In this document: positions 1-61,626 of the stretch, one piece after another | Position numbering within the stretch: position 1 is the first letter of the stretch | How the letters are laid out: each line of letters begins with the position of its first letter | Assembly (NCBI GenBank): GCA_021604765.1 | Contig: BQJP01000015.1 | Coordinates: 1-61,626, forward strand | Direction of reading: 5' to 3' | Source: Thermodesulfobacteriota bacterium | GTDB taxonomy: Bacteria > Desulfobacterota_D > UBA1144 > Nemesobacterales > UBA2774 | Length of the DNA stretch: 61,626 nucleotides | Notes under the pieces: generated by a model | What the model was told of the DNA's origin: nothing | Seen by the model: the letters and a program-made list of their open reading frames with translations, nothing else | Databases searched by the model: none | Made by a program: the position numbers and the translations under genes

Positions 1-858
1 GGCAACCTAGCACATAGAGGGCTTGAATCTCATTTGATTGATGAAGGCGGGTGGTTAATGTCAGATATTGCTGATCCTGATATTATGGAGCCTGTGAAAG
101 AATCACTTGAAGAAATGGGTGCTCAGATGCACTTTGGAACAAAGGTGCTCGAGTTTAAAGGGTCCAATGGAAAAGTAACAAGTGTTGTTACATCAGAGGG
201 CGAGATTGAATGCGATGTGGTTGTAATTGCAGCCCATAAAAAACCAAATAATAGTTTATCAAAAGAAGCAGGAATAGAACTTGGTGCCACCGGTGGGATT
301 ATGGTGGACGACCATATGCGCACATCTGTAAAAGATGTATTTGCAGCAGGTGACTGTGCAGAGGTTGTTCATGGGGTTACAGATATTCCTATTCAAGGTC
401 TTTCAGGAAGTCATGCTTATTCCCAGGGCCGTATAGCTGGATCAAATGCTGCGGGGAATGACAGAGCCTATGACCCAGTATTTATCCCATGGGGAATGAT
501 GGGAGGTAAGGTGCAAATAGGTGGAGTATCGCTTGGGGAGACTCTTCACAAAGCGCTTGGAATACCACACGTTGTTGCTTTTTCTTTTGGGATATCAAGG
601 GCTAGATACTATCCTGGAGTAATGAGGATAATGGTGAAGTTAATTGCAGAGCCTGGAACAGGAAAAGTTTTAGGCGCTCAGATGTCAGGTGGCGAGGGTA
701 TTAAGGAAAGAGCCGACTTTCTTGCGTTTGTAATTAAAAGAGGTGTGACACTTAATGAGCTTGCTTGGATGGAGAACGTATATTCACCTCCTATTGGCGC
801 CCTAATGGAACCTATTGCTCTGGCTGCTCAGGCAGGGCTCAGGGAAATGGCAAAATAA
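1..858 (+). CDS. FAD-dependent pyridine nucleotide-disulfide oxidoreductase (5' partial)
   Basis: The reading frame is open to the first base, so the gene begins outside the window and only the C-terminal ~285 residues are present. The second FAD-binding motif is clear (VFAAGDCAEV, bases ~340-370), preceded by the end of the NAD(P)H domain and followed by a Pyr_redox_dim-type dimerisation domain with a YSPP segment (bases ~780-790) like the YAPP segment of CoA-disulfide reductase and NADH oxidase. The N-terminal FAD motif and any redox cysteine are missing, so the substrate cannot be told. CoA-disulfide reductase or NADH/polysulfide oxidoreductase are the likely relatives. A small unknown gene follows 19 bases downstream and is probably cotranscribed. 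Confidence 0.85.
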   Translation, partial: GNLAHRGLESHLIDEGGWLMSDIADPDIMEPVKESLEEMGAQMHFGTKVLEFKGSNGKVTSVVTSEGEIECDVVVIAAHKKPNNSLSKEAGIELGATGGIMVDDHMRTSVKDVFAAGDCAEVVHGVTDIPIQGLSGSHAYSQGRIAGSNAAGNDRAYDPVFIPWGMMGGKVQIGGVSLGETLHKALGIPHVVAFSFGISRARYYPGVMRIMVKLIAEPGTGKVLGAQMSGGEGIKERADFLAFVIKRGVTLNELAWMENVYSPPIGALMEPIALAAQAGLREMAK

Positions 859-877
859 ATTTTTTCGGAGATAGGTA

Positions 878-1126
878 ATGGCTTTTGGACATTGGTTGAG
901 AAAGAATGCTGAAAAACACTTACAGGAAGCAGCGGCTGATGATTTAATGTCTCGCTATCCTGAGAGCTGTGAGAAGCCCTACAGGGAAAAAGGGCTGGAT
1001 CATTTCTTTTGGAGGAATATCTTTGTACCCGTATATCTCATGATACCGTGGAGTATTCGCAAGAAGATCATACTAGCCAGCTCATACCCCGGCGGAAAAC
1101 GTCCACATTGGAAAAAATATAACTAA
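878..1126 (+). CDS. Small conserved-looking protein of unknown function
   Basis: An 82-residue protein that I do not recognise. It is basic, rich in aromatic residues, with no signal peptide. A central hydrophobic stretch (about residues 44-58) contains FWRNIFVPVYLMIPW and could be a membrane-associated helix. The C-terminus is strongly basic (PGGKRPHWKKY). GGAG about 9 bases before the ATG supports the start. It lies 19 bases after the flavin oxidoreductase and its stop abuts the ATG of the AllH-like gene with no gap, so it is probably translated as part of that operon. Confidence 0.6.
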   Translation: MAFGHWLRKNAEKHLQEAAADDLMSRYPESCEKPYREKGLDHFFWRNIFVPVYLMIPWSIRKKIILASSYPGGKRPHWKKYN

Positions 1127-2119
1127 ATGGAACATACGGATTCTAATCATATTGAGGCAGAGTTGGTGGGATACAAAGTCTTTGATCTGCTAAGAACTGA
1201 TAATACAATTAAAAGCCATAGTGTTTTTGAGCACGCTATATATATGCATGACGGTGAGGATGGTTTTATCAAAATAATAAAGGACAAAGAATTTGTTAGC
1301 CCGACATCAATTGTTATTAGCGGTATGGATAATATTTCTTTTAAATCTATGGAAATGCAAGACGGCACTCAGATGGAGTTTCTAAAAGATAAGATAACCT
1401 CAAAAGAAGGGGACTTTTCTCTGCATTTCGGAAACGCACTCACTTGGCAGCTACCGGAATTTCCACAAGAAAGTGAAATAATAAGTGTTGAAGAGATAAA
1501 CTTAAACCTAAGAATTTTCAAAGACATTATATATACAAGCCCCTCCAGAGAAGGCTTAGTACCGCTATTGGAAAATGTAGACAAATTGGGACCGATGGAA
1601 GTCTTCGTTAAAGATCAAAAACCCAGTATGTCAGAAAAGGCAAGACCTTATATTGACGCGCTTATGTGGGGGATAATGAGTGGCGATATTGAAACTATAA
1701 AGAATAGCGCAGGATCCATTCTGGGACTAGGTCCCGGACTTACTCCTTCGTGTGACGACTTTATAGCGGGTCTAATTCTAACTTTAAACACTGTAAGCAT
1801 CTCACTTTGTAAAGACGAACCTAAAGCGGTTGAATTCTTTGAAAAAATGTCTGAAGATCTTGCTAGTTTGGCAAAGGAAAAAACTACAATTTACAGTGAG
1901 AGTTTTATTCGTGAATCTGCAATAGGAGAGGGGTCTAAAGCAGCTCTTGATGTGATTTTTTCAATAATAACGAAAAGCCCGGAGGAAGTAGCGAGTATTT
2001 CTAAAAAACTAATATCTGTTGGTGCAACATCTGGGGCTGATATAGCTATTGGAATCTATTACGGTATAAGATTTTTAACTTCACGAATTGAACTAAGGGA
2101 CTTAAATGAATTCGAATAA
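1127..2119 (+). CDS. allH: AllH / DUF2877 family protein (oxamate carbamoyltransferase subunit-like)
   Basis: A 330-residue protein with the family signature GLGPGLTPSCDDFIAGL around residues 200-216. This is the glycine-rich GLGPGLTPSGDD motif of the DUF2877 family, which includes E. coli AllH (YlbF), here with Cys in place of the second Gly. In E. coli, AllH acts with FdrA (AllF) and AllG as oxamic transcarbamylase in allantoin breakdown. No AllG or carbamate kinase is visible in this window, but a shortened FdrA-like protein lies 1.6 kb downstream. The ATG follows directly on the previous stop, and the 3' end overlaps the glycosyltransferase by 14 bases, which indicates one operon. The family is confident; the reaction in this organism is not. 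Confidence 0.75.
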   Translation: MEHTDSNHIEAELVGYKVFDLLRTDNTIKSHSVFEHAIYMHDGEDGFIKIIKDKEFVSPTSIVISGMDNISFKSMEMQDGTQMEFLKDKITSKEGDFSLHFGNALTWQLPEFPQESEIISVEEINLNLRIFKDIIYTSPSREGLVPLLENVDKLGPMEVFVKDQKPSMSEKARPYIDALMWGIMSGDIETIKNSAGSILGLGPGLTPSCDDFIAGLILTLNTVSISLCKDEPKAVEFFEKMSEDLASLAKEKTTIYSESFIRESAIGEGSKAALDVIFSIITKSPEEVASISKKLISVGATSGADIAIGIYYGIRFLTSRIELRDLNEFE

Positions 2120-3296
2120 AATTGCACTACTAACATATTCTACAAAACCAAGAGGAGGGGTGGCTCATACGCTATCTCTTGCTGAATCAATGACAGCATT
2201 GGGACAGGAAGTTCACGTTTATGCTCTCGCAACCGGGAAGGAATTTTTTAGGGATGTAGATGTTCCTCATACACTTATACCTTGTCCTGATACTGCATAC
2301 AGTACTATGGATGAAAAAATAAAAAGTTATATAGAAATTTATACTGAATATCTAAAATCAATGACCGATGAGTATGATCTTTTTCATGCCGAAGACTGTA
2401 TATCGGCAAACGCTCTATTTAATTTAAGAAATATGGGGCTTATTAATAGCTATGTCAGAACTATTCATCATGTTGACGATTTTACTTCCCCCTCTTTGAT
2501 TGAATGTCAGTTAAAGAGCATAGTTGAGCCCGATTACATAATAGCTGTTAGCAAATTCTGGGAAAAAGATTTGCGAAATAGCTACTCGCTTTCTCCTGTT
2601 GTAATAAATAATGGAGTCTCTACTTCTAATTTTGCTAAAATCACCGAATCTAAAGAAAAATCAAAACATAAATTCAACTTGAGTGAAGACAAAGTATTAT
2701 TGAGTATTGGTGGTATTGAACCACGGAAAAACACTCTCACTACACTTAAGGCTTATGCCATAGCAAGATCAGAGCTTAAAGAAAAGGGCGAGAATTTAGT
2801 TTGGTTAATTGGTGGTGGAGAAACACTCTTTGATTATAGAGATTATAGGGATGAATTTTTCTCAGAAGTGGATAGTTTGGGCTTAGAGCTAGATAAAGAT
2901 ATTTTTGTGCTTGGAAATGTTCCGGAAGATAAAATGCCATCACTATATAATGCCGCTGATATTTTTGCTTTTCCATCGATAAAAGAAGGATGGGGTCTTG
3001 TAGTTCTAGAATCCATGGCAGCAGGTGTTCCAGTTATAGCTTCAGGGGTTGAACCTATGACTGAATATCTTATTGATGAAGAGAATGCGCTCCTTATTTC
3101 TCCTATGGATTATCAAGATCTTGCGCAAAAAATCAGTTTGTTGCTCAGCAACAGCGATTTGCAAAAACATTTCATCAAAAAAGGCCTAAGTACGGCAAAG
3201 ATGTATAGTTGGCAGAATGCTGCTCGAAAACACATTGAATTCTATAATCAAATTTTAAACCAAGATTCTAAATTAAAAGTAGTTGGCAATGATTGA
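2106..3296 (+). CDS. GT4 glycosyltransferase, MSMEG_0565-like family
   Basis: A 396-residue GT-B fold glycosyltransferase. The N-terminus (IALLTYSTKPRGGVAHTLSL) matches the MSMEG_0565 family pattern, with the glycine-rich acceptor-domain loop. The C-terminal donor domain has the GGIEPRKN segment near residue 200 and the sugar-nucleotide binding stretch FPSIKEGWGLVVLESMAAG, whose EGWG...E pattern is the GT4 E-x7-E motif. It is cytoplasmic, with no signal peptide. In other bacteria this family lies in a nitrilase-type (Nit1C) cluster; the other Nit1C markers are not seen here. It overlaps the AllH-like gene by 14 bases and the OsmC gene by 8. The acceptor is unknown. Confidence 0.8.
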   Translation: MNSNKIALLTYSTKPRGGVAHTLSLAESMTALGQEVHVYALATGKEFFRDVDVPHTLIPCPDTAYSTMDEKIKSYIEIYTEYLKSMTDEYDLFHAEDCISANALFNLRNMGLINSYVRTIHHVDDFTSPSLIECQLKSIVEPDYIIAVSKFWEKDLRNSYSLSPVVINNGVSTSNFAKITESKEKSKHKFNLSEDKVLLSIGGIEPRKNTLTTLKAYAIARSELKEKGENLVWLIGGGETLFDYRDYRDEFFSEVDSLGLELDKDIFVLGNVPEDKMPSLYNAADIFAFPSIKEGWGLVVLESMAAGVPVIASGVEPMTEYLIDEENALLISPMDYQDLAQKISLLLSNSDLQKHFIKKGLSTAKMYSWQNAARKHIEFYNQILNQDSKLKVVGND

Positions 3297-3678
3297 AGCA
3301 AAAGCAGAGTGGAAAAAAAGCTTCCAAGTCCGTGTTGATGTAAGGCAGTTTGAGATCGATGTTGATGAACCCCCCCAGTATCATGGAGACGATACTGGTA
3401 TGATGCCAACTGAGCTATTCATTTCGTCTTTGGCATCATGTTTTTGTATGGCTCTAGTTTTTGTAGCAAAAAAGAAAAGGGTTGACGTTGAGGATATGAG
3501 AGTTGATGTAAGTGCTGAAGCAGATACTGAAAATTTCAGGTACTCAAAGTTGATCGTAAAAGTTCTGAGCTCTGTTCCAGATCGTCAATTAAAAGAGCTG
3601 GTCGAGCAGGCTAAAAAGTACTGTTATGTAAGTAATACAATTTCACAATCGTGTCCCATAGAATATGAGATCAATTAA
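3289..3678 (+). CDS. OsmC/Ohr family protein
   Basis: About 129 residues. It has the OsmC-family pattern PTELFISSLASCFCMAL, carrying the first peroxidatic-type cysteine pair region, and a second conserved Cys in SNTISQSCPIEYEI near the C-terminus. OsmC/Ohr proteins reduce organic hydroperoxides with two cysteines. A TTG six bases upstream (3283) could also start the frame, but the ATG at 3289 is preferred. The start overlaps the end of the glycosyltransferase gene. An OsmC protein in an AllH/FdrA-like operon is unusual and may act as a thiol partner rather than a general stress protein; that is inference. Confidence 0.8.
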   Translation: MIEAKAEWKKSFQVRVDVRQFEIDVDEPPQYHGDDTGMMPTELFISSLASCFCMALVFVAKKKRVDVEDMRVDVSAEADTENFRYSKLIVKVLSSVPDRQLKELVEQAKKYCYVSNTISQSCPIEYEIN

Positions 3679-3696
3679 ACATTAGGAGATAAGGTA

Positions 3697-4149
3697 TTGG
3701 CTCTAAAATTCAAGATTAAAAATAATTATTTTCAAGATGCTCTAAGGTTGATGCGTATTTCCAAAAACGCAAGAGATAAGTATGGTGTATCAAAAGCAGT
3801 TGCTGTAATGGCTACTGATAAAGCCAAATATGCCCTAAAGGATGCAGGACTGATGACTTCTGAAGTGCAAGAAGCTTCCGGGAGTGATTTGGTTATTGCA
3901 GTTGAAGCAAGCTCAGAAGATCTGGCCGCTCAGGTTATTGATGAAATAGAATCACTCATCTTCTCAGATACAGATCAACAAAGTAACTCTAAAGGTCTAA
4001 TTGGCCAGGAATTAAAGGTGGTCAATATTGGTCTCGACATATTTAAAGATGCACTTGAGGCTCAGAGTGTAAAGGTTGTGCAAGTGGATTGGGAAGTCCC
4101 AGCAAAGGGGAATGAAAAAGTAATTAACATTTTGAAGAAAATGTATTAA
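3697..4149 (+). CDS. Shortened FdrA-like protein (N- and C-terminal ends of FdrA joined)
   Basis: A 150-residue protein with a TTG start and AGGAG about 10 bases upstream. Residues 1-90 resemble the N-terminal domain of FdrA/AllF: the opening has NNYFQDALRLMRISK, followed by a VAVMATDKAK segment and DLVIAVEA. Residues ~105-150 resemble the extreme C-terminus of FdrA: LKVVNIGLDIFKDALEAQ, then VQVDWEVPAKGNEK. The roughly 350-residue centre of full FdrA, which carries the succinyl-CoA-synthetase-like CoA-binding and ligase domains, is absent, and the two ends are joined in frame. So it cannot have the CoA-ligase fold activity but may keep subunit contacts. Lineage by memory of the E. coli FdrA sequence; an alignment would settle it. 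Confidence 0.7.
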   Translation: MALKFKIKNNYFQDALRLMRISKNARDKYGVSKAVAVMATDKAKYALKDAGLMTSEVQEASGSDLVIAVEASSEDLAAQVIDEIESLIFSDTDQQSNSKGLIGQELKVVNIGLDIFKDALEAQSVKVVQVDWEVPAKGNEKVINILKKMY

Positions 4150-4178
4150 ACAAAATTTCAAATTAAGAGAGAAGGCAA

Positions 4179-4745
4179 ATGAGTATTAGACACCCAGAAG
4201 AACTAAAAGAAGTATTGTCGGATCCTAAGAAGCTAGCTAAAGCCTTTTCCAGACACACCTATGGCATGCTGGCATGGGTTGACTTGTTTGGAGATAAATT
4301 AAAAAATATAAAAGGGCTGGATGACAAGTTAATCGTTGCTAGAGTAATAGCTGACAACGCCAAACACGCGAAACTATTTTCAGATAGAGCAAAGGAACTT
4401 GGGGAAACTCCTGAAACCTATAAGCCACCCGAAATTGGCCAGAAGATATATGACATTCTTGAAACATACGATAATACCTTTGATGATTTCGCCTACGCAT
4501 GGGGTTCTCTTATACATTTTTCAGCTTTGCTTAGTCTTTATCACAGTGTGGCAGATCCCCAGAGTCAGCAGGTAATTGAGCAGGTTGAGGATGATGTGAT
4601 AGGGCACTTGCATTATCTTGAGAAATATTTTGAATTAAATGCCGATACTGCTGAGAAAAAAAGGCGTGCACAGGATATTGTAAATGTTGCAGACAAAATT
4701 TACTCCGATAGAGAGGATGAGGAGATAAATTGGTATGCTGCGTGA
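4179..4745 (+). CDS. Predicted ferritin-like helical protein
   Basis: A 188-residue all-helical protein without signal peptide or membrane segment. Acidic/His helix patterns (DNAKHAKLFSDRAKE near residue 60, EQVEDDVIGHLHYLEKYFE near residue 137) look like metal-ligand helices of ferritin-like or PaaA/PaaC-like four-helix bundles, but a full pair of ExxH motifs is not obvious. It starts 29 bases after the FdrA-like gene, behind a GAGAGAAGG ribosome site, so it probably belongs to the same transcript. The exact family is not recognised; di-metal oxidation or storage is only a possibility. Confidence 0.55.
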   Translation: MSIRHPEELKEVLSDPKKLAKAFSRHTYGMLAWVDLFGDKLKNIKGLDDKLIVARVIADNAKHAKLFSDRAKELGETPETYKPPEIGQKIYDILETYDNTFDDFAYAWGSLIHFSALLSLYHSVADPQSQQVIEQVEDDVIGHLHYLEKYFELNADTAEKKRRAQDIVNVADKIYSDREDEEINWYAA

Positions 4746-4806
4746 TGAAAACTCAGTTTCAAAGAAATTATGAAAAACCGCTTATGAAAACAATAGAGAG
4801 AATTTC

Positions 4807-5748
4807 ATGATAGCATCAGATTTATCAGGACTAATAGGAAACACGCCGCTTGTAAAACTCAGTAATTTGTCAGGCGAAACCGACAGCACTATATTTGCTA
4901 AGCTTGAGTTTTATAATCCGGGAGGAAGTATTAAGGACAGAGTTGCCCAATATATAATTAGAGATGCCGAGTGTAAAGGTTTACTAAAACCTGGGGATAC
5001 TATAGTAGAGGCCACATCTGGTAACATGGGTGTTGCTTTCGCTCTCTTAAGCGCTGTTAAGAAATACAAATGCATTTTTACACTTCCAGAATCAATTACA
5101 AAAGAAAAAATACAAGCTCTTAAGATTTTTGGTGCCGAAGTAATACTAACACCCAAGGGGCTGCCACCACAGGACGAAAGAAGTTGCTATAAGGTTGCAC
5201 ATAAGATAGCTCGAGAGAAAGGGGCTTTTTATGTAAATCAATACTTTAACGAATTAAATCCCGAAGCTCATTATAAGACCACAGGTCCTGAAATCTGGAG
5301 AGATGCAGAAGGTAGAATTGACACCTTCATATGCGGAATAGGTACAGGCGGAACTATTACGGGAGTAGGCCGATATTTGAAAGAGAAGAACCCGGATATC
5401 AAAATAATTGGGGTTGAGCCTGTTGGATCAGTTTTTAAAGCTTATCTTGAGAAGGGGCAACTTACAGAAGGGGCAGAATTTGATATAGAGGGGATTGGCA
5501 AAAATTTTATACCAGGAGTATTAAAGTTTGATCATATAAACGATGTGATTCAAGTTAAAGAGGCTGAAGCTTCTAAAATGGTCGATATTTTAGTTAGATG
5601 TGAAGGGATCTTGGCCGGCGGATCTAGCGGGGCGGCAATAGCAGCAGCACTAAAATATGCAAGACGATCAGACAAAAATGAGAATATTGTTGTAATACTT
5701 CCTGATACAGGCTTCAAATACTTATCTAAATTCTCTGACACTGATTAA
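4807..5748 (+). CDS. Cysteine synthase / O-acetylserine sulfhydrylase-like PLP enzyme
   Basis: A 313-residue fold type II PLP enzyme. The PLP lysine is in PGGSIKDR (Lys43), the substrate loop is TSGNMG (residues 70-75), the phosphate-binding glycine loop is GIGTGGT (177-183), and the GGSSGAA segment near residue 270 closes the PLP site. These are typical of CysK/CysM. Length is normal for the family. A type III PLP decarboxylase follows 41 bases downstream. The same pairing (CysK-like with a DAP-decarboxylase-like enzyme) occurs in SbnA/SbnH of staphyloferrin B synthesis, so a role outside cysteine synthesis is possible. GAGAG precedes the ATG by about 6 bases. Confidence 0.85.
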   Translation: MIASDLSGLIGNTPLVKLSNLSGETDSTIFAKLEFYNPGGSIKDRVAQYIIRDAECKGLLKPGDTIVEATSGNMGVAFALLSAVKKYKCIFTLPESITKEKIQALKIFGAEVILTPKGLPPQDERSCYKVAHKIAREKGAFYVNQYFNELNPEAHYKTTGPEIWRDAEGRIDTFICGIGTGGTITGVGRYLKEKNPDIKIIGVEPVGSVFKAYLEKGQLTEGAEFDIEGIGKNFIPGVLKFDHINDVIQVKEAEASKMVDILVRCEGILAGGSSGAAIAAALKYARRSDKNENIVVILPDTGFKYLSKFSDTD

Positions 5749-5828
5749 GATCAATACTTCCTAAATTTAATCCACCGATTATAATTTTTATGGTTTTGTA
5801 TTACATTGTAGTAAGTTCTGGTAATTCT

Positions 5829-7061
5829 ATGAGAGATTTAATAGAATCAAAAATTGATCAATTGACTCAACAGTACGGCTCCCCACTTTTTATTGCTTCA
5901 GCAGATAAAATAAAAAATAACTTAGAGGTTTTTAACTCAGCTTTTTCCCAAAAATATCCCATAACGGCAGTAGCTTACTCCTATAAAGTTAATTATTTAC
6001 CTGAAGTCTTGAAAGTTATACATAATCAAGGTGCATGGGCTGAAGTGGCCTCAGGATTTGAATATGAGGTTGCAAGAAAGTTGGAAGTCCCGGGCAATTT
6101 AATTGTTTTCAATGGTCCATTTAAAACTAAAGACCAATTAGAAAAAGCTATTGATGAAGGTGCTATAATTAATGTAGATCATTCAGATGAGATAGAGCAA
6201 CTTGAGCAGATCGCCTCTGAATTAGGAAAGAAAATTAATATTGGTATCAGGCTCAATATGGAGGTCGGCATAGATCAATTACCCGATCGTTTTGGATTTA
6301 ACTTAGAATCCGGCGAAGCTCGGCAAATCGTTGCAAGATGCTGTAAAAAAGGTCTTCTCAAGATTACAGGTCTTCATGTGCATCTTACAAGTTATATCGT
6401 ACAAACTGAAAGCGAAGACAATATTCCGGCAAAGGGTATTAAGCTCATTTGGCCAAAGGGGCACGATTCTTATAGAAAAGCCTCTCAGAAATTAGTTGAT
6501 TTCTCTAATGACATTAGGGATGAATTTGATTTGAAGATGGAGTACTTAGATATGGGAGGCGGATTTCCAACAGTCAACGGTATAAGTCCTTATGTAAACG
6601 CGATTGTATATCCAATCTTAGACGGATTCAAAGAATGTGATCTACCTAAACTTATTTTAGAACCTGGCAGAGCAATAGTAAGCGATGCTGCTGATTTAAT
6701 AACGACAGTAGTAGCTGTAAAACAGCTTCCTAATGGACAAAGAGCGGTTGTTGTTGATGCGGGGATTAATCTTTTGCCTACATCATTTTGGAAATTCCAA
6801 GATATAGAGTGTTTAAAGAAGACAGATAACAATATTGAGGAAACTATAGTTTATGGCCCACTTTGTCTTCAGACGGATATTATCTCTAAAACCAAACTTC
6901 CTAAATTAAACGCTGGCGATCATCTTATAGTAAAAAATGTCGGGGCTTATAATATTCCTCAATCAAGCACTTTCATATATGCTCAACCAGCAGTAATTTT
7001 AGTAAATGGCGAGAATATTAAAGTGATTAAAAAGAGAGAAGATATAAAAGATATGTTCTAG
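5829..7061 (+). CDS. Type III PLP-dependent decarboxylase (diaminopimelate/ornithine decarboxylase family)
   Basis: About 410 residues from the ATG at 5829; an in-frame ATG at 5790 would add 13 residues that do not look like family sequence. It has an alanine-racemase-like barrel with the PLP lysine in YSYKVN (Lys53), a glycine-rich GGGFP phosphate loop and EPGRAIV, and a C-terminal beta-domain with VYGPLCLQTDII, where the Cys contributes to the partner subunit's active site in the family. LysA, ornithine decarboxylase and SbnH-like enzymes all share this layout. It follows the cysteine-synthase-like gene in the same direction, and no lysine-pathway gene is adjacent, so a specialised amino-acid decarboxylation is as likely as LysA. 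Confidence 0.8.
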   Translation: MRDLIESKIDQLTQQYGSPLFIASADKIKNNLEVFNSAFSQKYPITAVAYSYKVNYLPEVLKVIHNQGAWAEVASGFEYEVARKLEVPGNLIVFNGPFKTKDQLEKAIDEGAIINVDHSDEIEQLEQIASELGKKINIGIRLNMEVGIDQLPDRFGFNLESGEARQIVARCCKKGLLKITGLHVHLTSYIVQTESEDNIPAKGIKLIWPKGHDSYRKASQKLVDFSNDIRDEFDLKMEYLDMGGGFPTVNGISPYVNAIVYPILDGFKECDLPKLILEPGRAIVSDAADLITTVVAVKQLPNGQRAVVVDAGINLLPTSFWKFQDIECLKKTDNNIEETIVYGPLCLQTDIISKTKLPKLNAGDHLIVKNVGAYNIPQSSTFIYAQPAVILVNGENIKVIKKREDIKDMF

Positions 7062-7097
7062 TTAGGGTTGACTAAAATCTCTAAGATGAAAATCTTC

Positions 7098-7187
7098 TTA
7101 ACTGAATGTTAGATATATAGACAGTACCGCAAAGATTACGATACCTAAAACAAATAATAATGCGCCAGCACTTTGTTGATCGTTCAT
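7098..7187 (-). CDS. 29-residue single-pass membrane peptide
   Basis: A short frame beginning MNDQQSAGALLFVLG and continuing through a hydrophobic helix (about residues 8-27) to a TAA stop. It has an excellent ribosome site, AGGAGGT four bases before the ATG (bases 7192-7198 on the plus strand). The strong Shine-Dalgarno, the clean hydrophobic segment and the charged or polar N-terminus argue for a real small membrane protein. It lies 85 bases downstream of the methyltransferase gene in the same direction, at the end of the binding-protein / channel operon. Function unknown. Confidence 0.6.
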   Translation of the reverse strand: MNDQQSAGALLFVLGIVIFAVLSIYLTFS

Positions 7188-7272
7188 GTTAACCTCCTAA
7201 TAAGTTAATTATTCCCAATATATTGCAATATGTACAGGTTTATCAACCGGTTTTGTTCTCTAGTTTGAATAA

Positions 7273-8001
7273 CTATTCTTTTATACCCACAAAAGCCGTG
7301 AAGCATGAATTTTTATGCAACACGTCAACAGTTGTAAATCCAACTTTCTTCATTAGTTCCATCTGATACGAAAGGCTTCTTGGGGAGTCTTCCTTCTCAA
7401 TATATTCAAAAACTTTTTGTTTATATTCATTACCACTTATGGATTCCAAATGATCTCCGTATCTGTCCCACATTTTATTATGAATCGTAGGGTGCTGGTG
7501 ATGAACCATATCGCTAACAAAAAATGCTCCCCCGAGTTTAAGAAGTTCATATATTTTTTGAAAGCACCTCTCCCAATCTGCATCGTCTCTTAAATGATGG
7601 AGTACTGCTGCTGCAACTATTAGGTCGTAATGAGAAACGGGTAGGTCTATATCTCTAAAGTCTCCATGAAAGATTTTGACTTCGCCTGCGTCTTCTTTGG
7701 ATATACGTTCCTTGGCTTTTTCAAGCATAGGTAGACTTATATCAACCAGATCACAATTTATTCCAGGCTTCTCCCTCAGTATCGAAATAGTGTTGTTGCC
7801 CGCGCCAGAGCCTATATCCAATAAATTTTTCGCATCAGGTTTTACACCCGCAGCGATTTTGGATATTAACTCAAGAATTATTGGAGCATCTACAACTGCC
7901 TGCTGCCCGGTCTCCAGATCAGAGAAACGCTCAACATCACGATCAAAACGCTCTTTTATTTCATTAACGCTAGATTTTTTATCAAGAGGTTTTTTCGTCA
8001 T
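7273..8001 (-). CDS. Class I SAM-dependent methyltransferase
   Basis: A 242-residue protein with motif I LLDIGSGAGNN (residues 60-70), an acidic motif II region (CDLVDIS), the motif around GDFRDIDLP, and post-motif AAAVLHHLRDD. This is a Rossmann-fold small-molecule methyltransferase of the Methyltransf_25 type. There is no signal peptide. Its start overlaps the stop of the upstream acetyltransferase gene by 4 bases (ATGA type), so the two are translationally coupled. The substrate cannot be read from the sequence. Confidence 0.85.
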   Translation of the reverse strand: MTKKPLDKKSSVNEIKERFDRDVERFSDLETGQQAVVDAPIILELISKIAAGVKPDAKNLLDIGSGAGNNTISILREKPGINCDLVDISLPMLEKAKERISKEDAGEVKIFHGDFRDIDLPVSHYDLIVAAAVLHHLRDDADWERCFQKIYELLKLGGAFFVSDMVHHQHPTIHNKMWDRYGDHLESISGNEYKQKVFEYIEKEDSPRSLSYQMELMKKVGFTTVDVLHKNSCFTAFVGIKE

Positions 8002-8528
8002 AGCAATTCTTTTAGCTTTGAATATTTAACTATCATTGGGATATGTATTACGCCGTAAATTGATTTTTCTTCCTCAAATTGAAGAAACCCAAGTCTTTCA
8101 TAAAAAGGTACAGCGTATCTTGAGGAATTAACAGTAATATCCCCAGAAATACCTTTTTTGCTCGAGATTTGCTCCAGTGCTTGTTTAACTAGAATTTTGG
8201 CAACGCCTTTTCTGTGAAACGTTTTGTCAACATACAGCATCGATATATGTTTATTACCTTTTACTTCTATCATTCCTGCCAGTTTATCCTGAGATTCTGC
8301 AACCATTGAGAAGTAACCTGATTCCGAGCGTTTTTTAAACTCCCTTGGATTTGAATATTTGAAAAATTCTTCAATACCTTCATCAGAAAACTCCGGGGCT
8401 ATAAATTCATTAAAAGATTTAGCCACGAGATTACAGACCTGAATCTCTTCTCCCAATCTTATCTTTCTTACGGTTAATAATATAGTCATAGCAATAGTTG
8501 GAATGAGATCAGAGCAAACTTGAGTCAT
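7998..8528 (-). CDS. GNAT family N-acetyltransferase
   Basis: Up to 176 residues. The acetyl-CoA binding motif A is visible: ISMLYVDKTFHRKGVAKIL near residues 103-121, with the V-x4-RKGVA loop, followed by AVPFYERLGF near the C-terminus. The first 13 residues may not belong, since the domain begins after an internal ATG at 8489. Neither start has a clear ribosome site. It lies 25 bases downstream of the Cache-channel gene and overlaps the methyltransferase by 4 bases. Substrate unknown. Confidence 0.8.
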   Translation of the reverse strand: MTQVCSDLIPTIAMTILLTVRKIRLGEEIQVCNLVAKSFNEFIAPEFSDEGIEEFFKYSNPREFKKRSESGYFSMVAESQDKLAGMIEVKGNKHISMLYVDKTFHRKGVAKILVKQALEQISSKKGISGDITVNSSRYAVPFYERLGFLQFEEEKSIYGVIHIPMIVKYSKLKELL

Positions 8529-8553
8529 TTAAGTTTATTCGATCATATTTAGA

Positions 8554-10599
8554 TTAATTGTAAAAAACTATGATATTTAATATCAGAATAGCAAGCCCTG
8601 TAAATGGCCAGAAAAAGAGTTTTGGAATTAGGTTGTTTTTATATTGTACTATACCAAGTTTAGAGTTTTGGAGCAGTACTGCATTTAGACTCACTCCAGC
8701 CATTATAAAGTAAGTGAGGAAATAATAGTATTCGATATATACAATTTCATTTGCTCCAAGGTTTCTTCTCAGACTTATCTGCAAAAATATTAGTGCCAGA
8801 AATAAAGTAGCGTAAGGTCTAACAACATAGTGACCTGTAGCAGTTTTAAATATTGCAAACATTAAAAACAGAGCAATTGCAATAGGTAAGAAGTTAGATA
8901 TAAACACATTTAAGATATTAGGACCCATAATGATATTAAAGTAAATTTCTGGAAAACGTGACTGTCCAATAAAATTATCTATACCGAAATTGGTGTTATA
9001 GCTGTCAAATGTATAGCTGAAAAAAGAATTTTTAATCTCCCAGTTTCTTATTGTTATATTTTTATCCAATCCAGGTAAATATCTAGATGAATTTAGTTTG
9101 TAAGAGTCAAGATCTGGAACTAGAACAATATTTTTATCAAATTCTTGATGCTTAAGTAGCAACCACATGTTTTCATTTGCAAATGGATACTTTGTATAGT
9201 CAAAGTTGGAACTTATATTTATATTGAATACCCACTCAATTAAAGTGTAATTTCCGAAAGATTTCTCAAAGAACTTTGTTAAAGTCTGGTCATTCGCGTT
9301 AGATATCGAAATTGTTCGAGACACGTCATCGTGAATGATCTTGTAATATTTCTGCCATATTATTCCTTTGATATTAACTGTACCAGTGGTACTAAAATCT
9401 ATTGATTCGATGAATATTCCTGTAGGTATAAAAATTGGTGGTTCTTCTTTCTTGTTTAAAGATTCCTTTATATAATCTAGTTTGAAATCTTCAAGAAGTG
9501 TGTCATTTAAAATTGCATTTTGTTCTTTCTCGGATTTGTCTTCATAATCTAGCCCAATATAACAAATGTAAATAGAGCCCAGAATATAAAGTACAAATAA
9601 AGGAATTGAAACCCCCCAAAACAAATATTTTGGTTGATAATTTTTGGTGATTTTTTTCATAAAATAAAAAGCTAGGGCGGTTAGAAAGAGGGTAAAGGCA
9701 ATTATGATGTTAATAATTTTTTTTCTATACGATGAGAAATCTTCTAAAATCTCATTCTCTACAATCTCAAATACTACTATCCAATCACTTGATTTCAACG
9801 GCGCAAAAAATTGATATAATGTCTCATTGGTTTTTTGGTCTTTTATTTTTACAAATCCAGATTCATACTTCTTTATATCTTTCAAGCTGTCAGCGGTCTT
9901 TATTCTGATATCAGAGGGTTGGATAACGTAACGTCCATCAGTTGTGATTAAGTAAGGTTGACCAGAATAGTCAAGGTTAAGTGAGGATAACTTCTCTTTT
10001 ATATCCTCTATAGAAATTCCAATAAATAATAGACCATTACTATCTTTGTCATCATTTGAGTTCATGCTAAATGTTTTTGTAAAATATATGAATTCCTTAC
10101 TGCTAATTTCATCATAGAAGGGCTGGGTCCAATTCTCTCCTAAAGTTATAGATTCTTCATACCAGGGAACACTCTGAGTTGTATAATCATAGAAAGAATC
10201 AAAACTTGCTTCTTCCGAATCATTACCTTTTTTAATTATGTAGGGAGAATATAACCTTAAGTTTTCATCAAAAGAGTAAGGACTAAAAAGAGCTCCAATG
10301 CTGGATATATCGTGCTCAAATTTAAGAGCTTGACTCAACTGATTTGCCAAGTTCTTTCTATTCATGATTCCTGTCGAAATGTTGTTAGTTATTTCATCTG
10401 CGATATCTTCAATCTCTTTTAGGAAAATTTCGGTATTTATATTTAGCTCTTTAGTTGCTTGTCGACCTTCGTCAACTATTTTATTGGAATTCTGACGTTC
10501 AGAAAGAAGTAAATCAAAAACAAAGTAAAGGCATATTAAAAAGAGTATTGCCAGGATTGAAATAATAAAATCGTTTGAGAATCTAATTTTTGAGAACAT
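8554..10599 (-). CDS. Cache-domain sensor fused to a pentameric ligand-gated ion channel (pLGIC)
   Basis: A 681-residue protein in two parts. Part 1: helix 11-32, an extracytoplasmic dCache-like domain ~36-285 (WY at 146-147, LITTDGRYVIQP at 217-228), and helix 295-314. Part 2: helix ~325-348, then a GLIC-like extracellular domain ~385-555: TGIFIES at 393-399, the Pro-loop F466-D-Y-x-x-Y-P-F473, NIVLVPDLDSY at 490-500, and NWEI at 519-522. Four helices follow (~561-584, 592-610, 618-643, 658-680), the last ending at the C-terminus, as in GLIC. Predicted topology puts both sensor domains and the C-terminus outside. No Cys-loop disulfide, as in other bacterial members. It starts 5 bases after a secreted binding-protein gene, so a ligand-delivery partnership is likely. 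The channel assignment rests on remembered GLIC alignment and helix order. Confidence 0.8.
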   Translation of the reverse strand: MFSKIRFSNDFIISILAILFLICLYFVFDLLLSERQNSNKIVDEGRQATKELNINTEIFLKEIEDIADEITNNISTGIMNRKNLANQLSQALKFEHDISSIGALFSPYSFDENLRLYSPYIIKKGNDSEEASFDSFYDYTTQSVPWYEESITLGENWTQPFYDEISSKEFIYFTKTFSMNSNDDKDSNGLLFIGISIEDIKEKLSSLNLDYSGQPYLITTDGRYVIQPSDIRIKTADSLKDIKKYESGFVKIKDQKTNETLYQFFAPLKSSDWIVVFEIVENEILEDFSSYRKKIINIIIAFTLFLTALAFYFMKKITKNYQPKYLFWGVSIPLFVLYILGSIYICYIGLDYEDKSEKEQNAILNDTLLEDFKLDYIKESLNKKEEPPIFIPTGIFIESIDFSTTGTVNIKGIIWQKYYKIIHDDVSRTISISNANDQTLTKFFEKSFGNYTLIEWVFNINISSNFDYTKYPFANENMWLLLKHQEFDKNIVLVPDLDSYKLNSSRYLPGLDKNITIRNWEIKNSFFSYTFDSYNTNFGIDNFIGQSRFPEIYFNIIMGPNILNVFISNFLPIAIALFLMFAIFKTATGHYVVRPYATLFLALIFLQISLRRNLGANEIVYIEYYYFLTYFIMAGVSLNAVLLQNSKLGIVQYKNNLIPKLFFWPFTGLAILILNIIVFYN

Positions 10600-10604
10600 T
10601 ATTC

Positions 10605-11897
10605 TTAATGACTTTGTTGTTTGGTCATTTCCTCTATATGGTTTCTAAAATCTTTCCAACTTACTTCTTCACATGTGTCTTTATTTATTTTGGTTAACCA
10701 GACATTATCACTTATTTGATGATCCAATTCGTCGAGTGATAGATCGAATCCAAGATTTAAATTATCAAAATCTATCTTCTCTATCCCCCTTATAATTCCT
10801 TGTGATGAATAATCACCACTCGAATTTTTTAAACCTTCCACAAATAAATAGGCTGAGATATACCCTTCAAGTGAAACGAAGTTTGGTTTAGATTTGGGGA
10901 AGTACTTTTTTAAATCTTGTTTATATTCTTTTACAAGCGGGAGATCTGAATTGAAATGTGGGACTACCTGAGTTACAAAAACCTCATCAGTTGTATCATT
11001 TAAGAGTCCTGCAAGCGGGAGACATCCCACAAAAGATACATTAATAAAAACGGCATTTGGTATAAGCTTGCTGGCGAACTTAATAAACTTGGCAGCAGGC
11101 TTATAGGAACCAACAATTACAACAGCTCTTATCTCTCTTTTCGTACTTAGGATTTCAAGTAATCCATCTTCTATGTCTAGAGAATTCCTTTGGTATGTTC
11201 CATAAGGTATCTCTTTTGAATTGAGATAGCCTCGTTTTTCCAGAGCATCTATAGCCCCTATGTAACCATCGAATCCATAACTGTCATCTTGTGTGAAGAT
11301 TGCAATTTCATAAGGTTTAATTCCACTATGCAATAGGTTCTCTATTATCTTTTCAGTTTCCTGGGCGTAGCTAGCTCTATAATTGATAATATATTTGTTT
11401 GTATGAAATTCTCGTGAGCTCTTAGTTTTTATTAAAAACTCTTTGTTGTCATAAGGTCTGAGAATGGAAGAGCCGCTAAATGGCGCATAATATAATACTT
11501 CATTTTCTATGGTTATTGGTGTAGCAGCTTTCGCTGTAGGGGTGCCAACATTTCCTATAAATGAAGTTACACCATTTTTATTAATAAGATTATATACGTT
11601 TGATGCGGCAAATTCTGGTTCATAACTATCATCGATAGAAAAGAGCTTCAATTTCTGGCCGTTTATTCCGCCCTGAGCATTGACTTGATTGAAATATGCC
11701 AGGACCCCTTTTCTCATATTAATGCCAAGTTCTTTGGCGGGTCCGCTAAATGCAGCAGACATGCCTATTGCTATATCTTCACTTTCTTCTGCACTACTCT
11801 TAGTTCCACAGAGAGCAAAAGCACTAATAAAACCTAATAGAATAAGGGTCTTTATTTTCACCATAGTTCTATTTTGTAATAACTTGTTCAGTTTCAT
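10605..11897 (-). CDS. Periplasmic amino-acid-type binding protein (LivJ / PBP type I)
   Basis: A 430-residue exported protein. The N-terminal hydrophobic segment (~residues 15-30) ends before AEESEDIAIG; its cysteine is not in a good lipobox, so cleavage by signal peptidase I is more likely. The body is Peripla_BP_6: IAIGMSAAFSGPAKELG, GGINGQKLKL, and FIGNVGTPTAKAATPI, followed by two Rossmann-like lobes. No ABC permease or ATPase is next to it; instead its stop is 5 bases before the Cache-channel gene. It therefore probably acts as a sensor partner and not in uptake. Start at 11897 or at an internal ATG at 11864; neither has a clear ribosome site. Confidence 0.85.
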   Translation of the reverse strand: MKLNKLLQNRTMVKIKTLILLGFISAFALCGTKSSAEESEDIAIGMSAAFSGPAKELGINMRKGVLAYFNQVNAQGGINGQKLKLFSIDDSYEPEFAASNVYNLINKNGVTSFIGNVGTPTAKAATPITIENEVLYYAPFSGSSILRPYDNKEFLIKTKSSREFHTNKYIINYRASYAQETEKIIENLLHSGIKPYEIAIFTQDDSYGFDGYIGAIDALEKRGYLNSKEIPYGTYQRNSLDIEDGLLEILSTKREIRAVVIVGSYKPAAKFIKFASKLIPNAVFINVSFVGCLPLAGLLNDTTDEVFVTQVVPHFNSDLPLVKEYKQDLKKYFPKSKPNFVSLEGYISAYLFVEGLKNSSGDYSSQGIIRGIEKIDFDNLNLGFDLSLDELDHQISDNVWLTKINKDTCEEVSWKDFRNHIEEMTKQQSH

Positions 11898-12016
11898 GAT
11901 GATAATTTCAGTCGGCTGTTTGTGAAATATATAGCAACGCCGTCCAGGGTTTTTTAAGGTGAATATTTATTATGCGATGAAATCAGAAATGAATCAAGGC
12001 GTACCTATAGTATTTC

Positions 12017-12044
12017 TTGACTGAAATCTCCCTTTGGGTAGCAT
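12017..12044 (+). promoter_or_regulatory. Possible sigma70 promoter for ychF-pyrD
   Basis: TTGACT (12017-12022) and TAGCAT (12039-12044) are separated by 16 bases and lie about 58 bases before the ychF start codon. The -35 is close to consensus and the -10 is weaker. The rest of the 200-base divergent gap between the binding-protein gene and ychF shows no other clear element. Confidence 0.35.
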
Positions 12045-12101
12045 AAGTCAGGTACTAGTTTACCAATCAAAATTGATTTATTACAGGAAATAACCAGAGA
12101 T

Positions 12102-13202
12102 ATGGGACTACGATGTGGAATAGTTGGGCTTCCTAATGTAGGGAAGTCTACACTTTTTAATGCACTCACAAATGCAGGTGCCGAAGTTGGTAATTTTCCC
12201 TTTTGCACAATTGATGATAATGTCGGAATAATTCCAATTGCTGATGACAGGCTTCACAAATTAGCTGAACTAGTAAAACCAGAGAAAATTACTCCAACGT
12301 TTCTAGAAGTTGTTGACATAGCAGGTCTGGTTAAAGGAGCATCTGAAGGTAAGGGGAGGGGTAACGCTTTTCTTGCCAGCATAAGAGAAGTAGACCTTAT
12401 TTTACATACAGTTAGATGTTTTAAGGACGACAACGTTATGCATGTGGAAGGATCTCCCGATGCTATGAGAGATATTCATATCATAGAAGATGAGCTCCTT
12501 CTTAAAGATTTAGAGACAATAGAAAAACGAGAACAAAAACTAAGCTCTCAAGCCAGAAGCGGTGATAAGGCTACTAAGGACAAACTTGAAGCGGTATCTA
12601 ATCTAAGAAAGTTTGTTGAAGATGGGAATAAGGCAATAAATTTTCAAACCGATGAACGATCCTCTGATGTGATTAGGGAAATGTATCTTCTTAGCGCAAT
12701 ACCTGTTATGTATGTATGCAATGTTTCTGAAGATGATATTGCTGATTCTTCAGGAAATGAAGAAGTTGTCAGAGTAAAAGAATACGCTGAAAAAGAGGGC
12801 TCAGACGTTATAGTTTTATCAGCACAAATAGAGGCTGAGATCGCTGAGCTTCCATATGACGAAAAGAAAATGTTTTTAGAAGACCTCGGACTTCAAAGCT
12901 CAGGTATGGACAGACTTATCAAAGAGGCTTACAGAGAGCTTGGTCTTATCACATACTTCACACAGGGGCCTACAGAGGTTAGAGCTTGGACAGTGAACAA
13001 AGATGCAAAAGCCCCACAAGCCGCCGGGGTGATACACTCTGATTTTGAGAGAGGATTTATCCGAGCCGAAACAGCGAGTTATGAAGACTTTATTCAGGCG
13101 GGATCAGAATCAGTTTTGAAAGATACAGGAAAAATGAGATCTGAAGGTAAGGACTATATTGTAAAAGATGGTGATATAATATTATTTAGATTCAATGTAT
13201 AA
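12102..13202 (+). CDS. ychF: Ribosome-associated ATPase/GTPase YchF (OLA1 family)
   Basis: A 366-residue cytoplasmic Obg-superfamily P-loop ATPase. The G1 motif is GLPNVGKS (residues 9-16), switch II is DIAGLVKGASEGKGRG near residue 70, and the C-terminal TGS domain includes FTQGPTEVRAWTV and ends GDIILFRFNV, as in YchF. YchF prefers ATP, binds ribosomes and is regulated by redox stress. Full length for the family. The stop overlaps the pyrD start by 8 bases. Confidence 0.97.
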   Translation: MGLRCGIVGLPNVGKSTLFNALTNAGAEVGNFPFCTIDDNVGIIPIADDRLHKLAELVKPEKITPTFLEVVDIAGLVKGASEGKGRGNAFLASIREVDLILHTVRCFKDDNVMHVEGSPDAMRDIHIIEDELLLKDLETIEKREQKLSSQARSGDKATKDKLEAVSNLRKFVEDGNKAINFQTDERSSDVIREMYLLSAIPVMYVCNVSEDDIADSSGNEEVVRVKEYAEKEGSDVIVLSAQIEAEIAELPYDEKKMFLEDLGLQSSGMDRLIKEAYRELGLITYFTQGPTEVRAWTVNKDAKAPQAAGVIHSDFERGFIRAETASYEDFIQAGSESVLKDTGKMRSEGKDYIVKDGDIILFRFNV

Positions 13203-14298
13203 AGAAATCATACAACCTATCTTGAATAAGTGCGATTCCGAAACTTTCCACGACCTGGCTCGTGAATCACTACATTTAGCTGAATTATCTCCAATAACAC
13301 TTAAATTCCTAGAATTTTTTGCTGATAAACACAGCAGATTTGAAGATAAGAGACTTAGTGTAAATCTAAGTGGTCTAGAATTAGAGAACCCTTTAATAGT
13401 TGGTGCTGGGTGGGACAAAAAAGGACGCGCCATATTAGGACTATGGCATCTTGGGTTTGCCTCTGTAGAAGTTGGCTCAGTTACAGAATACGGACAACCC
13501 GGAAACCCTCAGCCACGTCTGTTTATGATCTCCTCTGGTGTTGCAATTAACTGGCTTGGGTTTAATAGTCCTGGGATGGATATCGTTGCTAAAAATCTAG
13601 ATAGATATAAGAATACGAATATCCCTATTGGTATAAGCCTCGGATTAAATAAAGAAGTTGAACACAAAGACGCGCCAAGAGCTTATGCAACAGTTACCAA
13701 AAGAATGTATGAGTATGCAGGTTACTTCGCTATAAATGTAAGTTCCCCGAACACTCCAGGGCTTAGAAAACTTCAGGACAAAGAATATATTGTTCAGTTA
13801 ATTGAAGCAGTGAATCAAGCAATGGACGAGTGTGGTGCAAGGAAGCCTCTATTTGTAAAAATTGCGCCTGATCTTACATTTGATGCAATTGACGAACTCT
13901 TACAAGTCTGCATTGATCATTCTGTAACAGGCATTATTGCTTCTAATACTACAATTAATTCTGACCTCAAGGGTAAGTACGGAACTAGATGGAAAAACAG
14001 TCCGGGTGGTCTAAGTGGTGATGATGAGAGCTACAGAAAAATGACAACTGATATTATCACTCACATCTATAGGAATGCCGGAGATAAACTAGATATTATA
14101 GGCGTAGGTGGTATTAATAATGCAGAATCAGCGCTAGAGAAAATCAAAGCTGGCGCAAAAGCGCTCCAACTCGTAACTGCAATAAGAGGTGAGGGCACTG
14201 CCGTTGCCGGAAAGATAAACCGTGGAATAGCAGCCTATCTAGATCGTGAGGGCGTTTCTTCAATTCAAGAGATAGTCGGTATTGATTCCAGCAAGTAG
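13195..14298 (+). CDS. pyrD: Dihydroorotate dehydrogenase (quinone), class 2
   Basis: A 367-residue FMN enzyme that oxidises dihydroorotate to orotate in pyrimidine synthesis and passes electrons to quinone. Class 2 is shown by the N-terminal helical extension before the barrel (residues 1-45) and by NVSSPNTPGLR (residues 181-191), whose Ser is the catalytic base. GVGGINNAESA near residue 302 is the FMN phosphate loop. Membrane-associated by its N-terminal helices. It overlaps ychF by 8 bases, so they are cotranscribed. The menaquinone made by the genes at 19529-23899 would be the natural electron acceptor. Confidence 0.96.
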   Translation: MYKEIIQPILNKCDSETFHDLARESLHLAELSPITLKFLEFFADKHSRFEDKRLSVNLSGLELENPLIVGAGWDKKGRAILGLWHLGFASVEVGSVTEYGQPGNPQPRLFMISSGVAINWLGFNSPGMDIVAKNLDRYKNTNIPIGISLGLNKEVEHKDAPRAYATVTKRMYEYAGYFAINVSSPNTPGLRKLQDKEYIVQLIEAVNQAMDECGARKPLFVKIAPDLTFDAIDELLQVCIDHSVTGIIASNTTINSDLKGKYGTRWKNSPGGLSGDDESYRKMTTDIITHIYRNAGDKLDIIGVGGINNAESALEKIKAGAKALQLVTAIRGEGTAVAGKINRGIAAYLDREGVSSIQEIVGIDSSK

Positions 14299-14329
14299 CT
14301 CCCTATATCCTTACCTTTCTTTACTCATT

Positions 14330-14352
14330 GCCAGCCCTGTTCTGGCTAACTT
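14330..14352. terminator. Weak bidirectional terminator-like hairpin
   Basis: GCCAG and CTGGC form a 5-base-pair stem with a 7-base loop between the convergent pyrD and Cj0069-family genes, followed on the plus strand by AACTTTT. The stem is short, and it overlaps the stop codon of the minus-strand gene, so its function is doubtful. Confidence 0.3.
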
Positions 14353-15422
14353 TTAAAAGGCATGAAACTATGGTGAACAATATCTTCAGCTTCCATTAAC
14401 ATGATTATCTCATCTGCAACCTGCTCGCCTAATTCCAGGTGCGTGCTGAATCCAACACAAGAAGCGTTGATCTCTCCTAAGACGTAGCGGTCATTACCTT
14501 CTTCATCTGTATCAAGAATAAAATCGGCTGTCCATATCAAAGGCATGTCATAGTTTCCAAGACGTTCAATGATTACATTTATATTCTTTTCGATCAGTTC
14601 TACAAGCTCAGGCCAATTATCGGGACTATCATAGGTATATGTCGCTCCGGAAAACAAAGTAGCCGAAAAAGCATCGGGACGATCAACCGGTTTTTTGTGA
14701 ACAATATTTACAACTTTATTCCTTAACATGAAAACCCTTATCTCGCCCTCTTTAATTCTTTCAAGGTAAGGCATATCCAATAGCATTCCACTATCACCAT
14801 CTAAGTATTGAACGCAATAGTCAATAAATTCACCGAGCTTCATAATCTCGACGTGATTGTCCTTTGCCTCGGTACACTTAACCATGGTTTCATAGGTTAT
14901 GGGTTCGTCAGACTTCCGCGCGTTACCGTTAGCTGATTCTAATTCTACTCTCCAAATTCCCTCTCCGGTTGAACCTCTATTTTGCTTCAATATCCTTGTT
15001 TTTGTTTCTAAGGTTTTTGGGAAACTATTCTTAAATTCTTCAAAATCGTAATATGTGTATACATCCTCAGGCACAAGTGCAGTGCCTCTTAGTTTTTCAA
15101 TTGCATTCTTAGCGCCATAATAAATCATTACATGAGGGTGTGGAAGTCCTTTTATACCTCTCTTTACAAGCTCACTCAGCATCTGAAAATAACCGGTTTC
15201 ATCTTTAAGGAAACCAGGATTTACCCTGCTTATGTAAGCACATGCATTCTCAACCGTGTATTTGTATATTTCTCCTCTATCCTCATCCGAGTAAAAGATG
15301 ATCTCAGCAGTCCATCCTCTCTTTTTAAGTGATTCTGCTATAGGCCTTGAATCTTCACGGTAACCATATGGTCCTTTGTCAGTGCCCCCTCTGGCTTCAA
15401 ATATAATTACATGCTTATTCAT
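14346..15422 (-). CDS. Cj0069-family ATP-grasp-like protein
   Basis: A 358-residue soluble protein. The N-terminus (IIFEARGGTDKGPYGYREDS) and overall plan match the Cj0069 family. An ATP-grasp core is visible: ILKQNRGSTGEGIWRVEL around residue 143 is the ATP-binding loop, and GEINASCVGFSTHLELG near residue 322 carries the metal-binding ExN. ATP-grasp enzymes make amide or ester links through acyl-phosphates; the substrate here is unknown. A good ribosome site (AAGGAG, 7 bases from ATG) and a promoter lie upstream. It is convergent with pyrD and appears monocistronic. Confidence 0.75.
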   Translation of the reverse strand: MNKHVIIFEARGGTDKGPYGYREDSRPIAESLKKRGWTAEIIFYSDEDRGEIYKYTVENACAYISRVNPGFLKDETGYFQMLSELVKRGIKGLPHPHVMIYYGAKNAIEKLRGTALVPEDVYTYYDFEEFKNSFPKTLETKTRILKQNRGSTGEGIWRVELESANGNARKSDEPITYETMVKCTEAKDNHVEIMKLGEFIDYCVQYLDGDSGMLLDMPYLERIKEGEIRVFMLRNKVVNIVHKKPVDRPDAFSATLFSGATYTYDSPDNWPELVELIEKNINVIIERLGNYDMPLIWTADFILDTDEEGNDRYVLGEINASCVGFSTHLELGEQVADEIIMLMEAEDIVHHSFMPFKS

Positions 15423-15454
15423 GAGCGATCTCCTTAAACAAATATAGTATTTGG

Positions 15455-15483
15455 ATTAGAAGCTTGAAACTTCCGAGTGTCAA
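15455..15483 (-). promoter_or_regulatory. Sigma70-type promoter of the Cj0069-family gene
   Basis: On the minus strand TTGACA (15478-15483) and TCTAAT (15455-15460) are separated by exactly 17 bases, ending about 33 bases before the start codon at 15422. The -35 is perfect and the -10 has one mismatch. The remainder of the gap to argJ (15484-15629) holds a T-run (15551-15558) and a weak GCGC stem near 15599-15617 but no gene. Confidence 0.6.
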
Positions 15484-15629
15484 AATACCTTTTGACATTG
15501 ATATATAGTGCAAATTTGATGCCAAGATTAGTTTGCTTATATAATTGAAATTTTTTTTGGATTTGGTGTCAAGTGCCAGATTTTACTACACTTAGGAAGC
15601 GCAAGAGACCTGCGCCTTTGCTGAATATC

Positions 15630-16808
15630 TTAGGTTCTGTAGTGGGAGTTTATCTTGACGTACTCAAATGTTATATCACTTGCGATTACAAATGAGCTTG
15701 ACTTTCCAGTTTTTATATTAAGCGTTACTTCAAACTTAGGTTTTTTAAGAACACTTTGCGCTTTTTTCTCATCCATTACTTTTTTTGAGTTGCTAAGCAC
15801 TTTATGATCATCAAAAAATAAATCTATTTTATTGGGATTAAAATTCACTCCCGCCCGCCCGGCGGCGGCTACTATCCTGCCCCAGTTTGGGTCTTCACCA
15901 AAAAAAGCAGTTTTTACAAGAAGAGAGGTGCCCAGAGTGCGCGCTATTTTGTCTGCGTCTTTTTCTGTCCTAGCACCTTTAACTATTATCTTGGCAACCT
16001 TAGTTGCGCCTTCTCCATCTTGAACAATCATCTCCGCAACCTCAGTAGCAACTTCTAAAACAGTTTTCTCAAATTTTTTGTATTCAGCCCCACTTTCCTT
16101 AATAGTGCTGTTCCCTAATTTTCCATTGGCTAATATTAATACCGTATCATTAGTCGATGTGTCACCATCCACTATAATTTTATTAAATGAGTCCTTAACA
16201 GTGTTTCTTAGCACTTTGGATAAAGCTCTTTTCTCAACATTGAAATCTGTAAGTATGTAAGCCAGCATAGTTGCCATGTTAGGAGCTATCATCCCAGCGC
16301 CTTTTCCGATAACGGCGATAGTTCCTTTCTTTTTTCCTATAGATATTTGCTTTACTGCATACTTTGGAAATGCATCTGTAGTTTTAATTCCATCTGCAAA
16401 ATCCAGGAACCCGTCTTCACGAAGCTCTTTTACTAGTTTTGGCATGGCTTTTTTCATCTTATCTAACGGAAGACGTCCGCCGATGACTCCTGTTGATGAA
16501 GGAATAACCAAGCTCTCAGCAATGCCTAATTGATCTGCCACATCTTTAGAAGAAACAATTGAATCTTTAAGCCCCAATTTTCCAGTAAATGCATTAGCTA
16601 CACCGCTATTAACAAGCACTGCCTGGCAAAAACCACTTTTTATTCTATCCATTCCCAGAATCACAGGAGGTGCTTTTACAATATTAGTAGTAAAAACTCC
16701 AGCAGCTTTGGCGGGAACTTCAGAATAGATAAGGGCAAGATCTTTCTTCCCTTTCTTTTTAACTCCTGATGAAACTGCGCTTCCCAAAAATCCTGGAATC
16801 TTTATCAT
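15630..16808 (-). CDS. argJ: Bifunctional ornithine acetyltransferase / N-acetylglutamate synthase
   Basis: A 392-residue member of the ArgJ family, which transfers acetyl from N-acetylornithine to glutamate in the cyclic arginine pathway. The self-cleavage site is in APNMATML (Thr180 is the new N-terminal nucleophile). The conserved oxyanion-hole segment STGVIG lies at residues 105-110, and TSTNDT near residue 217 is also typical. Full length. The start overlaps recO by 4 bases. Whether it is mono- or bifunctional cannot be decided by eye. Confidence 0.95.
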   Translation of the reverse strand: MIKIPGFLGSAVSSGVKKKGKKDLALIYSEVPAKAAGVFTTNIVKAPPVILGMDRIKSGFCQAVLVNSGVANAFTGKLGLKDSIVSSKDVADQLGIAESLVIPSSTGVIGGRLPLDKMKKAMPKLVKELREDGFLDFADGIKTTDAFPKYAVKQISIGKKKGTIAVIGKGAGMIAPNMATMLAYILTDFNVEKRALSKVLRNTVKDSFNKIIVDGDTSTNDTVLILANGKLGNSTIKESGAEYKKFEKTVLEVATEVAEMIVQDGEGATKVAKIIVKGARTEKDADKIARTLGTSLLVKTAFFGEDPNWGRIVAAAGRAGVNFNPNKIDLFFDDHKVLSNSKKVMDEKKAQSVLKKPKFEVTLNIKTGKSSSFVIASDITFEYVKINSHYRT

Positions 16809-17512
16809 AATTTGAGCTCCTCTATGAATTTGCCAGACTTGAGTTCTTTTTCCGTGTGTCGTTCTGTAAATTTAATAAAGAGTTTTATATATTTTAGGAC
16901 TTTTTCAAGATTCGATTTCATTAAATCAGAATTGATTAAAAAATCTTTGTTAAAAATAAACCCGTTCTTCTTGTCACCCGCACATTTAAAACATACCGCT
17001 CCGCCTCCATTTATACTAAAGTATGAATCTCCCTCTATAGTTTCTTCGCACTTTGCGCATGTGTATATATTGGGTTCATAACCCGAAATTGAAAGTGCAT
17101 GAAGCTGAAAATGTAAAACTACGGGTAATGGACTTTCATCAGAATTCAGTTTGCTGAGACTGTCAATAAGCAATTCAAAAAGTTCTTCGTTTGGAGATTC
17201 TTTAGGTATTAAGACATCTGTAGTTTCTAGAATTAAATTGCCAAGTGAAAAGAGCTCGATATTCTGAGCAAATTCCGGAAATACTCGGATTGTTTCTGTA
17301 TCCTGAATTGACTTAAATTCCCTTCCGGTTTCTTTAAAACTAACGCTAAAATGCACAAAAGGTTCAAGCCGTGCTCCAAACCGTTTCATACTGTTCTTTG
17401 CGTTTCTAGCGATCCCGCTAATTTTACCCAAGTCTTTGGTAAATAGGTTTACTATATAGTCAGAGTCACGATATGGGAATTTACGTAGTAGCAGAGCTTC
17501 AGTGGAGTTCAT
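16805..17512 (-). CDS. recO: DNA repair protein RecO
   Basis: A 235-residue protein with an N-terminal OB-fold start (TEALLLRKFPYRDSD), RARNAK-like basic segment (IARNAKNSMKRFG) and a zinc-binding four-cysteine set at residues 152, 155, 174 and 177 in the C-terminal domain. RecO anneals SSB-coated strands and helps RecR load RecA; recR is at 52004-52609 in this window. Translationally coupled to argJ by a 4-base overlap. Confidence 0.92.
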   Translation of the reverse strand: MNSTEALLLRKFPYRDSDYIVNLFTKDLGKISGIARNAKNSMKRFGARLEPFVHFSVSFKETGREFKSIQDTETIRVFPEFAQNIELFSLGNLILETTDVLIPKESPNEELFELLIDSLSKLNSDESPLPVVLHFQLHALSISGYEPNIYTCAKCEETIEGDSYFSINGGGAVCFKCAGDKKNGFIFNKDFLINSDLMKSNLEKVLKYIKLFIKFTERHTEKELKSGKFIEELKL

Positions 17513-17554
17513 AGAATTGATATTATTCCTTAAAAGTAAAACTTTAGCTACAAA

Positions 17555-18055
17555 TCATTGTTCTGTGGAATGCTCTTTTTTCAGAGTACTTTTTATAAAA
17601 TTTCTGAGATCGAGCATCTGCTCGTATGCGAGTTTCTGACCGGTCAATGCGATTCCGTATGCGGACGCTAAAAGAATAACCGAGATCGGAACGAGCCAGA
17701 ATCCGTATGGATTGAGTTCCAGCCACCACTGACAAAGCCCGAGTACTAAGCCGGCAATTCCAATTAGAACTGCGAATCCGTAAAATGCTGCAAACATTGT
17801 CCAAAGTGCGGACCGTGGTCCCAGAGTACACCTTATTTCAGTACCTTTTTCTTTCCGCTCTATATCCAGACTTAACTCTGGCGACCAGAAGTGGCGATTT
17901 TCTTCACTAATAGATAGAACCACTAAGGGTTTTACAAACTTGCCCTCAAGACCAGAAGGCATGTTTTTTAGAGCTTCTCTTAGTTTGTTCAAGACGTCTT
18001 CTTTCTTTAGAGGTATCGAAAAAGTGTAGCGCGGTCGGATACGTACTTTATTCAT
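17555..18055 (-). CDS. Two-helix membrane protein of unknown function
   Basis: A 166-residue protein with a soluble N-terminal half (residues 1-80, beta-rich, basic RIRPRYTF start) followed by two adjacent hydrophobic helices (~86-110 and ~119-138) and a charged C-terminal tail. GPRSALWTMFAAFYGF at the start of the first helix looks conserved-family-like, but I cannot name the family. It sits between recO (43 bases away) and mgtE (24 bases) on the same strand. Confidence 0.65.
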   Translation of the reverse strand: MNKVRIRPRYTFSIPLKKEDVLNKLREALKNMPSGLEGKFVKPLVVLSISEENRHFWSPELSLDIERKEKGTEIRCTLGPRSALWTMFAAFYGFAVLIGIAGLVLGLCQWWLELNPYGFWLVPISVILLASAYGIALTGQKLAYEQMLDLRNFIKSTLKKEHSTEQ

Positions 18056-18078
18056 GACAAATATTATAAACTAGAAAA

Positions 18079-19431
18079 CTACAAAATCAGCATAGCGATA
18101 AATAGGTAGAATACTGAGCCGAAGATATCATTAAACATAGTAAGGAATGGCCCAGAAGCGGCAGCTGGGTCAAAATCAAGCTTGTGAAGAACAAGCGGGG
18201 CCGCCACGCCTATAAATGATGTAGCAAGAGTTGCAGAAACCATCGCGATAAATACTGCCAGAGCAAGCCTTGTTACTTCAGGCTGGTTATAGCTAATCAA
18301 AGCCCCTATTAGGGCTGCAATGATTCCACATATTAATCCCAAAGATAGTCCCACCTTCATTTCAGAAATAACTAACTTAAACATTTGCTTTACATTGATA
18401 GTTCCCATACCGAGACTTCTGATAATAATTGTAGTGGTTTGAAGCCCAACGTTTCCACCAGTTGCCATTATTGCGGGCATGAATGCGGCTAATATTGCGA
18501 CTTTCTCAAGCGTGGGCTGAAATGCGTATACAATAATGAATGCTATAAATAGTTCGCCTATAAGGGTTAGGAGAAGCCATGGAGCTCGTAGCAGTATTCT
18601 TGTCCTTGTGGGCGTATAAATTGGATGAAGGCTATCCCCGACACCGGCCATCTGAAACAAGTCCTCGGACGCCTCTTCGCTTAGAACATCTAATACATCG
18701 TCTGCTGTGATTCGACCTAGAAGTACTCCACTACTGTCGACCACAGGTAATGATAATATGTCATATTTCTGAAATATTTTAACAACCTCTTCCTGGTCAA
18801 TATATGGAGTTGTGGTGACTTCTATAGGTTCCATTATTGCTGTTACATTAGTGCTCGCTGTTGCAAGTATTAACTTGGTTAGTGAAATCTGACCTAAGAG
18901 CTTATCTTGATTATCTGTTACAAATACCAATTGAAAATCTTCAACCTCATCTGCTATTAATCTAATCCAGTTAATTGTATCTCGCACTGTTGAATTCTGA
19001 CTGACCTTCACAAGCTCAGTCTGCATAATACCGCCCGCTGTATCCTCAGGGTATTTTAGAAGCGGTTTAACATCTTTTGCTTCCTCAGGGTCCATCTTGT
19101 CAAGGACGCTTTGCGCAGTCTGTTCTGGTAGTTCCCCAAGTAAGTCTGCAGCATCGTCTGAATCCATTTCATCGGCGATATCTGCGATCTTGTCAGCGTC
19201 AAAATCTTCAAGAATGTCTTCTCTTTGCTCCGGATCTAGCTCTAGAATTACTTCTGATGCTGTTTCGTTATCTAGTGCTTCTAAAATTTTTGTATGATCA
19301 TCCGGGTCAAAATTCTGAAGTATAGAGGCTATTTCTGAAGGATGTACATTGGATAAAGCTTCCCTGATACTTTCGATATTTCCTTGTGATAAATCTTCGG
19401 AAATTCTTTGAGCAAGCTCAGGTTTTGACAT
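18079..19431 (-). CDS. mgtE: Magnesium transporter MgtE
   Basis: A 450-residue Mg2+ channel. The N-domain of HEAT-like acidic repeats occupies residues 1-130, with a run of xxDADKIADIADEMDSDDAADLL type sequence. A CBS pair follows at ~135-255. The C-terminal membrane domain has five helices, with the family signature ATGGNVGLQTTTII on the pore helix near residue 325. MgtE gates by Mg2+ binding between the N and CBS domains. The 97-base upstream gap is too short for a Mg2+ riboswitch and shows no such structure. Confidence 0.95.
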   Translation of the reverse strand: MSKPELAQRISEDLSQGNIESIREALSNVHPSEIASILQNFDPDDHTKILEALDNETASEVILELDPEQREDILEDFDADKIADIADEMDSDDAADLLGELPEQTAQSVLDKMDPEEAKDVKPLLKYPEDTAGGIMQTELVKVSQNSTVRDTINWIRLIADEVEDFQLVFVTDNQDKLLGQISLTKLILATASTNVTAIMEPIEVTTTPYIDQEEVVKIFQKYDILSLPVVDSSGVLLGRITADDVLDVLSEEASEDLFQMAGVGDSLHPIYTPTRTRILLRAPWLLLTLIGELFIAFIIVYAFQPTLEKVAILAAFMPAIMATGGNVGLQTTTIIIRSLGMGTINVKQMFKLVISEMKVGLSLGLICGIIAALIGALISYNQPEVTRLALAVFIAMVSATLATSFIGVAAPLVLHKLDFDPAAASGPFLTMFNDIFGSVFYLFIAMLIL

Positions 19432-19528
19432 GTTTAATTACCCCAAGTGAATTAGTTGGTTATTCTATAGAAGAACAAGTAAAAGTAAAGTAAATCAATT
19501 CATTATTAGGTAAAATCCAGAAACTCCT

Positions 19529-20371
19529 ATGAACACATTAAAGAACTACGCAAACTTTGTAAAATTCGAGCATACGCTCTTTTCATTGCCGCTTATTTTT
19601 GCCGGAACTTTTCTTGCAGCTAAGGGATTGCCCAGCTGGAAGCTACTGCTTTTGATAGTTCTTGCAGGAACTGGAGCAAGGACTGCTGCGTTAGCTATTA
19701 ATAGAATCTTGGACCGCCGGATAGATGCACTTAATCCCAGGACGGAAGATAGAGAGCTGCCGTCTGGAAAAGTGAGCTTAACTAAGGCTTATCTTATAAC
19801 GATACTAGGTCTTATTCTGTATTTTGTTTCCGCCTATTTGATCTGTGATTTGGTTCTCTATCTATCACCTATACCACTTGTTGTCTTTGTTCTCTATCCT
19901 CTTATGAAACGATTTACTCCGCTTTGTCATTTCGGAGTGGGTCTTGGTTTAGCACTAGCTCCTCTTGGTGGCTGGGTAGCAGTTACATGTTCGCTTGAGG
20001 GAATTCTGCCGGCGGTAGTACTTTCGTTATTTACCTTATGTTGGGTGTCTGGATTTGATATAATCTACGCTACTTTGGACGAAGAATTTGATAAAAGAGC
20101 CGGTGTATATTCGATGGTTTCAATTTATGGACGTGATATAGCCCTTAGAGTTTCAAGCGCACTTCACCAAGGAGCTTTTTTCTTCATCGCTTTTCTATAC
20201 TTCTTTCTATTCAAATCTATAGTCTCAGGCTTATTCTTAATTCTTATCGGAGTATTATTGTTTTTGGAACACAGAAAGGCCGAAAATGTTGATCTAGCGT
20301 TCTTTAAGATAAATATATTAGTGGGCATAGCAATCTTCCTTTTTGTGCTCTCTGGGATATACTTACCATAG
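19529..20371 (+). CDS. ubiA: UbiA-type polyprenyltransferase for menaquinone synthesis
   Basis: A 280-residue membrane protein with about eight helices. The first aspartate motif is NRILDRRID (residues 58-66, the UbiA NxxxDxxxD pattern). The second is DIIYATLDEEFD near residue 175. These bind Mg2+-polyprenyl diphosphate. It is immediately followed by UbiX-, UbiD-like and mqnE genes, so the acceptor is probably 1,4-dihydroxy-6-naphthoate (the MqnP step), not 4-hydroxybenzoate. That assignment is from context. Confidence 0.9.
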   Translation: MNTLKNYANFVKFEHTLFSLPLIFAGTFLAAKGLPSWKLLLLIVLAGTGARTAALAINRILDRRIDALNPRTEDRELPSGKVSLTKAYLITILGLILYFVSAYLICDLVLYLSPIPLVVFVLYPLMKRFTPLCHFGVGLGLALAPLGGWVAVTCSLEGILPAVVLSLFTLCWVSGFDIIYATLDEEFDKRAGVYSMVSIYGRDIALRVSSALHQGAFFFIAFLYFFLFKSIVSGLFLILIGVLLFLEHRKAENVDLAFFKINILVGIAIFLFVLSGIYLP

Positions 20372-20373
20372 TT

Positions 20374-20925
20374 ATGAGAACAATTGTAGGGTTTACAGGG
20401 GCTTCAGGGGTTGCATATGGTGTAGATTTTCTGCGCAGGTGCCCGGGTCATAAGTATCTAATTGCGAGCAAATGGGGAAGGAGAGTTTTGCACGATGAAT
20501 TAGGTCTTAAGGCTGAGGAGTTGCGTCCATGGGTCGATGATATATATAACGATAATGACTTAGGGGCGCCGTTTTCTTCAGGAAGCAATCACTTTGATAC
20601 CTTGGTGATTGTTCCTTGTTCAATCTCTACACTTGCAAAGATTGCAAATGGAATAGCAGACACTTTAATAACCCGGATTGCTCAGGTAGCTCTTAAAGAG
20701 AGAAGACGACTCATTATTGCGTTAAGAGAGACTCCTTTAAGCTCTATTGCACTTGAAAATGCTTTAAAGCTTTCCAAAGAAGGGGTTATTATTACTCCTA
20801 TATGTCCTCCTCATTACATGGGTGCCGAGAGTGTAGATACGCTAATAGAAGGATATGTTGATAAAGTTTTAAATCTTGTTGGAGTTGATACCGGAAATGG
20901 CTGGAGACAACAAGACTTGGAGTAA
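20374..20925 (+). CDS. ubiX: UbiX-type flavin prenyltransferase
   Basis: A 183-residue flavoprotein. The N-terminal GFTGASG and the segments VIVPCSISTLAKIANGIAD and RRLIIALRETPLSSI are diagnostic of UbiX/PAD1, which makes prenylated FMN for UbiD decarboxylases. It starts 2 bases after the ubiA stop and precedes the UbiD-like gene. It serves the menaquinone decarboxylation step here. Confidence 0.94.
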   Translation: MRTIVGFTGASGVAYGVDFLRRCPGHKYLIASKWGRRVLHDELGLKAEELRPWVDDIYNDNDLGAPFSSGSNHFDTLVIVPCSISTLAKIANGIADTLITRIAQVALKERRRLIIALRETPLSSIALENALKLSKEGVIITPICPPHYMGAESVDTLIEGYVDKVLNLVGVDTGNGWRQQDLE

Positions 20926-21038
20926 ATGCCCCAAAATATAATATCTTCGAATTATTTCCACGATAATACTAAAGTGCATTGATAGTAATTAGATCTAGAT
21001 TCGCTCCTGAATTCACCTTTAATATTAGGGACTAAATA

Positions 21039-22814
21039 ATGGCTAAAAAGCAGTTTTACGATCTTAGAGAATTCATAACATACTTAGAAAAAATTGGCGA
21101 TGTTAAACATATCAAAGCCGAAGTTGATCCCGATTTAGAGATTGCCGAAATTGCTGACAGAACTGTTAAAGAGGGCGGACCGGCACTAATTTTCGAGAAT
21201 GTAAAGGGCGCTTCCTTTCCACTAGCTATAAATTTGTTCGGTACTGAAGAAAGAGTCGAATTAGCGCTTGGCAGAAAACCTAGAGACGTTGGGGAAGAAT
21301 TAGTAGATTTATTTCATAAACTAAATCCACCTTCACTAAAATCATTTTTTTCAGTTTTGCCAAAAGCATATGATCTTCTATCCATGAGGACCAAGAAGGC
21401 TAAATGGGGATTCTCTCAAGAAATTGAAGAACGACCAGATTTAACCAAGCTTCCGATAATCAAATGCTGGCCTCTGGATGGCGGCCGTTTCGTAACGCTT
21501 GGCTTGGTCTTGACGCAGGACCCTATCACAAACAAACGAAATCTTGGAATATATAGAATGCAGGTCTATGATGAAAAGACCACCGGTATGCACTGGCATG
21601 CTCATAAGGGTGGGGCAGCTCACTATCATGAAGCTGCAAAACTGGGAAAAGACTTAGATGTTGCGGTTGTTCTTGGTGGCGATCCCAAGATGATTTTCTC
21701 CGCTATTGCACCACTTCCTGAGGGAATGGACGAACTAGCTTTCGCGAGTTTTTTAAGAGGAAAGCCTATACCAATGGTTCCTGCAAAAAGCATTGGCTTA
21801 ACAGTACCAGGAAATGCGGAGTTCGTTATTGAGGGCACCGTTCCTCAAGATGTACTTAGAGAGGAAGGTCCTTTTGGGGATCACTTTGGTCACTACTCCA
21901 TGGAAGCAGATTTTCCAATATTTAACTTAAGCCGAATTACTCACCGTATTAATCCAATTTTCCCAGCCACAATTGTTGGTAAACCCCCAATGGAAGATGT
22001 TTTCTTGGGAATGGCCGCAGGTGATATGTTCTCCCCACTAACTCGTATAATTCACCCTGAAGTAAGAGATATGTGGGCTTATCCTGAAGCAGGTTTTCAT
22101 AACTTGCTAGTTGTATCTGTGGATGAGCGATATCCTAAAAATGGTATTAAAGCAATGCTTGCGCTTTGGGGAACTGGGCAGCTAGTTCTTACAAAAGTGA
22201 TGATAATTGTTTCAAGTGATGTAAACCCCAGAGACTGGGACGCTGTGTTAAGGGAAATTGGAAATAACTTTGAACCTAATGAAGATTTTCTTATGATTCC
22301 GTGGGCGCCTTTGGACACTCTCGATTTTACTAGCGGCAAGTTCAATGTCGGTAGTAAAATGGGTATAAATGCTGTAAGAAAGCCTAGTATCGGAAGAAAG
22401 AAAAAACCGGTTCCAACAAAAGTTCCCGACCCAAGATCAAAGCATAAAGAGATTATAGATTGGAAACTTTTGCCAGGCGGGATTCTGGCAATAAAGCTCG
22501 ATCAAAAACCTAAAGAGATGATAAAGAAGCTCTTTAAAACAAAAGGCTATGAAGGTGTTCGTATTATTGCAATAGTCAGCCCTGATATTGATGTTCACAA
22601 TACGACTGAATTAATATGGGGTATATTTACACGCTTTGATCCTTATCTGGATGTGATTTTTGAACACACGGAGCTTAAAGGCTCTGCCGTTGTTTACGGC
22701 GGAAGGATGGGGATAGATGCAACAACAAAAAGCTGGTATCCTAAGGTGATCGAAATGTCCGAGGATATCAAGGAGATGGTTACAGATAGATGGAAAGAAT
22801 ACTGGCAGACGTAG
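21039..22814 (+). CDS. ubiD: UbiD-family menaquinone biosynthesis decarboxylase
   Basis: A 591-residue prenyl-FMN-dependent decarboxylase. Family marks include IYRMQVYDEKTTGMHWHAHKG near residue 170 and EEGPFGDHFGHYS near residue 275 (E-x-D pattern of the catalytic Glu-Arg-Glu region). This length and motif set resemble the futalosine-pathway UbiD-like protein (SCO4490 type), removing the ring carboxylate of the prenylated naphthoate. The 113-base gap before it has no clear element. Its 3' end overlaps mqnE by 25 bases. Confidence 0.93.
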   Translation: MAKKQFYDLREFITYLEKIGDVKHIKAEVDPDLEIAEIADRTVKEGGPALIFENVKGASFPLAINLFGTEERVELALGRKPRDVGEELVDLFHKLNPPSLKSFFSVLPKAYDLLSMRTKKAKWGFSQEIEERPDLTKLPIIKCWPLDGGRFVTLGLVLTQDPITNKRNLGIYRMQVYDEKTTGMHWHAHKGGAAHYHEAAKLGKDLDVAVVLGGDPKMIFSAIAPLPEGMDELAFASFLRGKPIPMVPAKSIGLTVPGNAEFVIEGTVPQDVLREEGPFGDHFGHYSMEADFPIFNLSRITHRINPIFPATIVGKPPMEDVFLGMAAGDMFSPLTRIIHPEVRDMWAYPEAGFHNLLVVSVDERYPKNGIKAMLALWGTGQLVLTKVMIIVSSDVNPRDWDAVLREIGNNFEPNEDFLMIPWAPLDTLDFTSGKFNVGSKMGINAVRKPSIGRKKKPVPTKVPDPRSKHKEIIDWKLLPGGILAIKLDQKPKEMIKKLFKTKGYEGVRIIAIVSPDIDVHNTTELIWGIFTRFDPYLDVIFEHTELKGSAVVYGGRMGIDATTKSWYPKVIEMSEDIKEMVTDRWKEYWQT

Positions 22815-23899
22815 AAAAACTTTGTTTTGATAAAGAACTTTTCCCAATAATAGATAAAGTAGAAAAAGGCGAGAGGCTAACTTTTGAAGATGGTATGACT
22901 GTAATGGGTACTGAGGATTTAAATACCGTTGGTATGCTTGCAGATTACGTAAAACGTCAAAGGGCAGGGGATAAAGTGTATTTTGTTGTTAACAGGCATG
23001 TTAACCCTTCCAATATTTGCGCTATCTCATGCAGGTTTTGCGCTTTTGGAGTAACTAAGAAATCTGCCAATGCTTATGAGCTTTCGCATGAGCAAATCTT
23101 ATCCATGCTAAGTGATGATATCAGAGAAGTTCATATTGTAGGTGGACTTCATCCCGATTGGAATTTCCAAAACTACTTAGACATTATCAAACTCGTAAAG
23201 GACAATTATCCTGAAACGCATGTAAAAGCTTTTACAGCTGTAGAGATCGACTGGTTTACAGAACTTACAGGTAAGAACATAGATTACGTTCTAGAAACAC
23301 TTAGAGAAAACGGACTTGACGCTTTAACTGGTGGAGGAGCAGAAATACTTCACCCTGATATTCGCAAAAAGATTTGTGCCCCTAAGACAATTGCTACAAG
23401 ATGGGAAGAGATACACGGTATTGCTCACCGTCTTGGAATTCCCACAAATGCAACAATTCTTTACGGACATATAGAAGAACCATTTCATGTTGTTGATCAT
23501 CTAGATAGGTTAAGAAGAGTTGAAGATGAATCACCTGGATTTTTTGCTTTTATACCGGTTCTTTTCCAACCGGAAAACACCGGTATGAAAAAAGACGTAA
23601 AATTCTTTGCGGGTTCATATGATCTTAAGGTTCATGCTCTTGCAAGACTCTTTTTAGATAACTTCCCGCATATTAAATCCTACTGGATTACATTAGGCGA
23701 GAAGATGGCTCAAGTAGCTCTTCACTACGGATGCAGTGATGCCGATGGCACAATTATGAAAGAGAAAATTATTCATGATGCTGGCGCTCCTTCAGAATTA
23801 GGCCATACTCGTGATTTTATGATTAATATGATTAAGAACGCTGGTTTCATTCCTGTAGAAAGAGACGCTCTCTATAACGAAATCCAAGTATATAATTAA
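22790..23899 (+). CDS. mqnE: Aminofutalosine synthase MqnE (radical SAM)
   Basis: A 369-residue radical SAM enzyme with the cluster motif C77-x3-C81-x2-C84 (ICAISCRFCAFG). The C-terminus (IPVERDALYNEI) is typical of MqnE, as is the GGLHPDW segment near residue 121. MqnE joins 3-[(1-carboxyvinyl)oxy]benzoate and SAM to aminofutalosine, an early step of the futalosine pathway. MqnC has a different C-terminus. The coding region begins within the end of the UbiD-like gene (25-base overlap), so both are in one operon. mqnA, mqnB, mqnC and mqnD are not in the window. Confidence 0.93.
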   Translation: MERILADVEKLCFDKELFPIIDKVEKGERLTFEDGMTVMGTEDLNTVGMLADYVKRQRAGDKVYFVVNRHVNPSNICAISCRFCAFGVTKKSANAYELSHEQILSMLSDDIREVHIVGGLHPDWNFQNYLDIIKLVKDNYPETHVKAFTAVEIDWFTELTGKNIDYVLETLRENGLDALTGGGAEILHPDIRKKICAPKTIATRWEEIHGIAHRLGIPTNATILYGHIEEPFHVVDHLDRLRRVEDESPGFFAFIPVLFQPENTGMKKDVKFFAGSYDLKVHALARLFLDNFPHIKSYWITLGEKMAQVALHYGCSDADGTIMKEKIIHDAGAPSELGHTRDFMINMIKNAGFIPVERDALYNEIQVYN

Positions 23900-23913
23900 T
23901 CTGAGTTGGATAT

Positions 23914-24675
23914 TTAGTTCTTCAGTTTATAACCCGTCTTAAATATCCACCAGACTATTCCAATACAAATGACTAAGAATAAAACTGTCATACCAAAACT
24001 GACAACTACATTTACATCCGCAACTCCATAGAAGCTCCATCTGAAACAACTAACCAGATATACAACGGGATTAAAGAGTGTGATTGTCTGCCATATGGGT
24101 GGAAGCATCTTGATTGAATAAAATGTACCACCAAGAAAGGTCAGCGGCGTTACTATCATAAGAGGTATGATCTGTAACTTCTCAAATCCATCTGCCCAAA
24201 TACCAATTATAAATCCAAACAAACTGAAAGTAATAGCAGTAAGAATTAGAAATCCGAACATCCAGAAAGGGTGCTCGATGTCATAAGGTACAAACAACCT
24301 TGCTGTTACTAGAATTAAAACTCCTAGAATTACTGATTTAGTAGCAGCAGCACCCACATAACCGATTAAAATCTCAATATATGAAACGGGGGCAGACAGG
24401 ACTTCAAAGATTGTTCCAGAGAACTTTGGCAAATATATACCAAACGATGCATTTGAGATGCTTTCTGTCATCAGGGACAACATTATAAGACCCGGGATTA
24501 TAAACGCACCATAATTCACTCCCTCAATCTCTCCCATTCTTGATCCAATGGCAGCTCCAAACACTACGAAATATAGTGAAGTAGATATTATAGGAGATGC
24601 TATGCTCTGCATCAGAGTTCGCCATGTGCGAGCCATTTCAAACTTATAAATTGCTTTTATTGCATATATATTCAT
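23914..24675 (-). CDS. ABC-2 type exporter permease
   Basis: A 253-residue membrane protein with about six helices and an N-terminal amphipathic segment ([15 protein letters not shown]). [22 protein letters not shown]-like sequence in the middle and [14 protein letters not shown] near residue 180 are typical of ABC-2 permeases (DrrB/NodJ type). It overlaps the ATPase gene by 4 bases, forming a two-gene exporter. The substrate is unknown. Confidence 0.9.
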
Positions 24676-25598
24676 TTCTTTTTAGTCACCAGGCTGACAA
24701 ATATTTCTTCTAATGTACTTTCCCTAGTATGGAGGTCTCTGAAGTCTATTCCATGCTCACTCAGATTTTTAAGTAGTACTGTAATCCCAGTTTCATCACT
24801 TCGTGTGTCGTATGTATAAACCAGTTCTTTCCCATCTGAAGACAATCTAAGCGGATGTTTCGAGAGCGTTTCAGGAATAGCTTCCAAGGAATGAAGGAGC
24901 TCAAGTCTTATCTGTTTCTTTCCTAGTTTTTGCATTAACTGAGCTTTCTCTTCAACCAATACTATTTCACCATGATTAATAACACCTACACGGTCAGCCA
25001 TTTCTTCAGCTTCTTCAATGTAGTGGGTCGTGAGAATTATAGTTACTCCATCCTCTCTTAGTTTCCTAACCATTTCCCACATATCACGTCTGAGTTCTAC
25101 ATCGACTCCTGCACTTGGTTCATCGAGAAATAGTATCTTGGGTTCATGTGATAAAGCCTTTGCAATCAGTACGCGTCGTTTCATGCCACCTGAAAGTGTT
25201 ATGATTTTAGCATCTTTTTTCTCCCAAAGTGAAAGATCGCGCAGCACTTTCTCTATATAATCAGGGTTGGGCGGTTTTCCAAAAAGACCTCTACTAAAGT
25301 TCATGGTAGCAATAACTGATTCGAATACATCAGTAGTTAATTCTTGTGGGACCAGACCTATCTTGGTTCTTGCTGCTCTGTAATCGGAAAGGATATCGTG
25401 TCCATCTGCAAGTACAGTTCCTTCAGTGGGGTTTACGATTCCACAGATGATGCTTATAAGAGTAGTCTTTCCTGCTCCGTTTGGACCCAACAGAGCAAAG
25501 ATCTCTCCCTCATGTATTTCAAGGTTGATATTGCTTAGTGCCTTAAGCCCTGAGGCATAGGTTTTGTTTAGATTCTGGACTGAAATTATAGGTTGCAA
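24672..25598 (-). CDS. ABC exporter ATP-binding protein
   Basis: A 308-residue ABC ATPase. Walker A is GPNGAGKTT (residues 38-46), the signature is LSGGMKRR near residue 140, Walker B is [12 protein letters not shown] near residue 160, and the H-loop is [10 protein letters not shown] near residue 195. A ~90-residue C-terminal extension ([16 protein letters not shown]...) is typical of DrrA/CcmA-type exporters. It pairs with the ABC-2 permease downstream. Confidence 0.93.
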
Positions 25599-25753
25599 TC
25601 TTTTTCCCCTAGCTCTAAAAATTTTATAGTATATCTGATATTTAAACTTTCACTTATTAGATAGTAATTCTCAGAAGTTTGCTTCTAAATAAGTTTCCAT
25701 TTTATTGATAATATGAATTTCCGATTTTGGTCAAGTTTCGCAGTAAAATATCA

Positions 25754-25781
25754 TTGACTCGGAACATTTAATACTTATACT
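25754..25781 (+). promoter_or_regulatory. Promoter of the cysteine-rich secreted protein
   Basis: TTGACT (25754-25759) and TATACT (25776-25781) are separated by 16 bases. The -10 ends 20 bases before the ATG at 25802, giving a very short leader that holds little more than the ribosome site. The upstream part of the gap (25599-25753) shows no gene. Confidence 0.55.
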
Positions 25782-25793
25782 CCTAAATAGGAG
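25780..25793. promoter_or_regulatory. Palindrome overlapping the -10 end and Shine-Dalgarno
   Basis: CTCCTAAATAGGAG is a perfect inverted repeat (6-base arms, 2-base centre). Its left arm begins inside the -10 box and its right arm is the GGAG of the ribosome site. Because transcription should begin at about 25788, the left arm would not be in the RNA, so a DNA operator is more plausible than an RNA hairpin. Confidence 0.4.
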
Positions 25794-25801
25794 GAAGTAA
25801 A

Positions 25802-26110
25802 ATGACAAACTTAATGAAAGCACTAATATTAAACGCTGTTTTAATAGTGTTATTAGCAGGTGGTTTTGTTTACGTAAATAACGTGCAAGCCGAGTCTACT
25901 CAGCCACAGGTTGTTACATTTGTTGACTTTGATTTCAATGCTTTTCCTGCTTCCGGGATAGGTATAGAGGTAGCTCAAAATACTTGCGGTAGTGAAACTT
26001 GTACGGATAATCAGTGTTGCTGCCTAAATATTGATAATGGTAACCAGTGCTGCAGGGATAAAGTTGAAGATAATTGCGTCGAATCCTGCAAAAAAAGCAA
26101 GCCTTGTTAG
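25802..26110 (+). CDS. Small exported cysteine-rich protein
   Basis: A 102-residue protein with a signal peptide (hydrophobic residues 7-26, likely cleavage after VQA at 30). The mature C-terminal part carries ten cysteines between residues 62 and 102, at 62, 67, 72, 73, 74, 83, 84, 92, 96 and 102, with a CCC triplet and a CC pair. The middle is acidic and aromatic. Such density suggests a disulfide knot or a metal-binding mini-domain outside the cytoplasm. Ribosome site GGAGG 7 bases before ATG is excellent. I do not recognise a family. Confidence 0.75.
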   Translation: MTNLMKALILNAVLIVLLAGGFVYVNNVQAESTQPQVVTFVDFDFNAFPASGIGIEVAQNTCGSETCTDNQCCCLNIDNGNQCCRDKVEDNCVESCKKSKPC

Positions 26111-26202
26111 TGGGTTATAAAGCAAACTGATCATGAGGTATTAAGTTTTTATTAATTCCATCTGAATACTGGGTTAATTTTCACAAATTTTAAGAAAAGC
26201 TC

Positions 26203-26230
26203 TTGAAATGGGGAAATTTGTGCTTATCAT
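26203..26230 (+). promoter_or_regulatory. Possible promoter for the 94-residue protein
   Basis: TTGAAA (26203-26208) and TATCAT (26225-26230), 16 bases apart, lie 58 bases before the start codon at 26288. Similar in style to the other AT-rich promoters here. Confidence 0.35.
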
Positions 26231-26287
26231 ATCAGTGCGTTAGGAAAATGGGTTTTTTAAACACAAAAGGGGAGAGTACAAAAAATT

Positions 26288-26572
26288 ATGTTACACACAG
26301 AAAATTTAGAAAATTATAAAGCTAAAAACTCAAGACATATATACATCGGAGAGCTCAAGAGAACCACTCTTAATAAACCAATGGAAGATCTTGATGAAAC
26401 TGAAAAGCAGGACTATACATCTCTTCAGGAACAAATGTTCTGGGGTAAAGAAAATGGGTTCAATCTAGTTCTCACAAGAGATACCGGAAAAGTTGACTGC
26501 TGGATGATAAGAGACACTGACATGGACAAGCTCAATCCGATATTTAAACAGACTATTTTAGAAGTACTTTAA
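26288..26572 (+). CDS. Small cytoplasmic protein of unknown function
   Basis: A 94-residue acidic protein with no signal peptide or membrane segment. It opens MLHTENLENYKAK and has a Trp/Asp-rich C-terminal half (KVDCWMIRDTDMDKLN). A GGGGAGA ribosome site lies about 10 bases before ATG. Its own promoter and the gaps of ~175 bases on both sides suggest a monocistronic unit. Family not recognised. Confidence 0.6.
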   Translation: MLHTENLENYKAKNSRHIYIGELKRTTLNKPMEDLDETEKQDYTSLQEQMFWGKENGFNLVLTRDTGKVDCWMIRDTDMDKLNPIFKQTILEVL

Positions 26573-26748
26573 TAAAAGCTTAGAACAACAAAAAAGATCA
26601 AGCCGGATTCAATATTCTTTTCTAATTTAAGTAGATTTAAGTATTGGTTCCTGTTTTGTTTTTTCTAGTCAGTATTGTAATCTATTTAATGATTGAAATA
26701 TGTTAATCTTGTAATGTAATTATTCGCAATACGGCAAGGGAGCTTTTT

Positions 26749-27075
26749 ATGAGTGAATATAAAGAAATTGTTGAAAAACTGAACTTAAAAAAACAAGAGC
26801 TTGAAGAGCGTCTAGACAGGGTTAAGAGTTCACTCAGAAAGACTCATGCAAAGGATTGGAGCGAGCAGGCACAGGAGCGTGAGAACGAAGAAGTGGTTGA
26901 AAAACTGGATGAGAATATTCGAATAGAATTAAATCAAGTAAACGAGGCTCTGTCTCGGGTAGAAAAGAATGAATACGGCATCTGTGAGGTATGTGACGGA
27001 CCTATAAGAGCAGAACGCCTTGAAGCATTGCCCTATACCGACCGTTGTTTTAACTGTGCAAGCGAACTGGAATAA
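26749..27075 (+). CDS. DksA/TraR-type zinc-finger protein
   Basis: A 108-residue protein with an N-terminal coiled coil (residues 5-72) and a C-terminal zinc finger (Cys79, Cys82, Cys100, Cys103; GICEVCDGPIRAERL). The coiled-coil tip has DWSEQA at 36-41, close to the DxxDxA tip of DksA with Glu for the second Asp. DksA binds the RNA polymerase secondary channel and works with ppGpp. The protein is shorter than E. coli DksA (151), so a DksA-like role is likely but not proven. Ribosome site AAGGGAG. Confidence 0.85.
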   Translation: MSEYKEIVEKLNLKKQELEERLDRVKSSLRKTHAKDWSEQAQERENEEVVEKLDENIRIELNQVNEALSRVEKNEYGICEVCDGPIRAERLEALPYTDRCFNCASELE

Positions 27076-27204
27076 TTACCCCATCCATTAATCTTATTAT
27101 TTATTAAAGAATTTTCCCTACAGCGAATCTTTTTCTAATTGTGGAATTCTAATACAGTATTGATTATATTAAAAAAAGATAATCAACCAGAGGGGACTAT
27201 AATA

Positions 27205-28065
27205 TTGGCGGTTACAGATACCCAAATAGAATATCTTGAAGACATGGCAACTCACATACGTGAAGATGTGATTATTATGCTTGAGAAAGCGGGCTCTGGT
27301 CACTCGGCTGGCTCGCTAGGAACAGCGGATATTTTCTCAACCCTCTATTTTCATATAATGAAACACGATCCTAAAAATCCAGACTGGGAAGACAGGGATA
27401 AGTTTGTGTTGAGTAATGCTCATATTTGCCCTGTATTGTATGCAACTCTGGCAGAAGCGGGATATTATCCCAAAAAAGAAATTACAACTTTGAGAAAGCT
27501 TGGATCTAGACTACAAGGACATCCACACAGGGGGGCGCTTCCTGGTTTAGAGGCTTCAGGCGGTCCACTTGCCCAGGGGATATCAATTGCTGCAGGCTTG
27601 GCTATGTCAGCTCGGATAGATGAAAAGCGTAATAGAATATTCTGTATGGTTGGGGATGGTGAGATGAACGAGGGACAGATTTGGGAAGCGTTATTGTTTA
27701 TCGGCAAAAACCGTCTTCATAATTTCACACTTATAGTTGATAGAAATAATATTCAGATTGACGGATTTACAGAGGATGTAATGCCTCTTGAACCATTAAA
27801 GGATAAGCTCACGTCTTTTGGGTTCCATGTAATTGAAGTAGATGGTCATAATATCCGAACATTAATTGAAGCATTTGATGAGACTATCTTCGAGAAGCCA
27901 AAAGTGCTTCTGGCGCATACCATACCGGGCAAGGGTGTAGACTTTATGGAATTCAAACCCGAGTGGCACGGCAAACCTCCAAATAAAGAAGAAGCTGAGA
28001 AAGCTCTTTCCGAGCTTGAGCAATTAAGATCACTGGGCGGTAAAATAACCTGCGAACATGAGTAA
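27205..28065 (+). CDS. Transketolase, N-terminal (TPP-binding) subunit
   Basis: About 286 residues from a TTG at 27205, preceded by AGAGGGG 8 bases upstream; an earlier in-frame TTG at 27139 lacks a ribosome site. TPP-binding motif GDGEMNEGQIWEALLF with the following RNNIQIDG, and the family start KAGSGHSAGSLG. Split transketolases use two chains, the second beginning 8 bases before this one's stop. Acts in the non-oxidative pentose phosphate pathway. Confidence 0.93.
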   Translation: MAVTDTQIEYLEDMATHIREDVIIMLEKAGSGHSAGSLGTADIFSTLYFHIMKHDPKNPDWEDRDKFVLSNAHICPVLYATLAEAGYYPKKEITTLRKLGSRLQGHPHRGALPGLEASGGPLAQGISIAAGLAMSARIDEKRNRIFCMVGDGEMNEGQIWEALLFIGKNRLHNFTLIVDRNNIQIDGFTEDVMPLEPLKDKLTSFGFHVIEVDGHNIRTLIEAFDETIFEKPKVLLAHTIPGKGVDFMEFKPEWHGKPPNKEEAEKALSELEQLRSLGGKITCEHE

Positions 28066-29047
28066 AAGTTTAAATAAAAAATTTCATTTGGCTGAGAATA
28101 TTTTTGACAGCCCTGATCAGGTGCCTGCTAGAAACGGCTATGGAGAAGGTGTAGTTGAAGCAGGCAAGGCTGATGATAACGTAGTTGTTTTGTGCTGTGA
28201 CCTAACTGAATCCACACGTAACGCTGATTTTAAAGAAGCTTTTCCAAACAGATTTATAGAAATAGGTATAGCAGAACAAAATATGGCTGGTATAGGCGCA
28301 GGTTTGGCTTTTGCGGGCAAAGTTCCTTTTATCTCCTCTTATGCTACGTTTAATCCCGGTAGAAACTGGGATCAGATAAGAGTGAGTATCTGCTACAGTA
28401 TGGCAAATGTAAAAATCATGGGAGCCCACGCTGGGATATCTGTTGGTCCAGACGGCGCTACTCATCAAGCAATGGAAGATATTGCCATAACTAGGTGTCT
28501 TCCAAACTTAACCGTTATTGTCCCAACCGATTACTGGGAAACTAAAAAAGCTGCAATCGCGATTGCTAAAATAGACAGCCCTGTTTACATGCGATTTGGA
28601 AGAGAAAAGATTCCGGTAATTACAACAGAGAAAACTCCATTTCAAATTGGTAGAGCGGATACGTTCAGAAACGGCAAGGACGTAACTGTTGTTGCGTGCG
28701 GATCATTAGTTTACGAAGCGCTTGTTGCTGCAGAAAAACTAAGTAAGAGTGGAATAGATGTTAGAGTAATAAATTGCCACACTATTAAACCTATTGATGA
28801 GAAAACTATTATCAAAGCTGCTAATGAAACAGGGGCTATTGTTACCGCTGAAGAGCATCAAGTTCATGGTGGGTTAGGGAATGCAGTAGCTGAGGTTGTT
28901 GCAAAAAATTCTCCAGTACCTATGGAATATGTCGCCATGATGGACCGCTTTGGAGAATCAGGCGAGCCCAATGAGCTTATGCAAAAGTTTGGACTCGATT
29001 CAAAGGGCATTGTTTCTGCTATAGAGAAAGTACTAAAACGTAAATAA
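28058..29047 (+). CDS. Transketolase, C-terminal subunit
   Basis: A 329-residue protein with the pyrimidine-binding domain (ARNGYGEGVVEAG at the start, FIEIGIAEQNMAGIGAGLA near residue 67 with the catalytic Glu) and the C-terminal transketolase domain (ITAEEHQVHGGLGNAVAEV-like segment near residue 268). It overlaps the N-subunit gene by 8 bases. The two make one active enzyme. Confidence 0.93.
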   Translation: MSKSLNKKFHLAENIFDSPDQVPARNGYGEGVVEAGKADDNVVVLCCDLTESTRNADFKEAFPNRFIEIGIAEQNMAGIGAGLAFAGKVPFISSYATFNPGRNWDQIRVSICYSMANVKIMGAHAGISVGPDGATHQAMEDIAITRCLPNLTVIVPTDYWETKKAAIAIAKIDSPVYMRFGREKIPVITTEKTPFQIGRADTFRNGKDVTVVACGSLVYEALVAAEKLSKSGIDVRVINCHTIKPIDEKTIIKAANETGAIVTAEEHQVHGGLGNAVAEVVAKNSPVPMEYVAMMDRFGESGEPNELMQKFGLDSKGIVSAIEKVLKRK

Positions 29048-29095
29048 AATTTTCCTTTCAATGTAGTATATATTCCTACAACCTAGATGTAATAA

Positions 29096-29635
29096 TCAAG
29101 GCGTGATTTCGTACCAAATATCTTTTATGTAACCAGCTTTGTCAGTCTTAGCAATCTGTTTTACTATCTCCGGTGTTCCGTTATCGCATTTCCATTCATA
29201 TACAGTTGCGCGCCCGCTGGCAAACATTGGAATTACTTCTGCATCCGGATTTTCTCCACAATAATTTAGCATGCCGTCATTTGGTTCCTTGCTTACATCT
29301 GCTTTTTCCTGGCACGGAAGGTTTGCTCCTACATTACATGCGTAAACATTTCCATCCATACAACGCCACGATGTTCCATCATTAAACATCTCAGCTGGCA
29401 TGCTTTCGGCTACACCCATATCTTTTCTTAATTTCTCTGTGATTGATTCTGGAACTTTAGGCCCAACATATTCTGATCCTGGCATATCCACGCTGCCAAC
29501 TGCTTTACAGTATTCAAATGGATTTTCAAAAGTTTTTTGATCTTCTCCAGTCTTTGTTTCACTAGACTGGTTGCAAGACACAACGCCTAGGCCTAATAAT
29601 AAAACAGGAATGATTAATAAAGATTTAATGTTCAT
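29096..29635 (-). CDS. Lipoprotein of unknown function
   Basis: A 179-residue lipoprotein: signal peptide with lipobox VVSC (Cys21). The mature protein is rich in Cys and Trp, with SWRCMDGNVYACNVGANLPCQEK near residue 90 and EWKCDNGTPEI near the C-terminus. The cysteines suggest disulfides in the periplasm. I have seen similar sequences annotated only as hypothetical. The ribosome site GGGAGG lies about 6 bases before ATG. It is convergent with the transketolase genes. Confidence 0.7.
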   Translation of the reverse strand: MNIKSLLIIPVLLLGLGVVSCNQSSETKTGEDQKTFENPFEYCKAVGSVDMPGSEYVGPKVPESITEKLRKDMGVAESMPAEMFNDGTSWRCMDGNVYACNVGANLPCQEKADVSKEPNDGMLNYCGENPDAEVIPMFASGRATVYEWKCDNGTPEIVKQIAKTDKAGYIKDIWYEITP

Positions 29636-29745
29636 AACTTCCCTCCCTTTTGATAATATTTACATTATATAGAAAGCTAGAAGAATTTGCACGGTCATAT
29701 AGATAATGTATGATTTTTCCCCAATAAATTAAGGATTGGTTAACT

Positions 29746-30693
29746 TTGAAATCACATATACCACTAAGCTGGTTTAAAAAGGAAGTTGAACGCCCAAAGT
29801 TTTATTCTATAGACCTCCCACTTTCAGGTGTGCCCTGGATTTATAATGCTGAAATTCCATCTAGCTACGAGCTTCAGGAACTTTGTGATCATATAGAATC
29901 AAGTTTTCAAAAAGGTTTTCTATTACGCGGATGCAGTGCAGAGTTGGCTTCTTGCTTAAGCAGTAAAGGTTATGAAACTATTAGAACCGGAGCAGAGGGG
30001 ATTGTTGATTTAGAGGACTTAAATAAGCTTTCTAAATCGTTAACTGAACTGGCAACTAGAGGTAGCAAGAGCGGTTCAGTGAAAGAAATTCCATTAACGG
30101 AAATTAATCGACAACGAGTCTCATCATTTATTCACCAAACACAATACGCTTTAAAACCCCACCTCCAATATTTATTTAATACTTCTTTTGACTCTAATAC
30201 CAGATGCTTTGTGTTTTGCACTTCTAAAGATGACTGGCTTGGTGTTATAACCATTTCAATATCTGGCATTAATTCTTGCCATACAGAAATGATTTTGAGG
30301 AACAAAAAAGCTTCAGTTGGAGTTATGGAATCATTGCTTTATTCAGTGATGAATATTTTCAAAGACGAAGGTTATAAGCACTTCAGTTTGGGTGAAGTTC
30401 CTTTTGTTACACCCAAAGAGATGAAAAAAACTAATATAGATACAAATTCACTACAGGAAAATCTTTTGTTTAAATCAGGTCACATCTTAAGATATGCTTT
30501 TAACTATAAAGGACTTTTTGACTTTAAAAACAAATTTAATCCCAAGTGGGAACCTGTATATATATGCGCTACACCAAAACTCCCTTTCCTAAGCCTAATC
30601 GATCTGTTTTATAAAACAGGATACTTTAGGCTTTCACGAAAAGAGCTCCTTTGTAATATAAGAAGTTTTTCTGAAGTCCTTAATATTACCTAG
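29746..30693 (+). CDS. DUF2156 / MprF C-terminal-type aminoacyltransferase domain protein
   Basis: A 315-residue soluble protein with a GNAT-like tandem fold. The C-terminal segment YKGLFDFKNKFNPKWEPVYI (residues ~258-277) matches the catalytic domain of MprF-type phosphatidylglycerol lysyltransferase (KGL..FK.KF.P.WEP). The MprF membrane flippase domain is absent, so this is a stand-alone catalytic-type domain. Several bacteria have such free DUF2156 proteins of unknown substrate, which may transfer aminoacyl groups from tRNA. TTG start; monocistronic. Confidence 0.7.
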   Translation: MKSHIPLSWFKKEVERPKFYSIDLPLSGVPWIYNAEIPSSYELQELCDHIESSFQKGFLLRGCSAELASCLSSKGYETIRTGAEGIVDLEDLNKLSKSLTELATRGSKSGSVKEIPLTEINRQRVSSFIHQTQYALKPHLQYLFNTSFDSNTRCFVFCTSKDDWLGVITISISGINSCHTEMILRNKKASVGVMESLLYSVMNIFKDEGYKHFSLGEVPFVTPKEMKKTNIDTNSLQENLLFKSGHILRYAFNYKGLFDFKNKFNPKWEPVYICATPKLPFLSLIDLFYKTGYFRLSRKELLCNIRSFSEVLNIT

Positions 30694-30845
30694 TTAATAT
30701 ATTGTAACAAGTGAAACTCGCAGCCTTGATAATTAGATTAAGAAAATTATCAGATTAATCTTTTATTTTAAATCTCAATCTTAATTGTGTAAGATTTCTC
30801 AGATAAATTAACCTATAAAATTATTTATATAAAAGGAGCATTTCT

Positions 30846-33101
30846 ATGAGATTGTATAGAGCAAATCTATTCATTTTTCTTTTAGGTCTTTTACTATTAG
30901 GCCATTTTACTTCTATTTCAGAAGCGCAATCGGAGAAAATGCCTTCCGCTTCAGAGATCATACTCATTCTCGATGCGTCGGGCTCTATGTGGGGCCAGAT
31001 TGAAGGGCAAAATAAGATTGCAATAGCAAAAGAGGTACTCAAAGGCCTTGTTTCAGAGCTTCCAGATGACACTGAGGTAGGACTTATCGCTTATGGTCAC
31101 CGTGAGAAAGGAGATTGTAAGGATATTGAAACTATCGTACAACCTGCTCCTTTGGATAAAGCTTCGATTAATCAAAAAATAGACGCTCTTAATCCCAAAG
31201 GAAAAACACCGATCACAGACTCAGTTTTGACAGCATTTGAACTAGTCAAAGCGAATGAAAATGCAACTACAGTAATATTGGTTAGCGACGGCATAGAGAC
31301 ATGCGGTGGAGATCCATGTAAAGCAGTAAAAGAGGCCAAGGAAGCTGGCATTAATTTCATCATGCATGTTGTAGGGTTTGATGTTGGCGATGTAGATGTT
31401 TCTGAGTTGGAGTGTGCGGCTCAGGCGGGGGGCGGTCTATATATGAGCGCACAAAATGCAAGTGAGCTTTCAGAGGCACTTGAAACCGCGGTTGAAATTC
31501 CTGCAGAACTCCCCATGGGCAAGCTCTCTGTGAAAGTAACAGGCGAAGGTAAGTTGCAGGATGCATATTTGATATTAACAAACACAACAACTGGTGAAGA
31601 GCTAAAAGGACAAAGAACATATACAAAACCCACGACAAACCCCAGAATAATATCTCTTCCTGATGGCGTTTACGATCTAGAGATCAAACCTCAGGGTATG
31701 AAGGGGGTTCAGAGCAAGTCAATCTCAGGCATAGAAATAAAGGAAGGGGAGGTTATAGAGAAAGAAATATATTTTGGTTTTGGCGAGCTCTCTATTAAAG
31801 TTGTACGTAATGAAAAGTTAATGGATTCAACTGTGCATATTATCAATCCTGATACAGAAGAAAGGGTTGCTCAAGGGCGTACTTACTCAAAATCCACCTC
31901 TAATCCTATAGTAATGAAGCTTGATCCGGGTGTTTACGATGTTGAAATTACAGCACTTGAGATAGCAACAAGTCCTAAACAAACATTTAGTGATATTGAA
32001 ATAGTAAGTGGTGAGATAGTTGAAAAAGTTGTTGATTATTCAAGCGGCACACTAAAAGTAGGTGCTCTTAAGGGGGAGAAGCTCCATGATGCTGTAGTAA
32101 GAATTATAGACTCATCAACTGAAGAGCAAGTAGCTCAGGGCCGCACTTATACAGGCTCAAAATCAAATCCGAAGACCTTTGAGCTTCCGCCAGGTATCTA
32201 CAATGTTATTGTTGAGCCATTAGGAATTAAAGGTGTCTCACCTCAGGCTTTTGACAATATCGAGGTAAAAGCGGGTGAGATAGTTGAGGATACTGCTCAG
32301 TTCTCAGGCGGAACATTAAAAGTCGGGGCACTTCAGGGGGAGAAACTTCTTGATGCTGTCGTATATATAAAAAACTCTGAAACGGGAGAGCAGGTTGCCC
32401 AAGGCCGCACATATAAAAGCTCTAATACAAATCCCAAAACATTTGAACTTTCTCCTGGTATCTATGATGTCAGCGTAAAGGCTCTTGGTATAACAAATAA
32501 TCCGATGCAAGAGTTTAAAGGAATAGAAATCACTCCTGCAGAGAGTCTTGTTAAAGAAGCGCAGTTTGAAAGTGGTACTCTGAAAATAGGAGCCAAAGAT
32601 GGCGAGAGACTAGTCGATGCAAATATATCAATTAAAAATACCAATACAGGTGAGAATGTTACAGCAGGACGTACATACCCAAAATCTAAGTCTAACCCTA
32701 AAGTGTTTGAGTTAACACCGGGAACCTATGATGTCGTGGTAACCGCTCTCAAGATGAATACTAAATCATCAAAGGAGTTTGAAAGCATTGAATTAAAAGC
32801 TGGAGATACAATCGAGGAAATCGTACAGTTTCCAAGAGGTACTATAAAAGTGTCGACTACCCAGTCTGAAGAGAATATAAAAGCTGTTGTAAGGGTAAAA
32901 GATCCTAAAACCGGAGAGCAGCTTGCTTATGGATATACCGATCTCAAAGCTAGTAAAAATCCAATAGAATTCATTCTTCCTCCAGGTTCATATGAAGTGG
33001 TAGTAGAACCATATAAGATGGATGAGGTTTCTGAAAAAGTGTTTAATATTGATCTAAGGTCTGAAGATGATTTGGATTTAAAGGTGGATTTCCCCAAATA
33101 A
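30846..33101 (+). CDS. Exported VWA-domain protein with six 88-residue repeats
   Basis: A 751-residue exported protein: signal peptide (residues 8-27, EAQ), VWA domain ~36-220 with the full MIDAS (DASGSMWG, Asp43-x-Ser45-x-Ser47; Thr121 in KGKTPITDS; Asp148 in LVSDGIETC) and a Cys pair in the MIDAS loop (ETCGGDPCKA). It is followed by six tandem beta-rich repeats beginning at Gly225, 313, 401, 489, 577 and 665. MIDAS proteins bind divalent metal and protein ligands, so this is a likely surface or periplasmic adhesion or scaffold protein. Ribosome site AAAGGAG. Confidence 0.9.
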   Translation: MRLYRANLFIFLLGLLLLGHFTSISEAQSEKMPSASEIILILDASGSMWGQIEGQNKIAIAKEVLKGLVSELPDDTEVGLIAYGHREKGDCKDIETIVQPAPLDKASINQKIDALNPKGKTPITDSVLTAFELVKANENATTVILVSDGIETCGGDPCKAVKEAKEAGINFIMHVVGFDVGDVDVSELECAAQAGGGLYMSAQNASELSEALETAVEIPAELPMGKLSVKVTGEGKLQDAYLILTNTTTGEELKGQRTYTKPTTNPRIISLPDGVYDLEIKPQGMKGVQSKSISGIEIKEGEVIEKEIYFGFGELSIKVVRNEKLMDSTVHIINPDTEERVAQGRTYSKSTSNPIVMKLDPGVYDVEITALEIATSPKQTFSDIEIVSGEIVEKVVDYSSGTLKVGALKGEKLHDAVVRIIDSSTEEQVAQGRTYTGSKSNPKTFELPPGIYNVIVEPLGIKGVSPQAFDNIEVKAGEIVEDTAQFSGGTLKVGALQGEKLLDAVVYIKNSETGEQVAQGRTYKSSNTNPKTFELSPGIYDVSVKALGITNNPMQEFKGIEITPAESLVKEAQFESGTLKIGAKDGERLVDANISIKNTNTGENVTAGRTYPKSKSNPKVFELTPGTYDVVVTALKMNTKSSKEFESIELKAGDTIEEIVQFPRGTIKVSTTQSEENIKAVVRVKDPKTGEQLAYGYTDLKASKNPIEFILPPGSYEVVVEPYKMDEVSEKVFNIDLRSEDDLDLKVDFPK
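31518..33101 (+). repeat. Six in-frame repeats of exactly 264 bases (88 residues)
   Basis: Each unit opens with G-x-L/I-K/S-V/I-x and contains AVVxIxxxxT-type and QGRTYxxSxSNP segments, then the PGxYDVxVxAL core and xFxxIEI. Starts at residues 225, 313, 401, 489, 577 and 665 differ by exactly 88, with no insertion or deletion. The first and last units diverge most. The repeats are protein-level; DNA identity between units is only moderate. Confidence 0.85.
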
Positions 33102-33119
33102 ATATATTAGTGTGTGATT

Positions 33120-33803
33120 ATGAGTAAAGTCGGAGATTTTATAAAACATTATTTATTTGGTCATCAAGCTCCCAATCAGTTTATCACAGGTCTAAAGTCT
33201 GAAGTAGATGATTCGCTTGAATTAGATACGGATGCACTGATTAATAAGATCAAAAGTGAAGCTAAAGAAATCGAGAAACAAAACGAATCATCAATAGTTG
33301 ACGCACCTTCGCACGGTCATCTCGAATTATGCTCAACTGTAATGGCAGCATATAATAGTTTGCTTCCCATTATAGGGGATAAAGAGTCCACTCTTGAATT
33401 TATTTCAAAAGCAATGATGACCGGAGTTAATAATTTGTCCATGAGAACATCATTATCTTTAATGCTTGATGCCTGTAAAAATAATCCCGACCGACTCAAG
33501 GAAATATTCAGTTGGATGATGACTCAGTATGGTACAACTTTCAGCTGGACTGCTCCGCACAAGGAAACTGACGAAGAAGATAGTTATGCGATAGAGATTC
33601 AAAAATGTTACTACTTTAATTTCTTCTCATCTCACGACATAGCATTTCTAACTCCAATACTCTGTCAATTAGACTCAATATGGTTTGAAATGGTAGATCC
33701 TGAGAAACATGGTTTTGTGTTTGATAAATCCCGTTATCAAACACAGGGATACGGCGCTCCAAAATGTGTATTTCCTATAGTCATGAAAAAGACAAAATCA
33801 TAA
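33120..33803 (+). CDS. ATC hydrolase-like family protein
   Basis: About 227 residues from ATG 33120 (a GTG two codons earlier is also possible). The C-terminal half (CYYFNFFSSHDIAFLTPILC, followed by DSIWFEMVDPE and GYGAPKCVFPIV) resembles the L-2-amino-thiazoline-4-carboxylate (ATC) hydrolase family, with its conserved Cys residues and acidic ...CD..W segment. Soluble; no signal. It follows the VWA gene by 18 bases but no ribosome site is evident. The true substrate is unknown. Confidence 0.55.
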   Translation: MSKVGDFIKHYLFGHQAPNQFITGLKSEVDDSLELDTDALINKIKSEAKEIEKQNESSIVDAPSHGHLELCSTVMAAYNSLLPIIGDKESTLEFISKAMMTGVNNLSMRTSLSLMLDACKNNPDRLKEIFSWMMTQYGTTFSWTAPHKETDEEDSYAIEIQKCYYFNFFSSHDIAFLTPILCQLDSIWFEMVDPEKHGFVFDKSRYQTQGYGAPKCVFPIVMKKTKS

Positions 33804-33813
33804 ATAAATAGTA

Positions 33814-35370
33814 TCAGTGAAAAATAATATGGGCCCCTATTAAGGAGAGTGCCAATATTATTCCAAAATTTAATACACTTCGTTCCGATACTTCAATAAA
33901 TCTATCCTGTGGAAGTCTGAACCCATTTTTGATTATGGTCGGAATTGCTATGACACCAAAGCAAATAATTATTACCCACATCGTTCTCACAAAATAATTA
34001 AGCTCAGGCATTGCGGTCTGGAAGATGTAAGTGAGGACTACGCTGAACAGCATAGTAGAGAGCACTAGCTTCCTATTAGGTGCATATAGGAACATTGCCG
34101 ACATTATAATTATTACAAAACCAATCTTAATATAGTAAGACATGGCATTAAACCAGTGAGTAAGTGGGAAGCCTGGATTGCCGAACTTTACGTAGACAAC
34201 AATGAAAGCAAAAATAGCGCCCGTAAGAAATGAAGCTATTATTGAATACCTGCCTGCTTTTACCATTTGTGTCTCTGAGGCCTGAGGGTTCAGATATCTC
34301 TTGTAGATATCAATTGACCACAAGGTCGACACTGAATTGTATATCGAATCGAGAGTACTCATTAATGACGCAAAGAGTCCTGTAAGGATTAATCCACTCA
34401 CTCCCACGGGTAGATAATCATTTACGAGAGTCAGGTATGTTAGATCAGGATCATTGAGTGGATTATCCCTTAGTATGCCTGCAAGTGCTATTCCCGGCAC
34501 AATTATAATAAGCGCCATGACATATTTAAGAACTCCTCCGACCAATAATCCGATCTGAGCCTGTTTTAAATCTTTGGCTGCAAGCGCTCGCTGGAGGATA
34601 ACCTGGTTTGCCCCCCAGTAATTTAAGTTCAGAAGCAGCATCCCGAATATGCCGATCCAGGGTAGGGTGTCGTGATCTCTTGGAAGGTGTAAGTGCATTA
34701 AATCCCCTGTTGTATTCCAGAGTTCTGACCAGCCACCTAGATGGTGAATTGCGACAAATAAAATTACGAAACCTCCTAATACTAATAAGCAGAACTGCAC
34801 TACATCGGTCCTCACAACAGCTCTTAGACCACCCAGATATGTGTAGACAGCCGAAAATGCCCCAGTAAAGATTATAAGAATCCCAAGTCTTGCTGGAACA
34901 CTAAGATTCGTGAAATTGAACAGCTCTCCAAAAACTCCATTAGCTGCATAAGCCGCCCAGAATAGGGCGGTTCCAAGATACATAAATGAGTAGAGAATTA
35001 TCATAAATACCGAATAGGCTAGTGCTACTCTTGGACCAAGTCGTGATTCAAAAAACTGTGTAATCGTAAATACTTTCATTCTCAGATAGATGGGCACGAA
35101 CACAAATGCGGCTATAAGAATTCCGAATATGGCATTTATTTCGAGGTTTGCTTGAGCCAGACCAAAAACATATGCCGAGCCCGCCATAGCAATGAAGTGA
35201 TTTGCCTGCACATTGGTCGCAATGGTGGAAACTGCTATATAGGGCCACTTAAGCGACCTTGAACTTAAGAAGTATTCTTCTACGCCAACATCTGATTTAG
35301 CTCTGCTCCAGATACCGATAATCATTATGATGATGAAGTATGTAAGAATAATGGCTAGATTAATTATCAT
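33814..35370 (-). CDS. Sodium/solute symporter (SSS / SLC5 family)
   Basis: A 518-residue membrane protein with about 13-14 helices. The N-terminus is typical (GIWSRAKSDVGVEEYFLSSRSL), followed by the STIATNVQANHFIAMAG sodium-site helix and the family helix LPVGVSGLILTGLFASLMST near residue 322. SSS members take up sugars, proline, pantothenate or iodide; the specificity cannot be judged. It ends 10 bases from the convergent ATC-hydrolase-like gene and is read alone. Confidence 0.92.
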   Translation of the reverse strand: MIINLAIILTYFIIIMIIGIWSRAKSDVGVEEYFLSSRSLKWPYIAVSTIATNVQANHFIAMAGSAYVFGLAQANLEINAIFGILIAAFVFVPIYLRMKVFTITQFFESRLGPRVALAYSVFMIILYSFMYLGTALFWAAYAANGVFGELFNFTNLSVPARLGILIIFTGAFSAVYTYLGGLRAVVRTDVVQFCLLVLGGFVILFVAIHHLGGWSELWNTTGDLMHLHLPRDHDTLPWIGIFGMLLLNLNYWGANQVILQRALAAKDLKQAQIGLLVGGVLKYVMALIIIVPGIALAGILRDNPLNDPDLTYLTLVNDYLPVGVSGLILTGLFASLMSTLDSIYNSVSTLWSIDIYKRYLNPQASETQMVKAGRYSIIASFLTGAIFAFIVVYVKFGNPGFPLTHWFNAMSYYIKIGFVIIIMSAMFLYAPNRKLVLSTMLFSVVLTYIFQTAMPELNYFVRTMWVIIICFGVIAIPTIIKNGFRLPQDRFIEVSERSVLNFGIILALSLIGAHIIFH

Positions 35371-35439
35371 GTCTATTAATGTTCTAAATAGATGGATTTA
35401 TGATACGGATTTAGAATTAAATTGTATTTAGATTCGACT

Positions 35440-35451
35440 ACTTGTACAAGT
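35440..35451. promoter_or_regulatory. 12-base perfect palindrome
   Basis: ACTTGTACAAGT, perfect palindrome in the divergent gap between the symporter gene and the exported protein at 35572. A likely binding site for a dimeric regulator; the regulator is unknown. Confidence 0.4.
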
Positions 35452-35464
35452 CTTATAAAGATTT

Positions 35465-35478
35465 TGTATTTAAATACA
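35465..35478. promoter_or_regulatory. 14-base perfect AT palindrome
   Basis: TGTATTTAAATACA, perfect palindrome, 25 bases from the first palindrome centre to centre. TTGTATT occurs three times in the gap (about 35422, 35464 and 35494). Together these suggest a regulatory region for one or both divergent genes. Confidence 0.4.
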
Positions 35479-35571
35479 GAAAGTGATGTTAAATTGTATT
35501 AGTATATTATGATTGTAGCAGCGAACGCTGTGAGGTATGGTTGTAACAAGCCTATTGTGAAGGAGGATATT

Positions 35572-36207
35572 ATGAAACTGAAGTGGGGAATAATTATTTT
35601 TGTTCTAATAGCAGTAACTAGTTTGTATAACGAGGCTTTTTCAGAAACTGAAGATCAGAAATTAAATAAAGCACCATCTATTAAAGATATATTAAAAGAG
35701 GCAAATCAAAATTTTACTTATAATGGGAAGACCATACATCCAGGTTGCGTTGAAGAGTTTATGGTTAATTTAGCGGACTCTGGGCCTCCAATTGTTAGAG
35801 CTGTCGATGTAGAATCGTGTATTTTAAGTAATGAATTTTTTATGGATTACAATGTTTCAGAAGACGGATATATAGGATATGAATATGAAAAATCAGGTGA
35901 AAAAAATTATTTTGGATACAAGATAATAGGTAAAGCTAAGGGCGGGATCCACATACTTGATACCAGAGCCAGCGGTAGTGGTACGATGATCGCAATGACA
36001 GTTTTTCTAACTAGGTTTGGTATTGAAAAGTATAGAGATTTTGATGAACAGGAAAAACTTAAAATTGAAAAAAGGCTTATTCTCAAATGCATTGGACAGA
36101 TAGAAAGAGGTGATCGTGATATAGGATCTATAGAATTAATAAACAATAATGTTGTCTTGGGCGAATCGCAGTACCGTAAAAAAGTGGAGGTTATAAGCCT
36201 TGACTAG
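35572..36207 (+). CDS. Exported protein of unknown function
   Basis: 211 residues from the ATG at 35572, chosen because AAGGAGG lies 5 bases before it; an upstream in-frame start at 35509 lacks one. Signal peptide (residues 6-22, ending near AFSE). The mature protein has two cysteines (about residues 58 and 80) that could pair, and no known motif. It overlaps the next small lipoprotein gene by 8 bases. Family not recognised. Confidence 0.65.
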   Translation: MKLKWGIIIFVLIAVTSLYNEAFSETEDQKLNKAPSIKDILKEANQNFTYNGKTIHPGCVEEFMVNLADSGPPIVRAVDVESCILSNEFFMDYNVSEDGYIGYEYEKSGEKNYFGYKIIGKAKGGIHILDTRASGSGTMIAMTVFLTRFGIEKYRDFDEQEKLKIEKRLILKCIGQIERGDRDIGSIELINNNVVLGESQYRKKVEVISLD

Positions 36208-36523
36208 AGATAATAGAGTCACTGATTCTCATATGATTTTATCAATACTTTTCTTGGTGTTGATAGTTGGTTCTTGTAGTTCTAATAAAGATCTCAAGCA
36301 AGATCTAACTACTTATTGCGTTAGAGACTGTGTAATGGAAACTTCCGACGCTGAATTATGCGATACAGCATGTAAATGCGCAGCATCGGGCCTTTCAGAA
36401 AATCTTTCGAAAGAAGAATTGTTGAATCTGGTACAAAGCATTAATGAAGCCAATGGAGATAATCAAGATAGTATTAGTAAATTGAGCAACGCGCTTAAGG
36501 TTTGCATGGATACAGGAGAATGA
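36200..36523 (+). CDS. Small cysteine-rich lipoprotein
   Basis: A 107-residue protein from a TTG at 36200, supported by GGAGG 9 bases upstream. The lipobox is VGSC (Cys26). The mature part has Cys at YCVRDC, LCDTACKC and near the C-terminus (KVC), giving six further cysteines in about 60 residues, then a helical tail. It is translationally coupled to the preceding exported protein, suggesting the two act together in the periplasm. No family recognised. Confidence 0.65.
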   Translation: MTRDNRVTDSHMILSILFLVLIVGSCSSNKDLKQDLTTYCVRDCVMETSDAELCDTACKCAASGLSENLSKEELLNLVQSINEANGDNQDSISKLSNALKVCMDTGE

Positions 36524-36546
36524 ATTTGGTTAGTTCAAATAAAATC

Positions 36547-36606
36547 AGGCTTGGTTTGAATTTAAGTTGGGTTGGAAGAAAAGAGTAAATGGTTCAAACC
36601 AAGCCT
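36547..36606. terminator. 14-base inverted repeat between convergent genes
   Basis: AGGCTTGGTTTGAA (36547-36560) and its exact complement TTCAAACCAAGCCT (36593-36606) with a 32-base loop. It sits between the lipoprotein gene (plus) and the AhpD-like gene (minus). It may be a bidirectional terminator; no T-run follows directly, so another role such as a processing site is possible. Confidence 0.45.
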
Positions 36607-36641
36607 CCCATTATTATCAAATAATTACAATAAGATAATAC

Positions 36642-37163
36642 TTACTTCTCAAGTTCTACTTTAAATGTGTCAGCGAACCTTGTCAAGACATGAAACACTC
36701 CATTTACCATATTGAGCTCAGCAATTTGACCTTCATCAAAATACTTTCTGAGTTCATCCAAAGATTCCTGACTAGCTGCGACATTTTGAGCCAATTCTTT
36801 GGAAAATCTAACCACAGCTTTTTCTCTGTCATCTAGACCAGGGCTTGTCTCGTCGGGTGTGGCTTCTATCTTTTCATCAGTCAGACCAGCTCTCTTGCCT
36901 GCTCCAGTATGATGAGCCGTACAGTAGCTGCAGCCATTAAGCTTTGTTGTTGTGAGAATAGCAAGCTCTTTTGTAGCGTTATCTACCTTGCTCGGTCCCA
37001 ATGCAGCACCCAGAAATGGCATAAAGCCCATAAAAAGCTCTGTGCTGTTTGCCATACCTTTTAATACATTTGGAACTACACCAAACATGCTCTCAAGCTG
37101 TTCATAAACAGCCTTTACGTTATCAGGAGCGTTCTCCTTTTCTACGTATCCAATCCTAGCCAT
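36642..37163 (-). CDS. AhpD-like carboxymuconolactone decarboxylase family protein
   Basis: A 173-residue protein with the CxxCxxxH redox motif NGCSYCTAHH (Cys78, Cys81, His85). Such proteins reduce peroxiredoxin or peroxides. AGGAGG lies 8 bases before ATG. It follows a TetR gene by 65 bases in the same direction, with a palindromic operator between them (37193-37208). Likely controlled by that repressor. Substrate unknown. Confidence 0.85.
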   Translation of the reverse strand: MARIGYVEKENAPDNVKAVYEQLESMFGVVPNVLKGMANSTELFMGFMPFLGAALGPSKVDNATKELAILTTTKLNGCSYCTAHHTGAGKRAGLTDEKIEATPDETSPGLDDREKAVVRFSKELAQNVAASQESLDELRKYFDEGQIAELNMVNGVFHVLTRFADTFKVELEK

Positions 37164-37192
37164 ACTTTAATACCTCCTATATAGGTTTTTAG

Positions 37193-37208
37193 TTGAACAA
37201 ACGTTCAA
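37193..37208. promoter_or_regulatory. Operator-like palindrome upstream of the AhpD-like gene
   Basis: TTGAACAAACGTTCAA: six-base arms TTGAAC/GTTCAA with a 4-base spacer. A near copy with identical spacing (TTGAACGTCCAGTCAA) lies at 37831-37846 upstream of the tetR gene. Two copies of one 16-base pattern flanking a TetR gene make it the probable TetR site. Confidence 0.6.
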
Positions 37209-37228
37209 GAATGAAGCAAAATTTTTTT

Positions 37229-37807
37229 CTAGTTTAGAGTTGATAAAATTATATTTACCACATCTTTCATTTGCTTATTATTTACTGCAGATTTTCCAGT
37301 AACGATTAAACCATGTGTGTTGGTAGCTAGAAAATGTGAAAGTGCTTGTGTATCAGTATCTTTTGACAGTTCACCCACTTCTACAGCTCTATTTAAACAG
37401 TTAAGAAAAGCAGTTTGTATTTTTTCCAAAATGATCCTTACTGTTTCTGCTACCTTTTCATCGTGGGGGGCAAGCTCAACCACAGTATTGCTAATTAAAC
37501 AACCTCTCGTTTTTCTGTTGGGAGGGGTGTTTACAATCGTCTCAAAAAATAATTTTATATTTTCTAGCGGGGAGCCAGGAGACTCTAGCACCTTAATTGT
37601 CTTAGAGGTGACTTCCTCGGCATAATATTCAACAGCCGCTATAAACAGAGAGTGCTTGTCGCCATAGGTATTATAAATGCTGCCTCTTTTTATACCCATA
37701 CGATCAACCAAATCATCTATACTGGTTGCTTTGTATCCCTTTTCCCAAAAGAGATCCATAGCTTTTGAAAGTGTTTCTTCTCTGTCGAATTCGTAAGGTC
37801 TACCCAT
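37229..37807 (-). CDS. TetR/AcrR family transcriptional regulator
   Basis: A 192-residue regulator. The N-terminal HTH (FDREETLSKAMDLFWEKGYKATS... with GIKRGSIYNTYGDK near residue 39) is typical of TetR. The C-terminal ligand domain has conserved Cys102-type residue (TRGCLISNT). It probably controls itself and the AhpD-like gene through the 16-base palindromes on both sides. Ligand unknown; a Cys in the ligand domain would allow redox or electrophile sensing. Confidence 0.9.
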   Translation of the reverse strand: MGRPYEFDREETLSKAMDLFWEKGYKATSIDDLVDRMGIKRGSIYNTYGDKHSLFIAAVEYYAEEVTSKTIKVLESPGSPLENIKLFFETIVNTPPNRKTRGCLISNTVVELAPHDEKVAETVRIILEKIQTAFLNCLNRAVEVGELSKDTDTQALSHFLATNTHGLIVTGKSAVNNKQMKDVVNIILSTLN

Positions 37808-37830
37808 GACTATTCACATCATATCCTATC

Positions 37831-37846
37831 TTGAACGTCCAGTCAA
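37831..37846. promoter_or_regulatory. Operator-like imperfect palindrome upstream of tetR
   Basis: TTGAACGTCCAGTCAA, the second copy of the pattern at 37193-37208, lies 23 bases before the tetR ATG. The left arm is identical; the right arm differs in one base. Position suits autoregulation. Confidence 0.5.
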
Positions 37847-37878
37847 CAACTGTTGTATTTACAATTTTTGTTCTATAT

Positions 37879-38892
37879 TTAGTTTGATGTTTGAGCATAT
37901 TTTATGTCCAAAGGTCTTCCAACTTCAGGTTTGCTCACTTTCCATATCCAACCGTCATAAATAAAATGTAAGAATGAAGAGCCTGTTATATAAAGCCCAA
38001 GAACGTATTCGTTAATATTAACACCGGCAACGCTGATTGTAGCCAAAAGGACCGTGAATATACCTGCGTATAGCCACTGCTTTTTGGTTACCCTTGAGAA
38101 GAAGCTCCCTGTATCTGCTCTCTTCTTGTACTTTGAATTTACAAAAAGGTTCACAAAAGCTATATATTCAATTGCGTGTGAGAATCCGAACACTAAAAAC
38201 CCAATAACAAGGTTTTGAAAGAATATTGCATACAAGAGTAATATCGAGAATACAAAAATATTTTTCGGTAAACTAATTTTGTCCCAGTTCTTAAGCTCCA
38301 CATATATATAAAAAAGGGTAAATGCGATAGCCACCGCAAGCGCGACATAAGATATTAGTGTAAATATGTGGAAATAATCTCCTACGAAGTGGATTAGGGT
38401 CCGTCCTTCATGATACTCACTTAGTAGTGCCTTATTTCTTTCTCCTAGTGCAAAGAACAGATAAACGAACCATGAATATATTATTCCCTTGTCCAGCCAT
38501 GCAACACCATAACCCGCTTTCCTCGAATATATTCTGGTGAGTCCGTACTTCTGGGCTATAGTGTGGAACATGAGCCATACTATCGAGGCTGCAAGGAGAA
38601 TATAAAAAACATTGAGCTTATAAAAAGTGACAGCGATTACTAAAAAAACGATTGGGAGCAGAATGTATGCCCATTTTCGCTTATCAAACTCTTCTTTCTG
38701 TCCGTAGACAAGGGCAAATGTGTAGTGTCTATGAACGAAGCTTGTTGCTGCGACTATGATTAAAATCGTTGCAAAGTAATTCTCGAAGATTATAAACGCC
38801 AGGTAAACTGCTATCCATCCAAAGCTCAAATATAAGAGGTCAAAAGCTGGGTCTTTAATCCAGATGTTTTTAGGTTGCGCTATAGTACTCAT
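37879..38892 (-). CDS. Histidine-rich multi-pass membrane protein
   Basis: A 337-residue protein with about 8-9 membrane helices. Conserved-looking His sites at helix borders: FVHRHYTF near residue 53, FHTIAQKYG near residue 111, GFSHAIEYI near residue 235 and FLHFIYDGWIWK near residue 310. This spacing is like that of membrane metalloenzymes (Brp/Blh or fatty acid desaturase-like), but I cannot name the family. No ribosome site is obvious. Monocistronic. Confidence 0.6.
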   Translation of the reverse strand: MSTIAQPKNIWIKDPAFDLLYLSFGWIAVYLAFIIFENYFATILIIVAATSFVHRHYTFALVYGQKEEFDKRKWAYILLPIVFLVIAVTFYKLNVFYILLAASIVWLMFHTIAQKYGLTRIYSRKAGYGVAWLDKGIIYSWFVYLFFALGERNKALLSEYHEGRTLIHFVGDYFHIFTLISYVALAVAIAFTLFYIYVELKNWDKISLPKNIFVFSILLLYAIFFQNLVIGFLVFGFSHAIEYIAFVNLFVNSKYKKRADTGSFFSRVTKKQWLYAGIFTVLLATISVAGVNINEYVLGLYITGSSFLHFIYDGWIWKVSKPEVGRPLDIKYAQTSN

Positions 38893-39063
38893 CGGTAATT
38901 AGTTCTACAGTCTATATTACTAGATTTATTCCGCAAATACCCTGTCGTACAAATTGAAGCTAATGTATATCATAATAAATATATCGGTGTCAAAATCAAT
39001 TTTTTCTTTGATTTGTGTATAATTGTCTGCATCTTGATGTTAAACACCTATTTAGAGGTATAA

Positions 39064-39432
39064 ATGCTGCAACTGATATTTATAGCTTACGTTTTGTTAG
39101 TAATAATCCTAAGCTTAATTCCCACAGCCGCTTTGGGAGAGGGATTACATGTAGACAAAATTGCCCATATTATTGCCTATGGGGTAATGGGGTTTCTGGC
39201 ATATTTATCAGTAAGTTCTTTTCGTAAAAGGTTCTATTTCTTTTTTATTGTAATTAGCCTAGGTGTGTTACTTGAGTTATTACAGCTATACATACCCGGC
39301 AGAAGTGCTTCTTTTTTTGATATCATAGCAAATACCCTTGGCACAGCCTTGGGATACCTTTGCGCCTGGTTAGCTTTAGCTTGCTATATTAAGAATTCAC
39401 TTTTAGCTAAAGCAATAGAAAATGAAGAATGA
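39064..39432 (+). CDS. VanZ-family membrane protein
   Basis: A 122-residue membrane protein with four helices. The VanZ pattern is present: DKIAHIIAYGVMGFL (residues 32-46), LLELLQLYIPGRSASFFDIIANTLGTALGY (~65-95), i.e. E-x3-Q-x4-R-x-D-x3-N. A TATAAT box lies at 39018-39023. VanZ-like proteins affect glycopeptide sensitivity or polar-group stress in some bacteria; the role here is unknown. Ribosome site GAGGT. Confidence 0.85.
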   Translation: MLQLIFIAYVLLVIILSLIPTAALGEGLHVDKIAHIIAYGVMGFLAYLSVSSFRKRFYFFFIVISLGVLLELLQLYIPGRSASFFDIIANTLGTALGYLCAWLALACYIKNSLLAKAIENEE

Positions 39433-39573
39433 AATATTATTTATAAGCGTAATTTGAATTTCGCCTTAGATAAACATCATAGCCTTGTTACTATTAAGTA
39501 TATTGATCATCTAATAAGAAAAGTGTTGTAACAATAAACAGAAAAAACATACTAGTTAATAAAGAGGATAGTT

Positions 39574-40992
39574 ATGAAAATACAATTTTGCGGAGCTGCT
39601 CAAACTGTAACTGGAAGCTGTCATTTACTAACGCTATATGATGGTTACAAAATTCTTTTGGACTGCGGACTGTATCAGGGCAGAGATGAGGAGTTTGAAG
39701 ACTTTAATGCCAATTGGATATTTGATCCTTCCGAAATTGATTGCTTGATTTTGTCACATGCCCATATAGACCATAGTGGACGTATACCCAAGTTGGTCAA
39801 AGATGGCTTTAAAGGCGAAATAATCTGCACAAGTGCAACAAGAGATCTGTCTGCTGTTATGTTAATCGACAGTGCCAAGATTCAGGAAAACGACGCTTAT
39901 TATACAAACAAGAGAAGAAAGAAAAAAGGGCTCAAGCCCGATGCAAAACCCTTATACACACATGAAGATGCGTATGATGCTTTACAGGGATTTGTAGGAA
40001 TAGGTTATGAAAAATGGCATAAAATAAGATCTGATGTATGGGTTCAATTCAGAGACAGTGGTCACATATTTGGCAGTGCAAGTGTAACTCTAAAGATTAC
40101 TCAAAAAGGAAAACCACCTGTTTATTTCGGATTCAGTGGCGATATTGGTAGACCCGATCGCCCAATTTTAAAAGACCCAGTGCCAATGGAGAATCTGGAT
40201 TACCTTATATGCGAGTCAACTTATGGGGGCAAGAAGCACAATCAGCTTCCTGACGATGTAGAGGATCTTCTTGCAATAATCCAAGAAACATGCGTCGATA
40301 ACAAAGGTAAACTAATTATTCCGGCGTTTAGTGTTGGTAGGACCCAAGAAATTGTACATACCTTAGATAAACTTGAGACAGAAGGGCGTCTGCCAAAAAT
40401 ACCGGTATTCGTAGACAGCCCTATGGCAGTAAATGCGACTGAAGTATTTAGATTGCACCCTGAGTGTTTCGATTCGGATATCCTTGAATATATGATCGAT
40501 GATCCAAACCCTTTTAGATTCAATGACCTTAAATATATTCGAAAAACAGAAGATTCTAAAAAGCTAAACTATTTAGATGGTCCAGCCATTATTATCAGCG
40601 CATCGGGTATGATGACAGGGGGGAGAATTATACACCACCTAATAAATCATATTGAGGATCCTAACAATACAATTCTAATTGTAGGTTTTTGCGCCCCGCA
40701 TACTTTAGGTGCTAAGATAAGGCGTGGCGATAAAAAGGTAAGGATTTTCGGGGTTGAAAGAAAAGTCAAAGCAAAAGTTAAGATTATGGATTCCTATAGT
40801 GCTCATGGCGATCAGAATGAGATGCTAGAATATCTGTCCAACTTGGATAGAAGCAAGCTCAAGAATATATTCCTTGTTCATGGGGATATTGACCGTCAAG
40901 AGAAGTTTAGTGATGGTTTGAAAGGAGAAGGGTTTAATGGCATAGAGATTCCCAAACTAGGGGATAAATTCGAGCTTGGTACAGAGTCTTAA
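39574..40992 (+). CDS. MBL-fold beta-CASP RNA-processing exonuclease
   Basis: A 472-residue metallo-beta-lactamase-fold protein. Zn motif HAHIDHSG (His62-x-His64-x-Asp66-His67), DSGHIFGSA near residue 157, FSGDIG near residue 188, then a beta-CASP insert with SAHGDQ near residue 410. This is the CPSF/YSH1-like RNase family found in bacteria and archaea. It ends 1 base from the convergent mepA gene. Confidence 0.92.
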   Translation: MKIQFCGAAQTVTGSCHLLTLYDGYKILLDCGLYQGRDEEFEDFNANWIFDPSEIDCLILSHAHIDHSGRIPKLVKDGFKGEIICTSATRDLSAVMLIDSAKIQENDAYYTNKRRKKKGLKPDAKPLYTHEDAYDALQGFVGIGYEKWHKIRSDVWVQFRDSGHIFGSASVTLKITQKGKPPVYFGFSGDIGRPDRPILKDPVPMENLDYLICESTYGGKKHNQLPDDVEDLLAIIQETCVDNKGKLIIPAFSVGRTQEIVHTLDKLETEGRLPKIPVFVDSPMAVNATEVFRLHPECFDSDILEYMIDDPNPFRFNDLKYIRKTEDSKKLNYLDGPAIIISASGMMTGGRIIHHLINHIEDPNNTILIVGFCAPHTLGAKIRRGDKKVRIFGVERKVKAKVKIMDSYSAHGDQNEMLEYLSNLDRSKLKNIFLVHGDIDRQEKFSDGLKGEGFNGIEIPKLGDKFELGTES

Positions 40993-40993
40993 T

Positions 40994-41821
40994 TTAATAA
41001 ACGCCATTCATTATTGCAGTACATTCAGATGGGAGCTTTTTCTGTTGGCTGTAACCACTTTTTTTCTTTGCTTTAATACTGCCGTCTGCTCTAAACCAAG
41101 AACTTAAATCTGAACCGCATCCATCTCCTGATGTCTCAATAGGTTTTTGAGACTCGCAAAGCGAATTTCCTTGAGGACACTTCAACCGAACATGAAAATG
41201 CCCGTCATGTCCGTACCAGGGTCTTAATTTACCAAGCCATTTTTGTCCAGGATAATCATTGCAAAGTCTTTTCTTGATAACGGGATTAATGAATATTCGA
41301 TCAACACGAGTATCAGAGGCTGCAAGTTTTAATATCTCCCCATGAATCTCCTGCCATTTAAATTCATCTACTGCAGTTTCGTCATCTGTAAGGACTGACT
41401 GGGGATGAATATGTTCTCTTTCGGTTACAGTTAAAATACGTTGTCTGGCTACGGGGTGTTGCCACAGCAGGATGTCCGCATCGAGACCTATCTGATGGCT
41501 GCTATGGTCATCCAGTATAGGCCCTCCTGTTTGTTGCGATATATCCGCGATTAACAGGGTGCCATCTAATTCAGAATTTACTTTTTTGCTCAGGGATTCA
41601 ATGTATGTGATTGTTTCAGGGTTCCCAAAGTAACGCCCTCTGCTAGGTCTAATGACCTGGAATCCTTCTCCGTTTTGACTAAGCGCCAAAGAGTTCCTTA
41701 TACAGCCTGCTGTGTAACCACCAATCGATTCTGGCACAACTGGTTCGTTGGACATGGTCTTTTCATTGAATGGCCATATGGATAATAACAGGAAAATTAT
41801 TAAAGGGGCAATAAGTTTCAT
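40994..41821 (-). CDS. mepA: Penicillin-insensitive murein endopeptidase MepA
   Basis: A 275-residue exported LAS-type zinc endopeptidase. Signal peptide (residues 1-22), then the metal motif SSHQIGLDAD near residue 110 and GHDGHFHVRLKCP near residue 200. MepA cuts the D-Ala-mDAP cross-link in peptidoglycan. Full length for the family. Periplasmic. Confidence 0.92.
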   Translation of the reverse strand: MKLIAPLIIFLLLSIWPFNEKTMSNEPVVPESIGGYTAGCIRNSLALSQNGEGFQVIRPSRGRYFGNPETITYIESLSKKVNSELDGTLLIADISQQTGGPILDDHSSHQIGLDADILLWQHPVARQRILTVTEREHIHPQSVLTDDETAVDEFKWQEIHGEILKLAASDTRVDRIFINPVIKKRLCNDYPGQKWLGKLRPWYGHDGHFHVRLKCPQGNSLCESQKPIETSGDGCGSDLSSWFRADGSIKAKKKSGYSQQKKLPSECTAIMNGVY

Positions 41822-41893
41822 AATCTCGTTTTATATTATCATCAACAGTCTGTATTCCAACACTTATACTAAATAAATCTCCCCAAATATATT

Positions 41894-41907
41894 CAACTAA
41901 ACAGTTG
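41894..41907. promoter_or_regulatory. Operator-like repeat 1 upstream of the arsR-type gene
   Basis: CAACTAAACAGTTG: 5-base inverted arms with 4-base spacer. A second copy (CAACTACATGGTTG, 41934-41947) lies exactly 40 bases downstream. The two 14-mers and their following GACAATA match in position, so they are probably a twin binding site for the regulator. Confidence 0.55.
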
Positions 41908-41933
41908 ACAATATATTTTGCATATGCTATCAT
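41905..41933 (+). promoter_or_regulatory. Promoter for the ArsR-type gene, apparently leaderless
   Basis: TTGACA (41905-41910) and TATCAT (41928-41933) with exactly 17 bases between. A start site 7-8 bases past the -10 would be at about 41940-41941, the A of the ATG, so the transcript is predicted to have little or no leader. The -35 overlaps operator repeat 1; the start codon lies inside repeat 2. Confidence 0.6.
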
Positions 41934-41947
41934 CAACTACATGGTTG
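41934..41947. promoter_or_regulatory. Operator-like repeat 2 covering the start codon
   Basis: CAACTACATGGTTG; the inverted arms are CAAC/GTTG, with the ATG at 41941-41943 in the middle. It resembles repeat 1 (16 of 20 bases match over the extended site). Binding here would block the predicted transcription start. Confidence 0.5.
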
Positions 41948-42282
41948 ACAATAGCTCAGAATTCATAGATAGAATCTTTTATGCCTTATCAAATACAACA
42001 CGAAGGAATATTACTCTCGAGCTTACCAAAAAGGATTTAACTGTAAACGAGCTTGCTGAAAAATATGATATGACTCTTCAGGGTGTATCAAAGCACATAC
42101 ATGTCTTGGTAAAAGCAGGGCTAGTTTCTCAGAAAAAAAAGGGAAGAACTAAGCTTTGTAAGTTTAATTATCAGCATCTGAACTCAATTACGGAACTGAT
42201 CGAACAGTATAGAGCTTTCTGGGAGACAAGGCTTGAGGCCTTGGATAAATACATTGAAAAACGCAAGAAAGAGGAGGATTAA
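41941..42282 (+). CDS. ArsR-family transcriptional regulator
   Basis: About 113 residues from ATG 41941 (an upstream TTG at 41905 is inside the promoter). Winged-helix domain: YALSNTTRRNITLELTKK, LTVNELAEKYDMTLQGVSKHIHVL, GLVSQKKKGRTKLCKF. No obvious metal-binding CxC pair. It is followed 2 bases after its stop by the SRPBCC gene, as in many ArsR/SRPBCC pairs. Likely self-regulated through the two repeats upstream. Confidence 0.92.
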   Translation: MVDNSSEFIDRIFYALSNTTRRNITLELTKKDLTVNELAEKYDMTLQGVSKHIHVLVKAGLVSQKKKGRTKLCKFNYQHLNSITELIEQYRAFWETRLEALDKYIEKRKKEED

Positions 42283-42284
42283 TT

Positions 42285-42707
42285 ATGAGCGGCAATCCTG
42301 TAATAGTAAGTAAGGTAATAAATGCATCAAGAGAAGAATTGTTTGAAGCTTTTACAAATCCAGACATTATGAGTAAATGGTTTTATCCTGAAGAAGATAT
42401 GTCTGCTGAAGTAACCAATACTTTTCATGTCGGAGGCGGGTATACATTAAAAATGCATGGGAAGAACGGAGTTACCTATACACATGTAGGGGAATATCAA
42501 GAGATCGTATCTCCCGAGAAACTTGTGTTTACATGGAACTCTGACTTTGTTCAGAACACAGTGGTTACAATAACTTTCTCAGAAGTGGATTCTGGTACCG
42601 AGGTGAAAATCTCTCACGACTTATTGCCAGAAGGAGAAATGCAAGAAAACCACAGAGGTGGTTGGACTGGATGTTTAAACCGCTTAGAAAGTACTATTGC
42701 TGCTTAG
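42285..42707 (+). CDS. SRPBCC / AHSA1-domain protein
   Basis: A 140-residue protein with the SRPBCC pattern: INASREELFEAFTNPDIMSKWF at the start, LKMHGKNGVTY, EYQEIVSPEKLVFTW, and the C-terminal WTGCLNRLEST helix. Such domains bind hydrophobic ligands; those next to ArsR genes may act as ligand sensors or enzymes. Ribosome site GAGGAGG overlaps the end of the arsR gene. Cotranscribed. Confidence 0.9.
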   Translation: MSGNPVIVSKVINASREELFEAFTNPDIMSKWFYPEEDMSAEVTNTFHVGGGYTLKMHGKNGVTYTHVGEYQEIVSPEKLVFTWNSDFVQNTVVTITFSEVDSGTEVKISHDLLPEGEMQENHRGGWTGCLNRLESTIAA

Positions 42708-42755
42708 AAAAATAGTTTAAAATTTTAACAAACATTCCGTAACAGGAGGCGTACA

Positions 42756-43307
42756 ATGAATAAACATTTAAAGCTGTCGGTTATAGCTTTTTGTTTAATA
42801 TTTACTGCATTTACTTTCGCTACTGCTGACCCGAGTAAAGAGCACGATATGGATTACATGAAGCCCTATACAGGTTCAGCCGAGCTTGAAAAGATGAAAT
42901 CCTTATCCGGCACCTGGACTGGGACCGGCATGATGCATGGTAAGGAAGTTCCAATGACAGTTGAGTACAAAACTACGGCTGGAGGTAGTGTTGTTATCGA
43001 AACAATGTCTCCTGGAACACCAATGGAAATGGTTTCAATCTATTATGAAGAAGACGGTAAGCTTGTGATGAAGCACTTCTGTATGTTAAAGAACCAGCCC
43101 GTCTTAGGTGTTAAAAATGCTAGTGAGAGCTCAATAGAGTTCGATCTTATAGATGGTACAAATATGGATGCATCAAAAGATATGCATATGCACTCAGCAG
43201 TTTTTACTTTTGTAGATGATAATACTATGACTCAGAGTTGGACTCCGTATCAAGACGGCAAAGCTGCTGAAGGAGCTAGTTCTGTTACTCTGAGCAAGGC
43301 GCAGTAA
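42756..43307 (+). CDS. Exported DUF1579-family protein
   Basis: A 183-residue protein with a signal peptide (residues 1-24) and the DUF1579-type opening ELEKMKSLSGTWTGTGMM, then a lipocalin-like beta barrel (TTAGGSVVIETM, YYEEDGKLVMKHFCM). Likely periplasmic, role unknown. Ribosome site AGGAGG. It is 48 bases after the SRPBCC gene and probably part of the same operon. Confidence 0.8.
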   Translation: MNKHLKLSVIAFCLIFTAFTFATADPSKEHDMDYMKPYTGSAELEKMKSLSGTWTGTGMMHGKEVPMTVEYKTTAGGSVVIETMSPGTPMEMVSIYYEEDGKLVMKHFCMLKNQPVLGVKNASESSIEFDLIDGTNMDASKDMHMHSAVFTFVDDNTMTQSWTPYQDGKAAEGASSVTLSKAQ

Positions 43308-43426
43308 AAAGATTCTCTATAGTTCTATATCTTCCTAGACCTCTTCATCTCAATCTAATATAATTGGTTATAATTATATTAGGCGAATCAGTTCTCAATA
43401 TTAATAAATTTAAAGGAGAAACAGAG

Positions 43427-45046
43427 ATGAAAAGGTCTAGGCACCTTCTTACACTTTTTACATTTTTACTTTTGATTTCCATTCTATCAGTTGGTGGTTG
43501 TAACAATAACGATCAGTCCATACCGGCTGAAATCAGAGCAATTTTTAATGATCCATTGTATGATGGAGGGTTCTGGGCTCTTCGGGTTGTAGACCTGGAA
43601 ACGGGTGAAGTAATTTATAACCAGCGTTCAGATGAGAATATCTTTATTGGCTCTGTCAGAAAAGTTTTCACCATAGGTGAGTTACTTCAAGAATACGGTC
43701 AAGACTTCATGTTCCGCACACCACTTCACCGAGAAGGTTCAATTACTGAGGAAGGAGTATTGGAAGGAGATTTGATTGTTGTCGCTTCAGGTGATTTAAC
43801 TATGGGTGGACGTAGAAATCCTAACAATACAATGGCTGTTACTAATTTTGACCACAACGATGCAAACAATTTAGGTAATGCTATTCTAAGTGCTCCAGAT
43901 CCGCTTCAGGGATATAAAGATTTAGCAAAGCAGATCGCTGATTCCGGAGTTGCAAGAATTACAGGTGAAATAATTATAGATGATAGATTGTTTCAGCCCT
44001 ATTTATTTAGAAACGAATTTGATGTAAAACCTATTTTTGTAAATGATGATGTCATTGATGTAATTGTGGATCCTGGCACTCCTGGAGGCCCAGCTGTTGT
44101 TGACTACAGACCGAAATCAGCTGCGTTCAATGTAGAGTCAACACTTCAAACTCTGGCTAGTGGTGAAGTTAATGACATTGATATTGATCCGTTTGTGCCT
44201 GAATGTTTTGGTATGCTTGATTGCTCTGGGTTGGTGTCAGGTGAAATCTCGGCTGATCTAATTCCACCATTAACAGACGCTTTTCCCATCATACAAATTT
44301 TTAGGATAGCAGATCCCTCATCTTATGCGAGGACAGTATTGATAGAGGCTCTAATAGAAGAAGGGGTAGTTATAGATGCTCCTGTAGTTGCCAAGAATCC
44401 CTCACAGTTATTACCACCTAAGGACTCTTACTCTCCGGAAACAATTTTAGCTGAGTATAAATCTCTTCCTTTGTCCGAGTACGGTAGGCTTGTCCTAAAA
44501 GTTAGTTATAACATTGGCTCTGATACTAGTCTTCTTCTTTGGGGAATTCGAAACGGAAGTGATAATATGAATGATACGCTTGCAATAGAAAGAAATCATC
44601 TTATTAATGATATAGGTATTCCGGGTGATGAATTCGAATTTTTTGACGGAAGTGGCGGTTTTGATACAGTAGCAACCAATAAAGCGGTAATTCAAATGCT
44701 TGAGTATATAAGCAAGCAATCATTCTTCCCAGACTACTTACAGTTATTGCCCATACTGGCCGTAGATGGCTCACTTGCTTTTGTAACAGATTTTGAATCT
44801 GATCCTACTTTGGCTGGAGCTAAAGGCAATGTATATGCCAAAACTGGGACAAAGATTGAAGGAACTCCCGATGGACTGCTTCTTGACGGACAGGCGCTTG
44901 GGGGATACATAGATACCAAGGGTGGAAAACGCCTTATGTTTCACTTGGCAGTAAATAATGTTCCGTTAGGTTTTGATATTACTAACGTACAACAGGTATT
45001 TCAGGATCAGGGAGAAATTACAGCTATCATCTGGCGGGATAATTAG
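43427..45046 (+). CDS. S13-family D-Ala-D-Ala carboxypeptidase lipoprotein (copy 1)
   Basis: 539 residues from ATG 43427 (AAAGGAG upstream; an earlier start at 43364 is unlikely). Lipobox SVGGC (Cys25). S13 (PBP4/DacB) active-site set: SVRK (Ser76-Lys79), SYN (360-362) and KTG (472-474). The large insert between SxxK and SxN is present. Acts in trimming or cutting peptidoglycan, anchored by lipid. It is followed 30 bases later by a paralogue. Confidence 0.88.
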   Translation: MKRSRHLLTLFTFLLLISILSVGGCNNNDQSIPAEIRAIFNDPLYDGGFWALRVVDLETGEVIYNQRSDENIFIGSVRKVFTIGELLQEYGQDFMFRTPLHREGSITEEGVLEGDLIVVASGDLTMGGRRNPNNTMAVTNFDHNDANNLGNAILSAPDPLQGYKDLAKQIADSGVARITGEIIIDDRLFQPYLFRNEFDVKPIFVNDDVIDVIVDPGTPGGPAVVDYRPKSAAFNVESTLQTLASGEVNDIDIDPFVPECFGMLDCSGLVSGEISADLIPPLTDAFPIIQIFRIADPSSYARTVLIEALIEEGVVIDAPVVAKNPSQLLPPKDSYSPETILAEYKSLPLSEYGRLVLKVSYNIGSDTSLLLWGIRNGSDNMNDTLAIERNHLINDIGIPGDEFEFFDGSGGFDTVATNKAVIQMLEYISKQSFFPDYLQLLPILAVDGSLAFVTDFESDPTLAGAKGNVYAKTGTKIEGTPDGLLLDGQALGGYIDTKGGKRLMFHLAVNNVPLGFDITNVQQVFQDQGEITAIIWRDN

Positions 45047-45076
45047 TACTCTGCTAACTTAGGGGAGGCATATAGG

Positions 45077-46681
45077 ATGTACAGGTTGTTTCTATTTCTT
45101 ACACTGATTGTTTCAGTTCTATCGGCTGGTGGATGTAATAAAAATATCAACAGCTCTCAGTCAATTCCCGATGAAATACTCACAATAATGAACAAGCCTA
45201 CGTATGAGGGTGCTGTCTGGAGCCTAAGAGTAATTGATCTTGATACGGGGAACTTGATTTATAACTTGAACCCTAATCTTGTTCTCCTTACAGGTTCACT
45301 CAGAAAATCATTCTCATCCGGTTTATCGCTAAACACATTAGGTGCTGACCAAAGGTTCAAAACGCCAGTTTATAGACAGGGAAGTGTTGATGGAGAGGGT
45401 GTTCTGCAAGGTAATCTCATCTTGGTTGCCGACGGCGACCTAACATTTGGCGGAAGGGTAACATCTCAAGACACTATACAGTTCACCAACTTTGATCATG
45501 TTGATGCTAATGCGCTAGGGGGAGCTGTTCTAACTCCACAAGATCCTCTTACAGGATTGGATGACATAGCTCAGCAAATTGCTGATTCGGGCATTATTGA
45601 GATTAATGGTGATGTCATAATTGATGCACGGTTGTTTGATGAATTTGTTGTTCCCAACAATGAGAGATTAATTTCCCCAATGATTGTAAATGAAAACTTA
45701 ATAGACATTACTATTATTCCGACAGAACCAGGCCAGCCTGCGATGGTTGACTGGCGCCCAAAAAGTGCAGCTTTCGATATCAATGCAAATGTAATTACAG
45801 TAGGTGAGGGTGAGGAACTGGATATTGAACTATCCGAACCGGACTCGTCATGCTTTGAATTAGCAGAGTGTGTTGGGGTTGTAACAGGGCAAATACCACT
45901 AGGATTTAAACCTGATTTGCCTGAAGTGGAAACACTAGTTCAGACATTTAAGATTGAGGGTCCTTCGGCTTATGCTAGAACTGCTTTCATTGAAGCGTTA
46001 GAAAGATCAGGTGTTACTGTAAATACAAATTTAGTAGGACCAAACCCTGAAAACAAAGTGCCTCCTCAAGATTTATACAGTACAGATGCTTTGGTTGCTG
46101 AATATATATCACCGCCATTTTCTGAGATGACCAAGCTTGTTTTAAAAGTAAGTCATAATTATGGCGCTAATCTTAGCCTGGCGCTTTTTGGCTTGGCTAA
46201 AGGTGAAAGAACAGTTGAAGGTTCATTAGATCAGGAAAGAATTACACTTGTTAATGACTTTGATGTTCCTGCAGACGGTTTTAATTTCCCTACTAACGGA
46301 AGCGGGAGCCCTGATAGCGAAGCCTCGCCTCGAGCTGTTACAACACTTCTTAATAATATGAAGCAAACGGATATTTTTGATGATTATTTTGACTCATTCC
46401 CTATATTGGGTGAGGACGGTTCACTTAAATTTGTGGATGAAGGGAGCCCTGCCACAGGTAGGGTGCGCGGAAAGACCGGGACATCAATTGGATTTGATCC
46501 TGACACACAACAGTTTGTAGTCAAAGCTAAATCCTTAGGCGGTTACATAGATTCGGCAAGTGATAGAAGATTGATCTTTGCAGTATTTGTTAATAATGCC
46601 CTACTTTCAGATATCTCAGAGGTTTTTGAAATCAACAACGATCTGGGTAAGATCGCATCCGCGATATATGAGTTGAATTAG
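45077..46681 (+). CDS. S13-family D-Ala-D-Ala carboxypeptidase lipoprotein (copy 2)
   Basis: A 534-residue paralogue of the preceding gene, with the same architecture: lipobox SAGGC (Cys20), SLRK (Ser74-Lys77), SHN (359-361) and KTG (466-468). Shared stretches such as LTGLDDIAQQIADSG / LQGYKDLAKQIADSG show it is a tandem duplicate, though well diverged. GGGGAGG lies upstream of ATG. All catalytic residues are kept in both copies, so both are probably active. Confidence 0.88.
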   Translation: MYRLFLFLTLIVSVLSAGGCNKNINSSQSIPDEILTIMNKPTYEGAVWSLRVIDLDTGNLIYNLNPNLVLLTGSLRKSFSSGLSLNTLGADQRFKTPVYRQGSVDGEGVLQGNLILVADGDLTFGGRVTSQDTIQFTNFDHVDANALGGAVLTPQDPLTGLDDIAQQIADSGIIEINGDVIIDARLFDEFVVPNNERLISPMIVNENLIDITIIPTEPGQPAMVDWRPKSAAFDINANVITVGEGEELDIELSEPDSSCFELAECVGVVTGQIPLGFKPDLPEVETLVQTFKIEGPSAYARTAFIEALERSGVTVNTNLVGPNPENKVPPQDLYSTDALVAEYISPPFSEMTKLVLKVSHNYGANLSLALFGLAKGERTVEGSLDQERITLVNDFDVPADGFNFPTNGSGSPDSEASPRAVTTLLNNMKQTDIFDDYFDSFPILGEDGSLKFVDEGSPATGRVRGKTGTSIGFDPDTQQFVVKAKSLGGYIDSASDRRLIFAVFVNNALLSDISEVFEINNDLGKIASAIYELN

Positions 46682-46816
46682 ATAAATCACTCTATTCACT
46701 TGCTTATAATTATCTCAAGCTGTTAAACAGATAAGTGCTCTTGAATTAATGTTAGATTGTAAAAAAATCTTTTTATGATCATACTTTAACAAAATAATGT
46801 TGAAAGAGATCCCGAT

Positions 46817-48274
46817 TTGAACTATCCAATTGAATATATACTCCTTGGAGCATCTGTATTACTACTGCTTAGCATTCTTGCAAGTAAAATAGCCTCAAAA
46901 CTTAGTGTTCCGGCTCTAATTATATTCATTTTAGTTGGTATGTTTGCAGGCTCAGAAGGGCCTGGTGGTATAGAATTTGATGATGCCTGGGCCGCTCAGT
47001 TCTTAGGTGTAATTGCTCTTGCATTTATTATTTTCTCAGGCGGTCTTCATTCGAGCTGGAAACGCGTATCACCTGTTCTCTGGACAGGAATCTCATTATC
47101 TACAATTGGGGTATTTTTAACTGCTATTCTTGTAGGTCTATTTGTTCATTACTTCTTTGATTTTTCTATCTTAACAGCTTTACTTCTAGGCGCTATAGTC
47201 TCATCTACTGATGCCGCTGCTGTTTTCTCTGTAATGAGCTCAAGCGGTACCCAGTTAAAAGGCCGCCTTGTTGATTTACTTGAATTTGAATCCGCAAGTA
47301 ACGACCCTATGGCTGTTATTTTAACGTTGGGTTTCGTTCATCTGATAACTAATCCTGACGCTTCTATTTGGCGCATGATTTTTCTTCTTCTTCAGCAAAT
47401 GGTTCTGGGGATAGTAATTGGTTTTGTAATGGGTAAAGCCATAGTTTTTAAAGTAAACAGGCTAAGACTCGATTTTGAGGGTCTATACCCCGTCCTTACA
47501 TTATCACTTGTTATCTTTACTTATGGCATAACTACCTCAATAGGGGGAAGTGGTTTTCTGGCTGTTTATATAGCAGGCCTTATGATGGGCGGAAGTGAAT
47601 TCGTGCACAAGCAAAGCTTAACCCGTTTTCATGACGGGCTTGCCTGGCTCTTGCAAATCACCATGTTTCTTCTTTTAGGCCTCCTAGTTTTTCCTTCTCA
47701 GATATTACCTGTGATGTTTATGGGGGTACTGATATCTATATTTTTAATTTTCATAGCTCGTCCTCTAGGTGTGTTTATATCTCTTCCTTTTGGAAAAAAT
47801 AATCTTAAAGAGAAAACATTTATCTCCTGGGTAGGTTTACGTGGTGCAGTCCCAATTATTTTAGCGACTTTTCCACTTCTTGCAGGGGTTCCTAAAGCAG
47901 ACATTCTTTTTAATGTAGTATTTTTTATTGTAATTACATCTGTACTAGTTCAGGGTACTACTATTCCACTCGTTGCAAAATGGCTTGGTGTCAATGCTCC
48001 AGAAATCAAGACCAAGACTGAGCATGTAGAATTTGAATTTAATTATGATGAAAATAGCCAAAAGACTGAGATAGTAATACCTCAGGATTCCAGTGCAATT
48101 GGAAAACAAGTCGTAGAGCTTGGGCTTCCCGAAAGCGCGATAATAATCTTAATTAAAAGAGAAAACTCTTCTATTGTTCCACGCGGAACTACGGTTATTG
48201 AAGGTGGAGACAAGTTGCTGTTCATTTCAGAGAATGATGACCTTCCTAAAATTAAATCAATCTTAGGTCTCTGA
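46817..48274 (+). CDS. CPA1 K+/H+ antiporter (NhaP2/CvrA type) with TrkA-C domain
   Basis: A 485-residue protein: about 13 helices in residues 1-395 with the antiporter core (SSTDAAAVFSVM near residue 135 and FESASNDPMAVIL near residue 157), then a cytoplasmic TrkA-C domain (~410-485, with IGKQVVELGLPESA and GDKLLFISE). TrkA-C implies regulation by nucleotide. TTG start (ttg aac tat); no strong ribosome site. Ion specificity is not settled by sequence. Confidence 0.88.
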   Translation: MNYPIEYILLGASVLLLLSILASKIASKLSVPALIIFILVGMFAGSEGPGGIEFDDAWAAQFLGVIALAFIIFSGGLHSSWKRVSPVLWTGISLSTIGVFLTAILVGLFVHYFFDFSILTALLLGAIVSSTDAAAVFSVMSSSGTQLKGRLVDLLEFESASNDPMAVILTLGFVHLITNPDASIWRMIFLLLQQMVLGIVIGFVMGKAIVFKVNRLRLDFEGLYPVLTLSLVIFTYGITTSIGGSGFLAVYIAGLMMGGSEFVHKQSLTRFHDGLAWLLQITMFLLLGLLVFPSQILPVMFMGVLISIFLIFIARPLGVFISLPFGKNNLKEKTFISWVGLRGAVPIILATFPLLAGVPKADILFNVVFFIVITSVLVQGTTIPLVAKWLGVNAPEIKTKTEHVEFEFNYDENSQKTEIVIPQDSSAIGKQVVELGLPESAIIILIKRENSSIVPRGTTVIEGGDKLLFISENDDLPKIKSILGL

Positions 48275-48300
48275 GTTAGATATACTGTTTACCAAAAACA

Positions 48301-48888
48301 ATGTTAAAAGATTTCTTAGCAGCTTTGTATAATAAAAGATATAGCAATATTCTCGCTACGGTTGCGATTATAGTCTCTGCATTACTTTTATTTGGGGCTT
48401 TTTATTATCCTTTTATCAAATCTACTTTTTCTGTTGAATTCCCTGACTGGTTACCGAATTGGTTTAGCCTGCATAATGAGCTTGAAGAATGGGTTGTCAA
48501 AAAAGGCAGAATACCTGTTGGCAATCAATATCTATTGGGGATTATAAAGTCTTTATTTGCAGATGGATCATTCTTCTTGGGAATTATTATTTTTCTGTTC
48601 TCTGTCGTATTCCCGTTACTTAAAATTGTTCTCTGTGTTATTGCTCTAATCACCGCTCAAAAAGAAGGTGTAAAGAACAAGATTATTAAAGCTATAGGTT
48701 ATGTCTCAAAATGGTCCATGGCTGATGTGTTTATCGTGGCGGTAATAATAGTGATGTTTAAGGCCAAAGGTTTTAATTTCAAGTTTACAGCTGAAGCTGG
48801 GATATATTTCTATGCGCTATCAGCGATTCTTTCCTCAATCGCCATTTTACTAATAATGCACAAATACGAATCTGAAACTGTTTCTTAA
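48301..48888 (+). CDS. PqiA-like membrane protein
   Basis: A 195-residue membrane protein with about four helices. The PqiA-type segment SKWSMADVFIVAVIIVMFKAKG (residues ~138-159) is clear; full PqiA proteins have two such domains plus zinc-ribbons, here one domain and no ribbon. It follows the antiporter by 26 bases. PqiA-type proteins act in lipid transport and membrane stress. Confidence 0.8.
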   Translation: MLKDFLAALYNKRYSNILATVAIIVSALLLFGAFYYPFIKSTFSVEFPDWLPNWFSLHNELEEWVVKKGRIPVGNQYLLGIIKSLFADGSFFLGIIIFLFSVVFPLLKIVLCVIALITAQKEGVKNKIIKAIGYVSKWSMADVFIVAVIIVMFKAKGFNFKFTAEAGIYFYALSAILSSIAILLIMHKYESETVS

Positions 48889-48982
48889 ATTGTAAAAAAA
48901 TGATTACTTAGATACTATCTTTATCGGACGGCGGCTAATGATAAATAGCTGAAATTTTCATTATTCAAAGGAGAGCTTAGAT

Positions 48983-49528
48983 ATGAGTGGGAATTCTATA
49001 GTACAAAATTTACAAGCGAATAGAGGATGGCTATTAGTTTTAGGCATTGCCTACGTAATTTTGGGATGGGTGGCAATAGGCTATCCCATGGCTGCTACAA
49101 TAGCGATTGAAATGTTATTGGGTTATTTGTTATTAGTTGGTGGGGTAATTGCTGTTGTCGGGTCGTTTTTTTCGGGTAATTGGAAGAACATGATTCTGAT
49201 ATTGTTAAGCGGTATTTTGTATATCTTTGTGGGTTTTTTCCTGGTTACAAATATGAAAGAAGGGATTATCACCCTTACTCTTCTTTTGGCAGCATTTCTT
49301 TTAGTAGAGGGGATTTTTAAAATTATTCATTCCTTTCAGCTTAAGGGTGCTCAGAATTGGGTATGGATACTTATAAGCGGTTTAGCGTCAGTCATATTGG
49401 CTGTTATGATCTGGGTAGAGTTCCCACAAAGCAGCGCTTTTGTTATCGGACTTTTAGTAGGGATATACTTTCTTATTAATGGTTTTTCACTAATTATGTT
49501 TTCCTTTGCACTTAAAGATGCAAAGTAG
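48983..49528 (+). CDS. HdeD / DUF308-family membrane protein
   Basis: A 181-residue protein with six helices arranged as three pairs, and the HdeD-type pattern GIAYVILGWVAIGYP at residues 19-33 and LLSGILYIFVGFFLV near residue 73. HdeD is an acid-resistance membrane protein in E. coli; the family is widespread. Ribosome site AAAGGAGAG. Followed by a short AT-rich inverted repeat that may end transcription. Confidence 0.85.
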   Translation: MSGNSIVQNLQANRGWLLVLGIAYVILGWVAIGYPMAATIAIEMLLGYLLLVGGVIAVVGSFFSGNWKNMILILLSGILYIFVGFFLVTNMKEGIITLTLLLAAFLLVEGIFKIIHSFQLKGAQNWVWILISGLASVILAVMIWVEFPQSSAFVIGLLVGIYFLINGFSLIMFSFALKDAK

Positions 49529-49638
49529 GGGAATTTATATAAAAGCCTGTAATGCCGCTATTGCAAAATTGTGTTTTTACAATTTGTAGCAAATTACTTT
49601 ATTGATTTATTTAGCTTAACCCTCTAATCTCTATACTA

Positions 49639-50958
49639 ATGGATAGTAGAGCGAAAGAGCCGTCTTTGTTTAAACCTCCAGAGGGTGCAGCGCCTTTAGC
49701 AGAAAGGATGCGTCCCAAGACGTTTGAGGATTTTGTCGGACAGGATCACTTGCTTGGTCCCGATGGGGTGATTCGTAAAATGTTGAGCGCAAGTAACATC
49801 CGTTCAATGATCTACTGGGGTCCTCCTGGAACAGGAAAAACAACACTTGCAAGACTCCTTGCAACAAAAATAGATGCTGAATTTATTCAAATAAATGCTA
49901 TCTCATCAGGCGTTAAAGAGTTAAGGGAAATTATTTCAGAGGCTGAAGACACCCTTAATATGGGGAAGAGAACTGTTCTTTTTATTGATGAAATTCACCG
50001 GTTTAATAAATCCCAGCAAGCGGCTCTCCTTAAGAGTGTTGAAAGCGGAACTCTCGTTCTTGTTGGTGCTACGACAGAAAATCCTTCCTTTGAAGTAATA
50101 TCGCCACTACTGTCCAGATGCAGAGTTTATGTTCTAGAGTCTCTGACTGAGGAGGATCTTGAAACTATCTTAGATAAAGTGCTAAATGAAGATGATTTAA
50201 TAGGGGATGCGTCAATAACTCCTGAGGCTAAAGAAGAATTAATCAGGCAAAGTGGCGGAGATGCTCGAATAATGCTAAACGCGCTTGAGGTTGCGGTAGA
50301 TATTTCTGACGAAAGGGAGTCCTTAATTGACCGTGACACAATCAGAGAAGCATATCAGACTCACAACTACAGATACGATAGGGCAGGGGAAGAGCATTAC
50401 AACACTATCTCTGCTTTTATAAAAAGTGTAAGAGGGAGCGATCCCGATGCGGCAGTCTATTATCTCGCCCGCATGCTTGAAGCGGGTGAAGATCCAAAGT
50501 TTATAGCTCGAAGACTAATTGTATTAGCCTCTGAGGATATTGGTAACGCTGAGCCTTACTCTCTTACCTTGGCTACATCCGCATTTACGGCGGTTGATTA
50601 CGTAGGCATGCCTGAAGCTAGCATTATACTTGCTCAAGCTGCTACATATCTCGCTAGTTGTCCCAAGAGTAACGCTTCATATAAAGCAATTGGTGAAGCA
50701 ACACAAGAAGTGAAGAAGCAGCCAAATTTAAAAATTCCTTTCCATCTAAGACCAGCGCCTACCCAGCTTATGAAAGATATAGGATACGGCAAGCACTATA
50801 AATACTCCCATGACTACAATGAGCATTTTATTGAACAGGACTTCCTTCCAGAAGAAATTAAAAACAGCATTTACTATGAGCCGACAGAAATCGGTAGGGA
50901 AGCCGCACTTAAAAAGTATCTAGACCGTAAATGGAAAAAGCGTCAGAAAAAGGACTAG
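49639..50958 (+). CDS. rarA: Replication-associated recombination protein RarA (MgsA)
   Basis: A 439-residue AAA+ ATPase. Walker A GPPGTGKTT (residues 61-69), Walker B VLFIDEIHRFNKSQQ near residue 115, sensor 1 LVGATTENPSFEV near residue 137, and the C-terminal tetramerisation domain. Related to clamp loaders; acts at stalled forks. Its stop overlaps the convergent gloA stop by 4 bases (CTAG shared). Confidence 0.95.
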   Translation: MDSRAKEPSLFKPPEGAAPLAERMRPKTFEDFVGQDHLLGPDGVIRKMLSASNIRSMIYWGPPGTGKTTLARLLATKIDAEFIQINAISSGVKELREIISEAEDTLNMGKRTVLFIDEIHRFNKSQQAALLKSVESGTLVLVGATTENPSFEVISPLLSRCRVYVLESLTEEDLETILDKVLNEDDLIGDASITPEAKEELIRQSGGDARIMLNALEVAVDISDERESLIDRDTIREAYQTHNYRYDRAGEEHYNTISAFIKSVRGSDPDAAVYYLARMLEAGEDPKFIARRLIVLASEDIGNAEPYSLTLATSAFTAVDYVGMPEASIILAQAATYLASCPKSNASYKAIGEATQEVKKQPNLKIPFHLRPAPTQLMKDIGYGKHYKYSHDYNEHFIEQDFLPEEIKNSIYYEPTEIGREAALKKYLDRKWKKRQKKD

Positions 50959-51338
50959 TCCTTTCTTTCTATCAATTCCACTTTATAACTATCAGGGTCT
51001 TCTACAAATGCTATAACTGTTTTGCCATGTTTCATCGGTCCCGGGGGACGTATTACTTTTCCACCTAGTTCCACTATCTTGTCACATGCTGTATAAATAT
51101 CTTCTACGCCAAATGCCATATGACCGTAAGCATTTCCAAGATCATAGCTTTCTGTTCCCCAATTGTAGGTAAGCTCTAAGAACGGCTCGGTATCGCCACC
51201 GTAACCAAGAAAGGCTAGGGTGAATTCACCCTCAGGATATTCTGTTTGTCTGTGGAATTTAAGTCCGAGTACTTCTGTATAAAATTTGACTGATTTTTCA
51301 AGGTCGCCAACTCTTATCATAGTGTGTAAAAACTTCAT
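50955..51338 (-). CDS. gloA: Lactoylglutathione lyase (glyoxalase I)
   Basis: A 127-residue vicinal-oxygen-chelate protein. Metal ligands fit His5, Glu55, His73 and Glu121 (MKFLHTMIRVGD, FLELTYNWG, YGHMAFGVED, YKVELIERK). Detoxifies methylglyoxal. AGGAGG lies 7 bases before ATG. The gap 51339-51541 upstream holds the terminator of the dnaX operon and nothing else I can read. Confidence 0.93.
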   Translation of the reverse strand: MKFLHTMIRVGDLEKSVKFYTEVLGLKFHRQTEYPEGEFTLAFLGYGGDTEPFLELTYNWGTESYDLGNAYGHMAFGVEDIYTACDKIVELGGKVIRPPGPMKHGKTVIAFVEDPDSYKVELIERKD

Positions 51339-51471
51339 TAAAGCCTCCTGAATTTCTTCTCTTTACCTTACAGTCCACAAACTAGCATAGCGCTATTGTG
51401 ATGTCAAAGGTTTTACTTTAGATTCTTTTGGTAGGGCTAACGTTAAAGAATTAATAATGATTCTATAAACT

Positions 51472-51504
51472 TAAAAAATGGGGGGTGGTTAATTAATCCC
51501 TCCC
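51472..51504 (-). terminator. Rho-independent terminator of the dnaX-ybaB-recR-maoC operon
   Basis: On the minus strand a GC-rich G-run (GGGAGGG) and C-run (CCACCCCCC) flank TTAATTAA, followed by ATTTTTTAAG. It lies 37 bases after the MaoC stop. The stem is imperfect but the T-run follows directly. Confidence 0.55.
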
Positions 51505-51541
51505 TATCATTGCTTATAAGATCAGAAAGTGTTTGATTTGA

Positions 51542-51988
51542 CTAAAAAATAGTTTCATTTCCAACTAATATTTTTGCTTCAAGTGTTGCTAGAACAGTCC
51601 CTTCAGAATTTCTAATTTCTCCGGAAAGCGCCACCAGTCCTCCATTTAATTTAGGCTTCTCGTCTAATTCAGTAACAGTCCATTCCATAGTTATTGTGTC
51701 ATTAATATAAACTGGAGCTGTGAATTTAATTGATGCCTCAACTGTTGATATGTCTGTATCATGAAATGCTTTGCTATAAACTCCAACCATAAGACTAAAA
51801 GTAAGAGCGCCATGAACAATTCTTTGACCAAATCTAGCGTTTTTCATATCCAGCGCATTTGTATGTAGGGCGTTATAATCATTAAAAAGCCCAGCCGCTT
51901 TAACAACGTGGCTTTCCGTTATAGTCATCTTTTCTGATAAAATATCACCTACCTTAAGTTCATTAAAAGCTCTTCCGATTCTTGGCAT
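51542..51988 (-). CDS. MaoC-like hot-dog dehydratase
   Basis: About 148 residues from the ATG at 51988, chosen because GGAGGTT lies just before it; a TTG four codons earlier overlaps that ribosome site. MaoC/(R)-hydratase pattern: LFNDYNALHTNALDMKNARFGQRIVHGAL with the D-x4-H active pair and SLMVGV. Hydrates enoyl-CoA, probably in (R)-specific direction. It follows recR by 15 bases. Substrate unknown. Confidence 0.85.
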   Translation of the reverse strand: MPRIGRAFNELKVGDILSEKMTITESHVVKAAGLFNDYNALHTNALDMKNARFGQRIVHGALTFSLMVGVYSKAFHDTDISTVEASIKFTAPVYINDTITMEWTVTELDEKPKLNGGLVALSGEIRNSEGTVLATLEAKILVGNETIF

Positions 51989-52003
51989 TTCAACCTCCAA
52001 TCC

Positions 52004-52609
52004 TTAGATATGTTTTCTGTCTCGGATTGCTTTGCCGAGCGTTATTTCGTCGATATACTCAATATCTCCGCCCATTGGTATGCCGTGCGCAATCCTGCTG
52101 ACTTCTATACCGAGTGGTTTGATTAGCTTAGATAGATAAAGCGCAGTTGCTTCTCCTTCAACGCTTGGATTTGTAGCAACAATAACTTCTTTCACCTCGT
52201 TTATTTCAAGTCTTGAGAGTAATTCTTTGATCTTGAGATCTTCTGGCCCAACACCTTCTATAGGAGAAATTACTCCATGAAGAACATGATACTTACCTTT
52301 AAATTCTCTACTTTTCTCTATTGCCAGTTGATCAAGGGGTTCTTCTACGACACAGATTGAGAAATTATCTCTGTTCTCATCGCTGCAGATTTCACAAGGA
52401 GATTCAGAGGCAAAGTTAAAACAGTCATTGCATAAGATTACTTTGGTTTTTGCATCAGTTATTGCCTGAGCCAGGTTCTCCGAGTAAATCTTGGGGGATC
52501 TAAATATATGAAAAGCGAGCCTAGTTGCGTTCTTCTCTCCAATACCAGGTAGTTTGGATAGTTCTTCTATAAGTCTGGAAATGGATTCTGGAAGCCCTGA
52601 TCGTCTCAT
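52004..52609 (-). CDS. recR: Recombination protein RecR
   Basis: About 201 residues from ATG 52609; a longer frame starting at 52660 would overlap ybaB and is not family sequence. HhH start ([23 protein letters not shown]), zinc finger C-x2-C...C-x2-C ([18 protein letters not shown]), TOPRIM domain with [12 protein letters not shown] and [15 protein letters not shown]. Works with RecO (16805) at gaps. A 4-base gap separates it from ybaB. Confidence 0.95.
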
Positions 52610-52613
52610 TTTC

Positions 52614-52946
52614 TTAGAGCAGCCCGGGGGGAATACCCATGCCACCAGCAGCTTTGGCAACTTCGTCTTTCATTATCTCCTGACCGCGGTTAAGTGCCTC
52701 GTTTACTGCTGCTGTGATTAAGTCTTGAAGCATTTCAATGTCATTGTCCTGCACTATATCAGGCTCTATCTTAATTGATAGCACTTCGCCTTTTGCTTTA
52801 GCAACTACTGTAACCATACCTCCACCTGAAGTTGCTTCAACAGTTTTTTCTCCGGCTTCAGCCTGAAGTTTTTCCATCTTTTCCTTCATCTGATTAGCCT
52901 GTTTCATTAAATTTTTCATATTACCACCGCCACCACCAAATTTCAT
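52614..52946 (-). CDS. ybaB: YbaB/EbfC nucleoid-associated protein
   Basis: A 110-residue protein with the coiled-coil N-terminus ([21 protein letters not shown]), a [22 protein letters not shown] core and a Gly-rich C-terminus. Standard YbaB length. Lies between dnaX and recR as in many bacteria; binds DNA and may assist recR-linked functions. Confidence 0.95.
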
Positions 52947-52950
52947 AGTT

Positions 52951-54630
52951 CTACTCCTTATTATTGGGTTTTATACTAACAACTCTGCCGCCAAAAACAT
53001 CAATAGCTTCTTTTAGGACAGGGTCATTTTTTATCTTTTCTTTTCTTTCTGCTTTTTGTTCTACTTTAGTTTTACCATTTTCAGGGGTGTTTAAATTGAC
53101 TTCCTCAATCTGCAATTTTGTTTCATCTGAGAAGAATTTTTTGATAAGAGCACCAAGCGCAGTCTGAGAGTCTTTTCTCTTTAAATAGTCTGATTGAGCT
53201 GATTGAGCTTCACATATTATTTTTACAATTGAGCCATCGACAATAATTTCATTTGCTTGTTCAAGGCGTCTGCCTATTACTGGTTTTGTTGTTTTTACAA
53301 ATTGGATAAAATCCTGTGTTGATTTACTACTATTTGGTCCGGTTTTTACTGTATCAGTTTCTGGTTCAGCTTTCTCTATTTTTGCCGTTGCTTTTTCCTC
53401 AGCCATTTTCGGAGCTTGTTTAGGTGAGGGGGCTGATTTGTAAGTTTGTTCTGGTTCATCTACTCGTCTGGCAGTTGGTTTTGTAGAACCCATGCTTTTG
53501 CTTAAATTGTTGAGCTTATTGATAATATCTTGTACTGGAACTATATCGTCCAGTGTGGAAAGCTTAATTAGAATTAACTCAAGTGCCATCTGTGGGTAAA
53601 ATGATCGCTGAATATTTTCAGCTCCTTGTAGCATAAGGTTAAAAAGAGATTCTAGAGTCTCTATACTTACATCATTTAGCAATTCCGAAAGAGATGTTTT
53701 GTCCTCTTCTGAAAGATCTGTTACGGACTCTTTCCCGCATGTTCTAATTAGTAGAGCATATCTCAGAGTTCTTAATAAATCCTCAGCAAATCTTTTAGGA
53801 CTTATTCCCTTTTCAACTGCTTGATTTAAAACATTAATACAAAATTTTGGATCTTTTTTTATAATTCCTTCCAGAGACGATTTGACCAAAGATCGGTCCA
53901 AGATTCCAAGTACAGATAGAGCCTCCTCATGTTTAATATCATTTCCGAAAGTTGCTATCAGCTGATCCATTAAGCTTAGCGAATCCCTTAAGCTACCGTC
54001 AGCTTCTTGAGCTATAACATATAAAGTTTTATCTTGAATCTTAATATCTTCATTTGACGTTATAGAAGCCAACTGGTCCTTAATTTTATCGACTGCTACC
54101 TTCTTGAAATCGTACCTCTGACATCTAGAAAGTATTGTTACCGGTATTTTATGGACTTCGGTGGTTGCTAAGATAAACAGAACATGAGGGGGGGGTTCTT
54201 CTAAGGTTTTAAGCAGAGCATTAAAAGCGGATTGAGAAAGCATATGAGCTTCATCAATAATATATATCTTGTTTTTCCCGGATGTCGGTAGGTATTTGAT
54301 GTTTTCAATTATTTCTCTGACGTCATTCACACCTGTATGAGATGCTGCATCTATTTCCATAACATCTAAGGACTTCCCTTCAGAGATTTCGTTACAGAAT
54401 GAGCAGTTTGAACAAGGATTGGGGGTAGGTCCGTTAATACAATTAAGCGCCTTTGCTACTATTCGGGCAGTCGAAGTTTTTCCTACACCTCTAGGGCCTG
54501 ATAGTATAAATGCATGAGCTATTTTGCCTGTGGAAATTGCGTTCTTAAGGGTTTGAGTAATATAGTCCTGGCCTATTAAATCGTCAAAAGTTTTGGGTCT
54601 CCACTTTCTAGCCAGAACAACGTAGGACAT
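52951..54630 (-). CDS. dnaX: DNA polymerase III subunit gamma/tau
   Basis: A 559-residue clamp-loader ATPase. Walker A GPRGVGKTS (residues 45-53), zinc cluster Cys64, 73, 76, 79 (CINGPTPNPCSNCSFC), Walker B IIDEAHML near residue 125, SRC motif ILSRCQRYDF near residue 166. C-terminal tau-type region after ~375 is low-complexity then conserved. I saw no clear frameshift signal for a gamma form. Genes for SRP RNA and tRNA-Ser lie just upstream. Confidence 0.96.
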   Translation of the reverse strand: MSYVVLARKWRPKTFDDLIGQDYITQTLKNAISTGKIAHAFILSGPRGVGKTSTARIVAKALNCINGPTPNPCSNCSFCNEISEGKSLDVMEIDAASHTGVNDVREIIENIKYLPTSGKNKIYIIDEAHMLSQSAFNALLKTLEEPPPHVLFILATTEVHKIPVTILSRCQRYDFKKVAVDKIKDQLASITSNEDIKIQDKTLYVIAQEADGSLRDSLSLMDQLIATFGNDIKHEEALSVLGILDRSLVKSSLEGIIKKDPKFCINVLNQAVEKGISPKRFAEDLLRTLRYALLIRTCGKESVTDLSEEDKTSLSELLNDVSIETLESLFNLMLQGAENIQRSFYPQMALELILIKLSTLDDIVPVQDIINKLNNLSKSMGSTKPTARRVDEPEQTYKSAPSPKQAPKMAEEKATAKIEKAEPETDTVKTGPNSSKSTQDFIQFVKTTKPVIGRRLEQANEIIVDGSIVKIICEAQSAQSDYLKRKDSQTALGALIKKFFSDETKLQIEEVNLNTPENGKTKVEQKAERKEKIKNDPVLKEAIDVFGGRVVSIKPNNKE

Positions 54631-54643
54631 TTATCACCTTAAA

Positions 54644-54744
54644 CCAGTTAGCCAGGTGACCCCGCACAGGAGGGTTTGCTACCGTTGCTCCCTTCCAGGC
54701 CTGGCGGATTTCACAAGCTCCTGCCGTAGGGCCTGGCCAACTGG
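54644..54744 (-). ncRNA. ffs: Signal recognition particle RNA (small, 4.5S type)
   Basis: On the minus strand a 101-base RNA whose ends pair (CCAGTTGGCCAGG with CCTGGCTAACTGG). The conserved SRP domain IV core is visible: AGGCCTGGAAGGGAGCAACG, with the GGAAG tetraloop region, and opposite it GCAAACC-type bases. Position between dnaX and tRNA-Ser is a well-known conserved order. No protein overlaps it. Confidence 0.9.
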
Positions 54745-54832
54745 AAATTTATTTCGTACTATGAATTCAAAAATATATTATACAGTATGCTATGAGATAC
54801 TCTATAATTAAGCTTAAGCTTTTTATAGATTA

Positions 54833-54924
54833 TGGCGGAGAGGGAGGGATTCGAACCCTCGAGGGAGCGTTGACCCCCTACACGCTTTCCAGGCGAGCAC
54901 CTTCAGCCACTCGGCCACCTCTCC
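54833..54924 (-). tRNA. tRNA-Ser (anticodon GGA)
   Basis: A 92-base class II tRNA on the minus strand. Acceptor GGAGAGG pairs with CCTCTCC, D-loop GCCGAGTGGCTGAAGG, anticodon loop CTGGAAA (anticodon GGA, Ser UCC/UCU), long variable arm, T-arm GGGTTCGAATCCC, and encoded CCA. A protein-like frame across it is an artefact. Confidence 0.95.
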
Positions 54925-55039
54925 TAATTTATCTATAAAATAAGACAAAAATATTAACATTAATGTGGAAATGTTCAAAAGGGAGCTGTCACAAATTGAC
55001 GCATTATCATATAGCAAATTAGAGATTAAATCGAAATCT

Positions 55040-55237
55040 CTAGAAACTTTCTTCAGGATTTTGGGCGCCTTCTTCATAGCCTTCTCTAATTATCTCAGGC
55101 TCTGTAGGTGCTCCAACGGCTTCTCCCGGATCATCCTCAGTTCCTGGGTTTAGTGAAGCGCATCCTGTTGAAAATCCAACTATTAAAATAACCAGTAATC
55201 CAAACAATTTAAGATACTTTCGTGATTTTTTTATCAT
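55040..55237 (-). CDS. Small lipoprotein
   Basis: A 65-residue protein with a basic start (MIKKSRKYLK), hydrophobic core and lipobox STGC (Cys26), then an acidic and Pro/Gly-rich tail (NPGTEDDPGEAVGAPTEPE). No fold is expected beyond the anchor. Unknown role; it lies 24 bases downstream of the cytochrome c gene on the same strand. Confidence 0.65.
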   Translation of the reverse strand: MIKKSRKYLKLFGLLVILIVGFSTGCASLNPGTEDDPGEAVGAPTEPEIIREGYEEGAQNPEESF

Positions 55238-55261
55238 AGTTTTTTATATAAAATAACTTTG

Positions 55262-55648
55262 TTATTTAGCTTTTGCTTCACATTTGCAGAGATCTGTATG
55301 AATGAATGCTATTACATCCCATATTTGTTGTTCTGAAAGCACTCCACCCCACGCAGCCATCATTGGTGATAAACCTACAGCGGCTCCACCTTCACTGATT
55401 ACTTTGTAGAGATGCTCATTGCTAAGAGTAGAAACGTAAGCAGCATTGCTCAGGTCTCTGGGTTTAGGATCAAGTGCTGCGGAAGCAACCCCATCTCCTT
55501 TACCTGATGGCCCATGACAGGCTGCGCATACATTTTCATACTGAGTTTTTCCTTCTGCAGGGTTACCTTTATCTTCAGCAAAGCTTATTGAACCCAATAT
55601 AGTGAAAACTGAAATTGAAAAGACCATTATCGAAAATATTTTTTTCAT
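55262..55648 (-). CDS. Periplasmic class I cytochrome c
   Basis: A 128-residue protein: signal peptide to about SFA (24), heme motif CAACH (Cys41, Cys44, His45), probable axial Met96 or Met97 in LSPMMAAWGG. The C-terminal CKC is unusual. A soluble or membrane-tethered electron carrier for the respiratory chain. GGAGG lies 7 bases before ATG. Confidence 0.9.
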   Translation of the reverse strand: MKKIFSIMVFSISVFTILGSISFAEDKGNPAEGKTQYENVCAACHGPSGKGDGVASAALDPKPRDLSNAAYVSTLSNEHLYKVISEGGAAVGLSPMMAAWGGVLSEQQIWDVIAFIHTDLCKCEAKAK

Positions 55649-55790
55649 TTGAGAGCCTCCGGCTGTTAGTGATTTTTATAATCATATTTTAACTGTATTA
55701 TTGGTTTTGTATAGTAGTTATTCTTGTAGAATTAGAGCCTAGATGCGATAATGGTATGCCACTGAAAAAAATAATTTGGAGGTGTTTTAT

Positions 55791-56543
55791 ATGAGTTCTG
55801 TAAATTCAAAGGTCGATAATAATATAGCGGTAATTACTCTCAATAGACCCAAAGTGAACGCTCTTAATGATCAGTTGATAAGAGAGCTTAAAGCAGCTTT
55901 TCAAAATGCCCAATCTAATGATTTTATTACGGCGATTATTTTAACAGGGGAGGGGAGTTTTTTTTCTTTTGGTTTTGATGTTCCCGAGTTTATGGCATAT
56001 CCAAAGAGTTCCTTTGAATCATATGTGATTAATTATTCCAAGCTCATAAAGGAAATATTTCTCTTTCCCAAACCTGTTATTGCGGCTTTAAATGGGCATA
56101 CTGTCGCCGGCGGATGTGTACTTGCATTGGCTTGCGATCATAGAGTTATGCTTTCTGGTAAGGCTAAGATCGCACTAAATGAGATGACTTTTGGCTCATC
56201 CCTGTTCTCATGTGTTACTGAGACTCTGCAATATGCAGTAGGGGCTAAAAATTCTGAGAGAATTGTTTATTCAGGGAAGATGCATTCTGCTGAAGAGGCG
56301 CTTTCTTTAGGTTTAATTGACAAGATAGCAAATGAAGATGAATTTCTGCAAGTCGTTTCAGAAATAGCACAGAATTTTGCGAAAAAGGATACAAAAGCGT
56401 TTGCCAGTATAAAAAAGATGCTTAAACAAGAGACTCTAAACAGAATTACAAACCGGGAGCAGCAAACAATTTCAGAATTTGTAGATATATGGTATTCAGA
56501 TTCTACTCGAAAGCAATTAGCAAAGATCGAGATTCGTGATTAA
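55791..56543 (+). CDS. Enoyl-CoA hydratase/isomerase family protein
   Basis: About 250 residues from ATG 55791 (GGAGGT upstream; a TTG at 55776 overlaps this ribosome site). Crotonase fold: AVITLNRPKVNALN, GEGSFFSFGFDVPEF near residue 60, AALNGHTVAGGCVLALACDHRVM near residue 100 (oxyanion hole). The usual second catalytic Glu region is occupied by EMTFGSSLFSC. Reaction not determined. Confidence 0.9.
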   Translation: MSSVNSKVDNNIAVITLNRPKVNALNDQLIRELKAAFQNAQSNDFITAIILTGEGSFFSFGFDVPEFMAYPKSSFESYVINYSKLIKEIFLFPKPVIAALNGHTVAGGCVLALACDHRVMLSGKAKIALNEMTFGSSLFSCVTETLQYAVGAKNSERIVYSGKMHSAEEALSLGLIDKIANEDEFLQVVSEIAQNFAKKDTKAFASIKKMLKQETLNRITNREQQTISEFVDIWYSDSTRKQLAKIEIRD

Positions 56544-56575
56544 CAGTAATTCAGACCTGGTAATAAGAGGGGCTT

Positions 56576-57124
56576 ATGATTAAAAGATGGGAAAGGATAA
56601 CTTCAGAAGAAATAGAATCCAACAGAGTATTTTCCTTAAGAAAGGACACTAGTGTCTCTCCGATAACTGGAAATGAACATGATTTTTTTGTTATAGAAGC
56701 TCCGGATTGGATAAACGTAGTTGCCTTAACCGAAAGTGACGAGGTTGTTTTAATTGAGCAGTATAGACATGGTAGCCAGTCTGTAACTGTGGAGATACCT
56801 GGAGGTATGATCGATCCTGGAGAGGAACCTCTTGAGACTGCAAAAAGGGAACTTCTTGAGGAAACCGGTTATGAGGGCGAAAATTGGTTACAAATAGGTG
56901 AGGTCTTGCCTAATCCCGCAATACAAAGTAATAGATGTTTTACGTTTTTGGCAACTAACTGCAAAAAGATAGGACAGACTAACTTTGATACAACTGAATA
57001 TATAATTACCTACACCAAACCATATAGTGAGATACCAAAGTTAGTATCTCAAGGCAAGATCACACATTCTCTAGTTATTGCCGCTTTTTATTGGTACCAC
57101 CTACACAAAGAGTTTAATACTTAG
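56576..57124 (+). CDS. Nudix hydrolase, ADP-ribose pyrophosphatase-like
   Basis: A 182-residue protein with the Nudix box GGMIDPGEEPLETAKRELLEETGY (residues ~81-104; full G-x5-E-x7-REUxEExGU). The N-terminal sequence WINVVALTESDEVVLIEQYRHG is like ADP-ribose pyrophosphatases. Cleaves nucleoside diphosphate sugars; substrate unproven. It is 33 bases after the crotonase gene. Confidence 0.92.
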   Translation: MIKRWERITSEEIESNRVFSLRKDTSVSPITGNEHDFFVIEAPDWINVVALTESDEVVLIEQYRHGSQSVTVEIPGGMIDPGEEPLETAKRELLEETGYEGENWLQIGEVLPNPAIQSNRCFTFLATNCKKIGQTNFDTTEYIITYTKPYSEIPKLVSQGKITHSLVIAAFYWYHLHKEFNT

Positions 57125-57136
57125 ATATAAGGCTCA

Positions 57137-57418
57137 CTATTTCTTAGTAGTTCTCTTTGTAGTTTTTGGTTGTGAATTAGATAATTTTTCTTCAATGCTA
57201 TCTATTCTTGCAGAAAGTCTTTTTATCTGTCCTTCTAAAATATAAAGAGAGTCGTTAGCGCTTTCAGTTCTCTTGAGAAGTAATATGCCTAATCCTACTA
57301 GAGGAACTACAATGAATATTAGCTGAAATAAATAACCCGGTCCGCTTCCACCACCAGCGCAACCTGTGGTGCTTAATCCTAAAAATATTATTGTTATCAT
57401 TAAAAATGCTTTTCTCAT
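57137..57418 (-). CDS. Lipoprotein-like small protein with coiled coil
   Basis: A 93-residue protein: signal-like N-terminus with lipobox STTGC (Cys20), a second hydrophobic helix (residues ~29-50), and a charged coiled coil (ANDSLYILEGQIKRLSARIDSIEEKL). The tail is basic (TKRTTKK). Likely anchored at a membrane. AGGAGG precedes ATG. Family unknown; last gene of the operon beginning in the apt/M23 region, but with a 99-base gap from trmB. Confidence 0.6.
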   Translation of the reverse strand: MRKAFLMITIIFLGLSTTGCAGGGSGPGYLFQLIFIVVPLVGLGILLLKRTESANDSLYILEGQIKRLSARIDSIEEKLSNSQPKTTKRTTKK

Positions 57419-57517
57419 TTCGTCCTCCTGATTTTATTGTGCTATATGTTTTAACTCCATATTTAATAGACTTTCTATTCTACCTGAGAATATTATATAT
57501 AAGGTTATTATCTTGAA

Positions 57518-58135
57518 TCATTTATTGTTTGTAAACATTAAATAGAATATTTCTCTTCCCTCTTTTCTAAAACTCCTCTCATATTTGGTATGTGGGCGGT
57601 TTGGCAAATTGTGCAAATAACCGGGAGGTGGATACTGTGATTTAAAATATGAAATGTTTTTAAAGACATCAAAAGAATGAGAGATATACTCTTTGTGGTC
57701 GCTTGCGATCTCTAACACTCCGTCTTTTTTGAGAATTCTAGACAGGGATGCTAGAAATTCAGAATTTACTATTCTATGTTTTAGATGTCTGTCTTTAGGC
57801 CATGGGTCAGGAAAATTTATGTAGATTAAAGAAAAAGCATCCTCAAAAAAAAGCTCCTCAACTGCAATGTTGGCATTCATATGAAGAAATCTAAGGTTTT
57901 CATTGTTTTTGTGCTGAGTTGATTTAACTGCGATTTTAAATCTTTTTGTTTTAATCTCTATACCCAGAAAATTTTTCTCAGGGTGTCTGTCAGCCATCTC
58001 TATTAAGAAATCGCCATCTCCAAATCCTATCTCCAATACAACTTCATTCTTATTTCCAAATACTTTAGATAAATTCAGTGGAATGTAAAAGTCTGTTATA
58101 TCCAGCGATGATTTTCCCGGGTAGGTTTTGCTCAT
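57518..58135 (-). CDS. trmB: tRNA (guanine-N7)-methyltransferase TrmB
   Basis: A 205-residue SAM methyltransferase. Motif I LEIGFGDGDFLIEMA near residue 35, then NFLGIEIK, and the family motif YINFPDPWPKDRHLKHRIV near residue 107 which is diagnostic of TrmB. Makes m7G46 in tRNA. It starts 34 bases after aroB. Confidence 0.96.
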   Translation of the reverse strand: MSKTYPGKSSLDITDFYIPLNLSKVFGNKNEVVLEIGFGDGDFLIEMADRHPEKNFLGIEIKTKRFKIAVKSTQHKNNENLRFLHMNANIAVEELFFEDAFSLIYINFPDPWPKDRHLKHRIVNSEFLASLSRILKKDGVLEIASDHKEYISHSFDVFKNISYFKSQYPPPGYLHNLPNRPHTKYERSFRKEGREIFYLMFTNNK

Positions 58136-58169
58136 AATTATTACAGTTTAAGTACCAAGAGGGTTTAAG

Positions 58170-59264
58170 TTAAATTACTTTTTCTATAATCTGTTCTTCT
58201 ATTTTTATCCCATAACCACCGTCAATTTGGCTCATTTCACCAATGCTCTTTGGCAGCACCATTTCTATCTGACCGCTTCTGGATTTCTTGTCCAACTTCA
58301 TTGCATCTATTATTTGCCCCGAGCTCATATAATCTGGAATCTCGGTCGGCAAGTCAGCTTTTTTAATAAGATTTATCAACTTGGTTAAATCCGCATCGTT
58401 CCATATGCCCATCTCTACAGCTAGTTTTCCTTCAGCAACCATTCCTATAGATATTGCTTCTCCATGAGAAATATTGTAATTAGATAAATTCTCAACAGCG
58501 TGTCCAATTGTGTGACCGAAATTTAAAATTTTTCTCAGATTGGACTCTCTTTCGTCCTTTTCAACTACTTCAGCTTTTATTTCACAACCCCTTTTTATAA
58601 TATGTGTTAGTGCTTCTTTGTTATATGAAAAAATAAGATCCAAATTCTCTTCAAGAAAGGAGAATAGTTTGTTGTCGCTTATAACACCATATTTGATGAC
58701 CTCTGCCAGTCCTTCACGTATTTCTTTCTCGCTCAATGTTAAAAGAGTGTTTACATCAATAAAAACGGCCCAAGGTTGGTGAAATGCTCCTATTAAATTC
58801 TTGCCGTGAGGAGTGTCTACAGCTGTCTTTCCACCAATAGAGCTATCCACGCAAGCAACTAATGTTGTCGGTATCTGTACATAGGGCAGTCCGCGCGTAT
58901 AGCTTGCTGCTACGTATCCTGCTATATCCCCAACAACCCCTCCGCCAAGAGCGATAACTGCTGAGTCACGTCCAAATTTGCCCTCAAGCATTTGATCTTC
59001 TATCCAGGATTTAATTGTCCTATTCTTATTCTCCTCACCAGCGGGGAAAGAAATAATCTTATTAGATAAATCATTCTTGCTAAACGCTTCAGACAAGTCT
59101 TTAGCGTATAGTGGTTCTACATTTGAGTCTGTTATGATTGCGAATTTATGACCAAGGCCAGCTTCTTTTATTTTAGCTGCAATATGGCTTAACGATCCAT
59201 CTTGGATGAATATATTGTAAGATTTATCTTCCGTTTTTTTTAAGTTTACTCTTATATCTGTCAT
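58170..59264 (-). CDS. aroB: 3-Dehydroquinate synthase
   Basis: A 364-residue NAD-dependent enzyme of the shikimate route. Diagnostic segments: ALGGGVVGDIAGYVAASYTRGLPYVQIPTTLVA (in two runs of under 20), DSSIGGKTAVD, and the Zn ligands ...HGEAISIGM and FGHTIGHAVE. It lies 10 bases after the lipid kinase gene. Confidence 0.97.
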   Translation of the reverse strand: MTDIRVNLKKTEDKSYNIFIQDGSLSHIAAKIKEAGLGHKFAIITDSNVEPLYAKDLSEAFSKNDLSNKIISFPAGEENKNRTIKSWIEDQMLEGKFGRDSAVIALGGGVVGDIAGYVAASYTRGLPYVQIPTTLVACVDSSIGGKTAVDTPHGKNLIGAFHQPWAVFIDVNTLLTLSEKEIREGLAEVIKYGVISDNKLFSFLEENLDLIFSYNKEALTHIIKRGCEIKAEVVEKDERESNLRKILNFGHTIGHAVENLSNYNISHGEAISIGMVAEGKLAVEMGIWNDADLTKLINLIKKADLPTEIPDYMSSGQIIDAMKLDKKSRSGQIEMVLPKSIGEMSQIDGGYGIKIEEQIIEKVI

Positions 59265-59274
59265 TTAGGTTTTC

Positions 59275-60249
59275 CTATGCTGATATTTCTTCTTCTCCCT
59301 TGGGGGAAAATATATTTAGTAGTGGTCCTGGACTAATATTAATTTCGTTCTCGTTTTCATTCTTATAAATCTCACCATCTATTATATAGCCTTTATTTCT
59401 CTCAATTCTCAAGTGCTTAACTGCTTCATTAATAAAGTTCTCTTTATCATCAGACTTGAGTCCCCTGTATAAGCCAAGGGGTATTTTATGTCGTGATTCT
59501 TTTAAAAAAGGTTCCCTCATATATACAGTGTTAAAGTTTTTACCGGGTTCAGGTTTGTCGTGGAATATATTAAATCCAAAGACAAATCTTTTTAGACACG
59601 AAGAAACCAAAAAAATATGGTTCTGATTAGGCAGTACTTTTCCATCGATTTCAACTACGGAATTAACTTGTTTAAATATCCCATTTTCTGAATCTGCAAT
59701 CGACATCAGAATAGTCTTGATCGCAAGCATTGATGCCACCTGCACACCCGCGCCCTGTGAATAGTAGTCCAGCATAAAATTGTAAAGAAGACCATCTATC
59801 CAAGTAAATCCGAAAATAGGTTGTTCGGAATTGTTCTCTTCTATCCTAAGAAGCCCTCTTTGTGTTATAGGAATGTTTTTGTTAGTACTAATTAATTCGT
59901 ATAGATTTTTGCACACTGAAAGCTGGTCCTGTCTCAGTCCAACATCTGCGCCTATCATGTTTATAGTCCCACCCATAAGCGGTACAACTACCGGAAGCTC
60001 GTTTTTCCCTGAGTGGTTTATATAAGAAGTTAGAACATTACAAATCGTTCCATCTCCTCCGCTAATCAGCAAGAACTTGATTTCCTGTTTAATAAAGTCT
60101 TTGACTACATCAGAAGTCTCTTCTTTGTTATTTGTCGAACACAAAAGAGCCTTATCGCCAAAGATATCTTTTAGATCGCCAATAATATCGGCGGTCTTCT
60201 TCTTATTTATTCTAGCTAAAGGATTGAGAATAATTCCTATTTGTTTCAT
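59275..60249 (-). CDS. Diacylglycerol kinase-family lipid kinase
   Basis: About 324 residues from ATG 60249 (the frame is open 8 codons further, but this ATG overlaps the apt stop as ATGA). DGK/YegS core: IGIILNPLARINKK start, ISGGDGTICNVL near residue 63. Also DVGLR and PLMGGTINMIG. Phosphorylates a lipid such as diacylglycerol, sphingoid-like or undecaprenol; not determined. Confidence 0.88.
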   Translation of the reverse strand: MKQIGIILNPLARINKKKTADIIGDLKDIFGDKALLCSTNNKEETSDVVKDFIKQEIKFLLISGGDGTICNVLTSYINHSGKNELPVVVPLMGGTINMIGADVGLRQDQLSVCKNLYELISTNKNIPITQRGLLRIEENNSEQPIFGFTWIDGLLYNFMLDYYSQGAGVQVASMLAIKTILMSIADSENGIFKQVNSVVEIDGKVLPNQNHIFLVSSCLKRFVFGFNIFHDKPEPGKNFNTVYMREPFLKESRHKIPLGLYRGLKSDDKENFINEAVKHLRIERNKGYIIDGEIYKNENENEINISPGPLLNIFSPKGEEEISA

Positions 60250-60767
60250 GAAGAGTACTTTAGAACCGACCATATATTATGTGGTTCCAGTTTCTTGTCT
60301 CCTCCAAGTTCTGTTAGTTCTACTAAAAAACAATAACCCAGAACTTCACCGCCGAGCTGTTCAATAAGATCACCAGCAGCTGCAGCAGTACCACCGGTTG
60401 CCAATAGATCATCTATTAATACGACCTTGCTTCCTTCGTGTATAGCATCTCGGTGAATTTCAAGTGAGTCAGACCCATATTCTAAATTATAAGTAGCATT
60501 AATGGTTACATAGGGCAGCTTTCCGGGTTTTCTAACAATTACAAGTCCAGTTCCGAGTTTTACTGCCAACGCAGACGCAAAGATAAAACCTCTTGCCTCA
60601 ATTCCGACGAGGTAATCGATTTCTTTTCCGTCCAGTATTTTCGCCATTTCATCAACGGCTGCCTCAAATGCTTTAGCATTTTGTAGTAGCGGTGTAATGT
60701 CATGAAAAATTATCCCTTCTTTGGGAAAACCTGGTATATCTCTAATATATTCTTTTAAATTCTCCAT
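60246..60767 (-). CDS. apt: Adenine phosphoribosyltransferase
   Basis: A 173-residue PRTase. PRPP motif VVLIDDLLATGGTA near residue 120, IEARGFIFASALA near residue 57, and DITPLLQNA at residues 23-31. Converts adenine and PRPP to AMP. AGGAG 8 bases before ATG. The start lies 15 bases after the M23 stop. Confidence 0.96.
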   Translation of the reverse strand: MENLKEYIRDIPGFPKEGIIFHDITPLLQNAKAFEAAVDEMAKILDGKEIDYLVGIEARGFIFASALAVKLGTGLVIVRKPGKLPYVTINATYNLEYGSDSLEIHRDAIHEGSKVVLIDDLLATGGTAAAAGDLIEQLGGEVLGYCFLVELTELGGDKKLEPHNIWSVLKYSS

Positions 60768-60782
60768 TCTACAATCTCCTCT

Positions 60783-61502
60783 TTAGGGTAGGTAGTTTAG
60801 CGGGTTTACGGGTCGCCCGTTTTTTCTGACTTCAAAGTGAAGATGATTACCAGTCGCATTTCCCGTAGCTCCTACTTCACCAATTATTTCTCCTGATCTA
60901 ATACAACTGCCCGAGTTTACTCTATTCTTGCTATTATGGGCATACATAGTACTTATACCTCTACCATGGTCAATTATTATGACCCTGCCATATCCAGAAT
61001 ATCCTTTTAGATTTCCTGAGCTTGCAACAATTAATCCATTAGCTGCTGCTCTAATAGGGGTTCCGCGGGGGGCCGGTATATCAATTCCCTCATGTGGTCG
61101 ACCCCAGCGCATGCCAAAATGAGAAGAAATTTTTCCTGGCACTGGCCATATTAATCCCGATCCGCTTACTACTGTTCCGGGTATTCTGAGCCTTGTTCCA
61201 ACTGGTATATCTGTATGATCTTCGATCCCGTTTACTTCTATTAAATCATTTACTGTAGTGTTATATATTTTAGATACTCTATATAATGTCTGTCCTTCTT
61301 CAAGAACATGATAAGAGTAGGTAGTTGTTGATGAGAAGTCCGCAGGTAAGCATTTTTGAACTTCCTTATCTGTTGGCGGAGGAGTTGTAGGTCTAGGAGG
61401 GCTTTTGGCGCAAGAAGCACTAAGAATTAGAATTAATAGACTCAATAGCCAAACGAACTGCCATTTCCGGTGATTCAACTTTTTTAATATCCGGTGATAC
61501 AT
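60783..61502 (-). CDS. LysM-M23 peptidoglycan-hydrolase-like lipoprotein
   Basis: Up to 239 residues. Lipobox SASC (Cys32), proline-rich linker, LysM domain (~62-108: YHVLEEGQTLYRVSKIYNT), then M23 domain (~118-239) with HEGIDIP, and HLHFEVRKNG. The zinc ligands are His-x3-Asp and HxH, both present. NlpD/EnvC-like; may cut peptidoglycan or activate amidases. The frame overlaps the neighbouring frame by 83 bases; a TTG at 61478 is a possible later start. Confidence 0.88.
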   Translation of the reverse strand: MYHRILKKLNHRKWQFVWLLSLLILILSASCAKSPPRPTTPPPTDKEVQKCLPADFSSTTTYSYHVLEEGQTLYRVSKIYNTTVNDLIEVNGIEDHTDIPVGTRLRIPGTVVSGSGLIWPVPGKISSHFGMRWGRPHEGIDIPAPRGTPIRAAANGLIVASSGNLKGYSGYGRVIIIDHGRGISTMYAHNSKNRVNSGSCIRSGEIIGEVGATGNATGNHLHFEVRKNGRPVNPLNYLP

Positions 61503-61626
61503 CCCAGGTATTAATCCCTATTATTGGTATTTTTAGTCTTAATGCGAAGGCTATCTCTGATAATGTACCGTAGCTGCCTCCTATTGCAATTATAGCGTCA
61601 CTGGATCTGGCAACAATAATATTTCT
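61420..61626 (-). CDS. SLOG/TIGR00725-type Rossmann protein (5' partial)
   Basis: The frame runs off the right edge, so only the C-terminal 68 residues are present. It reads NIIVARSSDAIIAIGGSYGTLSEIA-type sequence (in runs of fewer than 20) and INTWDVSP, which match the TIGR00725 family (a Rossmann-fold nucleotide-binding family near LOG and DprA). The GG-x-GT loop is present. The last 83 bases overlap the M23 gene in another frame. Function of the family unknown. Confidence 0.7.
   Translation of the reverse strand, partial: RNIIVARSSDAIIAIGGSYGTLSEIAFALRLKIPIIGINTWDVSPDIKKVESPEMAVRLAIESINSNS

Follow-up and report, generated by a model that had tools for sequence, protein, structure and literature searches.

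To our knowledge, the stimuli and cellular roles of prokaryotic pentameric ligand-gated ion channels (pLGICs) are largely unknown. The locus described here raises the question of whether one such channel takes its signal from a separate binding protein. In a 61,626 nt stretch of DNA from a Thermodesulfobacteriota bacterium (GCA_021604765.1, contig BQJP01000015.1; forward-strand coordinates), which we call the window, a gene for a periplasmic binding protein (PBP-I) is found immediately upstream of a gene for a pLGIC subunit that is fused to a Cache domain. Our analysis suggests that the soluble PBP-I detects a chemical and relays this to the ion channel. Whether the two genes make up one sensory system, in which an ion channel is linked to a sensor like LuxP/LuxQ, is in our judgment evenly balanced.

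A binding-protein gene and a channel gene at one locus

Both open reading frames are exactly where the original prediction placed them (Table 1). They have the same orientation, and 5 bases separate the stop codon of the binding-protein gene from the start codon of the channel gene. A larger, four-gene unit that also included the downstream GNAT and methyltransferase genes was rejected because both of those genes are present at the same site in congeners that do not have the pair. A scan of the locus for promoters and terminators gave fewer matches than shuffled sequence.

The channel chain has seven predicted transmembrane helices in total, and hydropathy and the full-length AlphaFold model (pLDDT 77.8) concur on their order. 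The original prediction had an N-terminal dCache domain between helices, then a pLGIC sandwich and four helices, and that order stands. It had omitted the hairpin at residues ~288-351; that is, there are seven transmembrane helices and not five. The motifs that it quoted are at the residues given for them: TGIFIES at 393, FDYTKYPF at 466, NIVLVPDLDSY at 490, and N519-W520. The hairpin has a short, positively charged turn (KKITKNYQPK) that is predicted to be cytoplasmic, and the short predicted cytoplasmic segments of the channel are net positive, as expected for the proposed topology. In the full-length model the chain terminates with M4 and has no cytoplasmic output domain.

Table 1. Features of the two-gene locus in window coordinates.
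Feature	Position	Strand	Size or residues	Basis
PBP-I binding-protein gene	10605..11897	(-)	430 aa	ORF; Pfam; PDB 4kv7; G002 ortholog
Cache-fused pLGIC subunit gene	8554..10599	(-)	681 aa	ORF; homologs; AlphaFold models
TM1, into Cache stalk	10492..10575	(-)	residues 9-36	hydropathy; model helix 9-76
Predicted periplasmic double-Cache (dCache/PDC) domain	9739..10491	(-)	residues 37-287	Pfam; PctA; Foldseek 3lic
Extra transmembrane hairpin TM2-TM3	9547..9738	(-)	residues 288-351	hydropathy; model helices 288-317, 323-351
pLGIC extracellular beta-sandwich	8920..9504	(-)	residues 366-560	GLIC profile match; hhalign; predicted fold
Pro-loop FDYTKYPF	9181..9204	(-)	residues 466-473	P472 invariant in family
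M1-M4 pore module	8557..8919	(-)	residues 561-681	helices 562-586, 589-614, 621-645, 657-680 (model)

The second half of the channel protein is a pLGIC

We found that the core of the channel protein is securely a pLGIC, by fold and by sequence. No pLGIC model in Pfam or NCBIfam matched the C-terminal half of the window protein, and none in Pfam matched any of the seven members of our first family alignment. Thus, the Pfam and NCBIfam models alone would miss the channel core. A profile of the seven-member family, compared to the whole PDB, matched GLIC-type chains (best E 1.3e-4) from the extracellular domain through M3, and it also gave a weak match to one canonical pLGIC in the window's genome (E 7e-4). 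Profile-profile comparison by hhalign to seven canonical prokaryotic pLGICs gave 97.5% (E 8.7e-12). The AlphaFold model of the pLGIC module alone (pLDDT 85.7) matched GLIC in Foldseek with an E of 1.1e-14 and a TM of 0.70. With the full-length model, DeCLIC was the top match, and glycine receptors, GABA-A receptors and GLIC were matched as well. That is, the protein has the beta-sandwich fold, the Pro-loop, four helices after the extracellular domain, and sequence homology to pLGICs. The GLIC-like core that had been proposed for this protein was recovered by the profile search, by hhalign and by AlphaFold with Foldseek.

GLIC, the best PDB match by both profile and fold, has the same extracellular beta-sandwich, Pro-loop and four-helix pore. 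In contrast to the window protein, it has neither a Cache domain nor the extra hairpin, and the two are ~15% identical over the aligned model. DeCLIC likewise has an additional periplasmic module at the N-terminus of a pLGIC. However, this module consists of two small lobes and is not a Cache domain, and the gating of DeCLIC depends on calcium (PMC12664993, PMC9897478).

By its fold, the Cache-pLGIC would assemble as a pentamer and may conduct ions in response to ligand. The M2 helix is very hydrophobic, and the ring of glutamates that usually sets selectivity is missing from it. Conduction is thus uncertain, and the M2 sequence gave no prediction of ion selectivity. Charges near the M2-M3 turn are conserved: R611 hardly varies in the family, and residue 623 is always acidic (E, with D in 4/21 rows).

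The Cache domain does not have a canonical ligand motif

The N-terminal half of the channel protein contains a double-Cache domain. The dCache_1 model matched residues 59-277 (E 2.7e-11) with 43.9 bits, just under its cut-off of 45, and MCP-like_PDC_1 matched residues 86-200 above its cut-off. The Cache part also matched the chemoreceptor PctA (E 2.5e-6) and, in Foldseek, the double PDC of soHK1S-Z6 (3lic, TMt 0.72).

The amino-acid motif of dCache_1AA domains consists of Y121, R126, W128, Y129 and D173 in PctA numbering, and the amine motif of dCache_1AM domains needs the same aspartate, D235 of PctD being at the position of D173 of PctA (PMC10104139). The equivalents in the window protein, from the alignment with PctA, are Y139, V144, W146, Y147 and G194. 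That is, the three aromatic residues are kept, and the charged residues R126 and D173 are replaced by V144 and G194. We rejected a canonical dCache_1AA amino-acid sensor because the equivalents of R126 and D173 are missing, and a canonical dCache_1AM amine sensor because G194 is at the position of the motif aspartate. The missing R126 and D173 equivalents fit indirect sensing by the dCache domain.

The two genes are inherited together and absent together

Cache-pLGICs (~580-730 residues) occur in many bacteria, and in some members the Cache region is shortened. The channel profile matched in 18 of 244 genomes from the phylum of G104. Two genomes from the phylum of G189 also had members, as did a small-genome group (G059, G588), Vibrio and others. 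In our sample of the window's own phylum, only 2 of 58 genomes had a Cache-pLGIC: the window's genome and that of a congener, G002. The window's genome, which is 95% complete, also encodes four further canonical pLGICs.

G002 has the intact pair. Gene order is the same as in the window, with an overlap of one base, and the proteins are 79-80% identical to those of the window (79% for the binding-protein ortholog). For both genes dN was 0.11-0.13 and synonymous sites were saturated or nearly so, indicating that both are under purifying selection. Identity of the two channels was 96% in M1-M4, 88% in the extracellular domain and 68% in the Cache region.

Two other congeners, G003 and G004, do not have the pair, and the GNAT and methyltransferase genes are in the same neighborhood in both. 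The gap in G003 between the GNAT gene and the next gene contains a decayed stretch that matches the 3' end of the channel gene (window positions 8555-8773). In a search on the coding part alone, this remnant scored 128, versus 63 ± 6 (maximum 89) for dinucleotide-preserving shuffles. Thus, the channel gene stood at this site before its loss from G003. The binding-protein gene was not found at the G003 site, where we saw no trace of it, and there was no clear remnant at the G004 site. The region upstream of the next gene in G003 is also conserved.

The pairing is narrow. Of all the loci with a channel gene that we gathered, only those of the window's genome and G002 have a PBP-I gene beside it; the other Cache-pLGIC loci had no adjoining PBP-I gene. 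Because most relatives have no PBP gene nearby, a Cache-channel can work without one. A search for the same gene pair in other genomes, as the original prediction had suggested, thus found it in one congener but not broadly. Taken together, sequence, fold and comparative genomics establish the parts of this locus, their order and their joint inheritance.

The binding protein is related to proteins that work with receptors

The binding protein is a member of Peripla_BP_6 (Pfam, E 1.3e-40), and its nearest solved structure is 4kv7 (E 1e-86). The LivJ-type assignment made originally was correct, and the gene is genuinely linked to that of the channel. The N-terminus has a signal-like segment and no convincing lipobox; the protein is presumably secreted.

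Relatives of the binding protein, gathered with the window protein as query, are found with signaling proteins. Two of them (L068, L078) adjoin genes for a HAMP kinase with a TorS-like sensor and for RsbW-like and response-regulator-SpoIIE proteins; the partner of TorS is the periplasmic protein TorT (PMC8534201). A third (L085), in a genome (G010) from the same family as the window's genome, adjoins a gene for an sCache-HAMP-SpoIIE phosphatase, and three more (L066, L083, L092) are fused to Ser/Thr kinases. The binding protein is therefore kin to receptor-associated PBPs.

Binding proteins and pLGICs are associated in other ways as well. A gene for a PstS-like PBP in the window's genome overlaps a canonical pLGIC gene by 4 bases. 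A Vibrio Cache-pLGIC gene comes third in a series of genes with overlaps of 4 bases, and the series begins with a gene for an SBP_bac_3 protein (PBP-II). Among the loci gathered, three proteins from two other genomes had PBP-I fused to a pLGIC (cyanobacterial L057/L058), and one of these (L058) is a direct fusion without a Cache domain. The association thus recurs with unrelated binding proteins. Since the PstS-like and SBP_bac_3 proteins are from different PBP superfamilies, these two associations are separate ones.

Much of this has precedents in Tasneem et al. (PMC549065), who described prokaryotic pLGICs fused to MCP-N/Cache or to PBP-I, as well as operons with PBP-II and one with Cache. 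The Cache and PBP-I fusions had been cited correctly in the original prediction; the paper adds the PBP-II and Cache operons. The Cache-type pLGICs in that work (MCP-N + Cache + LGIC; Methanosarcina, Cytophaga and Microbulbifer) have, in the domain architecture that the paper describes, the same N-terminal Cache domain and complete pLGIC core as the window protein. However, no separate paired PBP-I is described for them, and what the operons contained was PBP-II or a Cache gene on its own (PMC549065). The PBP-I-pLGIC fusions (Magnetospirillum and Bradyrhizobium, PMC549065; L057/L058) link a PBP-I of the Peripla_BP_6 kind to a pLGIC, as here, but as one polypeptide without a Cache domain, whereas the window has two polypeptides and a Cache domain. 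In the literature searched, which lies mostly outside the subscription journals, we found no paper in which a Cache-pLGIC is paired with a PBP-I that stands alone. The parts were already known from fusions with Cache or PBP-I and from operons with a PBP; the combination of a separate PBP-I with a Cache-pLGIC appears to be new.

How the binding protein may act on the channel

The boldest form of this proposal, held tentatively and somewhat short of even confidence, is that PBP-I, once loaded with ligand, docks on the dCache domain and thereby opens or closes the pLGIC. In the proposed sensory system, the Cache-pLGIC would be an inner-membrane pentamer that exposes five copies each of the dCache and extracellular domains to the periplasm. 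PBP-I would close around a small molecule, as its fold suggests, and would then dock on a dCache domain in the way that LuxP reports AI-2 to the double-PDC of LuxQ. The covalent linkage of the domains suggests that the signal from the Cache domain would reach M2 by way of the TM2-TM3 hairpin and the extracellular domain. An ion pathway would then open or close, ion flow being expected from the pLGIC fold.

Docking is suggested by the analogy with LuxP/LuxQ, by the missing ligand motif and by the receptor neighbors of the PBP relatives. The double-PDC sensor of LuxQ recognizes AI-2 via LuxP, and in both LuxP/LuxQ and HptA/HptS a separate periplasmic protein reports the ligand to a double-PDC sensor (PMC8534201), as PBP-I may do here. 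The window shares with LuxPQ a PBP-I partner and a double-PDC receptor that are encoded together. In contrast, the output of LuxP/LuxQ and HptA/HptS is a histidine kinase, and that of the window pair is a predicted ion channel. The window pair may resemble LuxPQ on the input side, but it is not a LuxPQ member.

It is possible, though rather unlikely, that the PBP concentrates ligand or hands it to the orthosteric site in the extracellular domain of the channel, with the Cache domain serving as a separate modulator. Tasneem et al. proposed exactly such a role for fused and operonic PBP domains, which would concentrate ligand for the channel or detect it on its behalf (PMC549065). Direct PBP-I-pLGIC fusions without a Cache domain (L058) are in keeping with this, as is the better conservation between congeners of the extracellular domain than of the Cache region. 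However, in SBP-receptor systems the loaded SBP is described as docking on the sensor domain of the receptor (PMC9602780), and the window chain has such a domain, anchored in the membrane on both sides and ahead of the channel module. The original prediction was that the ligand may be delivered by a separate secreted protein. The linked PBP gene is there, but delivery is only one possible mechanism, and we favor docking on the Cache domain because this domain has no motif aspartate and because the relatives of the PBP are receptor partners.

Direct ligand binding is usual for dCache domains. The Cache domain could, therefore, bind a small ligand of its own and gate the channel, the PBP having a parallel or regulatory role. 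The retained aromatic residues Y139, W146 and Y147, and the many relatives with no adjoining PBP gene, are consistent with this. We consider it improbable: both of the charged residues that define the motif are missing, and both genes are absent together in G003.

Still less probable is ordinary ABC uptake as the role of the binding protein, with its position beside the channel gene being incidental. Most Peripla_BP_6 proteins do serve in uptake of the LivJ type, and the pairing with a Cache-pLGIC is found in two congeners only. However, the window's genome encodes only two Peripla_BP_6 proteins and, at its 95% completeness, no PF02653 (BPD_transp_2, LivH/LivM-type) permease (the control matched 12/14 genomes), and no permease gene adjoins the binding-protein gene. 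The 5-base gap, the joint absence in G003 and the signaling genes beside the relatives also argue against uptake. With no LivH/LivM-type permease found in the genome, the binding protein is probably a sensor subunit rather than an uptake protein. We give least credence to a pLGIC fold that was kept after ion conduction was lost, leaving a non-conducting receptor: the acidic ring is absent, M2 is hydrophobic and Pfam gives no pLGIC match, but M1-M4 is the best conserved part of the protein, R611 is nearly invariant, E623 is always E or D in the family, and no cytoplasmic output domain is present in the chain.

Implications for the control of pLGICs

The known targets of SBPs include chemoreceptors, kinases, cyclic-di-GMP enzymes and Ser/Thr kinases; ion channels are not listed among them (PMC9602780). 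If the two genes described here do form one sensory system, then ion channels would join the receptor classes that are controlled by solute-binding proteins. One clade of PBPs would serve as a shared input module for kinases, phosphatases and an ion channel, and an accessory protein in the periplasm could control channels of the neurotransmitter-receptor type. The conserved two-gene unit also provides a handle on this family: the binding protein can be used to look for its ligand, and both can then be tried on the channel.

Binding proteins and pLGICs in the same genome or the same chain

We found that the genome containing the window encodes four canonical pLGICs, spread over contigs C1, C12 and C42, in addition to the Cache-type one, an unusually high count for a single bacterium. 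On contig C42, the gene for one canonical pLGIC and a PstS-like PBP_like_2 gene overlap by 4 bases. This is a second binding-protein/pLGIC pair in this genome, and it is independent of the pair in the window. The canonical pLGIC gene on contig C12 overlaps a patatin-like gene upstream. In another genome (G459), a PstS-like PBP_like_2 gene is convergent with a Cache-pLGIC gene.

Binding-protein domains were also found within single chains. Genome G403 has two such genes in tandem, whose products (1187 and 1183 aa) each carry an N-terminal PBP-I domain, a pLGIC core and an SBP_bac_1 (PBP-II) domain C-terminal of M4, a set of parts that recalls glutamate receptors. Three other loci (L066, L083 and L092) encode Ser/Thr protein kinases with fused Peripla_BP_6 domains related to the window binding protein.

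Other Cache-pLGIC loci

On a Vibrio plasmid, three successive genes overlap one another by 4 bases; they encode an SBP_bac_3 protein, a small membrane-like protein (no match in a Pfam search) and a Cache-pLGIC. The Cache-pLGIC of G104 is interrupted: M2-M4 lie ~1.2 kb away, past a transposase-like ORF that had no match in a Pfam search. Intact copies are present in two congeners (G353 and G494).

In G115, an in-frame TAA separates the Cache part from the channel part. Genes for PLP-dependent decarboxylases, one of them tyrosine-type, lie on either side, and the Cache domain retains the motif aspartate of amine/amino-acid dCache sensors. Together, the flanking genes and this aspartate hint that the ligand of this Cache-pLGIC may be an amine.

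Loci of pLGIC genes and their neighbors
Feature	Locus	Coordinates	Strand	Source
Canonical pLGIC	L116			own genome, contig C1
Canonical pLGIC	L118			own genome, contig C12
Canonical pLGIC/PstS-like PBP_like_2 pair	L117	3346-5423	-	own genome, contig C42
Cache-pLGIC, convergent PstS-like PBP_like_2	L124	5431-8832		G459
PBP-I/pLGIC/SBP_bac_1 fusion	L057	145-3708	-	G403
PBP-I/pLGIC/SBP_bac_1 fusion	L063	94-3645	-	G403
SBP_bac_3/small membrane-like protein/Cache-pLGIC run	L038	2598-6849	+	Vibrio sp. THAF191d plasmid
Interrupted Cache-pLGIC	L028	8300-11881	-	G104
Cache-pLGIC, flanking decarboxylase genes	L025	6291-12813	+	G115
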